DNA from: Isoetes taiwanensis
Taxonomy: Eukaryota; Streptophyta; Lycopodiopsida; Isoetales; Isoetaceae
DNA: 64,000 nt
Direction of reading: 5' to 3'
NCBI GenBank assembly: GCA_021234155.1
Contig: JAJEKV010000074.1
Location: forward strand, 3,238,532 to 3,302,531
Within the stretch, counting starts at the first letter, position 1. The number at the start of each line of letters is the position of its first letter. Both the position numbers and the translations under genes were made by a program. Below are positions 1-64,000 of the stretch, piece after piece. Below the pieces are notes generated by a model. The model saw nothing but the letters and a program-made list of their open reading frames with translations, made no database searches and had not been told where the DNA came from.

Positions 1-1130
1 TTGAACTTTTTGCCAATCAAGTTCTCCATCCAGGCTTTATATTGCTTGAAGACTCCAAAAACTTAATCCTTTATGCTCAGGAAATAACATTTGTATTTCT
101 TGCTAAAATCATCAATGAAAGTTACAAAGTATAGCTTTCTATTCAAGGAAGAAACCTGCATTGGTCCAACAACATCAGAATGAACAAGCTCCAATACTTC
201 ACTAGTTTTCCTTTCAAAGTCTTTGAAAGGCAAAACATGCAACTTTCCAAGCATGCATCCTGAACAAACACCCATCTTAGTTTCATGTCAACAACTAAGA
301 CCTACAACCAATTGATTCTTCATCATATGTTGGATCGTGGACACATTCAAATGCGCCAACCCACGACATAAAGTTCAAGTTGAGAAGTAGGAGGATTTGC
401 TACAAGACTAATAACTTTCCTTTGGTCGAGCCAACCAAAGTTTCCTTCATACAAATTACTCCTCTACATTCAACTTGAAGAATCACTCTTCAATCTAGAT
501 TGGAAGATTCTAGCATAACATCTCATCACAAACAACACTCGATGTCCCGTGGTTGCAAATCTTTGCCACTGATACAAGATGAGTCATCAAATTATGTACC
601 AATAAAACATCATAAAAATGTAAAACTTTTCCATTTGACAAAGGAATTCGTGCATCTCCTACTCCACCTACAATCTTCTCATCACCATCTCCAACTCTCA
701 CCATAGTTGAAGTGTTCTGCAACTTATCAAACCAATCAAGAGATGAAAACATATTGTTTGTTGCACCAGATACAATGCACAAATGATTCCTACTATATCT
801 ATCAGCAACCTCCATAACTTTCAAATCAGTCTCTTCTTTATTTTCATTTTTTACATCACTTGAGAATGCAACATTCATTGCACTACTTGTTGGAGCAATA
901 TCATTCACATTTTAGATCTTGCACCCAGCTGACAATCTCATCAAACCAGCTTTTCTTTATCTACAAAATTTTTGTATGTGACCGAACCTATGGCAATAGT
1001 TACACTCGACATTGGCAAATCTCCCATCATCATGCCAACATCCTCCACGACTAGTACCATCTTCTTGTGTGGTACCTCTACTTTTACCTACACCTCCTCG
1101 GCCACCACGACCATGTCGGAATTTTTAACA
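1..1130 (-). mobile_element. Ty1/copia retrotransposon remnant (gag knuckle, protease, pre-integrase, integrase start)
   Basis: Read on the minus strand, the pieces are in copia order. An Arg/Gly-rich gag tail (about 1120-1010) leads into a CCHC zinc knuckle, then a protease-like segment (908-510), a GAG-pre-integrase segment around 380-300 (a WHR-like box, then AHLNVSTIQHMMKNQL) and the first part of the integrase (275-63, with LELVHSDVVGPM and FIDDFSKK). The expected protease motif DSGAT reads VSGATNN, so the catalytic Asp is lost. Several frameshifts separate the segments. No LTR is visible and the element runs off the left edge. It is an old, inactive copy. Confidence 0.85.
963..1004 (-). 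other. CCHC zinc knuckle of copia gag
   Basis: The minus strand reads CNYCHRFGHIQKFC, an exact C-X2-C-X4-H-X4-C retroviral-type nucleic-acid-binding knuckle, directly after a Gly/Arg-rich stretch. It marks the end of gag in the copia remnant. Confidence 0.8.
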
Positions 1131-1489
1131 ACTTTTTATTTAAAGACTTATTTGGTGAATTACATATCAAGAAAATCATTGCATCAAATCATGCCAGTTA
1201 TTTCTAGCACAATCAGTAGATGCATCACTAAGTCCTCAACTTGATGGCTCTTCCATCCCTTGATCTTCTAAATGACTAGTTTTCTTTACCCACAAGTGAA
1301 GGTCTCGTGGTGAAATCATTCTTGGCTCAATTCCATTTCCAACTAGACATAGGAAAACATGTAACTTTCTATCTTTCTAATGTTTTGAATAGATACAACG
1401 TTGTCTTCAAATTGACAGAGCATAGACAATCTGAGAGATTTGGATTTTAAGGTGGTGCTCATACAGAAAACTTACAGAACATTTTATGC

Positions 1490-1911
1490 CTCGCCCAGGT
1501 TTTTGCTGCAAGGAAGGTAAAACTACATGTACTCAAAGATGTCAGTGGAAATCAAATCAGGAAGGTAATTTTTGTTTGAGTCCAAATTATATTAGGCTAA
1601 CTTTCTTGCTGCTAAGATGACTAAGCTGCTTGGTCCATCCGGTTCTGGCAAGATGACTTCGCTCTTAACCCTTGCTATTAAGCTTGATAATGAATATGTA
1701 TTAGACAAGTTATATTTTCTAGATCTTTATTTCTTTCATCCTTTCTTTCTACAAAAAGCTAAATAATTTGTCTAAAAATTCTCTTTTGTCAGCTTAGAGG
1801 AAAATGACTTATAATGGGCATGAGTTTGTGCCTCAAAAAACATTCACATACATCAGCCAACATGATTTGCACACGAGGGAGGTGATTGTGCGGGAAACAC
1901 TTGTGCCGTAG
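1490..1911 (+). pseudogene. PDR-type ABCG transporter fragment (nucleotide-binding domain 1)
   Basis: Three exon pieces are recognisable. The first (about 1490-1564) reads KLHVLKDVSGN, the strand before the P-loop. The second (1617-1697) reads MTKLLGPSGSGKMTSLLTLA, the Walker A region; the usual GKTT is GKMT here. The third (1793-1911) reads [20 protein letters not shown] then [13 protein letters not shown], the Q-loop region typical of pleiotropic-drug-resistance transporters. Introns 1565-1616 and 1698-1792 keep GT..AG ends and sit between SGNQIRK and the P-loop, and after the following helix, which is where I recall introns in this family. A TAG at 1909-1911 ends the frame and the rest of the large protein is absent. 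The retained introns show it is a truncated genomic copy, not a retrocopy. Confidence 0.85.
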
Positions 1912-2863
1912 AGGTCATCAATGGTAAATAAGTGATCATCAATGGAATAATAAGAGGGCATGGCATTAATCTTCAAACGAGTACAGAAGAGAATGAACAT
2001 AAAGACATAATATTCTAAAACTAAATTACAGACGCCTGAGCTACTTTTTCAGAATGTAGGCAGAACAAATTCTGATTCCGTTGTCATGAAAACATCTACA
2101 AATAGTTGAAAAGCAAGTGCGATAATTAAGTCTACTGTACCTAATCAGGGTTTGGACGATTAATGAAAGGACAAAATGACCATGTGCATGACTACTTAAG
2201 TTTCACGGGATTTCTAAACTGGCCCTATCTGTCTATCATTCTTAAATGATGCATAGTTGCATTGTGTATTGCACTTCTACTGAAACACTGGGTTTTGCAG
2301 ATTCAAAATTGATTCTATTCTTTGATCACTGCAGAGCTAGAAGCTACATTGAAGCTGATAGATTACATAGGTACTACATGTTTTGTCTAAGGAATTATGT
2401 GCTAGAAGTCCGTGGATTTGTTCCCTGGATTTACTCCTGAGGCTCTACGTTGCTTGGTAGTGATTGTTCCAGAGCCAACAGAACTATCTTAGCTACACAA
2501 ACATACAATGTATCCTAGTTAACCATTCAACTATATAGGACATATGTGGCAATGTTGAGACTCTGCCTTGCTTGCTGATAATTGTTTCAAAGTCAACAGA
2601 ACTATCTTAACTGCACAAATAGACAATGTACTTATCCTCGTTAACCATTTAGAGTTAGTTGAACAGAAAATATAGCATGTGAAAGAAGGATTGCAAAGAA
2701 TGATAGATGGGGCACTTATAGGTCAGATCAAGAGTTCAAATGCAAGCAAGAGGAATGGAAATATGTATAAAATTTGTGTTGTAGCAATCATTCCATATGC
2801 TCCTCAAATTACATATTAATGAAAAGCATAGCAAGAACGATCTATACAAGTAAAAAAATAAAC
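1912..2863. repeat. Non-coding stretch with a 118-bp tandem duplication
   Basis: I see no gene here. Within it, 2443-2560 and 2561-2690 are two diverged copies of one unit. Both contain the string caacagaactatctta, a tacaatgta/gacaatgta block and gttaaccatt. The rest is AT-rich unique sequence. Confidence 0.5.
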
Positions 2864-3400
2864 TCAATCTTCACATCTTCCATAGCCTGGACCAGGATAA
2901 GCTTGATAATCCTTAGTGCTCATTTCTGCCAAAATTCCATATTTGCGTGAAACACTTCCAAGAGATTCATCATCCGATACAACAGGAATATGAGCATCAA
3001 ATTTTGCTATAGCGATACCACCAGATAGATGGTGATAGAGATTCATCACAATTTCCCTATAAGCAAAGATCCTTTTCCCCTCTGCAATACTCCACAAACA
3101 AATAGGAAACAATCCTACAATATTCCACAAACTGTAAGGAACACACAAACCTACAAAGAAAATCCGTAAAACTCTGCCATTATTTTCTGATTTCAGAGGT
3201 ACCACGATTATGCCTTGTGATTTAAGGGCCTCAATAGAATGCTTATTGCACCCCTGGCAATGAAAATGGGATAATGCCTCTAAGAGATGAGCAAGAAGGG
3301 GGCGCCATAGCTGATTCCCAACACATTGAGCCTGCTTTGCAAAATCAATAAATGCCCTTCTTTGTTGTTGGAAAAGACGAGTACGATCTCCTTTACCGAT
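2864..3400 (-). pseudogene. Unidentified coding remnant
   Basis: The minus strand from about 3390 to 3190 reads as protein without a stop, with segments such as RRAFIDFAKQAQCVG and NQLWRPLLAHLLEALSHFH and a CQGC motif. A second open stretch (about 3060-2866) contains SGGIAIAKFDAHIPVVSDD and ends at YGRCED followed by TGA. The amino-acid composition looks like real protein. Between them, 3190-3070 reads hydrophobic and may be a former intron or a damaged exon. I do not recognise the family. No promoter or upstream exon is visible before the repeats that start near 3420. Confidence 0.45.
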
Positions 3401-3424
3401 TATATTAATTCCTTTTTAACTCAA

Positions 3425-3800
3425 GGATCATGATTGGCATAAGCCAATCTATTGAGGATTGCATAAGCCACTCTACAGTTTAATTCGGATCCCCTTGAAC
3501 CGACCCAATCCCAACTATTATTGAGCCATTCCTGATGTTCATTGTTGTTGCTTTCCTCTTTTGTTGTATTAATGGGGGGATTGGCACAAGCCAATCCACT
3601 AAAGTGGATCCAATCCCGATATTCATTGCTGTTGCTTTTTCCTTTTGTTGTACTAATGGGGCACAAGCCCATTCCCTAGATTGGCATAAGCCACTTTACA
3701 AATAATACCAAGTTGTTGTTATTGTTTGATCTTCATAGATTGGCATAAGCCAATCCACAAATAATACCAAGTTGTTATTGTATGGTCTTTGTTGCAATGA
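3425..3800. repeat. Dispersed short palindromes (attggcataagccaat)
   Basis: The near-perfect palindrome attggcataagccaat or close variants occur about 3432, 3585 (attggcacaagccaat), 3683 (right half decayed) and 3738. They are interspersed with direct repeats such as aataataccaagttgtt and a cttttgttgta(t/c)taatgggg block. This looks like a degenerate satellite or the end of an unidentified transposon. No coding potential is seen. Confidence 0.55.
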
Positions 3801-3954
3801 AGGCATCCACAAAAAGATTGACGTCCAAATTTATTTTGGCATCAAATCTTTCCCACCGAGAGCTATTTTGGCATCAAATCTTGGCCATCAAAAGATAGAT
3901 TTCCCTTAGAAGGATATGCCAATCCTTTTCCGATTATATATAGTACGGCCAGAT

Positions 3955-5390
3955 CCTTAGACTTCCAGATATTATATTGTATGAATACGATATTATATCG
4001 ACGTTGATTAGTCGACTGTGACGATATACATCTACGAATATAGTATCTAATTTACTGCGGAACTGAGATGGTATAGCTATAAGCCACATATGAAGTAATA
4101 TTTGTTGATAGTCTATTGATTGACTACTTAAATTGGGATAGGATAGGCTTCCAGGTCGGATTGGAGCAGCATTGGACGCTTTTCACCGGTCAGAAAGCAG
4201 GAACCGAATTCTAAGTTGCAACATTCAAGCCCAAGAATTCTCGAGATCCAAAGAAGATGGATTTGAGTGATGTGGGAGCCTTAAAATGCTTAGTGGTTAA
4301 CCGATAGTTAGATCCTGAAGCCAGCCTCTATCTCGATAGGATCCGTAGTCATTCTTAGCGATAGGCTTAATTCTTACAACCTAAGAATGATAGCACTAAT
4401 AAAGCGAACCTAACCATGTATGATTAGGTAGATTAGAATAGGTGTATTCTATTATTTTCAAATGCATTGTGATGATGTTGTATCATTCTATGCCTAATTC
4501 TTTGTGTATCGGGAAGGGTAGAGACCCGTGAGCCTGGCGAAGTTGTATGATCCTAGCTTTGCTTCCATTACCCCACCACGCGGCCTCAGGCATAAGAGCC
4601 CGCCTCGGCCAGGGTGGCAGAGCTTAGACCGGGCCGACAAGGAGGTCTTGTCTAATCACAATTGATCCCTCCGCGCGTAGGCAACGCCGGAAACGCTAGA
4701 GCTATGGGCCTACTACCTCGCATCAAGGCTGGTATGGGCCTCGGCACCTCTGGGTGATGCCACCCTAGGGTTCAAGCCATAATGGTGCTGCTGGCTCTGT
4801 CGCTTCTGTGATTGCACAATCTGGAGGGGGGAGGATCCTCCCAACACGAGGGCCGGGAGAGATGCAACTCCAAGAGTGCAGAGCCCCTCCGCCATTCACC
4901 TTAACAAAGCTACGGGTCGTGCTCCAATACCTTTAGGCCTATGCGCACCAAGTAAGTATGTGGGGGGCGGATGGAGTGGACTACCCAACGGACCATGTTC
5001 CTATGACCAAATCCATTTGCCATGAATTACATGCATTGCTATCGGGAGACCCTAAGCCGTGGCCTATCCCCATAAGTCCGAGGCACGGGTAGGATTTCCC
5101 CATGTTATGTTGATAATAGCGTGTGTTGCAATCCTTGCGGTGATATGGTGGAGGTGGGTATGTTATTATTGATTGATGTCATGTGCTCATGTTTTGTTTT
5201 ATGCTCCCCAGTGACTAGGTCGATCCCAGGGAGCCGGGATGAATGACACGTCCATTCTTCCCTCAGTGTGTTCTTGGCCACCATCAGGCAGATGTTAGGT
5301 GGGCCGGCCTCATATCGCCGAAAGCGAGATGCTAGTTTGAGGGATGATCTCCGGTTTGACACGATGGGGCATCGTATATAGGCCTTTTCC
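3955..5390 (+). mobile_element. Inverted (plus-orientation) LTR of the gypsy family, diverged
   Basis: This is the reverse-complement counterpart of the LTR at 17524-19095. Matching landmarks include the start block (ttccagatattatattgtat followed by gaatacg), the gaattctaagttgcaac block (4208), the aggtagattagaatagg block (4422), the bgcctaattctttgtgtat block and the shared end ggtttgacacgatggggcat near 5356. The first ~280 bp are heavily diverged from the other copies. It appears to be a solo or remnant LTR of the same family in opposite orientation. Confidence 0.75.
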
Positions 5391-5935
5391 TTGTGATTGG
5401 CATGAATCTTGGAGGGGTGATCCCCTCACACTCAGGGCTGGGGAGATGCACCCGGTAGCATTAGCCCCTCGGCTATTCACCCGGCAGCGGGCTACGGTCG
5501 AGGGCTCCAATACCTTTCAGCCCTATGCGCAAAATTGCCTGCGGGAGGATGGATGGACTACCTGGCAGCGACCGTTCCTATACCCCGCCAAATCCATTTG
5601 CCATGAATTACATGCGCATTGCTATCACGGGACCCCAGCGGGTCGGTCTATCGCAAGTGCGAGCCGGGCAGGATTTCCCCATGTTATGTTGATGTCGATG
5701 TGTTGATCATTCGTGGCGCGTGATATGGTGGAGGTGGGTATGTTATTATTGATTGATGTCATGTGCTCATGTTTTGTTTTATGCTTCGCGTGGAGTGCGA
5801 TCAGGGAGGCGGGATGAATGACAAGCGTCCATTCTTCCCGTCGTGTTCTTGGCCACCATCAAGAGCGATGTTAGGTGGGCGGCCTCATATCGTGGCGAAT
5901 CTTTGGTTTGAGGATGATCTCCGGTTGTGATATGA
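5386..5935 (+). mobile_element. Second, partial plus-orientation LTR copy (3' third)
   Basis: From ttgtgattggcatgaatctt onward the sequence repeats the last ~550 bp of the preceding LTR. Shared blocks include ccatttgccatgaattacat, gatttccccatgttatgttg and gtattattgattgatgtc-like sequence. It again ends in the LTR terminus (ggttgtgatatgatgccc). It meets the minus-orientation LTR at 5936 in a palindromic junction, so three LTR pieces are stacked here. Confidence 0.7.
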
Positions 5936-7471
5936 TGCCCTGATCGCATACAACCGGAGTGATCAGATCAAACCAAAGATCATTCTTCGCCGCTGATGTG
6001 AGGCAGCCCAATCAACATCGCTCTTGATGGTGGCCAAGAACCCGACGGGAAGAATGGACGGGTTAAATATCCATCCCCGCCTTGATCACTCTTAGCCGCG
6101 AAGCGTAAACAAACATGAGCATGACATCAATCAATAATAACATACCCAATTTCAAGGGTGGTCCACCATATCCAAAGAGTCGCATCAACACATCAAGACA
6201 TCAACATAACATGGGGAAATCCTACCCGTGCCTCGTAACTTGGCGGGGGATAGATCGACGTTTGGGGTCTCCGTGATAGCAATGCAGCATTAATTCATGG
6301 CCATTATCAGCACGGTATAGAACATGGTCACAGAAGTCCACTCCATCCGGGCCTCCTGCATACTTTGCGATAGGCCGAAGGTATTGAGCCCCGGCCAGAG
6401 CCTCCCCGCCGTGAATAGCCGAGGGGCTATCGCATCGGGTTGCATCTTAAGCCCGATGAGGCGGGGAGGGGATCAACTCCCCTCCGAAAGGTTCATACCA
6501 ATCTGGCAAAGAAGCAGAGCCACCGTCGATATCGACTTGAACCCTTAGAAGATGGCGCATCACCCAAGAGGTGTTAGGCCCATACCCCGCCCTCGCGGCG
6601 ATTACGGGGTATTAGGCCCGGCTCACAACGCGTTCCCACGGCGTCGCTTCACGCGAGAGGATCAGCGCGGATTAGACAAGACCCTCCCTTGTCGGCCCGG
6701 TCTAGCTCCGCCACCCACAACCCGGTAGGGCTCTTATGCGGCCGCATTGGTGGGAATTAATGGGCTAAAACTAGGATCATACAACTACTTGGGCTCTGGG
6801 TCTCTACCCCCCTTCCCAATACACAAGGTGGGCATAGAATGATACAACATCATCTGTAGGCTGAAAATAATAGAATACACCTATTCTAATCTACCTAATC
6901 ATACATGGTTAGGTTCCTTTGTTAGTGCCTATCATTCTTAGGTTGTAGAATTAAGCCTATAGCTAAGAATGACTACGGATCCTATCGAATGAGAGCTGAA
7001 AACTTCGGATCTAACTATCGGGGATCAACCACTAACCCGCTTCTTGCCGGCTCCCACTCCTCTGAGGCGTCCATCTTTCTTTGGATCACCGAGATTGCCG
7101 GGCTTGAATCGTTTTGCAACTTAGGAATTCGGTTCCTACCTTTCATTGTTGGGGTAAAAGGCATCCAATGCTGCTCAATCCGACCTATAGGGCTGGAAAC
7201 GAAAGGGTTTTTCCCTTTTAGGTTTATGTCCCTTTTATCCCCATGAATTTAGGGCTGGTCCCTTTTGGTCAATGGGCCCTTGCCACATGGCAAAAGATAT
7301 TATATTCACATGTGGCCTTAACATGTGCAATATAATGGTTCACAGGGTCGTACCCTAGGGTACTACCCCTTTATGGTCGCCGTGTACATGTCGATGCGAG
7401 TGGGCATGTACTAGTGACTTGTCGATTATAATATACATTATTCATACCGTATATTATCCCGGAACGTCACA
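5936..7471 (-). repeat. 3' LTR of the gypsy element
   Basis: Same orientation and sequence as the 17524-19095 copy, with shared blocks such as cacctattctaatctaccta, ttccttttgttagtgcc-type sequence, acagggtcgtaccctagggt and the terminus ggaacgtcaca at 7461-7471. The minus-strand LTR therefore starts TGTGACGTTCC. Many 1-3 nt indels separate the two LTRs, which fits either age or base-level assembly error. Confidence 0.85.
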
Positions 7472-7490
7472 TTCTCCCACCTTGGATTGA
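7472..7490 (-). other. Polypurine tract
   Basis: The minus strand reads CCAAGGTGGGAGAA immediately before the LTR start TGTGACG. This is the purine-rich primer site for second-strand synthesis, and its position against the 3' LTR confirms the element boundary. Confidence 0.8.
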
Positions 7491-8255
7491 TGTTGTGCGG
7501 CATCATCATCAGGTCTCCCCACCTTGGAATCTTGCTAACCTACAATGAACTTGATGCATCCAATATACTAATATCATACTTGTATGTTTATTAGTCTCTC
7601 CACCTTGAAGAAAGGAACCTGCATAAAGCTTATCGAAATCTTTCGATATTTTTAATTTAAACAATTATTATAAGGTAATAAAAAGTTATAAGTAAAATGT
7701 TTATAATCGTCTCGTGGTAAGGCTTTTAATTTATGCCTTAATTCAACATTAGTTAAAATATCAAGATTAAAATATCAAGATTAAATATAATAAAAAAGTG
7801 TTCTTAAGGGTTTCGTCCCCTTGTAGCATTTATTCACTACATATGCTACAAGATCTTGTATAGTGCAACCTCAGCTTTGTTACCGTGGATTCTATTGGCT
7901 GTGGGTTCAACACTACATTAGTATCATTTAATTATTAATAAAATTTTGGTTATATGGTGACCACCCACCTATCTACATGAATGCATGGCTAATCTCCCGG
8001 TGTAGGAAGAGGATGATTCTTCCATCGTGGTAGGGGAGACATCACCCTATCATGCCTATATCTTTGCTCATGCCTACACCTTTAGTTGCCAGTGATGGAG
8101 GATAGGGTCCTTCCGTATATGGGGCGTGAAGGGCGATTCATCTTATCAAAGCATATATGGGGCTAGAGGTGCTTTTCCTATCAAATGCATTCTGAATGAC
8201 CTCTTTTCTCTCAAAGTGACTACTTCCGTGGCATCGAAGTAGACTCTATATTACC
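7491..8255 (-). other. Gypsy 3' untranslated region with repeated polypurine-like blocks
   Basis: No ORF is supported here. Two further copies of the tract core occur (minus strand CCAAGGTGGGGAGAC near 7512-7527 and TCAAGGTGGAGAGAC near 7597-7612). The rest is AT-rich between integrase and 3' LTR. Confidence 0.55.
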
Positions 8256-8700
8256 TCACTCACCCATCGGTTCGAATTCGACCACTTGGGTGACGAGCTG
8301 ACCCTTGCATTGCTCCATGAATTGTGGGTCTTTGCTTCTCAAGATCGATTGTAGTACCCACGTGGCGTCCTCCTTTGGTAAGTCGTCCATTTCACAAGGT
8401 CTTGGAGAAATTGAGATCTTTCGTCTTCTTATAGGATCGGTCGAGAAGAAGCTGGGGACAATCTCAAGTTGATCGTCCGTTAATTCCATGGCTTCGGTGT
8501 CTCCAATACTTCCTCCGGATTAGGGTGTGTTTCTTTAGGAGACTTCGTGAAAGACTCTATGGATCTTCGGTGTGCTAGTAAGTCCAATTTGTAGGCTTGG
8601 TTGCTCACTCTTTTGACAATTTTGAATGGACCAGCCCACCTTGGAGCAAGCTTCTTGCAATTGCCGATGCAGAGCTTTGCTTGTTTGACTTTTATCTTCA
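8256..8700 (-). pseudogene. Integrase C-terminal region with GPF/Y-type module
   Basis: Around 8680-8600 the minus strand reads LAPRWAGPFKIVKRVSNQAY, the GPF/Y (GPY) module that ends Ty3/gypsy integrases. A frame of 77 residues (8489-8256) follows and ends in EFEPMGE and a stop. It contains DATWVLQSILRSKDPQFMEQ, which I do not recognise. I see no canonical chromodomain aromatic cage pattern in this tail. Frames shift between the two parts. Confidence 0.75.
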
Positions 8701-8831
8701 GCCAAACATCGCCCCCCTACTTGGAACTCCCTCGTTGGTCGGTGCCGATCAGCTATGTCTTCTACGCGGCTTCTTTCGCTAGGAGGTATCCTCGCACCTC
8801 TTCAACCAATTCTTTGCATCTCGGCTAGCAT

Positions 8832-9248
8832 CTACTGGGATACTTCTACCTTGGACGCAGGATTGTGCCAAGTGTCTGGTGTCAAGCACTGATAGCCATA
8901 GTTGATCATAAATGGCGACATTTGGGATGACTCTTGCTTGGTGCTATTGTATGCAAACTCAACCAAGTAGATGAAGTCATCCCACTTTGATTGCTTGTTC
9001 CAGACATAATTCCGCAACATATCCTCAAGTATCCAATTGGTGCGCTCCGTCTGCCCATTTGTCTGAGGGTGATAAGTCGAGCTCATCGACAATTTCGTTC
9101 CGATGGTGCTGAAGAGATCCTGCCAGAATGCACTCATGAACTTCGAATCCCTATCAGAGATTATTTCTCTTGGCATCCCGTGGAGTCTAAAAATCTCCTT
9201 TGTGAATAACACAGCTGTGTCCAAAGCCGTGTCGCCTACAAGGCACAA
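8832..9248 (-). pseudogene. Integrase catalytic core (C-terminal half)
   Basis: Contains the second catalytic Asp in SDRDSKFMSAFWQDL and the catalytic Glu in HPQTNGQTERTN, the D,D(35)E arrangement of retroviral-type integrases. It overlaps the end of the preceding frame. The shared reading breaks at about 9240, after KMAHFVPC, by a frameshift, so integrase is interrupted in this copy. Confidence 0.9.
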
Positions 9249-9906
9249 AGTGCGCCATTTTCGACAATTTGTCGACTACGGCCATTAAGGCATCTTTGCC
9301 CCTTATGGTTCTAGGGAGCCCTGTAATGAAGTCCATGCTTATTATCTCCCACTTGGAGTTTGGTACTGGCAATGGCTCTAATGCTCCTGGAATTCGTAGT
9401 TGTTCCGCCTTGGTCTGCTGACATAGCTGACACTGGCGTATATAGCTTGCTATCTGCTTCTTCATGCCTGGCCAATAGTAACTACTTCTTATCTTGAAGT
9501 AGGTTTTCGTAAAACCTGCGTGGCCGGCTATTGGGTTGTTGTGGGTGTCATGGAGAATCAACCTTCTGACTCCGGATGATTCTGGCACACACAACTTATT
9601 TTTATGGTACAAGAGATTTCCTTCTTTCTTAAAATGTTTGAACGCTTCTCTCTCTTTGTCCGTTCTTGCCTGTTTGGAAAGGCTTGCCCATACTTCCTGG
9701 AAGTCCTTGTCCGTTGGCAACGTTTCTTCTATTTTCTTGTCAAACTCACTAGTGAGTGTTGATATGGCATTGCAGTGCACTCTTGTTGATAAGGGATGCC
9801 TTGACAGAGCATCTGCAACCACATTGAGTTTCCCTGGCTTGTACACAATCTCGAAGTCGTATTCTTCCAGGAACTCCATCCATCTCCTTTGCCTCAAATT
9901 CAACAA
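9187..9906 (-). pseudogene. RNase H end, integrase zinc finger and core start
   Basis: Begins with RRWMEFLEEYDFEIVYKPG and the linker VVADALSR, the usual end of RNase H. It then shows the HHCC zinc-binding domain (H...H in HDTHNNPIAGHAG, C..C in CQLCQQ) and the first catalytic Asp in SMDFITGLPRT. It lies in the same frame as the upstream RT/RNase H segment and is separated from it only by one TAA at 9910-9912, where CAA (Gln) is expected. Confidence 0.9.
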
Positions 9907-9909
9907 TGG

Positions 9910-11115
9910 TTACGTGAAGATGTACTGTAGACTCTGGTGGTCGGTATCTAATTGGAACTTCCTCCCCAATAGATAGTGTCTCCAGATCTTTAAAGCTCGT
10001 ACCACTGCCAATAGCTCCTGATCATGTGTCGGGTAGCGAGTTTCTGCGTCGTTCATCTTCCGTGAATCGTATGTTACGACTCTTTCTTCTTGCATTAAGA
10101 CTGCTCCCGTCGCGATCTTACTAGCATCAGTTGCAACTAACTTGTCCTTTTCTGGATCTGGCAATGTTAAGACGGGGGCGGTTGTCAAGGCTTCCTTCAA
10201 CTTCTCGAATCCTGCTTGAGCCTTCTTTTGCCAATGTGCCACCCAGTCTTTTATCTTTTCTGCCTTGGTGAGGTCCGTCAAAGGTGCTGCTATCTTAGCA
10301 AAGTTCTTGACAAACTTTCTATAATATCCTGCTAAGCCCAAAAAGCTTCTCACCTCGTGTATGTTCTTTGGTGCTGGCCATTCAATTACTGCTTGGATCT
10401 TTGCGGGATCGGTAGAGATGCCGTCTGCTGATATGACATGCCCCAAGTATTCCAATCTTTCGGTGGCGAAATGACATTTCGACAACTTCGCATAAAGCTG
10501 ATGCCTCCTCAGTTTCTCAAGTACCCTTCTCAAATGCTGAATATGCTCCTCTAGGGACTTGCTATACACCAAAATGTCATCGAAGAATACGATAACAAAT
10601 GTGTCAAGGAATTCTCGAAAGATATCATTCATGAGTCTCATGAACGTTGCTGGGGCATTAGATAGGCCAAATGGCATCACCGTGAATTCATAGTGACCAT
10701 ATCTTGTTCAGAACGCCGTTTTGTGAATATCTTCCTCCTTGATTTTGATTTGATGATGCCCAGACCTTAAGTCTATTTTGGAGAAGACTCTGGCACCTTG
10801 TAGCTGATCCATTAGGTCATCTGCTCTGGGTAAGGCATACTTGTTCTTGATTGTGTGTTTGTTTAATTGACGGTAGTCAATACACATCCTCAAGCTTCCA
10901 TCTTTCTTTTTGACGAATAAGATGGGGGCTCCGAACGGAGAGACACTAGGCCTTATGAACCCTAGGTCTAATAGCTCTTGCAATTGCTTCTTCAACTCTG
11001 ATAGTTCGTGAGTCGTCATTCTATATGGTGCCTTACTCGTGGGCTTAGTGCCTGGTTCGAGTGCAATTTCGCACTCCACTCCTCTATATGGCGGAAGCTC
11101 CTTGATTTCATCGGC
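9910..11115 (-). pseudogene. Reverse transcriptase and RNase H
   Basis: The RT start ([13 protein letters not shown], then [19 protein letters not shown]) lies at 11100-10708. The palm continues with [17 protein letters not shown] and the catalytic FFDDILVYS box (about 10590). RNase H residues are visible as Asp in TDASK, Glu in HDQELLAV and Asp in TDHQSL. One TGA near 10708 replaces an expected CGA (Arg), and the TAA at 9910 ends the segment. A frameshift near 11118 separates it from the protease frame. Both nonsense changes are C-to-T type. Confidence 0.92.
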
Positions 11116-11777
11116 TCCTCTATTAGCTTGGCTACCTGCTTGGGTAGTTTGCTTACTGATTTATCTTCTTTATCTTCTGGTGCCTCTTCTTCGGCAAGTT
11201 CTAATTTGAAGATGTATACAACTTGCTCCCTTTTGATGCATCTAAGTAACTTCTTACTCGACATACATTGCATTATAGGTGTCACTTGCTTACCTGTGAT
11301 TTCTATGATTTTCCCGTTGGGCGTTGTGAGCTTCACCTTCCGCTCTCCACAATCTATTTGTGCTTTTGCCGGGTGGAGGTATTCCATACCTATGATGAGG
11401 TCATATTTTCCAATGTTCATGATCTACGCCCCATTTTAGATATTGATGCGGAGTAAGTCTATATTGAAATTCAACCTCTTCTTGGCGGTGTGCACGATGG
11501 CTCGCTAGCTAACACTTTGGCACGGGCTTAGACTTCCTTGTTTTTCAACTTTAGCATTTTGGCCATCCTTGGTGATGCAAAATTGTGGGAAGCGCCCACG
11601 GTCTATGAGGACTATAAAGGATTTGGCGGCTATCTTACCAATCGTGGATATTACTTGGTACCGGCTCTCTGCGCTTTCTGTATCTATGGCGGCAAAGATG
11701 TGACACTCACCATGAATAAAAAGTCGCGTCGCCGTCCCTCCTCTTCTTCGGGGTTCTCCCAACCTCCCATCTCCCAA
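11016..11777 (-). pseudogene. Retropepsin (aspartic protease) region
   Basis: The frame 11777-11505 contains FIVLIDRGRFPQF at the place of the retropepsin active site; normally the box is D-S/T-G-A, so Asp is kept but Ser/Thr is Arg. After a frame change, 11420-11016 carries KYDLIIGMEYLHPAKAQIDC, the hydrophobic-hydrophobic-G block typical of the C-terminal half of gypsy proteases. An acidic linker ([12 protein letters not shown]) leads to RT. The protease is likely inactive in this copy. Confidence 0.75.
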
Positions 11778-11819
11778 GTCTTTGCATTCATCGCGAGCGG
11801 CGGTTATTGTGTTCTATGC

Positions 11820-13076
11820 CCTATTGGAAGCGCTTTTCTTTCGGAATGGAGTCGAGGAACTGCTTGACTGTCTTTGAGTAATTTGAGCCTCCCCCTTGTC
11901 CTTTATCTTTGAAGTTGACCTGCTTTTTCTTCTGGCTGTTTCCATTGATTTCCCGTGTATGGTGTCTTGGCAGGTGACGGACTGGTTGCTCTTGGGCTCT
12001 GGCGTCCATGCGCTTTTCCTTTGTCATACCTTTGCTTGGGTTCATTTTTGGGGGTCACGTCCTTGTAGGCTCCACGGCCTTTGCGCCCGCCCTCTCGATC
12101 ATGGGCGGGTTCGGGCTCTAACTATCTTCCAGTAGATCCTCATTCGGGCCCTCCACATAGCCTTCCACCGCTCTTCTCTCGCTGAGTTTCGGCACATACA
12201 ACCTCAACCTCATGAACTCTTCCGTATATTTCTGTACGGATTTGTTCCCCTGTTGCAACCCGTGGAATGCTTGCATCTGATGGCACTTGTGCTCTCTTGG
12301 GACATAGTGTCGTTTGAAGGCCCTTCGCGAACTTTGTGAACTGCACTTGTCTCGCTCATTCCATGGGCTTTGGCATAGCCCCTCCACCAAACCGGGGGCT
12401 GCCCTTTCAGGTTAGCGGTGGCTACTCTGCCCTTATCTTTATCCTTCATACCATAAGCATTTTCCGTATTTCGCTCATCTCGTCGTCTAGCCATGCCCGG
12501 CTTCCATCCCGATCGTTTTTGGGAAAACTGTTCCAGCTTCTTGGGCTTTTCCACACATTACTCAAGGCCGAAGTCGACCTTCTTCGGTAGTCGGTTTGAC
12601 TGGTTGTTTTCTTGGTTATTCTTTCTTCCCTTGAGGGTGATTCTTCTGTTTCATCCTCGGACTTCGAGCTTGAGTCCAGAATTTTGTCTGAATTTGGAGC
12701 TAGAAGATCTGCGCCGGCTCCTCTTTTTCTCTTTTCCCTTGTGCTGCGAACGGGCCTCTGGGGGCTACACATTCTGGTCTTGCCTGTTTCTTCCCCTGCC
12801 CGCCAACATGGTTTTTATTTCTTGCAGATCTGACCTCATCTGCGAAATTTCTTCCTCCGTCGATTGCATAATACTCTTGAATAGATTAGAAGGCTGGAAT
12901 TGTCTCTGATGGTGTCGATCGCCTTGGGCTTGGAATTCAAGATCGACATTCACGGCCGTTTCTAGCGCACATATTACATTAGCACCATTTATCATGAGTT
13001 CTTTTGTTGGTTGCATTGAGTGTTTGAATGATATGATTGTTAAGACAAAGATATCAAAAAGACATTTAAAATGCAA
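11820..13076 (-). pseudogene. gag polyprotein remnant
   Basis: The likely start lies near 13017, at MQPTKELMINGAN. Coiled-coil-like sequence follows (EEEISQMRSDLQEIKTML), then the capsid-type core spread over three frames (12554-12118) with HYVPREHKCHQMQAF and the GNKSVQKYTEEFMRL block that is diagnostic for Ty3/gypsy gag. A basic tail (12045-11821) has QKKKQVNFKDKGQGG. I could not find a clean CCHC knuckle. Several frameshifts make it non-functional. Confidence 0.8.
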
Positions 13077-13158
13077 TTCAAAAGATCTTATATTTTTATT
13101 AATATATAGCCGATATATATTAACTTAATACAATAGTCATGATTTTCATTACATAAAT

Positions 13159-14654
13159 TTACTGATGGGATGGGTGATCCTCAAGGAATTTCTTCACTTG
13201 GGCTGTACCCACTATACGTCCCAAGTTCCGGAGTATATCCCTTGATGATCCCCCTCTGATAGCTAATGCTAGCTCTTCGACCCGTCTATGTGCTGCTGTT
13301 ACTGCCAACCGACCTTGTCGAAGGTGAGGTACCGTGAAGTTAAAGATGCTCAAGGCTGTCCTACATGGTCGATCTTCTCTGATAGCCGGGCGTGCATGCC
13401 AAAACCAGATAGTGCTATCAGCATCTGGATGGCTTCCTCACCACGTGGGCTGAAGAGCTTATGAAATACTATGATTCTGCCGTCAGTTAGGAGCGGAAGA
13501 TAGTATTTCAGTGCTGCTCCGGGTATTCCTCCCCGTGCTCCCAAAGTAGACCTGTGCCTTGATACATGCTGATCAACCGGTACTTGCACTAGTTCTTCGT
13601 AATCGTGAAAGAGCGTTCGTACACTTGTTAAGCTCGTGGCTCTCCCTTGGAACGTTGGTAATGGTTCTTGTGAAGAAGATTCTGGTAGCAGTACTTTTGT
13701 TGTCTTCCCCCTTATTCCCATCTGCTCTTGGATTGCCAAAAACTCCTCTTCTGTAGGGAGTTGCTCTTCCGTCATCATGCCTCTGATGGTGCTATAAGCT
13801 TTGATATCTGACATGTTGTGTCCTGTGTATGTTGTTGGTTCCCTTACCTGGACTGAAAAGTCATCTGTTTCTTGGTCGATGAAATCCTCCAAGTCCGGCT
13901 GTTGCCGTAGAAGGTGAAGGAGTTCGTCGATGCGGTAGCCTCTGTCCCTGCATTCGGGAAGGTTTTTGATATCATTAAGAAACAAATACTCTTGCCCTTC
14001 AACTATAATCGGTGCTAGACTTGTTATTCCCAGCCCGATTGGTTGCGCTATCCTTGGTGTGCTCCTGTCAGCTTCGAATTGGGTAACATCCTATTCTGCT
14101 TCTCGGCGTTCTTCTTCTGGGTCCACTTCCATTTCTTCTTCGCTTTCTTCTTCTGTGTCTTCACTTTCTTCAGATGATTTTGCTATGGCCTCTTCGTACT
14201 CGAGCAGTAGTTGTTCGTCTGCCGCTGCATCCAAGGGTGTGACCTCTAGTGGCTGGATTGATGGTTCACCTACAACTGTTTGGGCCCTATAGAATAAATA
14301 CAGTACTAAGGCTGTATTGTAGGAGAAAAATCTCTTTCTATTGCTACTCAGGGTCATGTAATTGGGTAGGCGCTCGGTTCTATTCTGCAGTAGCTTGGCA
14401 ATGTTGGGTATATGATTAAGGGCTATTTGCAATGCAGTCTTTGGTACAAAGTACCCTATGCATGGGGGTACTTCTTGCAAGCTAGGAGCTACTTTCTCTT
14501 GGAATTCTTGCAGAACTTGCTGGTAGAAGGGGTTGGAGTTCAAGGTTGCCGACAAGTCAAATTCTTTATGGAAAACTTGAAATACTAGGTTAACATCTAC
14601 CTCAGCAACGTGGGGAGAGGCGCTGTACCAGCCGATGAAGGATGAAGTAGCCAT
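13159..14654 (-). pseudogene. ORF-B: extra ORF of the gypsy element, function unknown
   Basis: Starts at an ATG (14654) reading MATSSFIGWYSASPH and stays open to 14091. A single TAG follows, and the same frame continues (DVTQFEADRST...) to about 13390. A frameshift then leads to a last segment ending at 13159 in KKFLEDHPSHQ. Before the TAG the protein becomes strongly acidic (EESEDTEEESEEEMEVDPEEE). The segment after the frameshift, with ELALAIRGG and GRIVGTAQVKKF, weakly recalls histone H2B helix 3 and the C-terminal helix, but I would not assign it on this. It lies between the hairpin cluster at 14953-15237 and gag. The TAG may be decay or a readthrough site. Confidence 0.6.
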
Positions 14655-14952
14655 GAGGAGGGGCGTGCTGCCGATATCAAACAGAACTGGAAGCGCTTGA
14701 GGAGGCTGGAAGATCGCCTTGGGCGCAGGAGCAACTTTGTAGGTGTGGTTGAGAGGATATGGGGATATTTATAGGGATCTTGTACCCTAAAAAATTTAGG
14801 GTTTCTAAAACTTTTGGCATTTGGAGATGAAGTTGAATGTTTCTAGGTTAATTTGGGGCTAGAAATGGCTTGTACAATTTTAGGGTTCCAATGCAACAAA
14901 TTTCGACCGAATTGGATAGGTCTATCACAAGTTATGGACCTTGAAAGGTCGG

Positions 14953-15024
14953 ACCCCTCTAAGAGTGCGCGAGGAGGGTGTTAGGTTGGGACCTAAGTGG
15001 CCTTTGGCGCACTCTTGGAGGTGT
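14953..15024 (-). repeat. 72-nt double-stem hairpin, copy 1
   Basis: An outer stem joins cctctaagagtgcgc to gcgcactcttggagg (one mismatched pair). An inner stem joins ttaggt to acctaa across a 4-nt loop (tggg). It lies 213 nt from copy 2, between ORF-B and ORF-A. Confidence 0.85.
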
Positions 15025-15165
15025 TGGCCTACCTATGCCTAATGGGTGCCAAGAACAAGTTTAAAAAGGTGAATTCCTACTTATTTTCTTGTTTACTGCA
15101 GGTTTCTTTGGTTATTTACTTCATTTGGAGCAGGTAAGTGGCCAATCAAGGGCCCAGTTGGCTGG

Positions 15166-15237
15166 ACCCCTCTAAGAGTGCGCGAGGAGGGGGTTAGGTT
15201 GCGACCTAACTGTGCTCTGGCGCACCCTTAGAGGTGT
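15166..15237 (-). repeat. 72-nt double-stem hairpin, copy 2
   Basis: Same architecture and exactly the same length as copy 1. The inner loop is tgcg. It ends about 140 nt downstream of the ORF-A stop in the sense orientation. Confidence 0.85.
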
Positions 15238-15375
15238 TGGTCAAAATTGGACATTTGCTCCTTAACTACTATTTGTACTTATTCTAATGCACATTTAAAC
15301 AACTATATATCCTTTTTATTCAAAATTTTCATACATTACATATAAGCCTGTTAGTTACAAAAAGTAGCTTCTGTT

Positions 15376-16554
15376 CTATCTATCTGTCCTCTTGATGGAT
15401 TTAGCCAGTCTCATATCCTTTGGTTGAAGTGTGACCCTTTTTGCATGGAGCGTGCACGCCAGTGAATCCTCGAAGTGTTGCACGACTTCCATCTCTGCTG
15501 CTTCTTGTAAAGCGAGTAACATGTCGTTAGTTACTCGCTTGTTGGGGTCGAACTCCCACAAAATTTCTCGGACGAACCTCTGGAATGCAGCTCTGGGAAT
15601 CAGAAATCCGTAGCTCCATTGGAAGTGGCGGATTTCTCGCAGGGCTCTCGCAAAAGGGGAGTCTTGGGATCTCTTCATAGGTTTCTTCGGGGGCTCCGGG
15701 AGCTCTGGTGGAAGTATCAGCTGGAATGGCCGCCCTCCTTCGACATACCTACCCCTGCAGGTGCCTCGTGGTATCAACGATTAACTTCGGCGTGCATCTT
15801 TTTGTATATCGTGTAGTCTGCTAGCTCCTTCTTGTATCTCCTCTCGGGCCCTAGAGTGTAAGAGTCCCTGGCCGTCTTGTTTGCCTTCTTTGCGGTTGCT
15901 TTCTCCTCACCTAGCTTCTTTGCCTCTTGCCATTCTGAAAACGGTGGAGGTAGCGGCGGGGGTAGCTCAACTTGCGTCTCTGCCTGGTCTTGGGCTGGGA
16001 GTGGGTCCTCCTCTTGGGGTTCATCTGTATCAGGAAGAGGGTTCTGCTGCTTTTGGGAGGATTCTCCAGTCCCTAGAAGTACTTCTTCCAAAAAGTCCTG
16101 CAGATTACCGGATTCCTCAGACGAGGATGGAGGTTGGTCGCCTTCGTTGGATTCGTAGATGGCGGCCCGGCGTGAGGTCCCTCCCTTTCTTGGGCCGGGG
16201 TTCTTCTGTCATTACCCTTTTTTCTTTCCTGTCAGGTTCCTCCCTATTCTTTGTCCTCTGCTCTCGCCATTGGTCGTCTTCCCCTTCTGCAGCTTCTTCT
16301 TCTGCTTTCCTTCTCTCCTTCTCCTCCTTTCTCTTGGCCTTTTCTTCCCTTCTCCTTGCCTTTTCTTCTTTCTTCCTGGCTTTTTCTTCTTTCCTGCGCG
16401 TCTTTTCCAAGTTCCGATAGTACCTAGGTCGCCTCTCCATGTCGGCCTTCAGTTTCTCATCGGCATCTTTGAGCTTACGTTGTTGGCGAGGACTTGGTAT
16501 TTGGGCTTATCATCCTTCTTGGGCTTACGGGTGATTGCGTTTTGTTCTAGCCAT
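15376..16554 (-). CDS. ORF-A: histone H3/CENH3-like protein with long tail, inside the gypsy element
   Basis: The region starts with an ATG at 16554 encoding MARTKRNHP; MARTK is the start of plant histone H3 and CENH3. A frame break at 16527 is followed by a basic stretch KPKKDDKPKYQVLANN. A second break leads into KLKADMERRPRYYRN and a highly charged coiled-coil of RKEEKARKKEEK-type repeats (16440-16250). Next are an acidic and proline-rich linker (ELPPPLPPPFSEW, about 15965) and, after a third break at about 15780, the 133-residue frame with the histone fold. Small frameshifts separate the pieces, so this copy could not make one protein unless these are base errors. In the host, H3 packages DNA and CENH3 marks centromeres; what a retroelement-borne version does is unknown. 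It shares strand and position with the element and is flanked by its hairpin repeats. Confidence 0.8.
15379..15645 (-). other. Complete histone H3 fold domain
   Basis: All H3 elements are present without gaps. Helix N is ALREIRHFQ; helix 1 is AAFQRFVREILWEF; loop 1 is DPNKRVTN; helix 2 is MLLALQEAAE to FEDSLAC; loop 2 is HAKRVTL; helix 3 is PKDMRLAKSIKR. Counted by eye against canonical plant H3, about 43 of 86 positions are identical with no gap. LREIRHFQ and the LIP before helix 1 resemble CENH3 more than canonical H3 (which has REIRKYQ and LIRKLP). Loop 1 has the canonical H3 length, whereas plant CENH3 usually has extra residues there. The frame is uninterrupted to its stop. Confidence 0.88.
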
Positions 16555-16770
16555 TGTGACACTGTTCAATTCGGAGCAGGGCGTCAGAAGATCGGCTATC
16601 GGAAGGAGCTCGCAGAATCACGTGAGAAACCCTAAAAACTGAGCCTACCTCCCGTAATTTATAGGGTTTAATTTTTAGGGTTCGGTCGAATTGGTCATCT
16701 TGTTGTTTTGCTGGCGAAACTCTCCCCACCTTGAACCCAAGTGGAGTCTTCTTCAACTATCTCCCCTCAA

Positions 16771-16842
16771 ACCCCTCCAAGAGTGCGCGAGAAGGGGGTT
16801 AGGTCCGGACCTAACTGGCCCCTGGCGCACCCTTAGAGGTGT
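16771..16842 (-). repeat. 72-nt double-stem hairpin, copy 3
   Basis: Same architecture, inner loop ccgg. The changes in the outer stem (t to c at two places) remain G-U compatible in RNA of the element's sense strand. It lies 5' of the ORF-A ATG. Confidence 0.85.
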
Positions 16843-16983
16843 GGTCATGTTCTGCCCTAAACGTATCCAATTTACACTAATGAACATGCGTTTCCCACTA
16901 ATGTAAGTATTCTAAGCTCAATTCTACCATTTATTTCACACTTTGAGTTAGTTTTGAGTAATGTTTGAAGTCACTTTTAGGGG

Positions 16984-17055
16984 ACCCCTCCAAGAGTGCG
17001 CGAAAAGGGTGTTAGGTCGTGACCTAACTATGCTCTGGCGCACTCTTAGAGGTGT
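16984..17055 (-). repeat. 72-nt double-stem hairpin, copy 4
   Basis: Same architecture, inner loop cgtg, 213 nt from copy 3. The sequence between copies is AT-rich and not obviously conserved. Confidence 0.85.
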
Positions 17056-17197
17056 TGCTCTAAGTTGACTTTCATTTAGTGTTTTTCTGTGTTTTAACAT
17101 ACAAGTTTAGCTAATTCGAACTTTTTAGATGGGATTTCATCTTTTATTTTACCATTTGGGGTACTTATGGCCGAGTTTCTAGGGTTCACCTGGGGTG

Positions 17198-17269
17198 ACC
17201 CCTCTAAGAGTGCGCGAGAGACTCATTAGGTATGGACCTAACATGCTTCTGGCGCACCCTTGGAGGTGT
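17198..17269 (-). repeat. 72-nt double-stem hairpin, copy 5
   Basis: Same architecture, inner loop atgg, 214 nt from copy 4 and about 240 nt from the primer-binding site. It is the copy nearest to the 5' LTR and the most diverged in the arm between the stems. Confidence 0.85.
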
Positions 17270-17510
17270 CGGCCGAAAGTGCCTGAAAATTTATTAGGCT
17301 CTCTTAGGTGCTTATCCTCTATTTGCTCTATCTTACTTATGTTCTCTAATTATCCTAATTCTAGATAATTTCGAACTCTACCCCTGGAAGAAAAATTTTC
17401 CCACTACTTGCGGTTTGTGCTTGGGCTTTTATCTCCAAGACTGAATGTCTAGATTAGTTAGTTCCTATAGAATTTCGGTTAGTGCTCGATCCTGGTCTGC
17501 CAAGATCAGA

Positions 17511-17522
17511 GCTCTGATACCA
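17511..17522 (-). other. Primer-binding site (initiator tRNA-Met)
   Basis: The minus strand reads TGGTATCAGAGC, the standard plant LTR-retrotransposon primer-binding site complementary to the 3' end of initiator tRNA-Met. It lies immediately inside the 5' LTR. This fixes the element's orientation and its left/right roles. Confidence 0.9.
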
Positions 17523-17523
17523 T

Positions 17524-19095
17524 TAGACGGCCCGGCTCATATAATCGATGCCCCGATCATTATACAAACCGGAGATCATCCCTCAAACCAAACATCGCTT
17601 TTCGGTGATGTGAGGCCGCCCACCTAACATCGGGCTCTTGATGGTGGCCAAGAACTCGACGGGGAAGAATGGACGTGTCATTCATCCCGTCTCCCTCGAG
17701 GATAAAATTCTAGCTGCGGGCGTAAACAAAACATGAGCACATGACATCAATCAATAATAACATACCCACCTCGAAGGGTGGTCCACCATATCACAAAGAT
17801 TTGCATCAACACATCAAGACATCAACATAACATGGGGAAATCCTACCAGCTCGGACTTATGGGGATAGGCCCGACGGCTTGGGGTCTCCGGATAGCAATG
17901 GGCATAATTCATGGCAAATGGATTTGGCTGGTATAGGAACATGGTCGTTGGGTAGTCCACTCCATCCGCCCCTCCTGTGCATACTTTGCAGATAGGCTGA
18001 AAGGTATTGGAGCCTGGCCGTAGCCTGCCGGGTGAATAGCCAGAGGGGCTACTGCTACTGGGTTGCATCTCCCCAGCCCCGATGAGGCAGGAGGGGATCA
18101 CTCCCCCTCCAGAAGGTTCATGCCAATCACAAAGCAGCCAGAGCCACCGCCGATACGACTTGAACCCCTAGAAGATGACGCATCACCCAAGAGGTGTCGA
18201 GCCCATACCCTGCCCTCACGCAGTGCCAGGGTATTAGGCCTGGCTCACAACGTTCCCCGACCGTCGCTACGCACGAGAGGGATCAACTGTGATTAGACAA
18301 GACCTCCCTTGTCAGCCGGTCTAGCTCCGCCACCCACAACCAGGCGGGCTCTTATGCACAGGCCGCATTAATTGGGAATTAATGGGCTAAAACTAGGATC
18401 ATACAACTACTTGGGCTCTGGGTCTCTACCCCCCCTTCCCAATACACAAGAGTGGCGCATAGAATGATATAACATCATCACAACAGAACTGAAAATAATA
18501 GAATACACCTATTCTAATCTACCTAATCATACATGGTTAGGTTCCTTTGTTAGTGCCTATCATTCTTAGGTTGTAGGAGTCGCCTATAGCTAAGAATGAC
18601 TACGGATCCTATCGAATGAGAGCTGAAAACTCGGATCTAACTATCGGATCAACCACTAACCCGCTTCTTGGTTGGCTCCCACTCCTTTGAAGGCGTCTAT
18701 GCTGCTGGATCTCGAGATTGCTGGGCTTGAATCGAGCTGCAACTTAGGAATTCGGGTTCCTCTGCTACTGTTCAGGCGAAAAGGCGTCCAATGCTGCTCC
18801 AATCCGACCTATAGGGGCTGGAAACCGAAAGGGTTTCCCTTTTTAGGGTTTATGTCCCTTTTATCCCCACGAATTTAGGGCTGGTCCCTTTTGGTCAATG
18901 GGCCCTTGCCACATGGCAAAAAGATATTATATTCACATGTGGCCTTAACATGTGCAATATAATGGTTCACAGGGTCGTACCCTAGGGTACTACCCCTTTA
19001 TGGTCGCCGTGTACATGTCGTCTGAGTTGACATGTACTAGTGACGTGTCAGTATAATATACGTATTCATACCATATATTATCCTGGAACGTCACA
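17524..19095 (-). repeat. 5' LTR of the gypsy element
   Basis: About 1.57 kb. The minus-strand start TGTGACGTTCCAGG lies at 19095 and the other end abuts the primer-binding site at 17523. It is unusually long but otherwise a normal paired LTR with the copy at 5936-7471. In the sense orientation it would hold the promoter and polyadenylation signal; I could not place these with confidence. Confidence 0.85.
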
Positions 19096-21080
19096 ATCTT
19101 ACTCAGATACAACGCTGCCAACATCATTTTTTTCTTGCTCCGCATATCGATAAGCTCTGTCATATGTTTCTTCGTTTACTCATGGGTGGGTTGGTCATAT
19201 TTTCTAGTTGTTCTTACTTGCTTCTCTAATTGGATGCTCCTACATGCTATGGACCTCGTTTCAAACAAACACTTGGAGGAGCCGTCTCTACTCAAGCCCG
19301 AAACATTCTGTTTACCAGGTATGCATTGCTTCCGTACTATATAAATTGATAATTTGCATAATTATAGTAAATTGTGGCTGACACACTAAGTAGCTTCAGA
19401 TGGTGCATCTATCAAACTCTCCAAGGTGATATAAAAAGAACCCACGAATGCGATCTCTCATCCATGCATCTGACCCTGAGATATGGAAGCATCCAGTGGA
19501 AAGGGTGATGTGAAGGTGTGTCTTGCCCCAATGCCTATCATCTTCGTGCTCACAATCTCATCGAACATTTATCGGCCCCTAGGTAGGTCCTCTAAATTGT
19601 TAGCGGAAATACAAGCTATCTAGGGACTAACCAGTCTCTTGGCTGGAGCCATTATCACGGAAATCCTCCATTCTTCGGGTCTGTTGGCAAGAACTGGTAG
19701 TTGTTCTTCCTCTCCTCTTCCTCTCCTCCCAAATTGGCAAGTCCCACTTGGCCAATCGATTTGGGCCAGGTGGCACTCCCTTGTTGGTTCCATTTACGTA
19801 ATTATAACCTAATTAGCATAATTAGGTTATTTATCCACTAATTTTATTAGCATAGCTAATAAAATCCCTTTTAAGTGAACCTAGGTGATAAGGTACAAAT
19901 ATTGTGGGATCTAATCAACTCTATCAATTATTGGACAATGGGTCTCTGAGACCCTACTATATGAACTACTAGTCGTTGATGCCCGCCCAAATAATATTTC
20001 ATTACTGATCCAATCTATCTCCTCTGCTTCCATACTCTTTATCAGATCCTAACAGAAATCATCTATATCATTTTGTAAGTTCTCCTCCGTTGCTCTCCAC
20101 ATAATGCTAGCCAATGAGGGGCTAGTTTCCCTAGAGAACCGTAAAGGAGAGGGTGCAGGCTCATGGGACTGTTCTCTTTGTAAGTGCCCCTTATTCGTGC
20201 GAAGTGGCCGACCAGTTCCGACTGCATTTGGAAGTGACCTACCAAATGGCCCAATCATGCAAGCGCTAATTAGCATCTACATCATCAGGTTCGGCCCAAT
20301 GCGACAAGTCTCGACTCAATCGGATTCGACTCTCCTGTATGGAGTACAACCTCCACCTTTCTGCCTTGTGTTGGGCACTGATATCATCTGCCACTGCATC
20401 ATGCCCTCTGAAAAAGCCTCCAATTTAGCATCTCGAGTCATGGTGTGGCACAACAGCATGCTAGCAGCACAGAGCCTCCCCTTGTCTCTGTGTCTCGCTT
20501 CAAATGCAAGCATGCGCGCAGCTCGCACCGGATCTTGTCGGCGTAAACCAGCTCTTTTACGCTCATATGCTACCCTAGTAGCATCTCTTAGCCACGAGGC
20601 ATGTGGGCTGAGGTGTCTATCATTGGTCGACTAAAGCTCTAAGTGTCGACTCCTGTGGTGTCCATAAGCACCATCTCGGTTTGCCCATGCCAACTTGGGT
20701 TCTGGACCAGGTTGACTTCGAGATGGTCACAACCCTCAGCCATGCAAATCCATTTTTGAATGCAAATAGGAATGCACCCATTGTTCACATGCATCAGTCG
20801 CTTCACAAGGCACCAAATGCCATAGTATCTCCTACAATAAATCATACCAACGAGACTAGTCGGACAATGATTTATGAATTTGAGGTATAGAAGGTAGTGA
20901 GCATACCACGATATGATGCTCCCAATAGAATTTGGATTATTGACACCACTGACCAAGGGATATGGAAAATCTCTGGTCTTCCAAGTGCACTATTAGCACA
21001 GGCTCCGGTGCAGACATCATGAATGCAATCCTTTTCATTATATAGATGCCCCGTATCATCAGAAGCATTTAATCTCTTAG
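19096..21080. other. No gene recognised
   Basis: Open stretches of 60-176 codons exist here, but none resembles a family I know. 19800-19870 contains overlapping palindromes (taacctaattagcataattaggtta, abbreviated: the arms are taacctaat/attaggtta; also ttttattagc/gctaataaaa). The sequence looks like decayed repeats flanking the gypsy insertion. Confidence 0.4.
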
Positions 21081-21499
21081 AAGCTGGTAAGGCGGCGGAC
21101 AACCTTGCCCCTTCTGTTGCGATTTTTGCAAAAGCGGTTTTTGCAGAAGCAGCTTAGGTGCCATTGCCATAGCCATTTTTGGTGCAGAACAGAAAGGAAC
21201 TCCATGGCGAGATTAAGAAAATCTGAAGCGCTCATCCGAGCTCCTCCTCTGTCTGCTTTTCTTCCTTCGAATTTTAATTTTTTGAAGGCAATGTCTCCAT
21301 GTGGTTTGCTTCGGACTGTCGCAGAATGCTCCATATGTGCCTGCATGTGCAAAGATCGGCCTGTTTCTCGCTTATCTCTTGCTTGACATTTAAAAATGTG
21401 AAAATCGAGCTCCTGGGCTGCCGGAACCTTGGAAGAGCTCACATTTTCCATGGCTATGGTTTCGACGAAGAACCCGAGATTGTACAAATTAAGAAAGTA

Positions 21500-22123
21500 A
21501 TTAATGGACATGAGTCAAGCGCATACTAATCTTCCATTTTATACAGAGCTTGGGCAGGTTTTTCTCCATGTAGAGGATGCAATTGCATCCCTGTACAACC
21601 TGAAAGAAGAGAAGAAACAGTGGATTAAATCATCGTATGCTGGATCTTATTTGGCAGCATTCCAAATCCTCTGGAATGCAGATTGTGCATTTTATTGGGC
21701 TTGGAGAAATTTGGCAAGGGCGATTGGCAGAGTATTTCCAGGAATTTTGTGATTTCTCGAACACCAACACAAGTAGCCAGTCATGCACAGAAATATTTTA
21801 TTCGGCTAAACTTCATCAACAAGGATAAGAGACGGACTAGCATCCATGACATAACTAGTGTTAACACCAGGCAACAGAGTCACCCGTACATTATAGGTCA
21901 AGCAAATAATATGTCATCATCTATGAGTTCTCCAGGTGTGGGTATGTACATGAACCCGATGATGCAGCCCATTGCACCAACAGTGACTTCTTCAGGGCCC
22001 ATTCCTTCAGCTATTCACAATTCCCAGTTTGTCCATTTTGCAAGAGCAATGCCTAACCATGATGCGAATATGCCGCCACCAATTTCTTATTCTGTGCCAC
22101 AGCAAGCAATGCACCATGGCTGA
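21500..22123 (+). pseudogene. SHAQKYF-type R1-MYB (DIVARICATA-like) remnant
   Basis: The frame 21683-22123 reads [20 protein letters not shown] and then [19 protein letters not shown] and [15 protein letters not shown]. This is the second MYB repeat and SHAQKYF signature of plant DIV-like transcription factors, which bind I-box-type DNA. A Met/Pro/Ser-rich C-terminal region ends in MHHG and a stop. The first helix is damaged: where PWTEEEHRLFL is expected it reads PLECRLCIL, so the first core Trp is missing. No upstream exon with the N-terminal SANT-like repeat is found in frame. It could be a real last exon with a sequencing error, but a pseudogene is more likely. Confidence 0.7.
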
Positions 22124-23697
22124 GCCTTGTGTCTCATACTCAACCAGCTCTATTCTTTCCCTTGATCCATCTGTCCTAGCTACATCTATGGTGTCTGTAA
22201 ATTTTCATTCATGTTATAAGGGTCTAGCAGACCATTATATAGCATAGACTGGTTGCTTCATTCATGTATAGTATATGGGTTGAGAGAGCCTTATTAATCA
22301 TTTTTCCTCCTTACTTCTGTACATTGTTGGAGAGTTGATGAGACCAATTACAGTCTTTGCAACTAATTCAATCCAGGGTAATGTGATTTGATGGGCCCAA
22401 CCCATGAAAGCTGTTTGAGACTTATCTCGAGAATGGCAGCAACAACTATGGTGTTCTTTGGGAAGGCGAACCAGAGAAAAGCTTTGCTCAGTCAATCCTG
22501 AAATTAGGAACTGAAATTTTTGAATCTTTATATGGTGTACATGAGCCATCTGTGGTGAGAAATAGCTCTTGAGATTTCGAAGATGAGACACTTTTTTGGG
22601 AGTCCGTAGGAAAATCCAGGTCAGATTCGAAATTACCTCTTCAGTTTCTTTTTGTAGAGGTAAGAGATACCTTCTACTCTTGCTTGATGCCTGCAAAAGA
22701 AGGCTCTGCAACAAATGATTTTTTTCTGCTGATACCCTCTGCCATTTCTGCCATTTCAGCCAGACACTTTACAATGGGTTCTGGGACCCCATTGTCTCCC
22801 TTCAACACTCAGGTCCGGAGTAACTGGCATTTTTGTGGATAAGGTTGTTCTTCAATATGTGAAGATATTTTCATTTGTTGGTTCTTAGTTGCAGACTGCA
22901 AAAGGAAGAATTCTGATGTCCAGGATAGTTTGGCTATAAGACATGTATGCTTCCTCTTTTGCCTTACATGCAATTCTTCTTTGTGAATATGCTCTTCCCT
23001 TTTTTGCCAACTTGTGTGGTTACACATTCAGTGTTTACCATTGAACATTTGGCACTGGCGTTGGACGATCTTTACCAATCCAGTGAGGTTTTTTCCGACT
23101 AAGCATGTTCCCTATTATATGATGAGCATGCATATCACCTGTAATTTTTCCTGTAATTTTTCCTCCTGGGATTTTTCTCAAACCAAGCAAGATTGTCGAA
23201 ATATAAGGGTGTCGTGTTGGAGAATAACAGATAGGTTAGATATCAAAGAAATATGAATCACATAGAAAGTTCTTGTATTTCCTTCTACATTTCTATTTTG
23301 ACAGTCTATGGAGTGCAAGAAACGGCTTGAAACTCTCTTCCCTCAAAGTGATGTATGCTGATATTGTTTGCCTTTTAGGTTTTGAATATGGTTTGCATGC
23401 TATGTTCATCCATTTTGCTTGGACCATGCGTAGTTTCTCTAGTTGCTAATTATGTGCTCATACTATAGGCAGCTCATTTCTGCTTGCAATATGCATTCAT
23501 TTCTTTGCATTTTCCTTTTGCAACCATCTGATGTAGCACTGACTATGTGAAATTTCCATTTGCAGATAGGAAAGGTAGGTAAAGCTTGTTTGTGACACCT
23601 AAAACATTTTTAAGGTAACTATGCATGGGGATAATAGAGAAAACTGGAGTAATCCTAAGCTAAATGTGATCTTAAAAGTATATACATTTGTTAAAGA
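22124..23697. other. No gene recognised
   Basis: AT-rich non-coding sequence after the MYB remnant, perhaps its former 3' UTR near 22130-22310. I see no conserved domain on either strand. Confidence 0.4.
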
Positions 23698-24791
23698 TTT
23701 TTATGCAATTCGTGGGAGACAGTTCGTGTGCTATTTAAGATTAATCCAAGTGTGGGTCCACAGGTAGGTTCCCTGTGTTCGTGGATTCCTCTGGATAACC
23801 ACATACCTCTGTGTGCTACTGTACATCCATTGACTCAGCGGCGTTGGAGGCTTGCTGGCATTCTCACAGTTGGTGCTTGGTATGAGGCAGGACACTTGTT
23901 GACTTGGGATGCTTTTCAGACTAAGTTTATGCTATCTCGATGGGACAGAGCTCGGTGGCAAAAGCTGGCTGACATTCTGCCAGACGCTCCTTCACAATCA
24001 GTTGACGTGCCTATTTGGATTGGTCCCCAAATTGTTAATGCACAACGTCTTGTGCATTCGTTATATCAAAAGCTGGTTAATGTTGAGATTGTCCCCTCTC
24101 GGGCTGGCTGGCAGCTCCGCATTCTCCCTCCTCAGTGGAAGCGTATGTGGTCTTGGGTCTGGAATAAATTGCTGCATCCCAAAGTTTCTACCTTATGGTG
24201 GCAACTCCTTCACAGATGTCTGCGGCTTAATGTGCTGGTTCATAAGTTTTATCCCTGCATTTCAGAACTCTGCCCACTGTGTAAGCAGCAAGTTGAGAGT
24301 CTCTAGCACTGCTTCTTTCAATATGGCCAAGTTCAGCCAGTTTGGTCATGGTTACTATCTCTCTTCCATGTGGCCTTGACTATCCAGCAGGTGCTTCTCG
24401 CCATTTATTCTTCCACTTGGAACAGCTTGCAGCAGCAGGCTTTCCACTTAGCTTCAGGCTGGTTGTTCTGGCCTATTTGGAAAAGAAGGCGAATGTGTAT
24501 CTTCAAAGGCTTATCAATTAGTGTCGACCAACTTCTCCATGGGGCGCAAGACAGATTGGTGAAGGCATACCTATGTTCCTAGCTTGCTCCTGAGAAAAAA
24601 TGTTTGATTTTTGAGGAATATTTGGGTATCTTATCTTATGCATAGACAGATGGCTGCACTCAGTGGATTATATTTGTCTGCTGAGATTTTATTCCTGTCT
24701 CTGCATCTATGTGTGTACTTCTTCTGGAATATTGAATAAGAGTTTGTCGTCCTTCAAAAAAATAAAAAAATAAAAAAGTTTTTTATGCAAT
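23698..24791 (+). mobile_element. 5'-truncated LINE with target-site duplication
   Basis: The 12-nt duplication tttttatgcaat flanks the insert (23698-23709 and 24780-24791). The right side is preceded by an A-rich tail (aaaaaaataaaaaaataaaa) from 24736. The body encodes the C-terminal end of a LINE reverse transcriptase polyprotein: WKRMWSWVWNKLLHPKVSTL, then the zinc-binding zf-RVT pattern with ISELCPLCKQQVES. A TAG at 24304 interrupts the frame where EHCFFQ is expected (it reads CFFQ directly after). Reading continues in the same frame past it. A dead, 1.07-kb 5'-truncated copy. Confidence 0.9.
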
Positions 24792-26200
24792 GACCATCAA
24801 ATAATTAACTCATGGGGTCAATATGGATGTGCATTTTTGTGTTTTTGCCTCAATGTTTTGACCTGTTTATTGTTACTTTGGTTTGTGAAGAGACCCTCTT
24901 GCTGGCATCTTGCTCAGTACCATTGAATGCATAGATATTCCAAAATTTTCAAAACATTAGCACTACATTGCATGTTTTCTGAGGTGGCTTTTTATGTCAG
25001 CCATGTCAAAATAAAAAATCTTGGATTATTTTAACGTAGAGGTAGAAGGTTTTGGACTGCAGATTAATTTATGGCAAATGTATGGGCAATGAGAAAAAAA
25101 CTCCAATGCTTGCGACATGCCTGAATTATTCAATTTATGGTGTCATTTGGATAATCCTACTCTTTATTTCTTGTGCATCTTATTCTGATCAATGGTTATG
25201 CCATTTACTCATGTTGAGCAAGCGAGTTAAAGATATTCTCCTTTGTCGTTGAAGATGTTGAAGATGTCCTTCTCATTTGCGGTCGTGCGCTTAGTATCCC
25301 CAGGAGAAGGTCTTTTGGATTCGCAAAGAAGTTTACTAAACAAATGTTTTAATGTAGCATAGAAGCAAGAAACAGAGATCAGAATGAAGCAGGTAATCAT
25401 TTTCAATTATTCAAACTAGAATACTGTTGCAAAGATATAAAAATGATGTCCGTATCAGCTTTTGACATTAATTGCCATGTGTTTCTACACATTTTTCAAA
25501 TTTGTGTTCATCTAAACTTCTAATGTAATTTCAACACTATCTTAATGTATACCAGTGGGGTTTTAAGATGATAATGTCCCAAATTTTGCCGTGGACGGAT
25601 AAATTAAGATTATAGGAATGAATGGCCCAGATTGTCTTTGACGAAGAGCAAATAAATCTTATAGATTAACAAAGCTCATCATATAGATTAATCAAAGCCT
25701 CATCTCTCTCGTTAGATGTTACCAATTTTCTTTTGAAGAACTACTCGGTCTAGAACTTTTATGGAATTGTTATCGATCCTCAATGACAACTTTGACTTGC
25801 ATATGCAAGGGGTAATTTAGCATAACTTTATTAGCTTCTTAGGTGTATATAATATTCAGACAAAAAACTGCGAACTGGAATACGAGTGGAATAATGGCGT
25901 TGGAATTTAGGGTGATCTCCGACTCGAATGCTAATAGTTCAATGGGATTTGGGCCTAAGCTCCAAGATCTTGACACGCATGCTGGAAGACCAATGAATTT
26001 ATTCCACTATTTTAAAACATCACTAAGGAATTTCGTTGTATGCTGCTTTTACGTAGGCCTATGGTGTATTGCCTCGCCAGCTGGGCCACGTATGCCACGT
26101 TTTTGATGAGAAAATATGGTGCACCAACAAGTATGGTCCATCAATCAACACGATGTTCCACAACACGATGGTGTCAACACGATGTTCCACATCGCTGTAC
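24792..26200. other. No gene recognised; upstream region of the GMC gene
   Basis: AT-rich unique sequence. Near 26140-26195 the motif acacgatg(t)tccaca is repeated three times just upstream of the GMC promoter. Confidence 0.4.
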
Positions 26201-26213
26201 AGATTTATCCGCT

Positions 26214-26220
26214 TATAAAA
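26214..26220 (+). promoter_or_regulatory. TATA box of the GMC oxidoreductase gene
   Basis: TATAAAA lies 99 nt before the ATG at 26319, a typical spacing for a plant core promoter with a short 5' leader. Confidence 0.6.
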
Positions 26221-26318
26221 GCAGCACATCACAGGCCCAAAGAGGCACCCAATTCCAGCGCTTCGATTCTACTGCTTCTATTCTACAATCTATTCTACAA
26301 TAATTTCGGTGTGGAATC

Positions 26319-28010
26319 ATGGCAGAAATGGCAACGGTGGAGTCTTCCCGGAATTTCAACTACGGCTACCCAACACCAGGCATCCAGCATCCAACCGGAA
26401 GTCAAGTGATGGATAATCTATTCTTCCTCTCAGAGGCCAAATGGCAAAAAGCTCGTGAGCAGGAGCATTTCGATTACATAGTAATCGGGAGCGGATTCTG
26501 CGCACTGGGCTTCATCTCGCAGATCCTAAAAAACAAACCGGATTCCAGGATCCTGGTCCTTGAAAGAGGCCCATTTTTTCTTCCCGAGCATTTCCAGGCC
26601 CTGCCTTTACCATTCCAGAACGCAGTGGGCGGAATGTCCGAGACCTTCCCCTGGACTTTATCCTCTATAACGGCCAATAGCTCTCCCCCTAGGTACATTA
26701 AGTGGCAGCATGGTATGGTTCCTTTTTTTGGTGGCCGTTCTACCACTTGGAGTGGCTGGTGCCCCCGCCCTACCCTTGCCGAGATGTCCGGTTGGCCCCG
26801 TGATGTGGTCTCCGTCGCACATGACTACTACCCCCAAGCTGAAGAGCTCCTCAATGTTATCCCCTCCAGTGAGATCGGTCATTGTCGCGACGAGGCCGTA
26901 TATGGAATCCTCCAATCTAACCTCAAGAAGCTTCTAGACCAGAACCTCGGGTCCCTTCCATCTACCACTCGTGTTATCTACGCTCCTCTCGCCGTCCGAG
27001 ACCCTAGTCCCCATGGCCTTGACTACGTCAAGTTTTCCACTGTTGGTCCAATGCTGACTCTAGTCAAGTCGCATCCCAATCTTAAGATCGTCAATAACTG
27101 TGTAGTGTCTCGCATTGTGCACCAAGATGGTCGTACTGCGACTGCCCTAGAGACCAGTCGTGGAGTCATCAGTGTTGGGAATGCAAAGATCATTCTAGCC
27201 ATGGGGTCGGTGCCACCTGCTACTCTAGTGCTTAACTCCTTTCCCGAGCTTACTAAAGTTGGCAAGAGGTTAACTTCCCACTTTATCAGCTCAATTGTGG
27301 CTCGTGTTCCTCGTGACGACTATACCTTTGTGCAATCACTCGAGAAGGAGAAGTTGGAGCTTGGTGCCATCTATGTGGCTGGGGTAGATCCTAATGACAA
27401 TGAACACCAGTACCATATTCAACTCACAGCTTTGTACGACCCTGACCCCACGAGGAATGCGGCTGCACTCTTTCGCTACATGCCAGATGTAGTGGCAACA
27501 GCTAGTGAACAACAACTAACAAGCTCCAAAGGTTATGTAGTCTTTGTGTGTGCAGTTTTGGGGGAGTTAGAAAATCACAACCCACACTCTTGGATTAAGA
27601 AGAATGATGGGCGAGATCCTACCACAAACATCCTTTTGCAAGTGTCAGAATCTGATAAAGACTTGGCCTTATGGGATGCCATGGACCAAGGAACCTTCCA
27701 AGCTCTAGAGCACGGGCTTTCACCTCAAGGTACACATCGAGTGGAGTATTGGCACTCTGGATCCAATGAATGGAAGAAGGAACGCCCAAGTACAGGGGAG
27801 ATTCGAGTCTCGGGGCTAGTGCATGAGGGTTCTACAATGCACATCGGTTCTGATTCTGATGCAATTGTGGACCTAGATTACAAGCTCAAGGGAACGGAGA
27901 ATATATATGTGACAGGCGGATCACTATTTCCCAAGAGTGGATCTTGGAACCCTACACTTACAATGGTTGCACTTTCACAGCATCTCGCTGATAACTTTAC
28001 TAGAAACTAA
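26319..28010 (+). CDS. GMC-type FAD-dependent oxidoreductase, intronless
   Basis: One uninterrupted frame of 563 residues. The N-terminal dinucleotide-binding fold is DYIVIGSGFCALGF with the acidic strand end ILVLERG (residues about 50-85). The GMC-like second site is ILAMGSVPPATLVLNSF. The C-terminal GMC domain has VHEGSTMHIGSDSD and ends VTGGSLFPKSGSWNPTLTMV. The His of HEGSTMHIG and the Asn of WNPTLT occupy the positions of the catalytic His/Asn pair in pyranose-oxidase-like members. The enzyme should oxidise an alcohol or sugar hydroxyl using FAD; the substrate cannot be told. No clear signal peptide is seen at the start (MAEMATVESSRNF). The intronless structure and the pyranose-oxidase/bacterial-fungal look differ from plant long-chain alcohol oxidases, raising possible horizontal origin or retroposition. 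A TATA box and AATAAA suggest it is expressed. Confidence 0.9.
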   Translation: MAEMATVESSRNFNYGYPTPGIQHPTGSQVMDNLFFLSEAKWQKAREQEHFDYIVIGSGFCALGFISQILKNKPDSRILVLERGPFFLPEHFQALPLPFQNAVGGMSETFPWTLSSITANSSPPRYIKWQHGMVPFFGGRSTTWSGWCPRPTLAEMSGWPRDVVSVAHDYYPQAEELLNVIPSSEIGHCRDEAVYGILQSNLKKLLDQNLGSLPSTTRVIYAPLAVRDPSPHGLDYVKFSTVGPMLTLVKSHPNLKIVNNCVVSRIVHQDGRTATALETSRGVISVGNAKIILAMGSVPPATLVLNSFPELTKVGKRLTSHFISSIVARVPRDDYTFVQSLEKEKLELGAIYVAGVDPNDNEHQYHIQLTALYDPDPTRNAAALFRYMPDVVATASEQQLTSSKGYVVFVCAVLGELENHNPHSWIKKNDGRDPTTNILLQVSESDKDLALWDAMDQGTFQALEHGLSPQGTHRVEYWHSGSNEWKKERPSTGEIRVSGLVHEGSTMHIGSDSDAIVDLDYKLKGTENIYVTGGSLFPKSGSWNPTLTMVALSQHLADNFTRN

Positions 28011-28234
28011 ATACCCATTATTAGAACAAATAAGGATTCAACATCAACAAAGCTCGATGCAAGCAAAAAACTCACATGAATTATTTCTCAAAGCTTGTGA
28101 AATGGCCAAATAGATGGTACTCTAGATCCAAAAACGATATATAGATCCAAAAAGTTGTTTCGTGTTGTGAATACTATGTGGGGTAGAGCATGTACGATCT
28201 TCTAAGTGCTCCAAACATATATTTTATATTGATC

Positions 28235-28240
28235 AATAAA
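28235..28240 (+). terminator. Polyadenylation signal of the GMC gene
   Basis: AATAAA lies 225 nt after the stop codon, just upstream of the solo-LTR insertion point at 28258. Confidence 0.5.
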
Positions 28241-28257
28241 AAACCATGGAATACATA

Positions 28258-29488
28258 GTTATTGTAACACACCTAGGGGGTTGAGGGATAAGTAAATAAT
28301 TTTTACTCTTAACCTCAGGTCAGGAATGTTTAAAAGAATTGCAATGATTGAGAAACAAATTGAATACGGGTGTCTATAAGAATTGCAATGATTGAGAAAC
28401 AAATTGAATACAGGTGTCTATACTAAGGTACGGTAGATATCTGAGGAAAATAGTGATAATATCTGAATTAGAATAGCAGATCTATGATTAGAGGAGATTA
28501 TCTAGATAAGAATTTGTAAGAATAGGAAGATATTTCTATTATTGGAAAGGAGAGGATACTGTTCTAATTTTAGAAAAGGCAGATAGTATTAAAAAAAAGG
28601 CAAACTTTAAAACGTCATAACTCGGCGAGCGATTATTAGAATGGAGCGATCTTAAGCATTCTGGAAAGCCCTCGGAGTCTAGTTTCAGAATTGGGGTGGC
28701 ACCTCTCATAACTCTTTACGGTTAGCACCTCTCATAACTCTTTACGGTTAGAGAGATATAGTAGAAAAGGTGGACAGGGGTCAAATAAGACTGCACGTAG
28801 AAGATTCTTTGGTGGGTAGTCAGAGCCGGATAAGCTTTTCTTTTGTTTAATAGTTTGTCGAAAAGCTTACATGTTTTATTTTGTTATTGATTCTTTGTGT
28901 TTGTAAATATAATATAACATTAAAGAATGAACTTGTTTGAATGAACTCGCCCCTTCGTCGTTGCCGGAGGGCTGGAGCGGTTGAGCAACGTGCATACCAG
29001 GTGATTGGTATGTGTCGTTGCCAAAGGCTGGGCGGTAAAGAAATGCGCATACTAGGTGATTGGTATGTGAACGTACATTCGTGTCGCGAACGGTGTACGT
29101 GAGAGCCCGGGCGAGGGATTGATCATCCCTGAATCACAGTAAGTTATAAGAAGATGTTCTATGCGTGACTAACATTTGTGTGCTTATTGTCTGTGTGACT
29201 AACGATTCGCCTCAGGTTAAGGTAATGGTTTACCCACTTAGTCCTTCCCTGGACTAACCCCCACCACTTCTTTCCCATTTCTTACAGATTAATCTGGTAG
29301 CTACGTGACTGTCGAGCGAGGGGAGCACGAGTGATAGTAGAGATGCTGTCTTGCGTAGATTCCTACGTAGTTTCAATTGTAACCTTGAGTTTATGAATTT
29401 TATTAAAGAAAGATATTTATTATTCGAGTCTCATTATTCTCTCTTGTTTGATCTCAAGTGCTTAACGCTCTAGGAGCGTTTCAGTTAT
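28258..29488 (+). mobile_element. Solo LTR with 5-bp target-site duplication
   Basis: The LTR runs 28263-29483 (1221 bp). It starts TGTAACAC and ends GCGTTTCA, and is flanked by GTTAT on both sides (28258-28262 and 29484-29488). Internal duplications include two ~45-bp copies around 28333-28420 (agaattgcaatgattgagaa) and two of cacctctcataactctttac near 28700-28745. No internal retroelement coding region remains, so it arose by recombination between LTRs. Confidence 0.85.
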
Positions 29489-29612
29489 TCTGACTGCAAT
29501 GCATATTGCAATTTCTTTGACCTAAATGGAAATTACAAAGCACTAACATATCAAATTTTATACACTATTGGGATTCTGTTCGAACCTTTATTACATCATG
29601 TTACATTATATG

Positions 29613-29806
29613 TTACGTAAACAACAGATAGGCGTCGTTCTACCCACGCGTCCTATCCCCCGCCGCCACGTGGCAATTTCCCCTCCTCCTTTCATTTCCA
29701 GAAAATTCATCTAGTAACATTCTGTATTTTTAGTTGACTTTCTTGTTTTGACCGTTGGATTGGTGACACGGGGCGCAGAACAGACGCCTATCTGTTGTCC
29801 ACGTAA
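29613..29806. mobile_element. MITE-like element with ~30-bp terminal inverted repeats
   Basis: The left end reads ttacgtaaacaacagatagg followed by cgtcgttct. The right end is its reverse complement with two substitutions and one inserted base (agaacagacgcctatctgtt, then gtccacgtaa). The 194-bp element is non-coding. No certain target duplication is seen. The family is not assigned. Confidence 0.7.
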
Positions 29807-30043
29807 TAGCAAAGTCCAGTAAATGGACTTTCCCATATACATAATCATCTCCGAAGAGGGTTAACCTCCTCATGGCCCAATCCTAATTCCTAAACTCAAA
29901 TACACGTACATCTAGGTTAGACAATAAAGTTATGAACTCAAAATTCCGGCTTCTTATTTTCGATGGATACAAATTGGCGTAAAAAAAACATAAGATCTCC
30001 AATGCTCCACTAAATTCTCTCATGCGCATGATTCAAGCTAGAA

Positions 30044-30150
30044 GAGGAGGTTAACCTCCTGCTTTAAGGGATTATGCAAAATAACCCTCGAGGCCGGCAG
30101 GCCGAGAGGGTTATTTTGCATGAGCCCCGAGAGGAGGAGGTTGACCTCCC
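30044..30150. repeat. Foldback sequence with perfect 16-nt arms
   Basis: atgcaaaataaccctc (30074-30089) and gagggttattttgcat (30106-30121) are perfect inverted repeats around a 16-nt GC-rich loop (aggccggcaggcc). An outer pair of gaggttaacctcct-like blocks flanks them (about 30046 and 30136). A related half (gattatgcaatataacctcg) occurs at 30692. Confidence 0.65.
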
Positions 30151-31026
30151 TTAACCATAGGTCTAAGCAGGTTGCTTACAAAAACATACAAGCTATGGCA
30201 TGTACAAGCTTTGGAGCAATACTAGTTATGCGGAAATAGAGTTATGGCAAAAATAGAGCTTCATTGGCTTCTGATACTAATGGCTGCATCAAAATAATGC
30301 TTCTAATTCTAATCACTCCATCAACTCCTTCAAAATTGATGCTCTGCTGTGCCAGACTTTCAGATTTAAGCTAGTTTTGCTGATCCTTTTTAAAGCAAAA
30401 TAGAGACAATTTCTTAACCACATAACATCCTTAAAGAGGCTTGTATGAATCACTGAGAAAAGTACACATCCGGATGCGCTGCAAAAACCCAAATCCAATA
30501 GGTATGCTCAAAACAGATCATGAATAGCTATGCCGGTGCACCAATCCAATGAATACGCTCAAAACAGAGCAAGAAATGGCCATGCCGGTGCGACCATCTA
30601 CGGCAGACCGTTGGAATATTCTTGGAAAACGAATATCCAGAAGATTATTTTCAGTAATCACTAGAATATTCCTCAAAATCGAATATTCCAGAGATTATGC
30701 AATATAACCTCGCCTAATCTGACGGTGCTCGACGGTTAGATTCATGTAACCTGCGAGGACCGGTGGTTAACATTTGGAGCTTCTTCAAGCAGGCATGGAA
30801 TGCGATGGCAAGAAAGAGCATATAACCCTTTAAAAGGCAACAGGAAGGCTGATCTTGAAAAAATCGAAGACTGGGGTAGCAACAAAGACGGAAATAAGGT
30901 TTCAGCTGAACATGCTATGGATATTGAAAAAAATATTGGGTTTATTGGGCAGGGAATTGCCTGTGCCCAACGTTTCTGCTACTAAGATATTAGAGATTTT
31001 CAGGCACAAAAGTTGGCAGACTGAAG
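30151..31026. other. No gene recognised
   Basis: Contains short local repeats (ccaatccaatgaatacgctc-type near 30495 and 30540; gaatattcc/ggaatattc blocks at 30610-30690). I see no coding signal. Confidence 0.35.
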
Positions 31027-32025
31027 TTGAAAATTTATTTAAACACAACAGGCCAAGGAAGGGCTTGCTCTGAAGTATTAAAGAATCAGTTGGATGCTGG
31101 CATTGCTATCAGGTTTTTTTTTTACTTGGGTTGGGCTGCACATCACAACGGTTTCAGACACATGGTATTTACTCGCAATTTCCTTCTTAACTGCCTTGTT
31201 AAGGCCAGTTGCAAAAATCGAGTACAAGATTTCTTTGAACACATGTTTGTTGATTATGATGCCAATATTTGTTGATACAAGATTGTCATTCGTGGGCTTT
31301 GTAATGTAGGGCATGGGGATAAGGCTTGCAAATATTTTGAAGGAATGAAAAGCAAAGGATTATACCGAAATGCTAATGTATATGCCATTCTTATTACTAG
31401 ATTTTGCAAGCAGGCAAGGTTGATGTTGCCCAGAGTTATTTGTAGATGGAAGAGTGTACCAAAATATTATCACTAATTATGCCATGATTGATGGCTTATG
31501 CAAGGTATGCAAAATTAATAAAGCTTTATGCTTTTTGAAGGAATGTGTAGGAAAGGTTCTAAATGGCTTTGTAAATCTAATATGTTGGACAAGGCCTACA
31601 TGCTATTTGATACCATGCAATAAAAAAGGGGTTATTCCAAATGTTATCACATATAATTCTCTGATTAATGGTTTTTGGAAGGTAGGCCAGGTAGAGAGGG
31701 GTCTGGAGTATCTACATGAAGCTGGTTGCATTATAGATACATATACATACAATACCCTCATAAATGGACTTGAAAATCAAAGCGTTTTGTTGATGCTGAT
31801 AAGCTCTTCAAGGAGATGGTCAAAAAAGGCCATGCTCCTTATATTGTGCCATTTAATACACTGCTGGATGGTCTTTGTAAGGCTTCAGCTTTGGATGAGG
31901 CTCAAGTCTTTGTTAGAAAAATGATGGAGGAGAAGATTGAACCAAATGTGGTGACTCATGCTACCCTTATCAATGGCCTTTGCAAAGTGGGCATTGTGTT
32001 CCAAATAGTAGCTTTGGAAAATTAA
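31027..32025 (+). pseudogene. P-type pentatricopeptide repeat (PPR) protein pseudogene
   Basis: Successive 35-residue PPR motifs are recognisable across three frames: YKIVIRGLCNVGHGDKAC, VYAILITRFCKQA, YAMIDGLCKVCKINKA, VITYNSLINGFWKVGQVERG, TYTYNTLINGL, YIVPFNTLLDGLCKASALDE and VTHATLINGLCKVG. The [T/S]YN.LI.GLCK signature is that of P-class PPR proteins, which bind organellar RNA, including restorer-of-fertility-like members. Stops and frameshifts between motifs, and no initiation region or transit peptide, make this a decayed gene. Confidence 0.88.
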
Positions 32026-34643
32026 AAATTGAGATCAAAGTTAACTTGAACCAACTGTGCAATGATAAGTGAGAGAAAATTGCTATTGTAATAAGATTTT
32101 AAGATTGTTCTTTCGGAACAATGCAGGAACAGTGAGCTGTCTTATGCTGCTATTGGCGATTAATCTCTTTTTGGTTGAAGGAAGAGAATTGGCTTATCAT
32201 TGGAAGATGTTGCTGATAAAATGTTAATTTGTGGGTTCGCTTCACTTGATAATTATGATAGATCACAGAAACAACCCAAATAGGAGAACATGTCTCACGC
32301 TGTGGCATTTTATATTTGCTGTGTTTTATTTTTCCTTTCACTTTATAGTCATTGCGTTGTTTCTTTTCTTTTCTTCACAGGTTGGCGGTGTGTCAGTTTC
32401 CTGTAACTGATAACAATTGAGATTGTTTCTTTTAAAGGTAAGAGATGTAATTGATAACAATTGAGATTATATAGTGAGCGCAGAACAGAAAAACACTTCT
32501 TGATTTCTTGCTAAATACAGAGCTCTCAATAACCTATATGGCAGAGCTACTCCAGACTCTGCTTTATTACTTCAAAACGTGGTTATGTCCTTTGATACTT
32601 GTTAGATTTCATATAGTGTCTCTTATTTTTTGTTTTTGTACCTCAGATTCGGTGAAATTTGAAGGAGGTTCACTTCTAATCAGTCTGGAAGAGAATAAGT
32701 ATAATAGTTTTTTCTGCCAATAAAAAATGGCGATGAAAAATCCTCCCATATGGCATGAAATACACATAGGTAATGTTTAATGTTTGCCAAGAAAATGGCC
32801 ATTATAGATGAAATGTGAGCGTCACTTCAAAACGAGCAGTTTGAAAGGACGTGCACAGTTTCGGCACATGAAATCTGCACGTAACACCAGGGTATTTTTT
32901 TGACGGACAAAAGTGGACAAAATGATATATGAAACTAATTAAAACACGCAAAGACCACATGTTTTACAACTAAGAATGCCTCACAGATTACATGCAATTC
33001 CTGCAAGCAAACAGAGCAGTAGCACACAAAATAAATATTAAGAACAAAAGGAACACATCCACGTTTACACATAAGTGTGATTCATATATTACAATGCAAA
33101 TAAAAGACATAGATGCATGCATATCTTTTGCTTCTGTCACAAGCAACAACTTGCAAGAGCACCAACACACCAAATGAAATCAACAACAGGCAGAGGCACC
33201 TCTATAACAATGATAAGAGAAGGCCTCGTACCTTTTAAGCATGGCGTATGTTGCCCCCTTTTTTTTGGGTTGCCCCTAGGGGGGCAATCCCTTGTTTATG
33301 TGGGTTTTTGGCATATTCATGGTATATGCTAGCATATACCTAGAATATGCCAAAAACTGCTAAAAAACTGCTGTAAGCTGTAAATGTTAGGTCATCCCTG
33401 TTGCCAGGCGGCTGCTGTGCATACCGGCTAACCGGAAGTTAGGATGCATGGAGTAGGGGCTTCCAACTGGAGTCAAGAGTCGCACATTTTTCTGGATTGT
33501 GCTATTCTATGCTTTGTTTACTCTTTCACAACAGCCCGGCTTCCAGCCGGACTGTACATTTGTCGCCATTTTGCTGCCTTTTTCATGCGAATGCTTCGGA
33601 CCGTCACTTGTTGGTTCCTATTCCACAGAGTCGCTCAGGTACATGCTTTCTCCAAGAAAAATGCTCTGTTTTGCCCCCATTCTTCAATTTTCTTAACGTA
33701 GACTACAAATGCTGCTTGGAATACATTTTTTTCACAGGTTTCTCCCATTCTTAAGTTATTGCCTTCAAATGTAGAATATACCAGTTTTCTGGTTCGGTTT
33801 TCCTGTTTCATTTTTCCTCTCAGTTGTTTGATCTGTGCAGATTTTGGGAGTGATTTGTGGCACTGTCGGATGAATCTGGCCTTCACAGCCAACGGAGAGG
33901 CCGGAAATGCCGAAGAAGAAGATGTCTAATTCCGGACTTTGATAGGGAACTGGTTGATAAAATTTTCGAGAGGAAGTCTATTCAAGTTTAATAGTGATAT
34001 TTGATTTCAAGAATAAAGCAAGGTGAGATCTCTAAAGCCATAGCTGATGCTCAAGACCCATATTGAATGTCTTTTGTTTATGCATAACAAGATATGCAGA
34101 TGCTAGATGCTGGAGGAATTTCCAGTAGGTTGAGCAAGTTCAGAATTCTGAATTTCTCTCCATAATTGGATGGAAGATGTAGAAGCATAAGTAATGCTAG
34201 AATGCCTTTTGTTTATCTTAAGGTCAGGTATTGTTATAATCTAATTTTTCCAGGTTATGCAGGTGCTTAGGGGGATGCTGAGCATCGCTAGTTCAACCTC
34301 ATAACAGCTCGCTGCTCTCACCACTTCTCAGGTAGCACCCCATTTCTTCTGCCTAGTTTAGCTCTTTTTGTTTCCCATCTGTTCTGTATCTACGCTTCAC
34401 CGGTGTTGATGCTTTACACAGAGATGGCGTATGCTTCTCAGCTTTTATCAACTAAATTATGTTCTGATCATGCTTTAGCTTTCTTTTACTTGGCAAATAT
34501 GTGACAGGCTTGTGGGATTCTAGACCAGTTGAGAAGGACTTGAGTGTGGCTCTCTTATTAGCTGGCACTTGTTTCTCTTGCTTTTGAATGGTTCCCCATA
34601 GCTCTTTACTGATAACATAAGGATTTGCTGCTGCATGTTACAG
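32026..34643. other. No gene recognised; contains a dispersed repeat at 33253-33408
   Basis: Mostly AT-rich sequence. 33253-33408 matches 56454-56575 (tgggttgcccct, then tttatgtgggttt, tatgccggtatatgcctaga-type and gttgccag blocks), showing an unnamed repeat family. The last ~400 bp (34240-34643) may be an intron of the UTP10 remnant that follows. Confidence 0.45.
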
Positions 34644-35543
34644 CTGGATGGAACAACTATTTCAACACTAGTTGGCTCCCTTTTGCTGGAGGAACATCCA
34701 GACCAATTGCAATCCGATAGAAAGAAAAAGAAGAAAAAAACCAAGCAAGACCCTAGAAGAGAGCACAAGACGTGGCCTCAGAATGGGAAGCTATTGAGTT
34801 GCTCTGCTGCATTGCTTGAGTTCCTACTTGAGGAGGCAGATCAGAAAGACATGTGAGTGCCTGATGATCTAATTTTATTATTTTAAGTTGCATCTATGCT
34901 AATTCAATTATGACATTAAATGTAACATTCTTCTTTGCTCTGTGACTCATAGGTATGAAGCTGTGCAACCACGTTTCAGATTGCTTGCTGCTTCGTTCAG
35001 CCAAAGTTGGCCATCTACTGGCAATTTTGTTCAAGATTCATCGAATTCAGACAGATATTTAACTAATGTCACAGCGTTGAGCTATGTTCAGCAAGTTATT
35101 TTAATCGTTCTTGAGAAAATAGCACTTTATGCAAAGCCCATGCAGGTAACGAGGCTAATCAGTTGTACTTTTCTTTATTCTTATACACATTCCACATATC
35201 TTACGCATATGCGTGCTTCACTTGGCTTTTTCAGGAGGATGTCATGTTGGCTGAATTTGATATTGATGCAATTGATGTTTGATGTTTAATGCAATTGTAC
35301 TTCGAAAACATGCATTAGCTTTACTTACAGCAATTGCAAAGCTCTCCCCAGGTCGTGTAATGGACCATCTACTTAAAATACTTATGGTCGTTGGACCATC
35401 TCTCATACTTTCCCTCCTTCATGCCGTAGATCTTTATCTTGCTGATGGTATTCTGTCTGTTCCTTTGTTAGGATGAGAATTCACATCAAGTTGTGCAACA
35501 AATGATGGAAGCTGTCCTGCCATCGTGGCTGTCAAATGTGGGG
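34644..35543 (+). pseudogene. UTP10: UTP10/HEATR1 (U3 snoRNP-associated HEAT protein) partial gene
   Basis: Four exons with good splice sites are present. 34644-34853 encodes LDGTTISTLVGSLLLEEHPD and a Lys-rich stretch. 34953-35145 encodes YEAVQPRFRLLAASFSQSW to QQVILIVLEKIALYAKPMQ. 35235 to about 35400 encodes HALALLTAIAKLSPGRVMDH and LLKILMVVG. 35472-35543 encodes DENSHQVVQQMMEAVLPSWL. The last two match the block in plant UTP10 where a TRNH.F.LLS.IAK..P....H segment is followed by DSHSQ.VF...I...VP.WLS. UTP10 acts in the small-subunit processome (18S rRNA maturation) in the nucleolus. Frame is lost near 35275 and the gene stops abruptly where PPR-coding sequence begins, so this is a truncated copy. 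Confidence 0.7.
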
Positions 35544-35559
35544 AATCCACACATGTTGT

Positions 35560-36500
35560 TAAATGCAACAAATGCAAAGACCAATCTGTGAAACCAAATG
35601 GAGTAACTTTTATTAGTGTTCTAGGTGCATGTACCTCTATTTGTTCACTGGAACTTGGAAAGTGGGTCCATGCTACCATCTTGAGAAATGGGGATCCTTC
35701 ATCAGTCCTCCTACTAAATACAGTTATTGATATGTATGGGGAGTATGCACGATGCTTCACATATATTCAGCAGTTTACCTGAACAAGATGTTGTACCCTG
35801 GAGTGCAATGATTACTGGCTATGTTGTGCAAAATAATGGCCAGGAGGCACTTTTGATGTTTCAAAAAATGCAAGAGAAACATGTGCAACCAAATGCGGTC
35901 ACCTTTATTAGTGTTACAGGTGGCTGTGCTATGACTTCGGCATTGGAACAAGGGAGACATTGTCATGATGAAATTTTGAGGATGGGTTTGGATACAGACA
36001 CTATTATTGGAAATGCTCTTGTAAACATGTATGCAAAATATGGTAGTATTGTGGATGCATACCAAATAGTCAATTACAATGCCCATGAAAAAATTTTATA
36101 TCATGGAATGCGATTATTGGAGCATATGCACAATTAGGTTGTGGTAAAGAATGCATTCAATTATTCAAAAAGATGCAAGGGGCGGTATAAAGCGGATAGC
36201 TCCACCTTGCTGTCTATACTATCTGCATGTAGCAAACGCAGCTGTTGGATGAGGGGCTACTATTTTGGACTATTGAGACAATTTCACATCACCAGAGGAG
36301 TGCACCATTTTGCTTTGTATGGTAGATCTTTTGGGCGAAGCAAGATATTTGGATGTAGCTAAGGAACTAATCCACTTAACTATGTTTGACTGTAGCACTG
36401 AAATATTGAAGTCACTCTTGGGTGCCTGCAGAATTCATCACAATGTAGAGATCACAAAGCGTCTCATGGGATATATCCTAGAAATTGAATCATTAGGCTG
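35560..36500 (+). pseudogene. PLS-type PPR protein pseudogene
   Basis: Contains PPR/PLS blocks KPNGVTFISVLGACTSICSL, LELGKWVHATILRNG, DVVPWSAMITGYVVQNNGQE, VQPNAVTFISVTGGCAMTSA, LEQGRHCHDEILRMG and ALVNMYAKYGSIVDA. The E-domain-like end has LLGEARYLDVAKELI and LKSLLGACRIHHNVEI. Such proteins act in organellar RNA editing or splicing. The frame shifts at about 35740, 36080 and 36300 and no DYW end is present. It directly abuts the UTP10 remnant. Confidence 0.88.
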
Positions 36501-36989
36501 GCGCAACTTTTGTATTGCTTTCAAACATTTTTTGCTGAGTTTTGTGGTGACCAGAGAATCAAAGTACAAAAATCCTATGCATAGTCTCTTAAAAATAATA
36601 GGGACTTACGGAAATTACTTCATAGGCAACTTGATTTAGAAATGCTGCAATAGACATTGCAGCAGTGAGGAATATCCTAGCGCAACTAAAAATGAAATGC
36701 ATGGGGCAAATCAGGAAACAAATGGAATTGTTAGGAACAATGTTCGAGGAAAGAACATCCAATGTGTTTATATGGAAGGCGAACCACCTATGCCCAAACT
36801 TTACCGTACACAACAAGACCTTTTTCTTTTGTATCTTAGCTTGGTGACTTCTGAATTCTAATGAAGGGATGACCTACTGAAATGTCAAACAGTATCCTCA
36901 CCCTCGGGACACGGAGGGCAACCCTCCGTGCGCAGCACCTTGTTTATCTTTTTTGGATTGCCCCTGTTAATGGGAATTTCGTTAGCTAC

Positions 36990-37665
36990 AAAACTACAAA
37001 GTGAACGATTTGCGATGTCATTAGCGACATCCCAGCAATATACCAACGACATAAAACATTGTATGCATATGCCTTAGTAACTTTTTTCGCACATCACGAA
37101 CGATGTCGCTTGCCATGGATTCGTCCGCGACGTCACATCTCATATGTGACATAATGGCAATGTCGTTAATGTTGTAGATATGTGCATCATATGTCGTTTT
37201 GACGTTGTAAACATGTTGCACGTGTGATATGATGGTTACGTCATTGGCGTTGCAAAGATGTACATCCTATGCCATGACATATGAAGTATGTGCCTATTTT
37301 TTTTTCTCAAATTCCTAACCTTTGGCTAACAAACATGAGATCTTACCAACACATCAATAGCTGCACATTCGTACTTTTTTTATACTGTTCCTTTATGTAG
37401 TAAATAAGACATTGTAGTTGAGACATCTTACGCCATAATGATGTCGCACTTGCGACATGACACATTGCTAGTGCAACGTGGCACCTTGTTCGACATAGGA
37501 CATCATTGCTACATTTGACTAGATGTGTCAAGAGCGACATGGGATATTCTACCTGCGACGACGTTCAGATTTTGCGTGGCGTCATGGGAACGTATGCGAC
37601 TTTTGCGACGTGGACATTTGACACGTTGCAAATTGACGTCGCAAACAACCCGTCTCCTAGTAGTG
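36990..37665. mobile_element. CACTA-like transposon terminus with GCGACGT-type subterminal repeats
   Basis: The sequence ends ...cccgtctcctagtagtg at 37665; its reverse complement CACTACTAGGAGACGGG is a CACTA-superfamily terminus. The inner 650 bp carries many short repeats of gcgacgt, gcgacat, gcgatgtc and tgacgt in both orientations, as in CACTA subterminal regions. The opposite terminus is not found, so only one end or a rearranged copy is supported. Confidence 0.6.
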
Positions 37666-37923
37666 GGTTGGACAACTTGACATTGTTTGAGCATATCTGA
37701 AGATCTAGTGCTTGTAGTTTTATCTTCTTTTCATACATTTGCATATTTAGTTTATATGCAAAACTCAAATAGGTGAATCTTAAGATTCTGGCTATCGCAA
37801 ACTTTAATTACCATGCCAAATAATCTAATAATAAAAAACTTGGCCACTATGATGATTGTATGTATGATTGGATATAGAGAGCAAAAAAGAAAAATAAAAA
37901 ATTTTCGATTGACTTCTGCTTTG

Positions 37924-37940
37924 CACTACAAGGAATTTCT
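37924..37940 (+). other. Possible second CACTA terminus
   Basis: cactacaaggaatttct resembles the widespread plant CACTA start CACTACAAGAAA. It points away from the terminus at 37665, so it would belong to another element. No partner end is seen. Confidence 0.3.
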
Positions 37941-38559
37941 AGATTGTTCTTGTTGTAGATCAATTTTCAACTTAAGCACCCATGTTCTAGCCTACAAGAA
38001 GGTGTGTTGGCATTTTTGGCTTTTTACTCTTTTTTATATTCAATCTTTAGCATGTTTGCCCAACTCTCCCTACAACAATATTACGATTCTAGACTATCCA
38101 AGTATTCTGCCACATAAGCTAAATTTCATCTCAGCCATTTGATGCACTAACTTACGAATCTATGGCAAAAAAAATTAGAAAACCTCTAGAAAATAAGCTC
38201 TGGCTGTGATAGAAATTTTGAGTTGTTTTTGAAAGAAACTTGCAGATGATGTGGGTATGACTTGTTTCTTTTGTGGGTATGACCCTTGTTCCTTGTGAGT
38301 TTAGTTAATCTATGAATGAAAGTTCCAAGTGTTCGATAATTCATGCATAAGCATCAACGGAAAGAGATTTATCTATTGTGTACTCAACAAATACGAAAGC
38401 ATGGGATAGGTTCTCCCTACATTCTATAAGTTGTTCAATGGGCCTTAGAACCCATTTTTGATCTACGTCTTTTACGAAAACATTTATGTTGAAATTGGAA
38501 TCCTCGATTCATCTGTTGCTGAGTTGCATTAAGAACAAATAAAGGTATGTGCAATCTTT

Positions 38560-39100
38560 ATAAGAAGCCATATGAGGCAGATTATTCTAGAGAAATAACT
38601 CATTCATGTATGGAAGATTTGGTGGTCTAGGTAAACAATTGTCCATCCGGAATGATGTTTCATGGAACTCCATAATTTAAGTTATATTCGACATGGGTAT
38701 TTAAAAGATGCTCTTAATCTATATACAGAGATGCAACAATAAGGGTCTGAATCAACTAAAATTACAAGTCATCGGCATTCATAAGGCACGGAATATAATA
38801 CTTACAGGATATGTCTAAGCAGATGTAGTACAATTTGTATTCTGGCAGTCAAAGAACATGTTCAATGGGGTAAATGGATACATGTCATGATATTAAAATT
38901 TGATTATCAGTCTGAGATTTTTGTTGGCAGTGTCTTGGAGACATTGATAGCTTGAGATGTTGTTTGTTGGAAAGCAATGATCACAAGGTATATTGAAATT
39001 GGTAATAGCAATGGAACATCTAAGTTTTTGGAGAAGATGCATCTCGAAGGAGCAAATGCAGTGCATGTCGCATCTACATGGCTTTTGGGTAGGGAAGTGC
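38560..39100 (+). pseudogene. PPR protein remnant
   Basis: Reads RHGYLKDALNLYTEMQQ (about 38688), then GKWIHVMILKFDYQSEIFVG and, after a stop, DVVCWKAMITRYIEIGNSNG and TSKFLEKMHLEG. These are PLS-type PPR blocks. It is short, broken by stops, and probably a piece related to the pseudogene at 35560-36500. Confidence 0.75.
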
Positions 39101-40125
39101 CAATTTATAAAACTGGGATAGGGATATATTGTTCACATTTATTGTACTATCGTACTGAGTATGATTGCAAAATTATTCGCATTAGTACTTCGCAAGCAAA
39201 CATGATATGAGACCTTGTAGGTAGGCTGGTTTCAGAGAGCACTCAAGACTAGATTATTTTTTGTCACACTATGGATCATTATGTAGATGATATATATAGA
39301 AGTCATAATGTAGCATCTTTGACAAAATTCACCCTTTCTCGTTTTTTACTGCTGCAGTAGTTGGATAATGTCCAGCTTCCCATAATAATTTATGGCAAAT
39401 GTTCTTCTCCAAAAGGCGGGTGCTCATTACAGAAGTAGCTTCAACAACATGAGGTGATTACATAGGCCACGCTTTGCTTGGATATTACATGCGTTATGCT
39501 TTGCTAGAAGCCCATAACCTATGTAATTCTTTGTCTTGCTATTCTTTTTCAAACAGTGGACATCTGCCATTGGCTTCCTAGAGGCGCAAGTCGCCCCTCT
39601 CAACTTTCTAGTACTTTATCCTCTTTTTTGGCAAAGCAGGATATGTTTGTGAGGCTTTTTGTATCTACGTTGTTTTGGAAGTATAATAATACGGTGACTA
39701 TGCCTTCATGGTTTCTAACTTAAGCTTTTGACGTTATTGATGTACAAGTGAAAGTTCTTTCACAGTTCTGTAATGCAATTATGGATAAGGAATGTAGATC
39801 TCTTACTCCCGTAGTGTTAATTAAAGACAAACTGACAAGATCATTAGAATTTACGATTGTTTGAGAATGAGGTAGATGGTCCAACATTATCACACAAATG
39901 CGGATCTAGGCTTTATCATCTAGGATCAGAAAGAGTGATAAATCTAAATTCAGGCCACTATTTTCAAATCTAAGCTCTTGCTGCGCTGCTGATGAGAATA
40001 CATTTCCAAGTCGAAAGATCAAATTTTAAATTAACTTTTGGGGTTGTATCCCTTTCATGTCAACATTTTCCCATCATTATTCCAATACCTAATAACGCTT
40101 CATGTTTCTTCTTGTTGCTGAAGAA
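39101..40125. other. No gene recognised
   Basis: AT-rich sequence without a recognisable domain or repeat structure. Confidence 0.3.
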
Positions 40126-40463
40126 TTTAAATTAAAATCCCCCTTAAACCCCCTTTGGTTTGGGTGTACATTCACACGGGGGGTGACTCCGGGCAACGAG
40201 AGCTGTTGGATAGGCATATTCACCCCTTATTCCTTAATCTACACCGTACGTAAAGTTCCTCGTTTGTGGGGTATGCAAGTACAAAATTTGCTATACTATA
40301 TAACAAGATTCGCAAAATACTATAAGATTTCAAGTGGAATACTATATGGTGTTGATTTCGTACGTGCAAAATACAATTATGAGGGCTCTCGCTGCCCTAC
40401 GTCACCCCCCGTGTGAATATGCACCCAAACCAAAGGGGGTTTAAGGGGGATTTTAATTTAAAT
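40126..40463. mobile_element. Foldback/MITE element, family member 1
   Basis: Arms of ~79 nt at 40126-40204 and 40384-40463 are inverted repeats: atttaaattaaaatccccc, then aaccccctttggtttgggtg and cattcacacggggggt. The centre (ggcatattcacccctta to tcctcgtttgtggggtatg) is shared with 46008-46189. To the right, sequence up to about 40615 (aatggtttgtgtt, then ttttttttggccc) matches the outer right arm of member 2, while the left outer arm is missing. Confidence 0.85.
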
Positions 40464-42079
40464 GTGTTGGACCCAATGGTTGTGTTAATTAATGTAGTTA
40501 TGTGTTGATTGTTAATATCAATGGTTGTTATGTGTTGGTTGTTATGTGCTTGGGGGATTTAATTTTTATATGTTGGATGTTAATGGTTTGTGTTGCAAAA
40601 ATTTTTTTTGGCCCGACTTCATTTGAGGCTTTCATCACCTGTAGCTTTTGAATTTCATCACAATAAAACAAATAGAACATAAGTAAAAGTTACCGTAAAG
40701 ATAGAGCAGATTGATCCCATTATTCTGAAAGTCATAAAGTTTGCAACACCCATACACAAACATTTTTCAACTGGAATTTAACAGCAGCCTTTGGTCTCCA
40801 TGGATTCTTGTGGTGAGAAACCAAAGTGGGAAACTTTTCTGCTTGTTAGCACAAGGATCTAGAAGCCTTGGAATTTGCTTAATAACTGCCTCAAAATCTA
40901 AAAATGCATGGTAATTTTTTGCAAGCGTCAGTCGGAATGAGCCATAAAACAATATCCAATAGCGCAATCCTGTATTAATCAGCTCGTAGGATGTGAAAGC
41001 CTACCAAACCCGGCCTAAAAATTGCTATTTTAGCATAGATAACTTAACCAAACATATCCATATCATACACTATCAAAAAGATCTCGGAGAGAGCTTTCCA
41101 AAGCAATAAAAATCATCTAAAACAGAGCTCTGGATCAAAAGTTATGATAAGAAATGTGTTGCCGGCGGGGAAACTGCACTACATGCGCCCTTCAAGCCCT
41201 TCATGTACCCATTATGCACCACACACACAAAAAGAGGGCTTTTGTTGTGAGCCATTGGTTGTTGACCATTATGCACTACACGCACAAAAAAAGGGGCTTT
41301 TGTTGTGAGCCATTGGTTGTTGACCATTGAAAAAAACAAGGCTAAAATCAATGGCTCAGAAATGGTGCACTCTAGATGTACACATTAGTACATCCATTTG
41401 AATACATCACGAAATCATAGAAAAAACTTAGTGAAAAGCGTACAAAAACACAAAGAAAACCCCCTGTTATTATGCTACATATGGACCACTACATTAGAAG
41501 GAGCTGCATACATACCTACACAAAAGAACATGCATAGAATATGGTAGAGATTTGCTACCTGAGTTTGTCAATATTGAACATGACAATTGTGAAAATTGTG
41601 AAATTATGCTTATTATACAAGTTATATGTGCCCAACTGTCGTGGTTGGAACTTGCTTATGAGTTATGTAGATGTGGAAGCACACAACTCTCTCTAATAGT
41701 GTCAATGGCCAAGCCAGTCAAAGATATATTTTTGGCATGGACACGGTTTTGAGTGGTTTGATAGCCATTATATTCATATCTCTAACATGGCATAAGTTTA
41801 TACATTGTTGAGTAATCACTATTGTACATTTGCTTTTTCAGGCTTGAGAAACACAAAATTGAGGAGGTAATCTATAGTAAGTTCAGCCTGCAAGCTTTGA
41901 AATTTATGTAGTATTAAAAAAGACCTCTTTGCTGCAATTGAGCTCAATAGAAAAGAAATTTGAAGAGGAGTGATATATGTTGCGCGTTAAGATGTCAAAG
42001 TTTAACATGATGAAAGGTACATATAAGGGTTCTATAATGTTTGCGAAATAGTCTCATTGAGGGTGCTAATTTTCTTATT
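40464..42079. other. No gene recognised; 62-bp tandem duplication at 41210-41335
   Basis: Two copies of a unit contain accattatgcac, then cttttgttgtgagccattgg and ttgttgaccatt. The later part (about 41830-42079) may include upstream pieces of the kinesin remnant, but I could not confirm exons. Confidence 0.4.
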
Positions 42080-42455
42080 TGAATTAGATATGAAAGAGAA
42101 GATTAGTATGTATGCATGCTAGAATGAAAAGGCCGATAGAAAAGGTTAAAAACCAGAAGATGGTTCTTATCAGTCTAGACGAATTCACCTTGGAGAACCC
42201 TTGGAAGGATGACAAGTTAAAACAACACCAGTTTGATCATGTAAGCAAGCCAACAAGCTGTATTTGAAGATACAAAGGTGTGCATTTTTTTTAAAACCAC
42301 GTTCATAATATCGGTTCATTTAAGGTTAACCTCATATGGTACCGCAGTATTTGATTCAATCAGCAATTGATGGCTATAATGTATTCATATTTGAATATGG
42401 TCAAACTGGATATGGGAAGACTTTTACTATCTATGTGATGGACTAGGGCTTACAA
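42080..42455 (+). pseudogene. KCBP: KCBP/ZWICHEL-type kinesin-14 motor fragment
   Basis: Segments match the start of the plant calmodulin-binding kinesin motor: DMKEKISMYAC (RVYCRLRPL position), SLDEFTLENPWKDDKLKQHQ, then after a frameshift SQQAVFEDTK. A 70-nt intron follows (42278-42347, GT..AG). The next exon reads [20 protein letters not shown] and GYGKTFTIY, which is the P-loop; the usual GQTGSGKT is [18 protein letters not shown] before the P-loop is typical of KCBP, a minus-end motor acting in trichome and cell division. Only the first part of the motor is present; no neck, MyTH4 or FERM part is seen. Confidence 0.85.
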
Positions 42456-42589
42456 CATGGGAGTTTCGTGATGTGGCCGAGACTGATGACTTTTAGGTCC
42501 GGCGTAGAGATGAGGCTCTCCCAGTTCATCAATAATGAGCTTGATTATGTCTCAGGCCAAAAAATGATCCCATCAGGCGACATTAGAAT

Positions 42590-42810
42590 ATAGCCATGTA
42601 TAAACTCCTTCCCTTGTCAAACCCATCAGAGTAGGATCAGTGGGATCATAACCATGTTGATCATAGGGATCATGAGCAGGATCAGAGGGATTAGGATTAG
42701 GAAGATCATGATCAAGATGTTCATGAAGATCTTGAGCAGAATCATGATCAGAATTAGGAAGATCATGATCAAGATCAGGATGATCAGAGGGATGATGACC
42801 AAACGCACGA
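42590..42810. repeat. GATC-rich low-complexity tract
   Basis: Dominated by ggatca, gatcatgatcaa and aggaagatcatgatca units. On the minus strand it can be read as Asp/His/Pro repeats (DHDLPN), but the composition explains the open frame. It is probably a degenerate minisatellite. Confidence 0.5.
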
Positions 42811-44229
42811 TGGAGGATCATGAAAAAAGGTAGGATGATCAGGGGAAGGGTGATCGAAGGCGAAATGATCTTAGGCAGCCTAGTTCCAGTCCAGTTCCGA
42901 ATAAACGTCTCTACTGCACTGTGGCTATGGTGCGGGTGTGGCCCTTCCACAATTTATGGGAGTGCCTATTGCACCGTGGCCACTATAAACCATTATTAAC
43001 ATCTAAATCATGTAAACAACAAATATACAGATTGCATACAATTACGTGATATCAGAAGTTACATTGCATCTTTTTTCTTTGTCTGGTCCTGGTTGATCTC
43101 CACTCTCAAGTTTGCAGCTGCTCTTGAGTTGCACCATGCCTGCTTCTTTTTATTCTGCCGAGCCTTATTCCAACTTCAGCCTATTCCTCATATAGCATTG
43201 TATAATCCTATTACACATGATGATATAAAATAATATGCTATGTGATGGCTCGGTCTTAGTCTTATAGACCATGATCGGGCATCCTTGCTTTTGGGATGCT
43301 CACACATTTCAATCAATGGATATTCGTTTGGCCTTTTTTTTTTTGCTTAAACATGCGAGTACAACATAGTAACTACACAAATTTGAACAAAAGAAATATT
43401 CCGACTGTGTAAAGTCTGAAGAAAATCACACAAAGACCTCTTGCGTAAATTGGTAAAGATAAATCTTTTGGTCGTCATTGATATTCTTTTTTAGCGGCTC
43501 ATTTATTCAGACAAAGGGGAGTTCGAGACCCGTTGAAGAAGAGAAATGTTCGTGGTAGCCTTGGCTGCGGCGATAAATTTCTTGTCAATACATATATAAG
43601 TCAGGTTCAATTTCTGTTTGAACTAATATTTCTGCCCAGGAAAAAACCTGGGCATGACACGTTTACATAAAAAAATAACAAAAAATAAAAAGTCCGAAAA
43701 TTTCTCTTTCTTGCTCTTCAAGCAATCTCTCTGGTGGCTCTTTACATTCCTTGCCCTGCAAGTCCTTTCCCTGCCTTTCTCAAAAATCAGTCCAAGCATT
43801 TCGACTGATTCTGTTTTGTGCATAGCGGATGCGCTAGACCGTCGGTATGGCAGATGCTCTATAATAGATAAATCTTTCTGGCAAGTAAATCCAAATTCTC
43901 TATTGGTGTAACAGTATGGATGCCAGAATCCGGATGTCTGGGTTTTGTTGCCGGGTCTGCTCATCCTCTCCATCTAACCTTTTTGGTGTTGCAAGGATTC
44001 AGAGGTCCGCTTTCAGGGCTTCTGTAGCCCCCGTCATTCTTTGGGCTTGCTATTCCATCCATGCCAGTTTGAGGCGCGAAATACTAGAAGCGGTCCGATT
44101 TTATGACTGGTTTTGGAGATGGACCCTTGGGTGGCTAATTATTTCGTTATTTCTAGCTTATAAAAGCGAATCCAAGAAATTTCGGCATTCCTTTCTGAAT
44201 GTTTGCATATATTTTAGAAAACCATGCAG
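42811..44229. other. No gene recognised
   Basis: Mixed AT-rich sequence with a poly(T) run at 43336. Nothing conserved is seen on either strand. Confidence 0.3.
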
Positions 44230-45377
44230 GAAATTATCAACGGGAAAAAAGACACCAAAAATTAATAAGCAGAAATGGCCGTTGGCACGTTTCTTGGCGC
44301 CTGGAACTAGGGCGGCGGCAGAGAGGGAAGGCCGCCCTTCTCCCTCTTCCTTCCGGCACTGCTCCAATCTTCCTGAAGTTCAGAGTCCCATTTGATTTGC
44401 TGCTAGAGGGGTTTTGCACAATTTTCTCTTTGGATTTCGTTTATTCAAAGGTGGGTCGGATTCTTCAGTCAAAATTGCTTCAAGGCGGTCCTTTCATTTC
44501 ATGCCAGTTTGCCATTAACTTTCGGTTCTTTCTGTCAAGTAAGTTCTCTTGTTTGAGTAAAAAGCACCGAAAGATTCAGATTTTAAGCAGAAATGTGAGG
44601 AGAGCAATTGAGTTGTATGATTTCTGGATTGCCTCATCAAACAACGGATCCTCTGAGTTCTTGGCTTTTTCCCCTTCCTCTTGCTCTTTCTTTCTAGCGG
44701 AAAGATCTAAGAATGTTGTTCCGGAAGGAGTCAGGGTAAATTCTTGATTTTGATTTTACAGTTTAGAAACAGGATGCTTAATTTTTCTGAGATTGCCGAG
44801 CTAGGGAGATAACTGTGTCCAGGAAGACGCTTCCATATCGATCAAGATATCATGAACCAAAATTTAGGGAGGTTTTGGTGCGGGTCGTGGTGTCTAGCTT
44901 TCTGAGGTTGGTGGTGGCACATCCCGACAATGCAGCATCTCCTTTTAATTTCGCATTCTGTAGGAAAATTGCAGAATCAGATCATAGTTTGAAGCAGTTG
45001 GGCTTCTACGAGCGATCTTGGGAGAATTGGTCAGATTACTCTTCAGCTCTTTTCTCTTCATTTTTAGTTCTGCAAGAAGACTTTTGAATTTTTGGAGCAT
45101 TCATGACTTATCTGTAGTTTCTGGAAAAGCTCCTGTAGTATTTTATCTAAACAGGAAGATTGGTTTTAATCATGTAGTACTGGATAGATAGAAGAAGATG
45201 TTGAGAAAGGCAGATCAGTACAGAAATTATGGATATAAAATCTGATCTGCATGTGATCTTTGTGCTTAAACTATATCTGGTCTATGTGAGACCTATGCTG
45301 TAATTCTTCCTATCTTTTAATAAAAATTTTCTTTCCTTCAAAAAAAAAAAAAAAAAAAAAAAAGAAATTATCAACGG
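44230..45377 (+). mobile_element. Retroposed sequence with poly(A) tail and 14-bp target-site duplication
   Basis: gaaattatcaacgg occurs at 44230-44243 and 45364-45377. The insert (44244-45363) ends in a ~26-nt A tract, so it was inserted by target-primed reverse transcription. Its last bases before the A tract (tttccttc) resemble those of the LINE at 23710-24779 (tcgtccttc), and both carry a gaataa/taataaa-like stretch nearby, hinting at the same machinery or family. Frames up to 182 codons exist inside, but I do not recognise a product. It could be a LINE fragment lacking RT, a SINE-like element or a processed transcript. Confidence 0.85.
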
Positions 45378-45736
45378 ATCATCCTGTGGACATTGCGCCT
45401 ATGCAAGAGAGCTTCCGACATCAGTTTCGCAGGTGAATATATGGGCTTTTTATTACAATAATCATATAGGATAAAAATGATTCACCTCTGTATTATAACA
45501 AAATTGTTGCAGTATCCTTTTCAGTGGCTTGGAGTTTGTGCTTACAATGCTTGGTTTCATTATCCGAATTTGAGGAGTTCTTTTTATGGCATGCGCGTCT
45601 AGAAGACGCATCTTGACAGAGCCCAAGAACATGCACTCGATGGCTATTATGTTCCCAATCTGTGTTACAGGTGAGGTATCTGGTGCACTAAGATTTATTA
45701 TGACGAGATATTGTCAAATGGGTCTTCGAATGTAAT

Positions 45737-46460
45737 TATTATGATTCATATGCACTAAGGAATCTCCATGCACAGATATTATATGTACAATATTACATGC
45801 ACTAAGAAAACTCCATGCACAATATTACATGCACCCCTACACCATCCTTAAGGCCCCGAAGGGGCCAAAACGTTTTTTAGCTAACACAAACCATTAACAT
45901 TATTAACACAAACCATTGCATTTAATACATTTAAATTAAAATTCCCCTGAAACCCCCTTTGGTTTGGGTGCATATTCACACGGGGGGTTACTCCGGGCAA
46001 CGAGAGCTGTCGGATGGGCATATTTGCCCTTTATTCCAAGATCTGGACCGTACATAGCGATCCTCGTTTGTGGGGTATGCCTGTACAAGTTTTTGTGTAC
46101 TGTATATTAAGATTTTCAAAATAGTATAAGGTTTAAGAGAATGTACTTAATGGTGTTAATTTTGTACATGTATTGTAAATTTTTTTGGGGCTCTCGCTGC
46201 CCTGCGTAACCCCCCGTGTGAATATGCACCCAAACCAAAGGGGGTTTCAGGGGAATTTTAATTTAAATGTATTAAATGCAATGGTTTGTGTTAATAATGT
46301 TAATGGTTTGTGTTAGCTAAAAAACTTTTTGGCCCCTTCGAGGCCTTAAGGATGGTGTAGGGGTGCATGTAATATTGTGCATGGAGTTTTCTTAGTGCAT
46401 GTAATATTGTACATATAATATCTGTGCATGGAGATTCCTTAGTGCATATGAATCATAATA
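45737..46460. mobile_element. Foldback element with 271-nt terminal inverted repeats, family member 2
   Basis: The left arm 45737-46007 and right arm 46190-46460 are inverted repeats of equal length, differing at only a handful of places among those compared (for example ccccg versus cctcg and aacg versus aaag). The 182-nt centre is related to member 1 at 40126-40463. No transposase is encoded. A transcript through the element would form one very long hairpin. Confidence 0.92.
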
Positions 46461-47089
46461 GAAAATAGTAGTAGAGGTAAAAACAAGCTATTACATTCGA
46501 AGACCTAATATTAAGTGTGACATAAATACCATGATAGAATGGTAACACATTTAAAAAACAAAAAACATTAGTTCAAGACCAAATCTGAAAGGAACAAGTG
46601 CAGCAACAAAACTAACAATGACAAGACGACCATCATGGAAATTTCTATTTCTGTAAATTTTTTGCCTATAAAATGAACCACCCGAGAAGTCAAATCACAA
46701 TAACTGATACCTTCAGACACAATCACAATCACAATCACAATAACCTACATATACTAGATACAATTGGTTACCCAAGACAATATCTACTAAGGATACCGCT
46801 TGGAAAACAAAGCATCTTTATGGCTTTGATGGCTTTGCACATAAGCTTGTACTTCCCACAAGAAATGCTTCAGTCTCTTCCTGACATAAATATAGTTATT
46901 CACTTACTGAGAGCAGCAGTTGTAGAAGCCACCATTTTAAACATAGTTCTAACATTCTGTACAAATTTGCCATTTAGACATAATCAGTCATACTCGTTTG
47001 CTCTCCTAGCCATTTTGGAACTTGTATTGTAACCCATGAACTAGAACCAGCAACCTCCTTGCATGAACTAGAAGCTCTGGTCGCCAGAA
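46461..47089. other. No gene recognised
   Basis: Contains a short cacaat microsatellite at 46717-46741. A 119-codon open frame (46673-47032) is mostly this repeat and hydrophobic filler; I do not support it as a gene. Confidence 0.35.
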
Positions 47090-47390
47090 ATGAGAGCCTC
47101 ACCAGATTTGCTCAATATTGAAGACCCCAAACATGGAATCATCTAAGACTTCATTTATGGCAGCTCCGGCTACATCATCGACACTCCTTTGGAAATGTAA
47201 GAAGCAAATGAACACGGCAAAGAATTTAATGGCTTCACATATTTCTCCACGGTCAAAAGAAAACTTTCTAAAGGTCGACCGATGACATCTAAGGGCACAT
47301 CCACACCATTCACTCGTCTCTTTCCATATATAAATCCAGGTCGAAGAAAAATTGCACGATAGAAGCGACTTTTGTTACTAAAATGCATGG
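47090..47390 (-). pseudogene. NAD(P)-binding (NmrA/SDR-like) chloroplast protein fragment, At1g32220-like
   Basis: The minus strand reads FLRPGFIYGKRRVNGVDVPL, then DVIGRPLESFLLTVEKYVKP and LNSLP. After a frame break it continues SVDDVAGAAINEVLDDSMFG and VFNIEQIW. This matches the C-terminal part of an atypical short-chain dehydrogenase family of plant plastids. The Rossmann N-terminus is absent and the frame is broken, so it is an isolated last-exon remnant. Confidence 0.8.
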
Positions 47391-48789
47391 TATTTGTATG
47401 GTAGACAAGTGCAACAAATTACCGATTTGGGAACTTTGTGATTACACTATGTACCTTTTCTCTTTCGGAGAAATGACATCTAAAACAAATGATGGAAGTT
47501 TGTAATCATGCACCGAGATGTAGACAAACCTTGGAATACGAAAAGAGATGGGAGTTTTAAAAATATTTTAATCCACGGCTCCATAATCGAGCACTAACAC
47601 GCCTTACTAGCGACCTCTCTTCGCCACATTGGCCTCCCCATTAATTTTTGAAGTAAGTAATACATCTTGTAGAAAAAATATTACAAGAAAACAAGTACCT
47701 AAATGAAAAAATGGGTAGGCATATTCAAATGTCAAGATAACACAAAATAGAAACCTCACAGAACCAAATGAAAGCCTGAACACAATTCACATATCCATGT
47801 CAGAGCACTTACCTCAAAATAAGTTTTGTTATCTGCAAACATAAAATTTCGTCGTCTTGGTGACCCAAGCCCAGATTTAGTCAAAACTTGATGCTTACAG
47901 GTCTTATGGAGTTGCAATCCAGGGCTGCAAGTAGCAAAAACTATGATGGCTTGTCATCTGTCCATAAATCTTAGGTATTGTCTGAGGTCAGACTTTGGTG
48001 CCTACAAAGAATTATCCCGAAAGCAGCCAGACTTTGGTGTCATTGAAGCAACCAGACTTGGTGTCATTGAAGCCATAAAACGCAGAGTCCTGATGCAAGA
48101 ACTAACCCGACACAGCCACGAAGAAGATTAGGCCCATAACTGCCCCTCAAACCAAATAAAAGCTTTAGTGCGCACAGAAACGAAATTGATGCTGTCGATG
48201 AAGCCATAAAAAAGCCGTTGATGCAAAGATGAGCCCATCAATAGGGAAAACTAAAGGAAACGAAGAGGAATCGAAATAGAACAATTTGGAAAGATACAGC
48301 TTAAAAAGGCAAAAGGACGGAACCCAACACATAACCCTAAAAATTGTGTTATCTCGAGCCCTTGCATGTCTAGCAGAATGTGATAAAATAAGAAAAAAAC
48401 AATATAATAACGAAATATATGATATATAGATCTAAACCATTGGATATAGGCATCAAAATTAGTTCAAGCGTATGCACACTCTAGATATACTAATTAGTAT
48501 GGCTCATCAAATACATCCATGAAATCATATAAAAACCTTAGGGAAAAAAGTACAAAAATACAAAAGAAACCCCCTGTTATAATGCTAGATATTTGCTGGG
48601 GAAGATAGCAGTGTGAATCTTCCCATTCTGGAGACGGTCAAGAGATGCAACCCAACCAGGTTTTTCTTGAAAGAATACCGTAATATAGAATGTTTTCCAT
48701 TGTACTTTTTTACATAATCTCTTTAAATTCTTCTAGCTAGAGATCTAGCTTTAAAAAAATTTCTCTCTAAAGCTTTAAGTACTAGAGTA
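47391..48789. other. No gene recognised
   Basis: AT-rich. A local duplication near 47993-48070 repeats agactttggtg(c/t) and cattgaagc blocks. It resembles 41370-41470 at 48470-48590 (tacatcca, gaaatcata, aaaccccctgttat), so both belong to an unnamed dispersed repeat. Confidence 0.4.
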
Positions 48790-48794
48790 ATGTA

Positions 48795-49032
48795 GTATAA
48801 TATAGGTGATAAAGCAGGTTGGAAGGTTCCTATTGACAAGGGGGCCAATTACACAGCATGGGCATTGTTATCAAGTTTTCTAGTGCAAGTACGGTTAGCT
48901 TTTAACTGATCTATTAATGGGAAAGGAGCTGATAATGTTCTTCAAGTAAATGAGGCCAGCTATGGATCTTGCAGTAATGCAAGTCTGATTGTAAACTATG
49001 ATGATGGTAACAGTGTGGTATATTTGCTCTGA
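48795..49032 (+). pseudogene. Phytocyanin (plastocyanin-like blue copper) fragment
   Basis: Reads IGDKAGWKVPIDKGANYTAW, then after a damaged stretch SINGKGADNVLQVNEASYGS and CSNASLIVNYDDGNSV. This is the order VG...GW....YT.WA....F...D.L.F.......V..V....Y..C..S of phytocyanins, small extracellular plant copper proteins. The Cys before NAS is kept; the His normally found before the DNVLQV-type strand is not. A stop and frame loss show a pseudogene. Confidence 0.78.
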
Positions 49033-49259
49033 GAGGGATGGTATTAGTTTATGAGTGGAGTAGAAAAGCATTGCAACTCAGGGCAGAAATACTATATCTA
49101 GGTGCTGCCATACAAACATATGCAGGCCTCTGCTCCTGCCCAAATTGCACAATCCTTTCAACCCTCGTAAATTGTTCTTTTCCTACCTTTCTCAAAATTA
49201 GGATATTCGCAAACCAGGAGGCAGAAACAGGCATCTTTGCAAAAGATTCAAGCTCTCAG

Positions 49260-49540
49260 GCTATGGCGTCGGAATCATGCAAAATATGCTGCACTGTAAG
49301 TTCCAAGAACGATGCAGGGAAGGTGCCGAAAGAAGATTACATAAGGCCTCTGATTTTTCACTACGGAAGGCTGGTAATAAGGCCAACTCCGGCGAAAGCT
49401 TTGATGATTTTTCTCTGGTTACCAATAGTGTTCATGTTAGCGCTTCTCAGAGTAATGGCAGCTTTGGAAAGCTCCCAAACGTCGGATTAGCCATAGCCTT
49501 AGAAGCTCTGCTTGGCATAGCAATACGGCAGCAACCCTGC
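49260..49540 (+). pseudogene. sn-2 glycerol-3-phosphate acyltransferase (GPAT4/6/8-like) fragment
   Basis: The frame contains VPKEDYIRPLIFHYGRLVIR followed by PTPAKALMIFLWLPIVFMLA and LLRVMAALES. The family block is PKPLIFHDGRLVQRPTP....L..FLW.P.GF.L...R, lying between the phosphatase-like and acyltransferase domains of the cutin-forming GPATs in the ER. The frame then ends and neither catalytic domain is complete. Confidence 0.78.
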
Positions 49541-50578
49541 ATCATATCTACTGGCTTTAAGCAAGGTTTAGTCCGCTATTTTTTTGTAATAAAAAGATGC
49601 AATTTTGGTGTCCGGCACAATTTTGGTGCAATTTTGGCAAAACCATGTCTTTCTGCTTATACTCAAACAATAATCTGTAAGAACAGGTAATTCTCATGTT
49701 TTGCTTTATTGATTAGATATTTGGTTGCAATTATTGTCATCGCATATATTTTGAAACTTTTGTGCACTTAATGCAGCTGAACTGCCCCTCACGTATCTGC
49801 GCAAAAATTAGGTAGATCTAATCGGATACACAAGCTCTGGCCTAACATCATGTAATGTACACATTGATTTGAGCTTTTAGATTTCTATTTGTTGGATATA
49901 TGTTTGATGTAAGGAGTTATTTGAACTTAAAGAAATAACTGAAGGTTTTGTATACTTTGTTATGATGGCAACATTCTGGTATTATATTGAAGCATTAGAC
50001 CTTTTCTACTTGATGTGTTTTGCTAAAACACGATACACTCATAGATCTGTCTTACAAACATTTTGAACTGCAGAAAGATGTCTCACTCTCAAAATGCATA
50101 ACGATCTAGGGGCAGATGTGTCTTTCCTAGAATTAGAACCTGGAGTCTGGAGTCTGCACAATTTCATATAATCAGCTTATTTTACATCATATAGAGTCAA
50201 GGAACCTGGAGTCTGTAATACAAATAATTTTATGGTCTTTGTTGAGAAGTTCCCTCTATGGATTTAAAAAAATGTATCTTTATGATGGCTCTGGTATATG
50301 AGAGGTTCAAACTGGTGTTCATGTACAACACGTGCACATTTCATCAATTGATTTTCTTCAACTGTAACTTATATTTTTACAATGTAGCTTATATTTTTAC
50401 AATTGGAATAGAATAGAATAGAATAGAATAGAATAGTTTTTTTAACGTCCACGGAGACCAATAGGTCATGGGACCCATACAATGGGCTAGTACAATCATT
50501 ACTACTAGGATGCCTCGAAAGGTTTTCAAGGGAAAAACCTTTGCAGTAATGATGATACTAGACAAGCAGAGATAATGA
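49541..50578. repeat. Non-coding; gaata microsatellite at 50406-50437
   Basis: About six gaata(g) units lie at 50406-50437. Elsewhere the sequence is AT-rich with no recognised gene. Confidence 0.5.
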
Positions 50579-50860
50579 TTACTGATGGCTCAGTAATTGC
50601 AGACGTTTATCTAGAACCTCAAGTATGTATAATGCCAAGTCATGCACAGATGGTGCTCTGAGAAGTTGTGGAAGCGTGGAATGGAATACTAAGGTCAAAA
50701 AATTCCGGACTATCTCAAAAGCAGGGCAACTCAGAAGAGTATGGATTTCATCTTCAATAACCTGTAACTGGCAACAAGCACATAGTCTCGCTTCTCGCGG
50801 CAATTGCGGCCGCTCCCATCTACCTGTCTCAATAGAAGAGCATGTTCCATGTCCTTCCAA
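50579..50860 (-). mobile_element. LINE C-terminal remnant
   Basis: The minus strand reads ETGRWERPQLPREARLCACC, then EDEIHTLLSCPAFEIVRNFL. This is the zinc-binding tail found after LINE/non-LTR reverse transcriptases in plants. It is a short fragment without an A tract or duplication visible. Confidence 0.7.
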
Positions 50861-52345
50861 GTTTCAATTATTTTTGTTGATGACGTGCTGGATATTATGC
50901 TTGGCTCAGAACTGCCTTAGCTAGGTACTCAAATGCAAGCACAAAGATTGAGACAATCCATGCTGCGGAGATTGTGAGGATCAGAAAGCAAAGCATCCTC
51001 TCAATGAAAGTCAGAAGGTGATCTGTAAGCAACTATAGGATAAGCCAGGTTATTATCCTACAACTTTTTGAAAAAAAAAATGCACACTCTGGACCGTAGT
51101 TGCTATCATAGCAAATTTTAAATGAAGACTATTGGAGAAAAACCTTCCTCTTGCACTGTTAAAACCATTGATGCAACATGCCAGACTATCGTTATCTTTC
51201 TATTCTATTCTATCTAGGTGGCATGCATGTGTAATATATTGGCATATCCTTTGCTTCTCGACATGTACTGTGGTGTGGGAGTATAGTATAGATATTTATA
51301 TCGTATAGCAAACTAGAAGGAATCGGATTTAGTTCAATAGTTTAGGAGATCATTGAAGTCAATTAATCTAGCATTGAAGAGTTGGAAAATACAAATTCAT
51401 TGGTCCAATCTTTTGTATAAGGAATACAAACTTAATGAAGCTTTTGGGCTTCTTCGGCGGAGGTGCTCCGGCTTTAAGTCTGGTTTTCTTGAGCCTGGTG
51501 TTCTTCAAAGCTGGCATTGTGGTACCAATTGAACTCAGTGGAGTTCTGTTCTTTTGGCATGCCTTATTTCTTTTTTGCCAAGTGTTAGTTTCTTTGTTGA
51601 CTACATTGTTGACTTCATCCTATGGTTTCTAAATCATAGAGTGAAGTGGAAATTCAGGTTTGACCCAGCTTGATTTTGGGAAGTGGTTGTGATTGCTCCG
51701 TATGGAACATTGGATGGAATATTCCATGAAGCAACGGTCGAGATGAAGCAATTATATAGATGAAGCGATTATAGATTAGATCCCACGGAAAAGACGGTTG
51801 GGCCCAATCCAGCTGTCTTGTGCAATAACATCGCGATACGTGTCTTGTGCAATAATTCTACGCTGCTTTTTGCAGCTTTTTACTGATATTCTGCCCTTTT
51901 TACTATCATTTTGCGTTGTTTTTACCTTCTTTCTGTTTTTTCCACCTGGCAGACATGGCACAGCTGGATTGGGCCCAGCTGTCTTTTCTGTATATAGGAA
52001 AGCCCATTTTGGGCTTTCCTGCTGTGGAAAAGGGACGCGGGCCGGGCGAGCCCCCCTGACACAGGCAGAAAGCCCACTAAATGGGCTTTCCTATAACGTG
52101 GAAACAAGGGACGTTCAATTCTTGAATCCAGAATGCAAGTAAAGATCAGCCAGAATGCAAATAAATCAGCAGAATGCAGGGTAATCTTGCCAGAATGCAA
52201 GTAAACCAAGGATGCGCTTTCGGAATGCAAGTAAAACAGGAATCACAGTGATGAACCCAGGATTCTTGATTTGAAACTTGCCAAATGGCATGATCTGATT
52301 GGCGCAGGGGCAAGAATTGAACGTACCTGGTTTTTACGTTAGGGC
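50861..52345. other. No gene recognised; local inverted and direct repeats at 51780-52230
   Basis: Inverted repeats occur around aaagcccattttgggctttc (52001) and gaaagcccactaaatgggct (52069). The string cagaatgcaagtaaa or variants recurs at 52126, 52150, 52190 and 52222. gtcttgtgcaata is duplicated at 51813 and 51841. These look like debris of small foldback elements upstream of the glyoxalase gene. Confidence 0.5.
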
Positions 52346-52429
52346 AAAGGCCCCATGGGCAAATTTCTGCCCGGTCAAGGCAGCCTCAGCGCTCCGCGCG
52401 TCGGCCAGAAATTTGCCCACGGGGCCTTT
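52346..52429. repeat. Foldback sequence with 24-nt arms
   Basis: Left arm aaaggccccatgggcaaatt (52346 on) and right arm aatttgcccacggggccttt (ending 52429) pair with one mismatch over 24 nt around a GC-rich 36-nt loop. It lies ~130 nt upstream of the glyoxalase ATG and could affect its promoter or leader. Confidence 0.7.
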
Positions 52430-52562
52430 CTCATACGAAAGATGGACATGTGGCAGCGCTATTGACGGGAAGAAGTAAGGATAACGCCTCACACTTGTAG
52501 ATGGTCTGGAAAATGTAACACCAGACTAACATCTGTACATCCGAATAAAGTTATTCTAAACC

Positions 52563-55500
52563 ATGATGCCTATGCTTGTGGCTAATCTTTCCCCAACAGT
52601 GTTGAGTTTGAGGCCTAGCAGTTCTATTCCTAGATCATGCATTAGGAGGAAATGCATGATCCAATCCTATAAAGCAGCTCCTCCTCGCCGTTGTTTCTCG
52701 TTTATCCTTGCGCTTGGTTTTGCGGCAACACCTGTGAGTGCTTCTCCCTTTTCGATTTACCTGGCCAGGTCAGTTGTTTTTTAGCCTCAAATCTTTGCAT
52801 GCATCCGTTCGTTTTTGAAAAATCTTTAGTGGGTATCGTATTATGTCGGAAAATTGGAGATGAGAACGCCATAGTTTATACAAACACAAGTAATAATCTA
52901 GTAGTCGTTATTCAGTCTTTGCAGACAATGTTACGATCCCGTTATGATTTGTACAATGAGCAATAATGAACTTTGAATTATCTCTGTACAAACTCGTTAT
53001 CTTGCATACATGCGTGTTTTATTCTAAACTTCTGATATCATGGTCCAATAGCATATCCGAAGCATGGCAGCAGAAGCAAGCCAAGAGAGCATCGTGGAGT
53101 GGGCACACAAGGACAACAGGCGCTTGCTCCATGTTGTATACCGTGTTGGTGACTTGGATAAGACTATCAAGTAAGTGCTAGTTTATGTATCATTACCTTG
53201 TCGTCAATAACTTTTATATATCCATTACTTCTGCATGGCTCCTAAGTATTGGGTTCGTAGGTTCTATACCGAGTGTCTTGGAATGAAACTTCTCCGCAAG
53301 AGGGACATCCCTGAAGAGAAATACACGAATGCATTTCTTGGTTATGGTCCTGAAACTACAAATTTTGTTGTTGAGTTGACATACAGTAAGTTTTGCGCTT
53401 TTATTTACTATTGCCAGGTGTTTATGTCCAGAGTGCATTATTCTAAGAATCTTAGGTCATTTACCTTCCAGATTATGGTGTGGACAAGTATGATTTGGGA
53501 GATGGATTTGGCCACTTTGGAATTGCAGTTGAGGATGTAAGTATTCCATTGAACTACTCTGGTGAATAAACTCTGATAGCATACATGTAAAACACAGAAG
53601 CGTGCACATTCTTCCTGACTGGTTATGTTGACTATGGTCTTGGGTATCCTAAGTTGATTCTGAACTTTATCTGTACTCTTATGAGGGCAAGGAAACCAAC
53701 AGCCAAAATGAATTGAAGCCTGGTACCAAGAGTTCCAGTTCATACTAAAAGATTATAAAGACACACATCTTATACCTGTTTTTGACAAGAGTAATTCGTC
53801 CTCAAGCTTAAGCACTTCATTTGCTGCCATTGGCAAGTGAAGATCAAGAAGCACAACTGCAGTTGGTATAAAGTAATTCTGAACCATGTTACATTTGTGA
53901 ACAAACGTTGAGATGGTGAATGGTGGAAATCATGCTGAGGCACCTGGAATGAAGAACTTGTGACTTCTCAAACAAAACTGCAGCCTTTTAGAGGCAGCCA
54001 AGATATTGAGGTCTACTATCTTGAGCACTATAGACTTAGCAAAAAAAAAAAAGGGATAATCCGGTTGGAATTGATGCCAACAATTAAATTCAGTTTTTCC
54101 ATCAAATGTCCAGATCCAACCTTTGCAAACTTTGCCTGTGCCTTAAAGTGAGCAAGTAAAATGGCCTTAAAACGTAGACTCTTTGTTGTTGTAAATCAAG
54201 ATTAATTTTGCTAGCGACATCCAAAGCTCAAACCATGCTTTAATTTTGTAACATAGGATAAGAACTTGAAGAGCGTAATAATTGGCTGGAGGTTGAAAAC
54301 TCTTTACGTTGTACTGAAGTATACTGTCGTTATTAACCTTAAGACGAAAATGTGAATTAATAAGCTATTTGACTTGAAACAAACCTGACTAAAAATGTTC
54401 ATCATTCGAATTTGTTCCATTAGCACTCTAGAACCCCTGCTTCAACCAGGAAACCTTTATGCCAGCGCCAATTCTCTCAATTTCTAGTATGATGCCTGTC
54501 ATGGCTAATTGCTTCGCGGAGACATTCTTCTGCTCAACCATGATCTTTCACTTGTTTCTGGAAAAAAAAGACATCCCTCCTTAAAGCATTGAGAGCTCAA
54601 GTCATTGTATATTTTTCATTGTAACTATGCCTCTTAAACATTTAGGAAATTTTACCTGTATCCTCTCAGTTCTTCCAGTATTTCATCTTAGTAGTTGTGC
54701 TTGAAATCCATGACATTTAGAACATTCAAAGTTCATGAAGTAATGCAAATTTTGGACTGACTAGTGTACCATTTGTGAATAATCCAGGTCTACAAAACAG
54801 TAGAGCTTATTAAGGCAAAAGGAGGGAAGGTGACACGTGAGGCAGGTCCAGTCAAAGGAGGGACGACAGTTATTGCTTTTGTAGAAGATCCTGATGGTTA
54901 CAAGTTCGAGTTGATTCAGAGGGCCCCTACGCCAGAGCCACTGTGCCAAGTGATGCTTCGGGTTGGGGACTTAGAGAAAGCTATTGAATTTTATGAAAAG
55001 GTATGTTCAATGTTGAAATTTCGTGTGGTTTCAGCTTTGAAGTTGTTTCATACCTTGATAATTTTGTTTTTTATCCTAGTTTTCTAATACATCGGTGGCA
55101 TGATGATGTGCAGGCTTTTGGTATGAAATGTCTACGTAGACGGGATAACCCTGAGTACAAGGCAAAATTTTAAAACATCTTTATTTGTTAATGTGCTTGC
55201 AGCTCATTGTTTGTGCACCATGTAAATGCATGTTGTGGTTTCCATTATGTAGTATACAATAGCAATGCTTGGTTATGGGCCAGAGGATAAAACAACTGTT
55301 CTGGAATTGACATACAACTATGGCGTGACAGAGTACTCGAAGGGAAATGCATATGCTCAGGTAAATTTCCATTGTAGCCATATACAACATGCACTTCCTT
55401 AACTGGTACTAGCCTGTGTAGTCTTATGTGTGAAATCTGCAGATTGCAGTTGGCACAGATGATGTTTATAAGACAGCTGAGGCAATTCGTGCAGCTGGTG

Positions 55501-55701
55501 GCAAAATAGGTCGTGAGCCTGGTCCTTTGCCTGGGATCAATACAAAGATTACATCTTGCTTTGATCCAGATGGTTGGAAATCGGTATACGGCTAGCCTTT
55601 CTGTGCTCGCATTTCTTATGAGTACTGTAAACTTACATTTAGATTTTTGTTGTGCCCAGGTTTTTGTTGACAACGCTGACTTCCTGCGTGAGTTGGAGTA
55701 G
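52563..55701 (+). CDS. GLX1: Lactoylglutathione lyase (glyoxalase I), plastid type, nine exons
   Basis: Exons 52563-52733, 53052-53170, 53261-53385, 53472-53536, 54788-55000, 55114-55161, 55253-55360, 55443-55583 and 55660-55701 join in phase to 343 residues. Glyoxalase I converts the methylglyoxal-glutathione hemithioacetal to S-lactoylglutathione. Two vicinal-oxygen-chelate repeats are present. The first has [31 protein letters not shown] and [10 protein letters not shown], with the metal-binding His, Glu, His and Glu. The second has [37 protein letters not shown] and DPDGWKS. The first 57 codons are rich in Ser, Arg and Pro and low in acidic residues, fitting a chloroplast transit peptide. 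All junctions are GT-AG except the sixth intron (55162-55251), which starts with GC. The frame is intact and the length is normal. Start chosen at the first of two adjacent ATGs (52563, 52566). Confidence 0.95.
55162..55251 (+). other. GC-AG intron of the glyoxalase gene
   Basis: The exon ends EYK (gagtacaag) and the intron begins gcaaaattt. The next exon starts [11 protein letters not shown] after Tyr. No GT donor at this place gives the right phase, so a GC donor is the best reading. The donor lacks the usual GCAAGT extension. Confidence 0.75.
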
Positions 55702-56453
55702 TCATACATCAGGCAATAAGGTGTATGAAGATTTCAGGATCAATAGTTAAATGATAGGGGATTAGGACTGAGAATCTTTATTCCCTACGGGCATTATAGC
55801 TTGCATTTGGAGGATGGCATTTGATGGGTGAAATTCATCTTGTCGATACCCAGATGAATACATTTTATTTGAAGGCTAGTACACCCACCTTACAGAAAAA
55901 TAATATAAGGGATAGTGTATGCAATAAAATGCTGAAGTTTGCATCGATCTTCCAGTGAATGTCTATTGAAATTGCTATGTAAATTGTTGATTTCACATTG
56001 TCTCTCGGACAAGCAAATGTTATATATGATGTAATAGGGAATAGAAATAGGGATGGACTTCACCCACAGCAGGACAAGGCCAGGCCTATGTCTATTGCTT
56101 AACATTAAGCCGATATCACGATTTGGCATGGCCTCTCTCGTCCTGCTAAAAGCTGGTTTTTGGAAGGAGTAATTTTGGTCAGTAGAAAATTTCGGGGAAT
56201 GTTTTTTGGCGGCCACCAGCTGACCTGGCGACGCCCTAAACTAAAGAAGGGGGGCATTACCAAAATTTTACAGCAAAAGAAAAAGGGAGCTTGAAGTTTG
56301 CCCCTTTTTTTTTCCGTATGTTTCCAGCAGGGCCCCGCTGGAAGCGCAGTGTAGCAGGGGATGCTAGATCAGCTGGGGATGAGGTGGGATGAGGTGCAGA
56401 TCAGACGGAGATTTTGCGATGAAATAATTTGTTGTTTGGGAGCCAAATTTCAA
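55702..56453. other. Glyoxalase 3' region, then non-coding sequence
   Basis: The first ~200 bp are probably the 3' UTR (ataaaatgct near 55923 and gaatacatttt near 55857). No further gene is recognised. Confidence 0.4.
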
Positions 56454-56575
56454 GGCCCCTTTTTGGGTTGCCCCTAAGGGCAAACCCTCGTTTATGTGGG
56501 TTTATAGCATATCCAAGTATATGCCGGTATATGCCTAGAATATGCTGATGACTGCTCCAAGCTGGCTGTTGCCAG
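56454..56575. repeat. Dispersed repeat, second copy of the 33253-33408 family
   Basis: Shares tttttgggttgcccct, tttatgtgggttt, tatatgcctagaatatgc and gttgccag blocks with 33253-33408. The type of element is unknown; the shared part may be its 5' end. Confidence 0.6.
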
Positions 56576-58798
56576 TAAATTGGCGGTCAGCCCTATTGCC
56601 CCTCCTCATCTTTGACGGATTTGCTCCACGATTTGATTTCAGGCCGAGAATATTAAAGCAACGGCAGTTTCATTTTTCTGAGGGAGGCACTTTCGGTGAA
56701 ATAGATAACTGCCGATTGATGCAGTGGAATCTCACCCTTATTTCGGCATGGCATGTGAATATACTTACAATTCCTACGAGTTACCTTTACTTAGGCTACA
56801 TTCCCATGAGCCTAACTGGACTTCGAAATTCAAAGGTGTCAACTGCAGCTTTCAGAAATCCTCTGCCATTTCTGAAAACTCAAAGTCAACTTTAGCATTA
56901 ACTTTGGCAATAATTTGAAGTCAGGCGACAGCATGGGAACGTACCCTAGGTGTAGGGTTTTATGATGACCTTGGAAAAATGACAATCAAGTATAGTTAAA
57001 TGCCTACCTTTGCAACAAAATTAGGTATATGTTCTTAATGTAAAACCAACATCCTAGTCGTGAATGCTAGTATCAGAAGAGTTCCTAGCATCCTACCTTT
57101 GCAACGTGAATGCTAGTATCATAGAATAGGATAGGATAGAATAGAATAAGAGTTCCTAGCATCCCACCTTTGCGACACCATTAGGTACATGTTCTTAATG
57201 TAATACTAATAAGGTATAAAACTAAGGTATTAAGTTAGGTATAGGTATTAATATCTATTAATTATACAAAGGTATAAGATATTAAAACTTAAGGTATAGA
57301 GTATTAATACTAGGGTATCACTACATATATATATCATTATATATATAAAATTATATTGAATGCCCCCATGGAATAGATATCTATATATTCAAATCAATCT
57401 AGGCCGTTTGTTTGAAATATGGTGAGGTGGCAAAGCTAGGACTGTTGAATCTCCATGGGAGGCATGCATGGCCATGCATGGGCCATGAGCCCCATCTCGT
57501 TACCGTTGGATCGATGGGGAGACAAAATCCTATCCGTTGATTATTTCTGCAAAATACAAGAAAGGTGCAACTTTTATGGCATTTATTTCACAGTATTAAC
57601 ATTTATTATTAAATAATGCGGTGGCAAGATTAGAAATAGAAAAAAAAAATCTTAGGTTTATTTGCAACACGTGGCAAGTATGTCGATAAATAAAAGTGGC
57701 AAAAAAATCGTAAAACCGCTTTCAGTTTCGCCGGGTATGCTAATTGCATTAATGCCTCAAGCATGAGACATGAGGAGGCAATAAATATTTACCACTTTGT
57801 GCCATTATTTCATAGCTTTGGTGTGATGGCGACTTTCTCTATTTCCTTCCCAAGATCTACTCACGGGGGGTTGTGTGAGTTAGCTATGGCCCCGCCATAG
57901 CTTGATTGTCTTTAGAAATTCTACTCTTGATGCCTTGATGTTGCGGTTTTACAATCCAATATGGCAACGCTACCTATGCATTCTACCTATGTAGTTTTGG
58001 TATTGAGAGATGCACTCTAGCTATGGCGACCTCTTCTTGCTTGGCAATGCGGATTCTCGGACTTTAAATCCGAATGCGACTTTTGAGTTTTAGTATGAGA
58101 TCTTCAAGCTTGAGCTTTGGCGATATTATGCTTGAGGTCATGGGTCTTTGCTACGATTGGTATCATTTAAAACATAGATTTAGGTATGGTGAAGAAATCA
58201 TTCGGGAGTTGTTTTACGCGGTCACGGCTTTAAAAAGAAGCCGGTTTATGTCCCAAATGGTAAATCCATTAAACGGCATTTTTAAAGTCAAAGATCAACG
58301 ATAACGAGAGTTGCTATTTTTGGTGATAGAGAGAAAGACAAAAGGGATCCCGATTACGATAGAAGCTATGAGCGGTAAGTTATAGAACTATCAAAATGCT
58401 TTTACGTGGATCTATGAAAATGCTTATTGTCATGTTTACGCCACGTTCATGTTTCGATTGATTTTAGTATAGCTATTGTAGGTATTCACAAGCGTTTTGA
58501 ACCGGGTTTTGGGATGATTGTGGCCCTTGAATGACCAATGTGCATCCCCTGCGACTAATTATGATACAGTTTCCTCACCTTGGTGCCCATAACTCACGGC
58601 GCAGTTCACGCAGAGCCATCGTAGACAAGTCCATTGGTACCTCAAAGATATGCATTCCTCATGGGTAACACCACTTAACAACTTTAGGCCTCGGAAGCTC
58701 TGACCTTATGGTAATGGTCAAATTAGTCCACAAGCGGCTATGTCGTTTTTCATGCATGCTCCACAATTCATGTATCCCGGACTGCTATGTCCTACATT
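56576..58798. repeat. Non-coding, with local duplications at 56995-57330
   Basis: ctacctttgcaac, aatgctagtatca and agttcctagcatc recur several times at 57005-57185. An aggtat(a/t)-rich tract follows to 57330, then an atat run near 57325-57350. A (ggata/gaata) microsatellite lies at 57123-57148. No gene is supported. Confidence 0.5.
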
Positions 58799-60069
58799 CA
58801 TCGGCATGAGCGGTTTCAACATTCTCTATATCCGGTAAGGCATATTTAAAAATTCATTTCTAGTACATTTCTAATATTTTTAATAATACTCTTCAATCTT
58901 TATGAGCGACCACATATGCGAGCCGAAGCTTGAGGTCTTTGTCATGCATGGCGCAGATTGAAACCAGCGAACCATGTAATTATAGTCTCATTATTATGTT
59001 CTCGTCTTCCTTAATTTGTCTATTTGACTAACCCGGTGGCGGTTCTTATTTTCTTCGGTGACATTTGTCTCTTTGGCGGTTCTTATTTTCTTCCAAAGTA
59101 GAATGCCATGATGTGGTAAATTTTGAATCGACATAATGTAATGGGAAAAAGAATATTTTAATGCTAGTTTTTGACAGGTTTCAAGTAAAATGTAGTCAAG
59201 CTTTAGTTCGTTTTAATATGCAACGTTCATGAAAGAAAAGAACCCGGCAGCTAGTCCATTGAGTTTCTTAGTTTGAATCGTCTCTCCTAGGTTTTTGTTA
59301 ACTTGCTCGAATAGTTTGCAAGCTCGGAGAACTTTCTATAATGATCTCTCGGCTTTTGGCCCATTGTTACGTGGAGGATGTGTAGTTGTGATTAGTTGTC
59401 GGGTTGGGTCATAGATCATAGCGGTTTTGATCGGCATGAGCGGTTTCAACATTCTCTATGTCGTAAGGCATTTAAAAATTCATTTCTAGTGCATTTCTAA
59501 TATTTTTAATAATACTCTTCAATCTTTATGAGCAGCCACATATGCAACCTTGTGAGAAGCGGTCTTTGTCATGCACTAGCGAGGTGAAACCAACCGAACC
59601 ATGTAATTATAGTCTCATTATTATGTTCTCATCTTCCTTAATTTGTCTCTTTGACGGAACCGGTGGCGGTTCTTATTTTCTTCCAGTGACATTTGTCTCT
59701 TTGGCGGTTCTTATTTTCTTCCAAAGTAGAATGCCATGATGTGGTAAATTTTGAATCGATATAATGTAATGGGCAAAACTAATATTTTAATGCTAGTTTT
59801 AAACGGGGTTTCAAGTATAATGTGGTCAAGCTTTAGTTAGTTTAATATGCAAGGTTACGCAAAGAAAAGAACCCGGCAGCTAGTCCATTGAGTTTCTTAG
59901 TTTGAATCGTCTCTCCTAGGTTTTTGTTAACTTGCTCACGAATAGTTTGCAAGCTCGGAGGAGAACTTTACGTAATGATCTCTCTGGCTTTTAAGCCCAT
60001 TGTTACGTGGAGGATGTGTAGTTGTGATTAGTTGTCGGGTTGGGTCATAGATCATAGCGGTTTTGATAG
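58799..60069. repeat. Tandem duplication of a ~630-bp unit
   Basis: Copies 58799-59430 and 59431-60069 share atcggcatgagcggtttcaa, catttctaatatttttaata, gtaattatagtctcattatt, ttggcggttcttattttctt and ggatgtgtagttgtgattag. Within each, the string tttgtctcttt(g)gcggttctt-type occurs twice. No coding capacity is seen. A shorter tandem (ttattgttcttaggataa) follows at 60075-60150. Confidence 0.85.
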
Positions 60070-60149
60070 TTGTCGGGTTATTGTTCTTAGGATAAGCGTA
60101 AGAACATGTCGGGGTTATTGTTCTTAGGATAACTCTAAGAACATGTCGA

Positions 60150-62640
60150 CATGTCCGGGTTCTTTGTATGTCTAGGTTCTTTGGAAACATGGCATATTAT
60201 TACATGGCTTGCATGTTAAAATGCAGATTGGAGAACCTACATGTAAAATGCTGATCCACGATAAATGTATGGTAATTTTAATATTGATAACTTGAGGTTG
60301 ACACCTCCACGGTTGATTACCTTTGCATTGCCAAAGATGGCAAGTCATCTTGCTTTATTGAAGGCGGATGTTCTATTAACCAATGTTGAGGTGAATTGAG
60401 GCCTAAAGTAAATTGAGGCGTGTTTCCCTTCACGTTGTTTCTTACCGTCTTTGGAAATCTGTCTATTCTAGGTGATGGATATAGGTGTTTTTGTTGTTAA
60501 AGTACAAATAGTTTCTTCTATGTGCACATTTGTAAGGGTTGGAAAATTAATATTAAAAAAGAAATATTTTTTTTGGAGCTTACCTATAAGATGTCAAATA
60601 TGAATGGTATGTCTCCCTTTTAGAGGTGTGACTTTTGCCACAATTGCGTAATATTCTTTGTTTTCGATTGAGAAGGGTGAGGGGCTTTTCCACCTACTAT
60701 CTACTTATAATTGGTTCGTCTACTTGTGAAGTATTGCTTTGTAGCATAAGAAGATATTGCAATCATCAAGATCATAGTGTTGAAGTAGCAATCGCTAGAT
60801 GTGTGAAGAAATGAACTTAGGCATGCCTACATGCATTACATTAGAAATGTACAAGGCTAAGGTTGTAATTTGAACAATTACCAATATGATTCTTGATGCC
60901 TGTTTTATGGGATATGGTGGGAATTCAATGCTTTCTTATGGGATATGGTGGGAATTCAATGCTTACTCCTAGGAAAGTTTATAGTCCCCCCCTTTTTTTT
61001 GATGGTTATCACTTTATACATCTCAAAGGTGCATCCAGCATTAACACGTTATGAGTTGCTAAAATTTCAAGTGTAATATGTGGAAATGAACGTGACATAT
61101 GCTCTATTACCTATGTATCCATTGGGGGCATCTCATAGAAGGAATGTGATGGAGAACATAATACGTAAATTCAACTTTGTACACTCCCACCCTTTATAAA
61201 ATCTCCATGAGATTTTGAATACTAATGAAGTCTCAAGACTCTCAATGTATTTAATAATATCTTATGGATACTTTAACAAAATCTAGAACAACCTTGAAGA
61301 AATCTTACGACCTGGAATCTTCACATTTGCAATGTTGGCTGGTAGAATTGACAATCTAGAATTGTCAAAATAGGTACATTTAACTCCGTACAACCGTAGA
61401 AAATATCATTCCCACCATTGTGTGTCATTTGTTAGGCTTTTCATTGGAAGATTTGTCACCATACGACATAATTGTGTTAAACAACTCTCCTTCATGGATA
61501 TCTTTCTCAAACATCTTAACTATCCATACAATATGGAGATTACATGCCAAAGGCTAGTGTGTCAAATACTCTTATATTTTTCTCTGTAATGGTATTGCCA
61601 AAGCTATAAGCCATAAACAATCCCCCTCTGATTTATGTTGCTACGAGGTCATGTATATGGAGAAAGCAATCGATGGAAGGGAGGCAAGGATTTGTATTAC
61701 ATAAGTTGCTAAAATTTCAAGAGCAATATGTGGAAATGAAGGTTACATATGTTCTATTAGTTATGTATCTATTAGGCGCATCTCATACCGGGGACTCTCA
61801 ATGTATTTACCAATATTTCATGGGAATCCTTATGGATACTTTAACAAAACCCAGAACAATCTTGAAATCTCGCTAAAACCTAGACAACATTAGCTCATAC
61901 AATTGTATGCGTCTAGTATTCAAAATAAAACACATTCGAGTTTGTGCAGACCTTAAAGCCCCTATATGTCTCTCAAGAAAAAACAAGGTCAATAATGCAA
62001 ATTCCATGGTTGTTATGAAGAATGTGTTTCTATCCTATAGACATGAGAACATAAGGCACTAGCATAGGTTCCAATTGTCCATATTTTTTAGATTGACACG
62101 CATCCATTATTCTTTGGATGGAAAGGCAAATGTTTGCCCCAAGAATATTCCTCTTTAGTAACTCACTCCACCAAATACAAAGGAGTCGGGGAAGAGAAAT
62201 GTTCATGGCAAAATGAGAACCTCTCTAAGAGAAAGGTTCTTATAGAGTGCCCATAACTTCTTTTTATTCTATTTTGTAACGATCTCTTGATCATTCTATG
62301 GTAACCATCATTTAGAAAGTCTATCAAAATCCTGCTAATTTCATGGAAAGTTGTATAAAAACTCTATGATCCCTAAATTATGATCTCCTTCTATATCGTC
62401 TTAAGGCAATTCGTAGAGATTGATCCTTTTTGCATCATTATGACTAACATAACTTAAGCATAGGTATATAATATTCTTTATGAGATCTTAAGGAATATAT
62501 ACAATACTTTGAGAATATTCATGTTGATAGATTTAGAAAACTTCATTATAAACTTGAAAAATTTGGGTTTACATTTATGCGATACATTCGAATTTATACT
62601 CCCCAACTTCATACAGGCCCTACATAGTACAAAGACTTGT
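60150..62640. repeat. Non-coding, with a diverged tandem repeat ~660 bp apart
   Basis: 61040-61280 and 61700-61870 share agttgctaaaatttcaag, aatatgtggaaatgaa, gcatctcata and ggatactttaacaaaa. A shorter direct duplication (ttatgggatatggtgggaat, followed by tcaatgctt) lies at 60905-60965. No gene is recognised. Confidence 0.55.
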
Positions 62641-64000
62641 ATATATATATATATCCCTTATATATATACAATTATATAAGCACCCCCCTTATATCTAGAG
62701 ATTTTGGTGTCGCCGCCGCAGCCGTCCATTTTTTGAGATCAACGGTTGAGATGAAAACATGCCAAACCACCCCAAGCACCCCCCTTGGGTATAAAGACTG
62801 AGGTGTCACGACTTCAGCCATCGAAGGTGCGAGATCTACGGTTCAGATGGGGCCACCTCATGATCCCCCCTATTTGGGGCTTTTAATATGGGCCATTGGA
62901 TTCAGGGATTCTATCTAGACCGTAGAGTAACCATAAGGGGGAAGCTTCTCATGTCCCGATCTCAGCCGTTGAATCTACTACATCAACGGTCTAGAATAAG
63001 CCAAGTGTGTTGAGTGCTTTGAAGTCCATGTCATGGGGTGGGATTAAGATGGACATAATTAAAGCCTAGCTAAATGTTCACATAATAGACGTGTAGGGGG
63101 TTCTTTGCTACGTAAATTAGGGGATTTTAAATTGTATGGTTTGATAGGTACGATAGTAGTCAAATGTCGAGGTATTGGTGGCCCATGTCATCCTAGGATA
63201 GGAGCTGTGAGAAAAGGAGAGTTGATGGCCAGTTTTAATGAGTTTCGGCGATGTCAGTGTGGAGAATACGAGGAGATGAGGTTGGAGAGGATTATAGAAA
63301 CGGTGACGTGGCAAAAGACAATGGGAAGCAAACCTGTAATCTAACCAAACCTTCGCCCGCAAGGGTCAGAGATGGCCCCCTTTCAATTGATGGGGCTTCT
63401 TCCGGCGACCCCTTCATTGTATGTACAGAGAAATGCCTCCATTGGTACCTTCGATTCGCATGTTGAAGATGCAAAAATGGCTAGTGTTAAGTTGAAAACT
63501 CCCAGCAGGCAGGAGATTCGACACGGCTGACCATTTAACATGCGAGCAGACTCTACCCCTTAGCTCTTTTTTTGTCATCTGCAGTCTGGCAATGGCAATG
63601 CGGGGGTATAGATTTTGTGGCCACTATTCCGGCGAGATAGCAACTGGCATGCTGCAAACTAAAGGATTGCCAATCCTGCTATGAGTCTAGTTCGCCGGAC
63701 TACTCTCTAATGTCATACGATCTGGTCGTTTGCTGTCAATAGAACAACTTAGGTAACTTGGGTTTGCAAATTATTCGTGAAATTACAACCATCGCCTCAA
63801 AATTTGCATTACATGCTTTGTAGGGCTGTCCATTCCACCGATCAACACCCGATCTGGAGCCATCAAATCGTCTATTGGAGTACTTTCGCCAGAAACTCAG
63901 GATTAGATGGTATGTGGAATGAAATTTCCATACTATTGTGGGTAAGATTTTATTCAATGGCCTCACAGGAACGGTGGACTTCTCAGCTACGCTCTTGTTA
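62641..64000. other. No gene recognised; (TA)n at 62641-62675
   Basis: Around 62690-63000 the pattern atcaacggt..gag, ccgttgaat and accgtaga recurs with acccccctt blocks, suggesting decayed repeats. Small open frames at 63105-63470 and 63736-63966 do not resemble known proteins. Confidence 0.35.

Follow-up and report, generated by a model that had tools for sequence, protein, structure and literature searches.

Ty3/gypsy retrotransposons of Isoetes taiwanensis carry a histone H3 gene between the primer-binding site and gag

LTR retrotransposons in the genome of Isoetes taiwanensis carry a gene with clear homology to histone H3, which lies between the primer-binding site (PBS) and gag and is present in high copy number. 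In the copies examined, the tail tip and the histone core of the encoded protein have low dN/dS. Judging from the sequences, the gene was probably captured from the host, and its product would work as an H3 variant in nucleosomes. One such element lies in the window, that is, the whole stretch of 64,000 nucleotides analysed here (positions 3,238,532 to 3,302,531 of contig JAJEKV010000074.1, assembly GCA_021234155.1).

In the window, the H3 histone core is held by an open frame of 133 aa at 15376..15777 on the minus strand. Pfam Histone (PF00125) matches residues 31-126 of this frame with E=1.2e-21 (profile positions 24-119 of 122), and PDB H3.3 aligns with residues 38-129 without a gap (E=1.8e-20). 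Throughout, the best matches of the element frames are H3 and not other histones, both with Pfam Histone and among PDB entries, where H3 chains rank at the top. These searches bear out an earlier note on this DNA, which had described an uninterrupted frame with an H3 fold and proposed the Pfam Histone search. Its estimate by eye of about 50% identity to plant H3 agrees with the 49% found between host H3 and the 87-aa core of intact sisters of the same subfamily. The note had also set the gene at 15379-15645; the H3 core does lie there, but this extent is too short, and comparison with sister copies gives a remnant of the full H3 gene that spans 15376..16554 (-). The remnant has an ATG at 16554, an early stop and a decayed tail (read by eye), an insert in broken frames, and an intact core. 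By this comparison, the window frame forms the 3' end of a gene of ~394 aa between PBS and gag, present here as a decayed copy. Because of the breaks that this copy has upstream of its core, the N-terminus must be read from other copies.

The carrier in the window is an old, broken element, with gag and pol split among several frames. All of its parts lie on the minus strand, and the H3 frame sits between PBS and gag on the strand of gag-pol, as the note had claimed. The 5' LTR (17523..19095) starts with TGTGACGTTCC at 19095 and ends before the PBS (TGGTATCAGAGC, 17511..17522), which we take to be of the initiator-Met tRNA type. Downstream of the H3 gene follow a remnant of a second extra gene without known family, here called ORFb (13162..14654), and the gag region (12073..13076; Retrotrans_gag, E=9.5e-10). 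The reverse transcriptase and RNase H (RT/RH) region (9475..11019) and the integrase region (8495..9465) are, like gag, broken into frames. A remnant of a chromodomain-like motif, DLPKEDATWV, was read by eye at 8355..8384, and the 3' LTR (5934..7471) is ~85% identical to the 5' LTR. Paired LTRs, a tRNA-type PBS, and an integrase in last place, as in the Ty3 order, are the Ty3/gypsy features present; Pfam gag, RVT_1, RNase H, and rve were detected in the elements, and their order was read in the window and in other copies. Two LTR-like pieces in opposite orientation (4153-5379 and 5391-5936) adjoin the 3' LTR as nested or rearranged insertions. On the other side of the element, a possible host gene at 21683-22123 (+) encodes a SHAQKYF motif, presumably that of MYB-like plant proteins, as read by eye. 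Rfam gave nothing at gathering scores, and ARAGORN found no tRNA.

The H3 gene of the window is also flanked by hairpin repeats with predicted energies of -32 to -44 kcal/mol. Three strong repeats of ~75-85 nt lie upstream of it (16771-16847, 16982-17067, and 17197-17274, all on the minus strand), and two further ones lie downstream (14951-15027 and 15164-15240, also on the minus strand). Four or five copies occur at like places in 14 of 20 sister loci that were fetched (subfamilies A and B, L009-L022), and none were found in the other six (L023-L028). As a guess, these repeats might direct internal initiation or the processing of RNA.

The sister loci come from a search of 1,658,258,908 bases on 1110 contigs with the 133-aa query. 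This gave 8628 first-look candidates, 150 of which were scored; all 150 match the query at E <= 6.4e-48, and they are spread over very many contigs. Twenty loci of 10 kb (L009-L028), chosen mostly for long open frames, cover three classes of identity to the window: A (~88% and more), B (~80%), and C (~70%). A complete H3 ORF of 379-400 aa is present in 19 of them, the start being missing in L028. The flanks on the same strand hold ORFb-like sequence in 17 loci (the signal is weak in L023), gag in 15, and RT in 13, although the L025 stretch reaches less far downstream than the others. Upstream, the LTR type of the window is found in 18 of the 20 loci (partial in four of these), and the exact 12-base PBS in 13. 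The gene order is thus LTR, PBS, H3 gene, ORFb, gag, RT/RH, and integrase. Because LTR, ORFb, gag, and RT recur around other copies, a single-locus artefact, hits confined to ordinary H3 genes, and an assembly break between LTR and gag are excluded. Within this genome, the many hits with the same LTR and gag-pol flanks that the note had named as support were therefore found.

In subfamilies A to C, the protein consists of an H3 tail tip, a K-, R-, and E-rich insert of ~260 residues, and an H3 core. Ordinary H3 has a length of ~135 aa with an unbroken tail, unlike the 379-400 aa found here. Of the 19 complete ORFs, 13 start with the exact sequence MARTKQTARK, and L018-L023 have one or two changes each in the tip; these comprise all three B copies (L020, L021, and L022) as well as L018, L019, and L023. 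When a profile of 15 proteins (A2) is aligned with PDB H3, the match begins at G12-G13 and extends almost to the end (E=5.3e-29), and the tip appears as a separate weak stretch, which places the insert between about residues 10 and 12 of H3. The motif EGGRP at the junction of insert and core is invariant in all 15 rows of the profile and is changed in two copies outside it, L021 and L051. The latter represents a further subfamily, E.

Starts of this kind are common in the genome. A degenerate MARTKQTARK pattern occurs at 1051 sites, compared with none for the reversed pattern used as a control. A canonical H3 query, for which 150 of 9022 first-look candidates were scored, matches 15 places at 96-98% identity, after which the next matches have 71-86%. 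Since 1051 sites stand against 15 places of ordinary H3, nearly all tail starts do not belong to intact ordinary H3 genes. Among 100 listed tail sites, a comparison of lists identifies five as ordinary H3 genes among the 15, and six others have one of the 150 core matches 0.7-0.9 kb downstream of them on their own strand. Two tail sites picked irrespective of a core are followed by an insert-like stretch and then by decayed fragments of the H3 core with stops and frame breaks.

The remaining 135 of the 150 scored canonical-H3 matches, at 71-86% identity, define a further class, D. By hand count, an open frame of at least 400 aa without a stop is present in 49 of them. Ten long loci were fetched as a sample (L039-L048), and all ten encode a protein of ~412 aa with a near-canonical H3 core and an N-terminal part unlike that of A to C. 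This part (~250 aa plus a linker) matches no Pfam family, whereas the core matches Pfam Histone with E of about 1e-41 in both loci scanned and is 85% identical to host H3 in L046. By hhalign, the A2 profile and class D are related mainly over the core (99.6%). A structure model of class D has low confidence (pLDDT 41.7). Class D proteins are without the ARTKQTARK tip; their start, MA(I/N/T)(T/I)KS, may at a guess be a worn tail tip. Two D loci extended downstream (L049 and L050) contain ORFb-like sequence (partial in L050), an ORF of 161-162 aa, RT/RH, and integrase; gag is present in L049 and was not found in L050. In L050, RT/RH and integrase are open frames of 515 and 337 aa, and a Pfam Chromo domain (E=4.9e-9) follows the integrase in a shifted frame. 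Given RT/RH, integrase, and the Chromo domain at D loci, class D is carried by a related chromovirus. The same chromodomain in L050 is the basis on which the carrier in the window, where a remnant is present, is assigned to the chromoviruses.

The cores of A to C share 48-53% identity with host H3. A tree was built from 32 chosen cores over 87 columns, with CENH3 represented by two hand-typed rows and by no host sequence. In this tree, subfamilies A, B, C, and E form one clade (100/99). Class D forms another (100/100), which stands beside host H3 (90/87, below the program's star). In addition, some D copies have E at position 77, as host H3 does. Together, the clades and the shared residue suggest that capture took place twice, or once long ago and was followed by evolution at greatly differing rates. 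The note had left the source as host H3 or CENH3, and a CENH3 origin is not supported here. If the gene derived from CENH3, it might take the element to centromeric chromatin, and the A-C cores, which read EIRHFQ..LIPRA.F, presumably look CENH3-like to the eye. However, the longer loop 1 of CENH3 is absent, the element cores aligning with H3 without a gap and with a loop 1 of H3 length, and neither element clade joins the two hand-typed CENH3 rows. Moreover, class D is plainly close to host H3, and a spread of scored copies over very many contigs does not fit centromere aiming, which we regard as very improbable.

Residues that H3 uses in the nucleosome are kept to different degrees. Lists of such residues, applied to five A-C representatives and to class D, give 8/9 positions of the H3-H3' interface kept in A to C and 9/9 in D. 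DNA contacts are kept at 8-10 of 16 positions in A to C and at 15 of 16 in D, and the H4-facing positions are unchanged at 10-13 of 22 and at 20 of 22, respectively. Thus, class D looks fit for nucleosomes by its sequence. In A to C, pairing with H4 may be altered, because only 10-13 of the 22 H4-facing residues are unchanged and R63 is lost; these proteins might still pair with H4, though differently, or have become specialised in part.

The pattern of substitutions was examined by Nei-Gojobori dN/dS on copies picked by score and open frames, a choice that lowers dN, with the insert of the same ORFs as internal control for tip and core. In subfamily A (11 copies, 55 pairs), dN/dS is 0.028 for the tip, 0.148 for the variable insert, 0.054 for the pre-core, and 0.047 for the core; saturation of dS affects 7 of the tip pairs and 4 of the pre-core pairs. 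In subfamily C (6 copies, 15 pairs, 3-9 of them saturated), the corresponding values are 0.053, 0.267, 0.092, and 0.077. Subfamily B, with three copies and few changes, gives 0.17 for the core and 0.46 for the insert; its tip has nonsynonymous changes only, which speaks against selection on the tip in B. For eight of the ten D copies (L039 and L044 excluded), the values are 0.10 for the N-terminal domain, 0.17 for the linker, and 0.025 for the core. RT/RH in A has a dN/dS of 0.32, which is no fair yardstick because its frames were not picked for openness. Conservation of the tip is not an effect of how copies were retrieved, since the tip is absent from the query.

These values bear on whether the tip alone could be the functional part. 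A free ARTKQTARK tip, or an H3-like chaperone surface, might act as a decoy that soaks up writers and readers of H3K4 and H3K9 and so weakens silencing, without entry into nucleosomes. This would suit the tip of subfamily A, which is the best conserved part outside the core (0.028) beside a fast-changing insert, and the 1051 sites that begin with the tip. Nevertheless, a tip decoy needs no core, yet the core is kept (0.047 in A and 0.025 in D); class D is without such a tip, and each of the three B copies has an altered one. A decoy role is therefore rather unlikely.

Capture of host genes by retroelements is common, and many copies of this gene have decayed, as would be expected of a functionless host fragment copied along with the element. 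Such a passenger is hardly to be reconciled with the low dN/dS of tip and core, with presence across subfamilies A-C and E and class D, or with the B element in L020. This element (L020:78-10000) has a 5' LTR from 78 to ~1506 and a 3' LTR that begins at 9142 and runs to the end of the stretch. Between the two, the sole sense ORF longer than 106 aa is an intact H3 gene of 394 aa with one tip change, and no gag, pol, or ORFb was detected. Neither were ORFb, gag, and pol detected in the fetched stretches of any of the three B copies. By its sequence, L020 resembles a non-autonomous element in which the histone was retained, and we give the passenger explanation next to no weight.

ORFb, of ~503 aa, lies between the H3 gene and gag and is intact in L013 (4328-5836, 503 aa) and L026 (3985-5496, 504 aa); the class D locus L049 has ORFb-like sequence at 5793-6806. 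A protein search in which 8000 candidates were scored found one relative, P0125, on a short contig, with 47% identity over the whole length. No Pfam or PHROG family scored above the cut-off, where only weak sub-threshold rows appeared, and IMG/VR contigs contained no relative. Of two PDB searches, one returned nothing and the other two rows at E=0.94, neither a convincing relative. Foldseek, queried with a model of low confidence (pLDDT 52.3), gave 45 rows at E <= 10 and no match at E <= 0.001, and hhalign showed no relation between ORFb and the class D profiles.

The place of the H3 gene as the first ORF after the PBS could also point to a role in the particle. A basic protein with a histone fold might coat cDNA or RNA there, or aid nuclear entry, without becoming chromatin. 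The K, R, and E of the insert and the partly kept DNA contacts are consistent with this; however, neither packaging nor import needs the H3-H3' interface and the exact tip, and nothing in this analysis links the protein to particles. We consider a packaging or import aid improbable and return to the nucleosomal variant.

Fold, gene order, tip count, dN/dS, interface, class D core, and the copy without gag-pol agree in support of this explanation; the altered H4-facing residues of A-C, the changed tips (B, L018, L019, and L023), tip-less class D, the choice of copies by score and open frames, many decayed copies, and the low confidence of the structure models of class D and ORFb count against it. 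The proposed course begins with a chromovirus lineage that would have captured a host H3 gene and kept its tail tip and core, while an insert of ~260 aa expanded between roughly tail residues 10 and 12. The conserved core would pair with host H4, and the product would most likely enter H3-H4 tetramers or nucleosomes in this way, be it on DNA of the element itself, at the sites of insertion, or at both. There, K4 and K9 of the tip could still be recognisable to host enzymes and readers, with the element-specific insert as a payload; in A-C and E, the tip would offer K4 and K9, but the K14-K36 stretch of a normal tail would be missing. The benefit would most likely be control over the reading or silencing of the element's chromatin. 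As judged by eye, the chromodomain of L050 presumably misses part of the aromatic cage, which speaks against the idea that the integrase simply binds a methylated tip. More broadly, and tentatively, LTR retrotransposons may have evolved their own H3 variants, perhaps in two captures (A/B/C/E and D), that build or mark nucleosomes with an element-specific domain. With the K4/K9 tip in A-C and E, the element would then decide how its chromatin is read, and a derivative without gag-pol, in which no intact gene other than the histone is evident, would have been kept.

Several known systems share parts of this arrangement. Plant chromoviruses are Ty3/gypsy elements with a chromodomain after the integrase, and the present elements have the same LTRs, PBS, gag, RT, RNase H, and integrase, with the Chromo domain after integrase in L050. 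They differ in having two extra genes (H3 and ORFb) between PBS and gag, and in the hairpin repeats that flank the H3 gene of A and B copies. Tat/Ogre Ty3/gypsy elements, which are not known to have a chromodomain, also have an extra ORF upstream of gag; that ORF is not known to encode a histone. Host H3 and its variants share the tail tip and the histone core, which in class D is 85% identical, whereas here ~260 aa are inserted in the tail (A-C) or another N-terminal part is present (D), the A-C core is 48-53% identical, and the gene belongs to a mobile element. CENH3 likewise has a diverged H3 core and a changed, longer N-terminus, but differs in loop 1 and in the tree. Viral histones and H3-tail mimics, such as bracovirus H4, giant-virus histones, and influenza NS1, are also parasite genes that copy host histone features; in contrast, the carrier here is an LTR retrotransposon of very high copy number, and it combines the H3 tip with the core.

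Database matches to the intact 394-aa ORF (8000 candidates scored) are mostly repeated ordinary H3s, P0125 apart; the insert is in none of the eleven examined among the best 120 of 1200 matches, from a database that possibly does not cover host proteins. With residues 205-394 of this ORF, the 8 matches among 621 candidates are H3 proteins without the insert, again from a database that may not cover the host. Four unrelated H3 proteins of 445-475 aa on ENA contigs (P0128-P0131) have a long N-terminal part, an internal MARTK(R/K/Q)TARKK, and an H3 core; by sequence they are another unusual H3 family. In literature of partial coverage, no earlier report of an LTR element encoding a histone was found, and the main texts of the Isoetes taiwanensis (PMC8566536) and Isoetes sinensis (PMC10541799) genome papers contain the word "Histone" 0 times. 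The carrier, a chromovirus, is of a known kind, and no description of its histone cargo was seen in the literature covered.

Transposons are normally the targets of histone marks, and here transposons carry a histone. It seems that a selfish element has appropriated a portion of the host chromatin machinery. If the product does enter nucleosomes, it would be a natural histone variant controlled by a selfish element, one whose tail tip selection has preserved although the protein otherwise changes fast. Whether selfish DNA can write its own chromatin state then becomes open to direct test. The large number of diverged H3 cores also lends itself to studies of structure and function, and these cores may be a source of new histone variants for the host.
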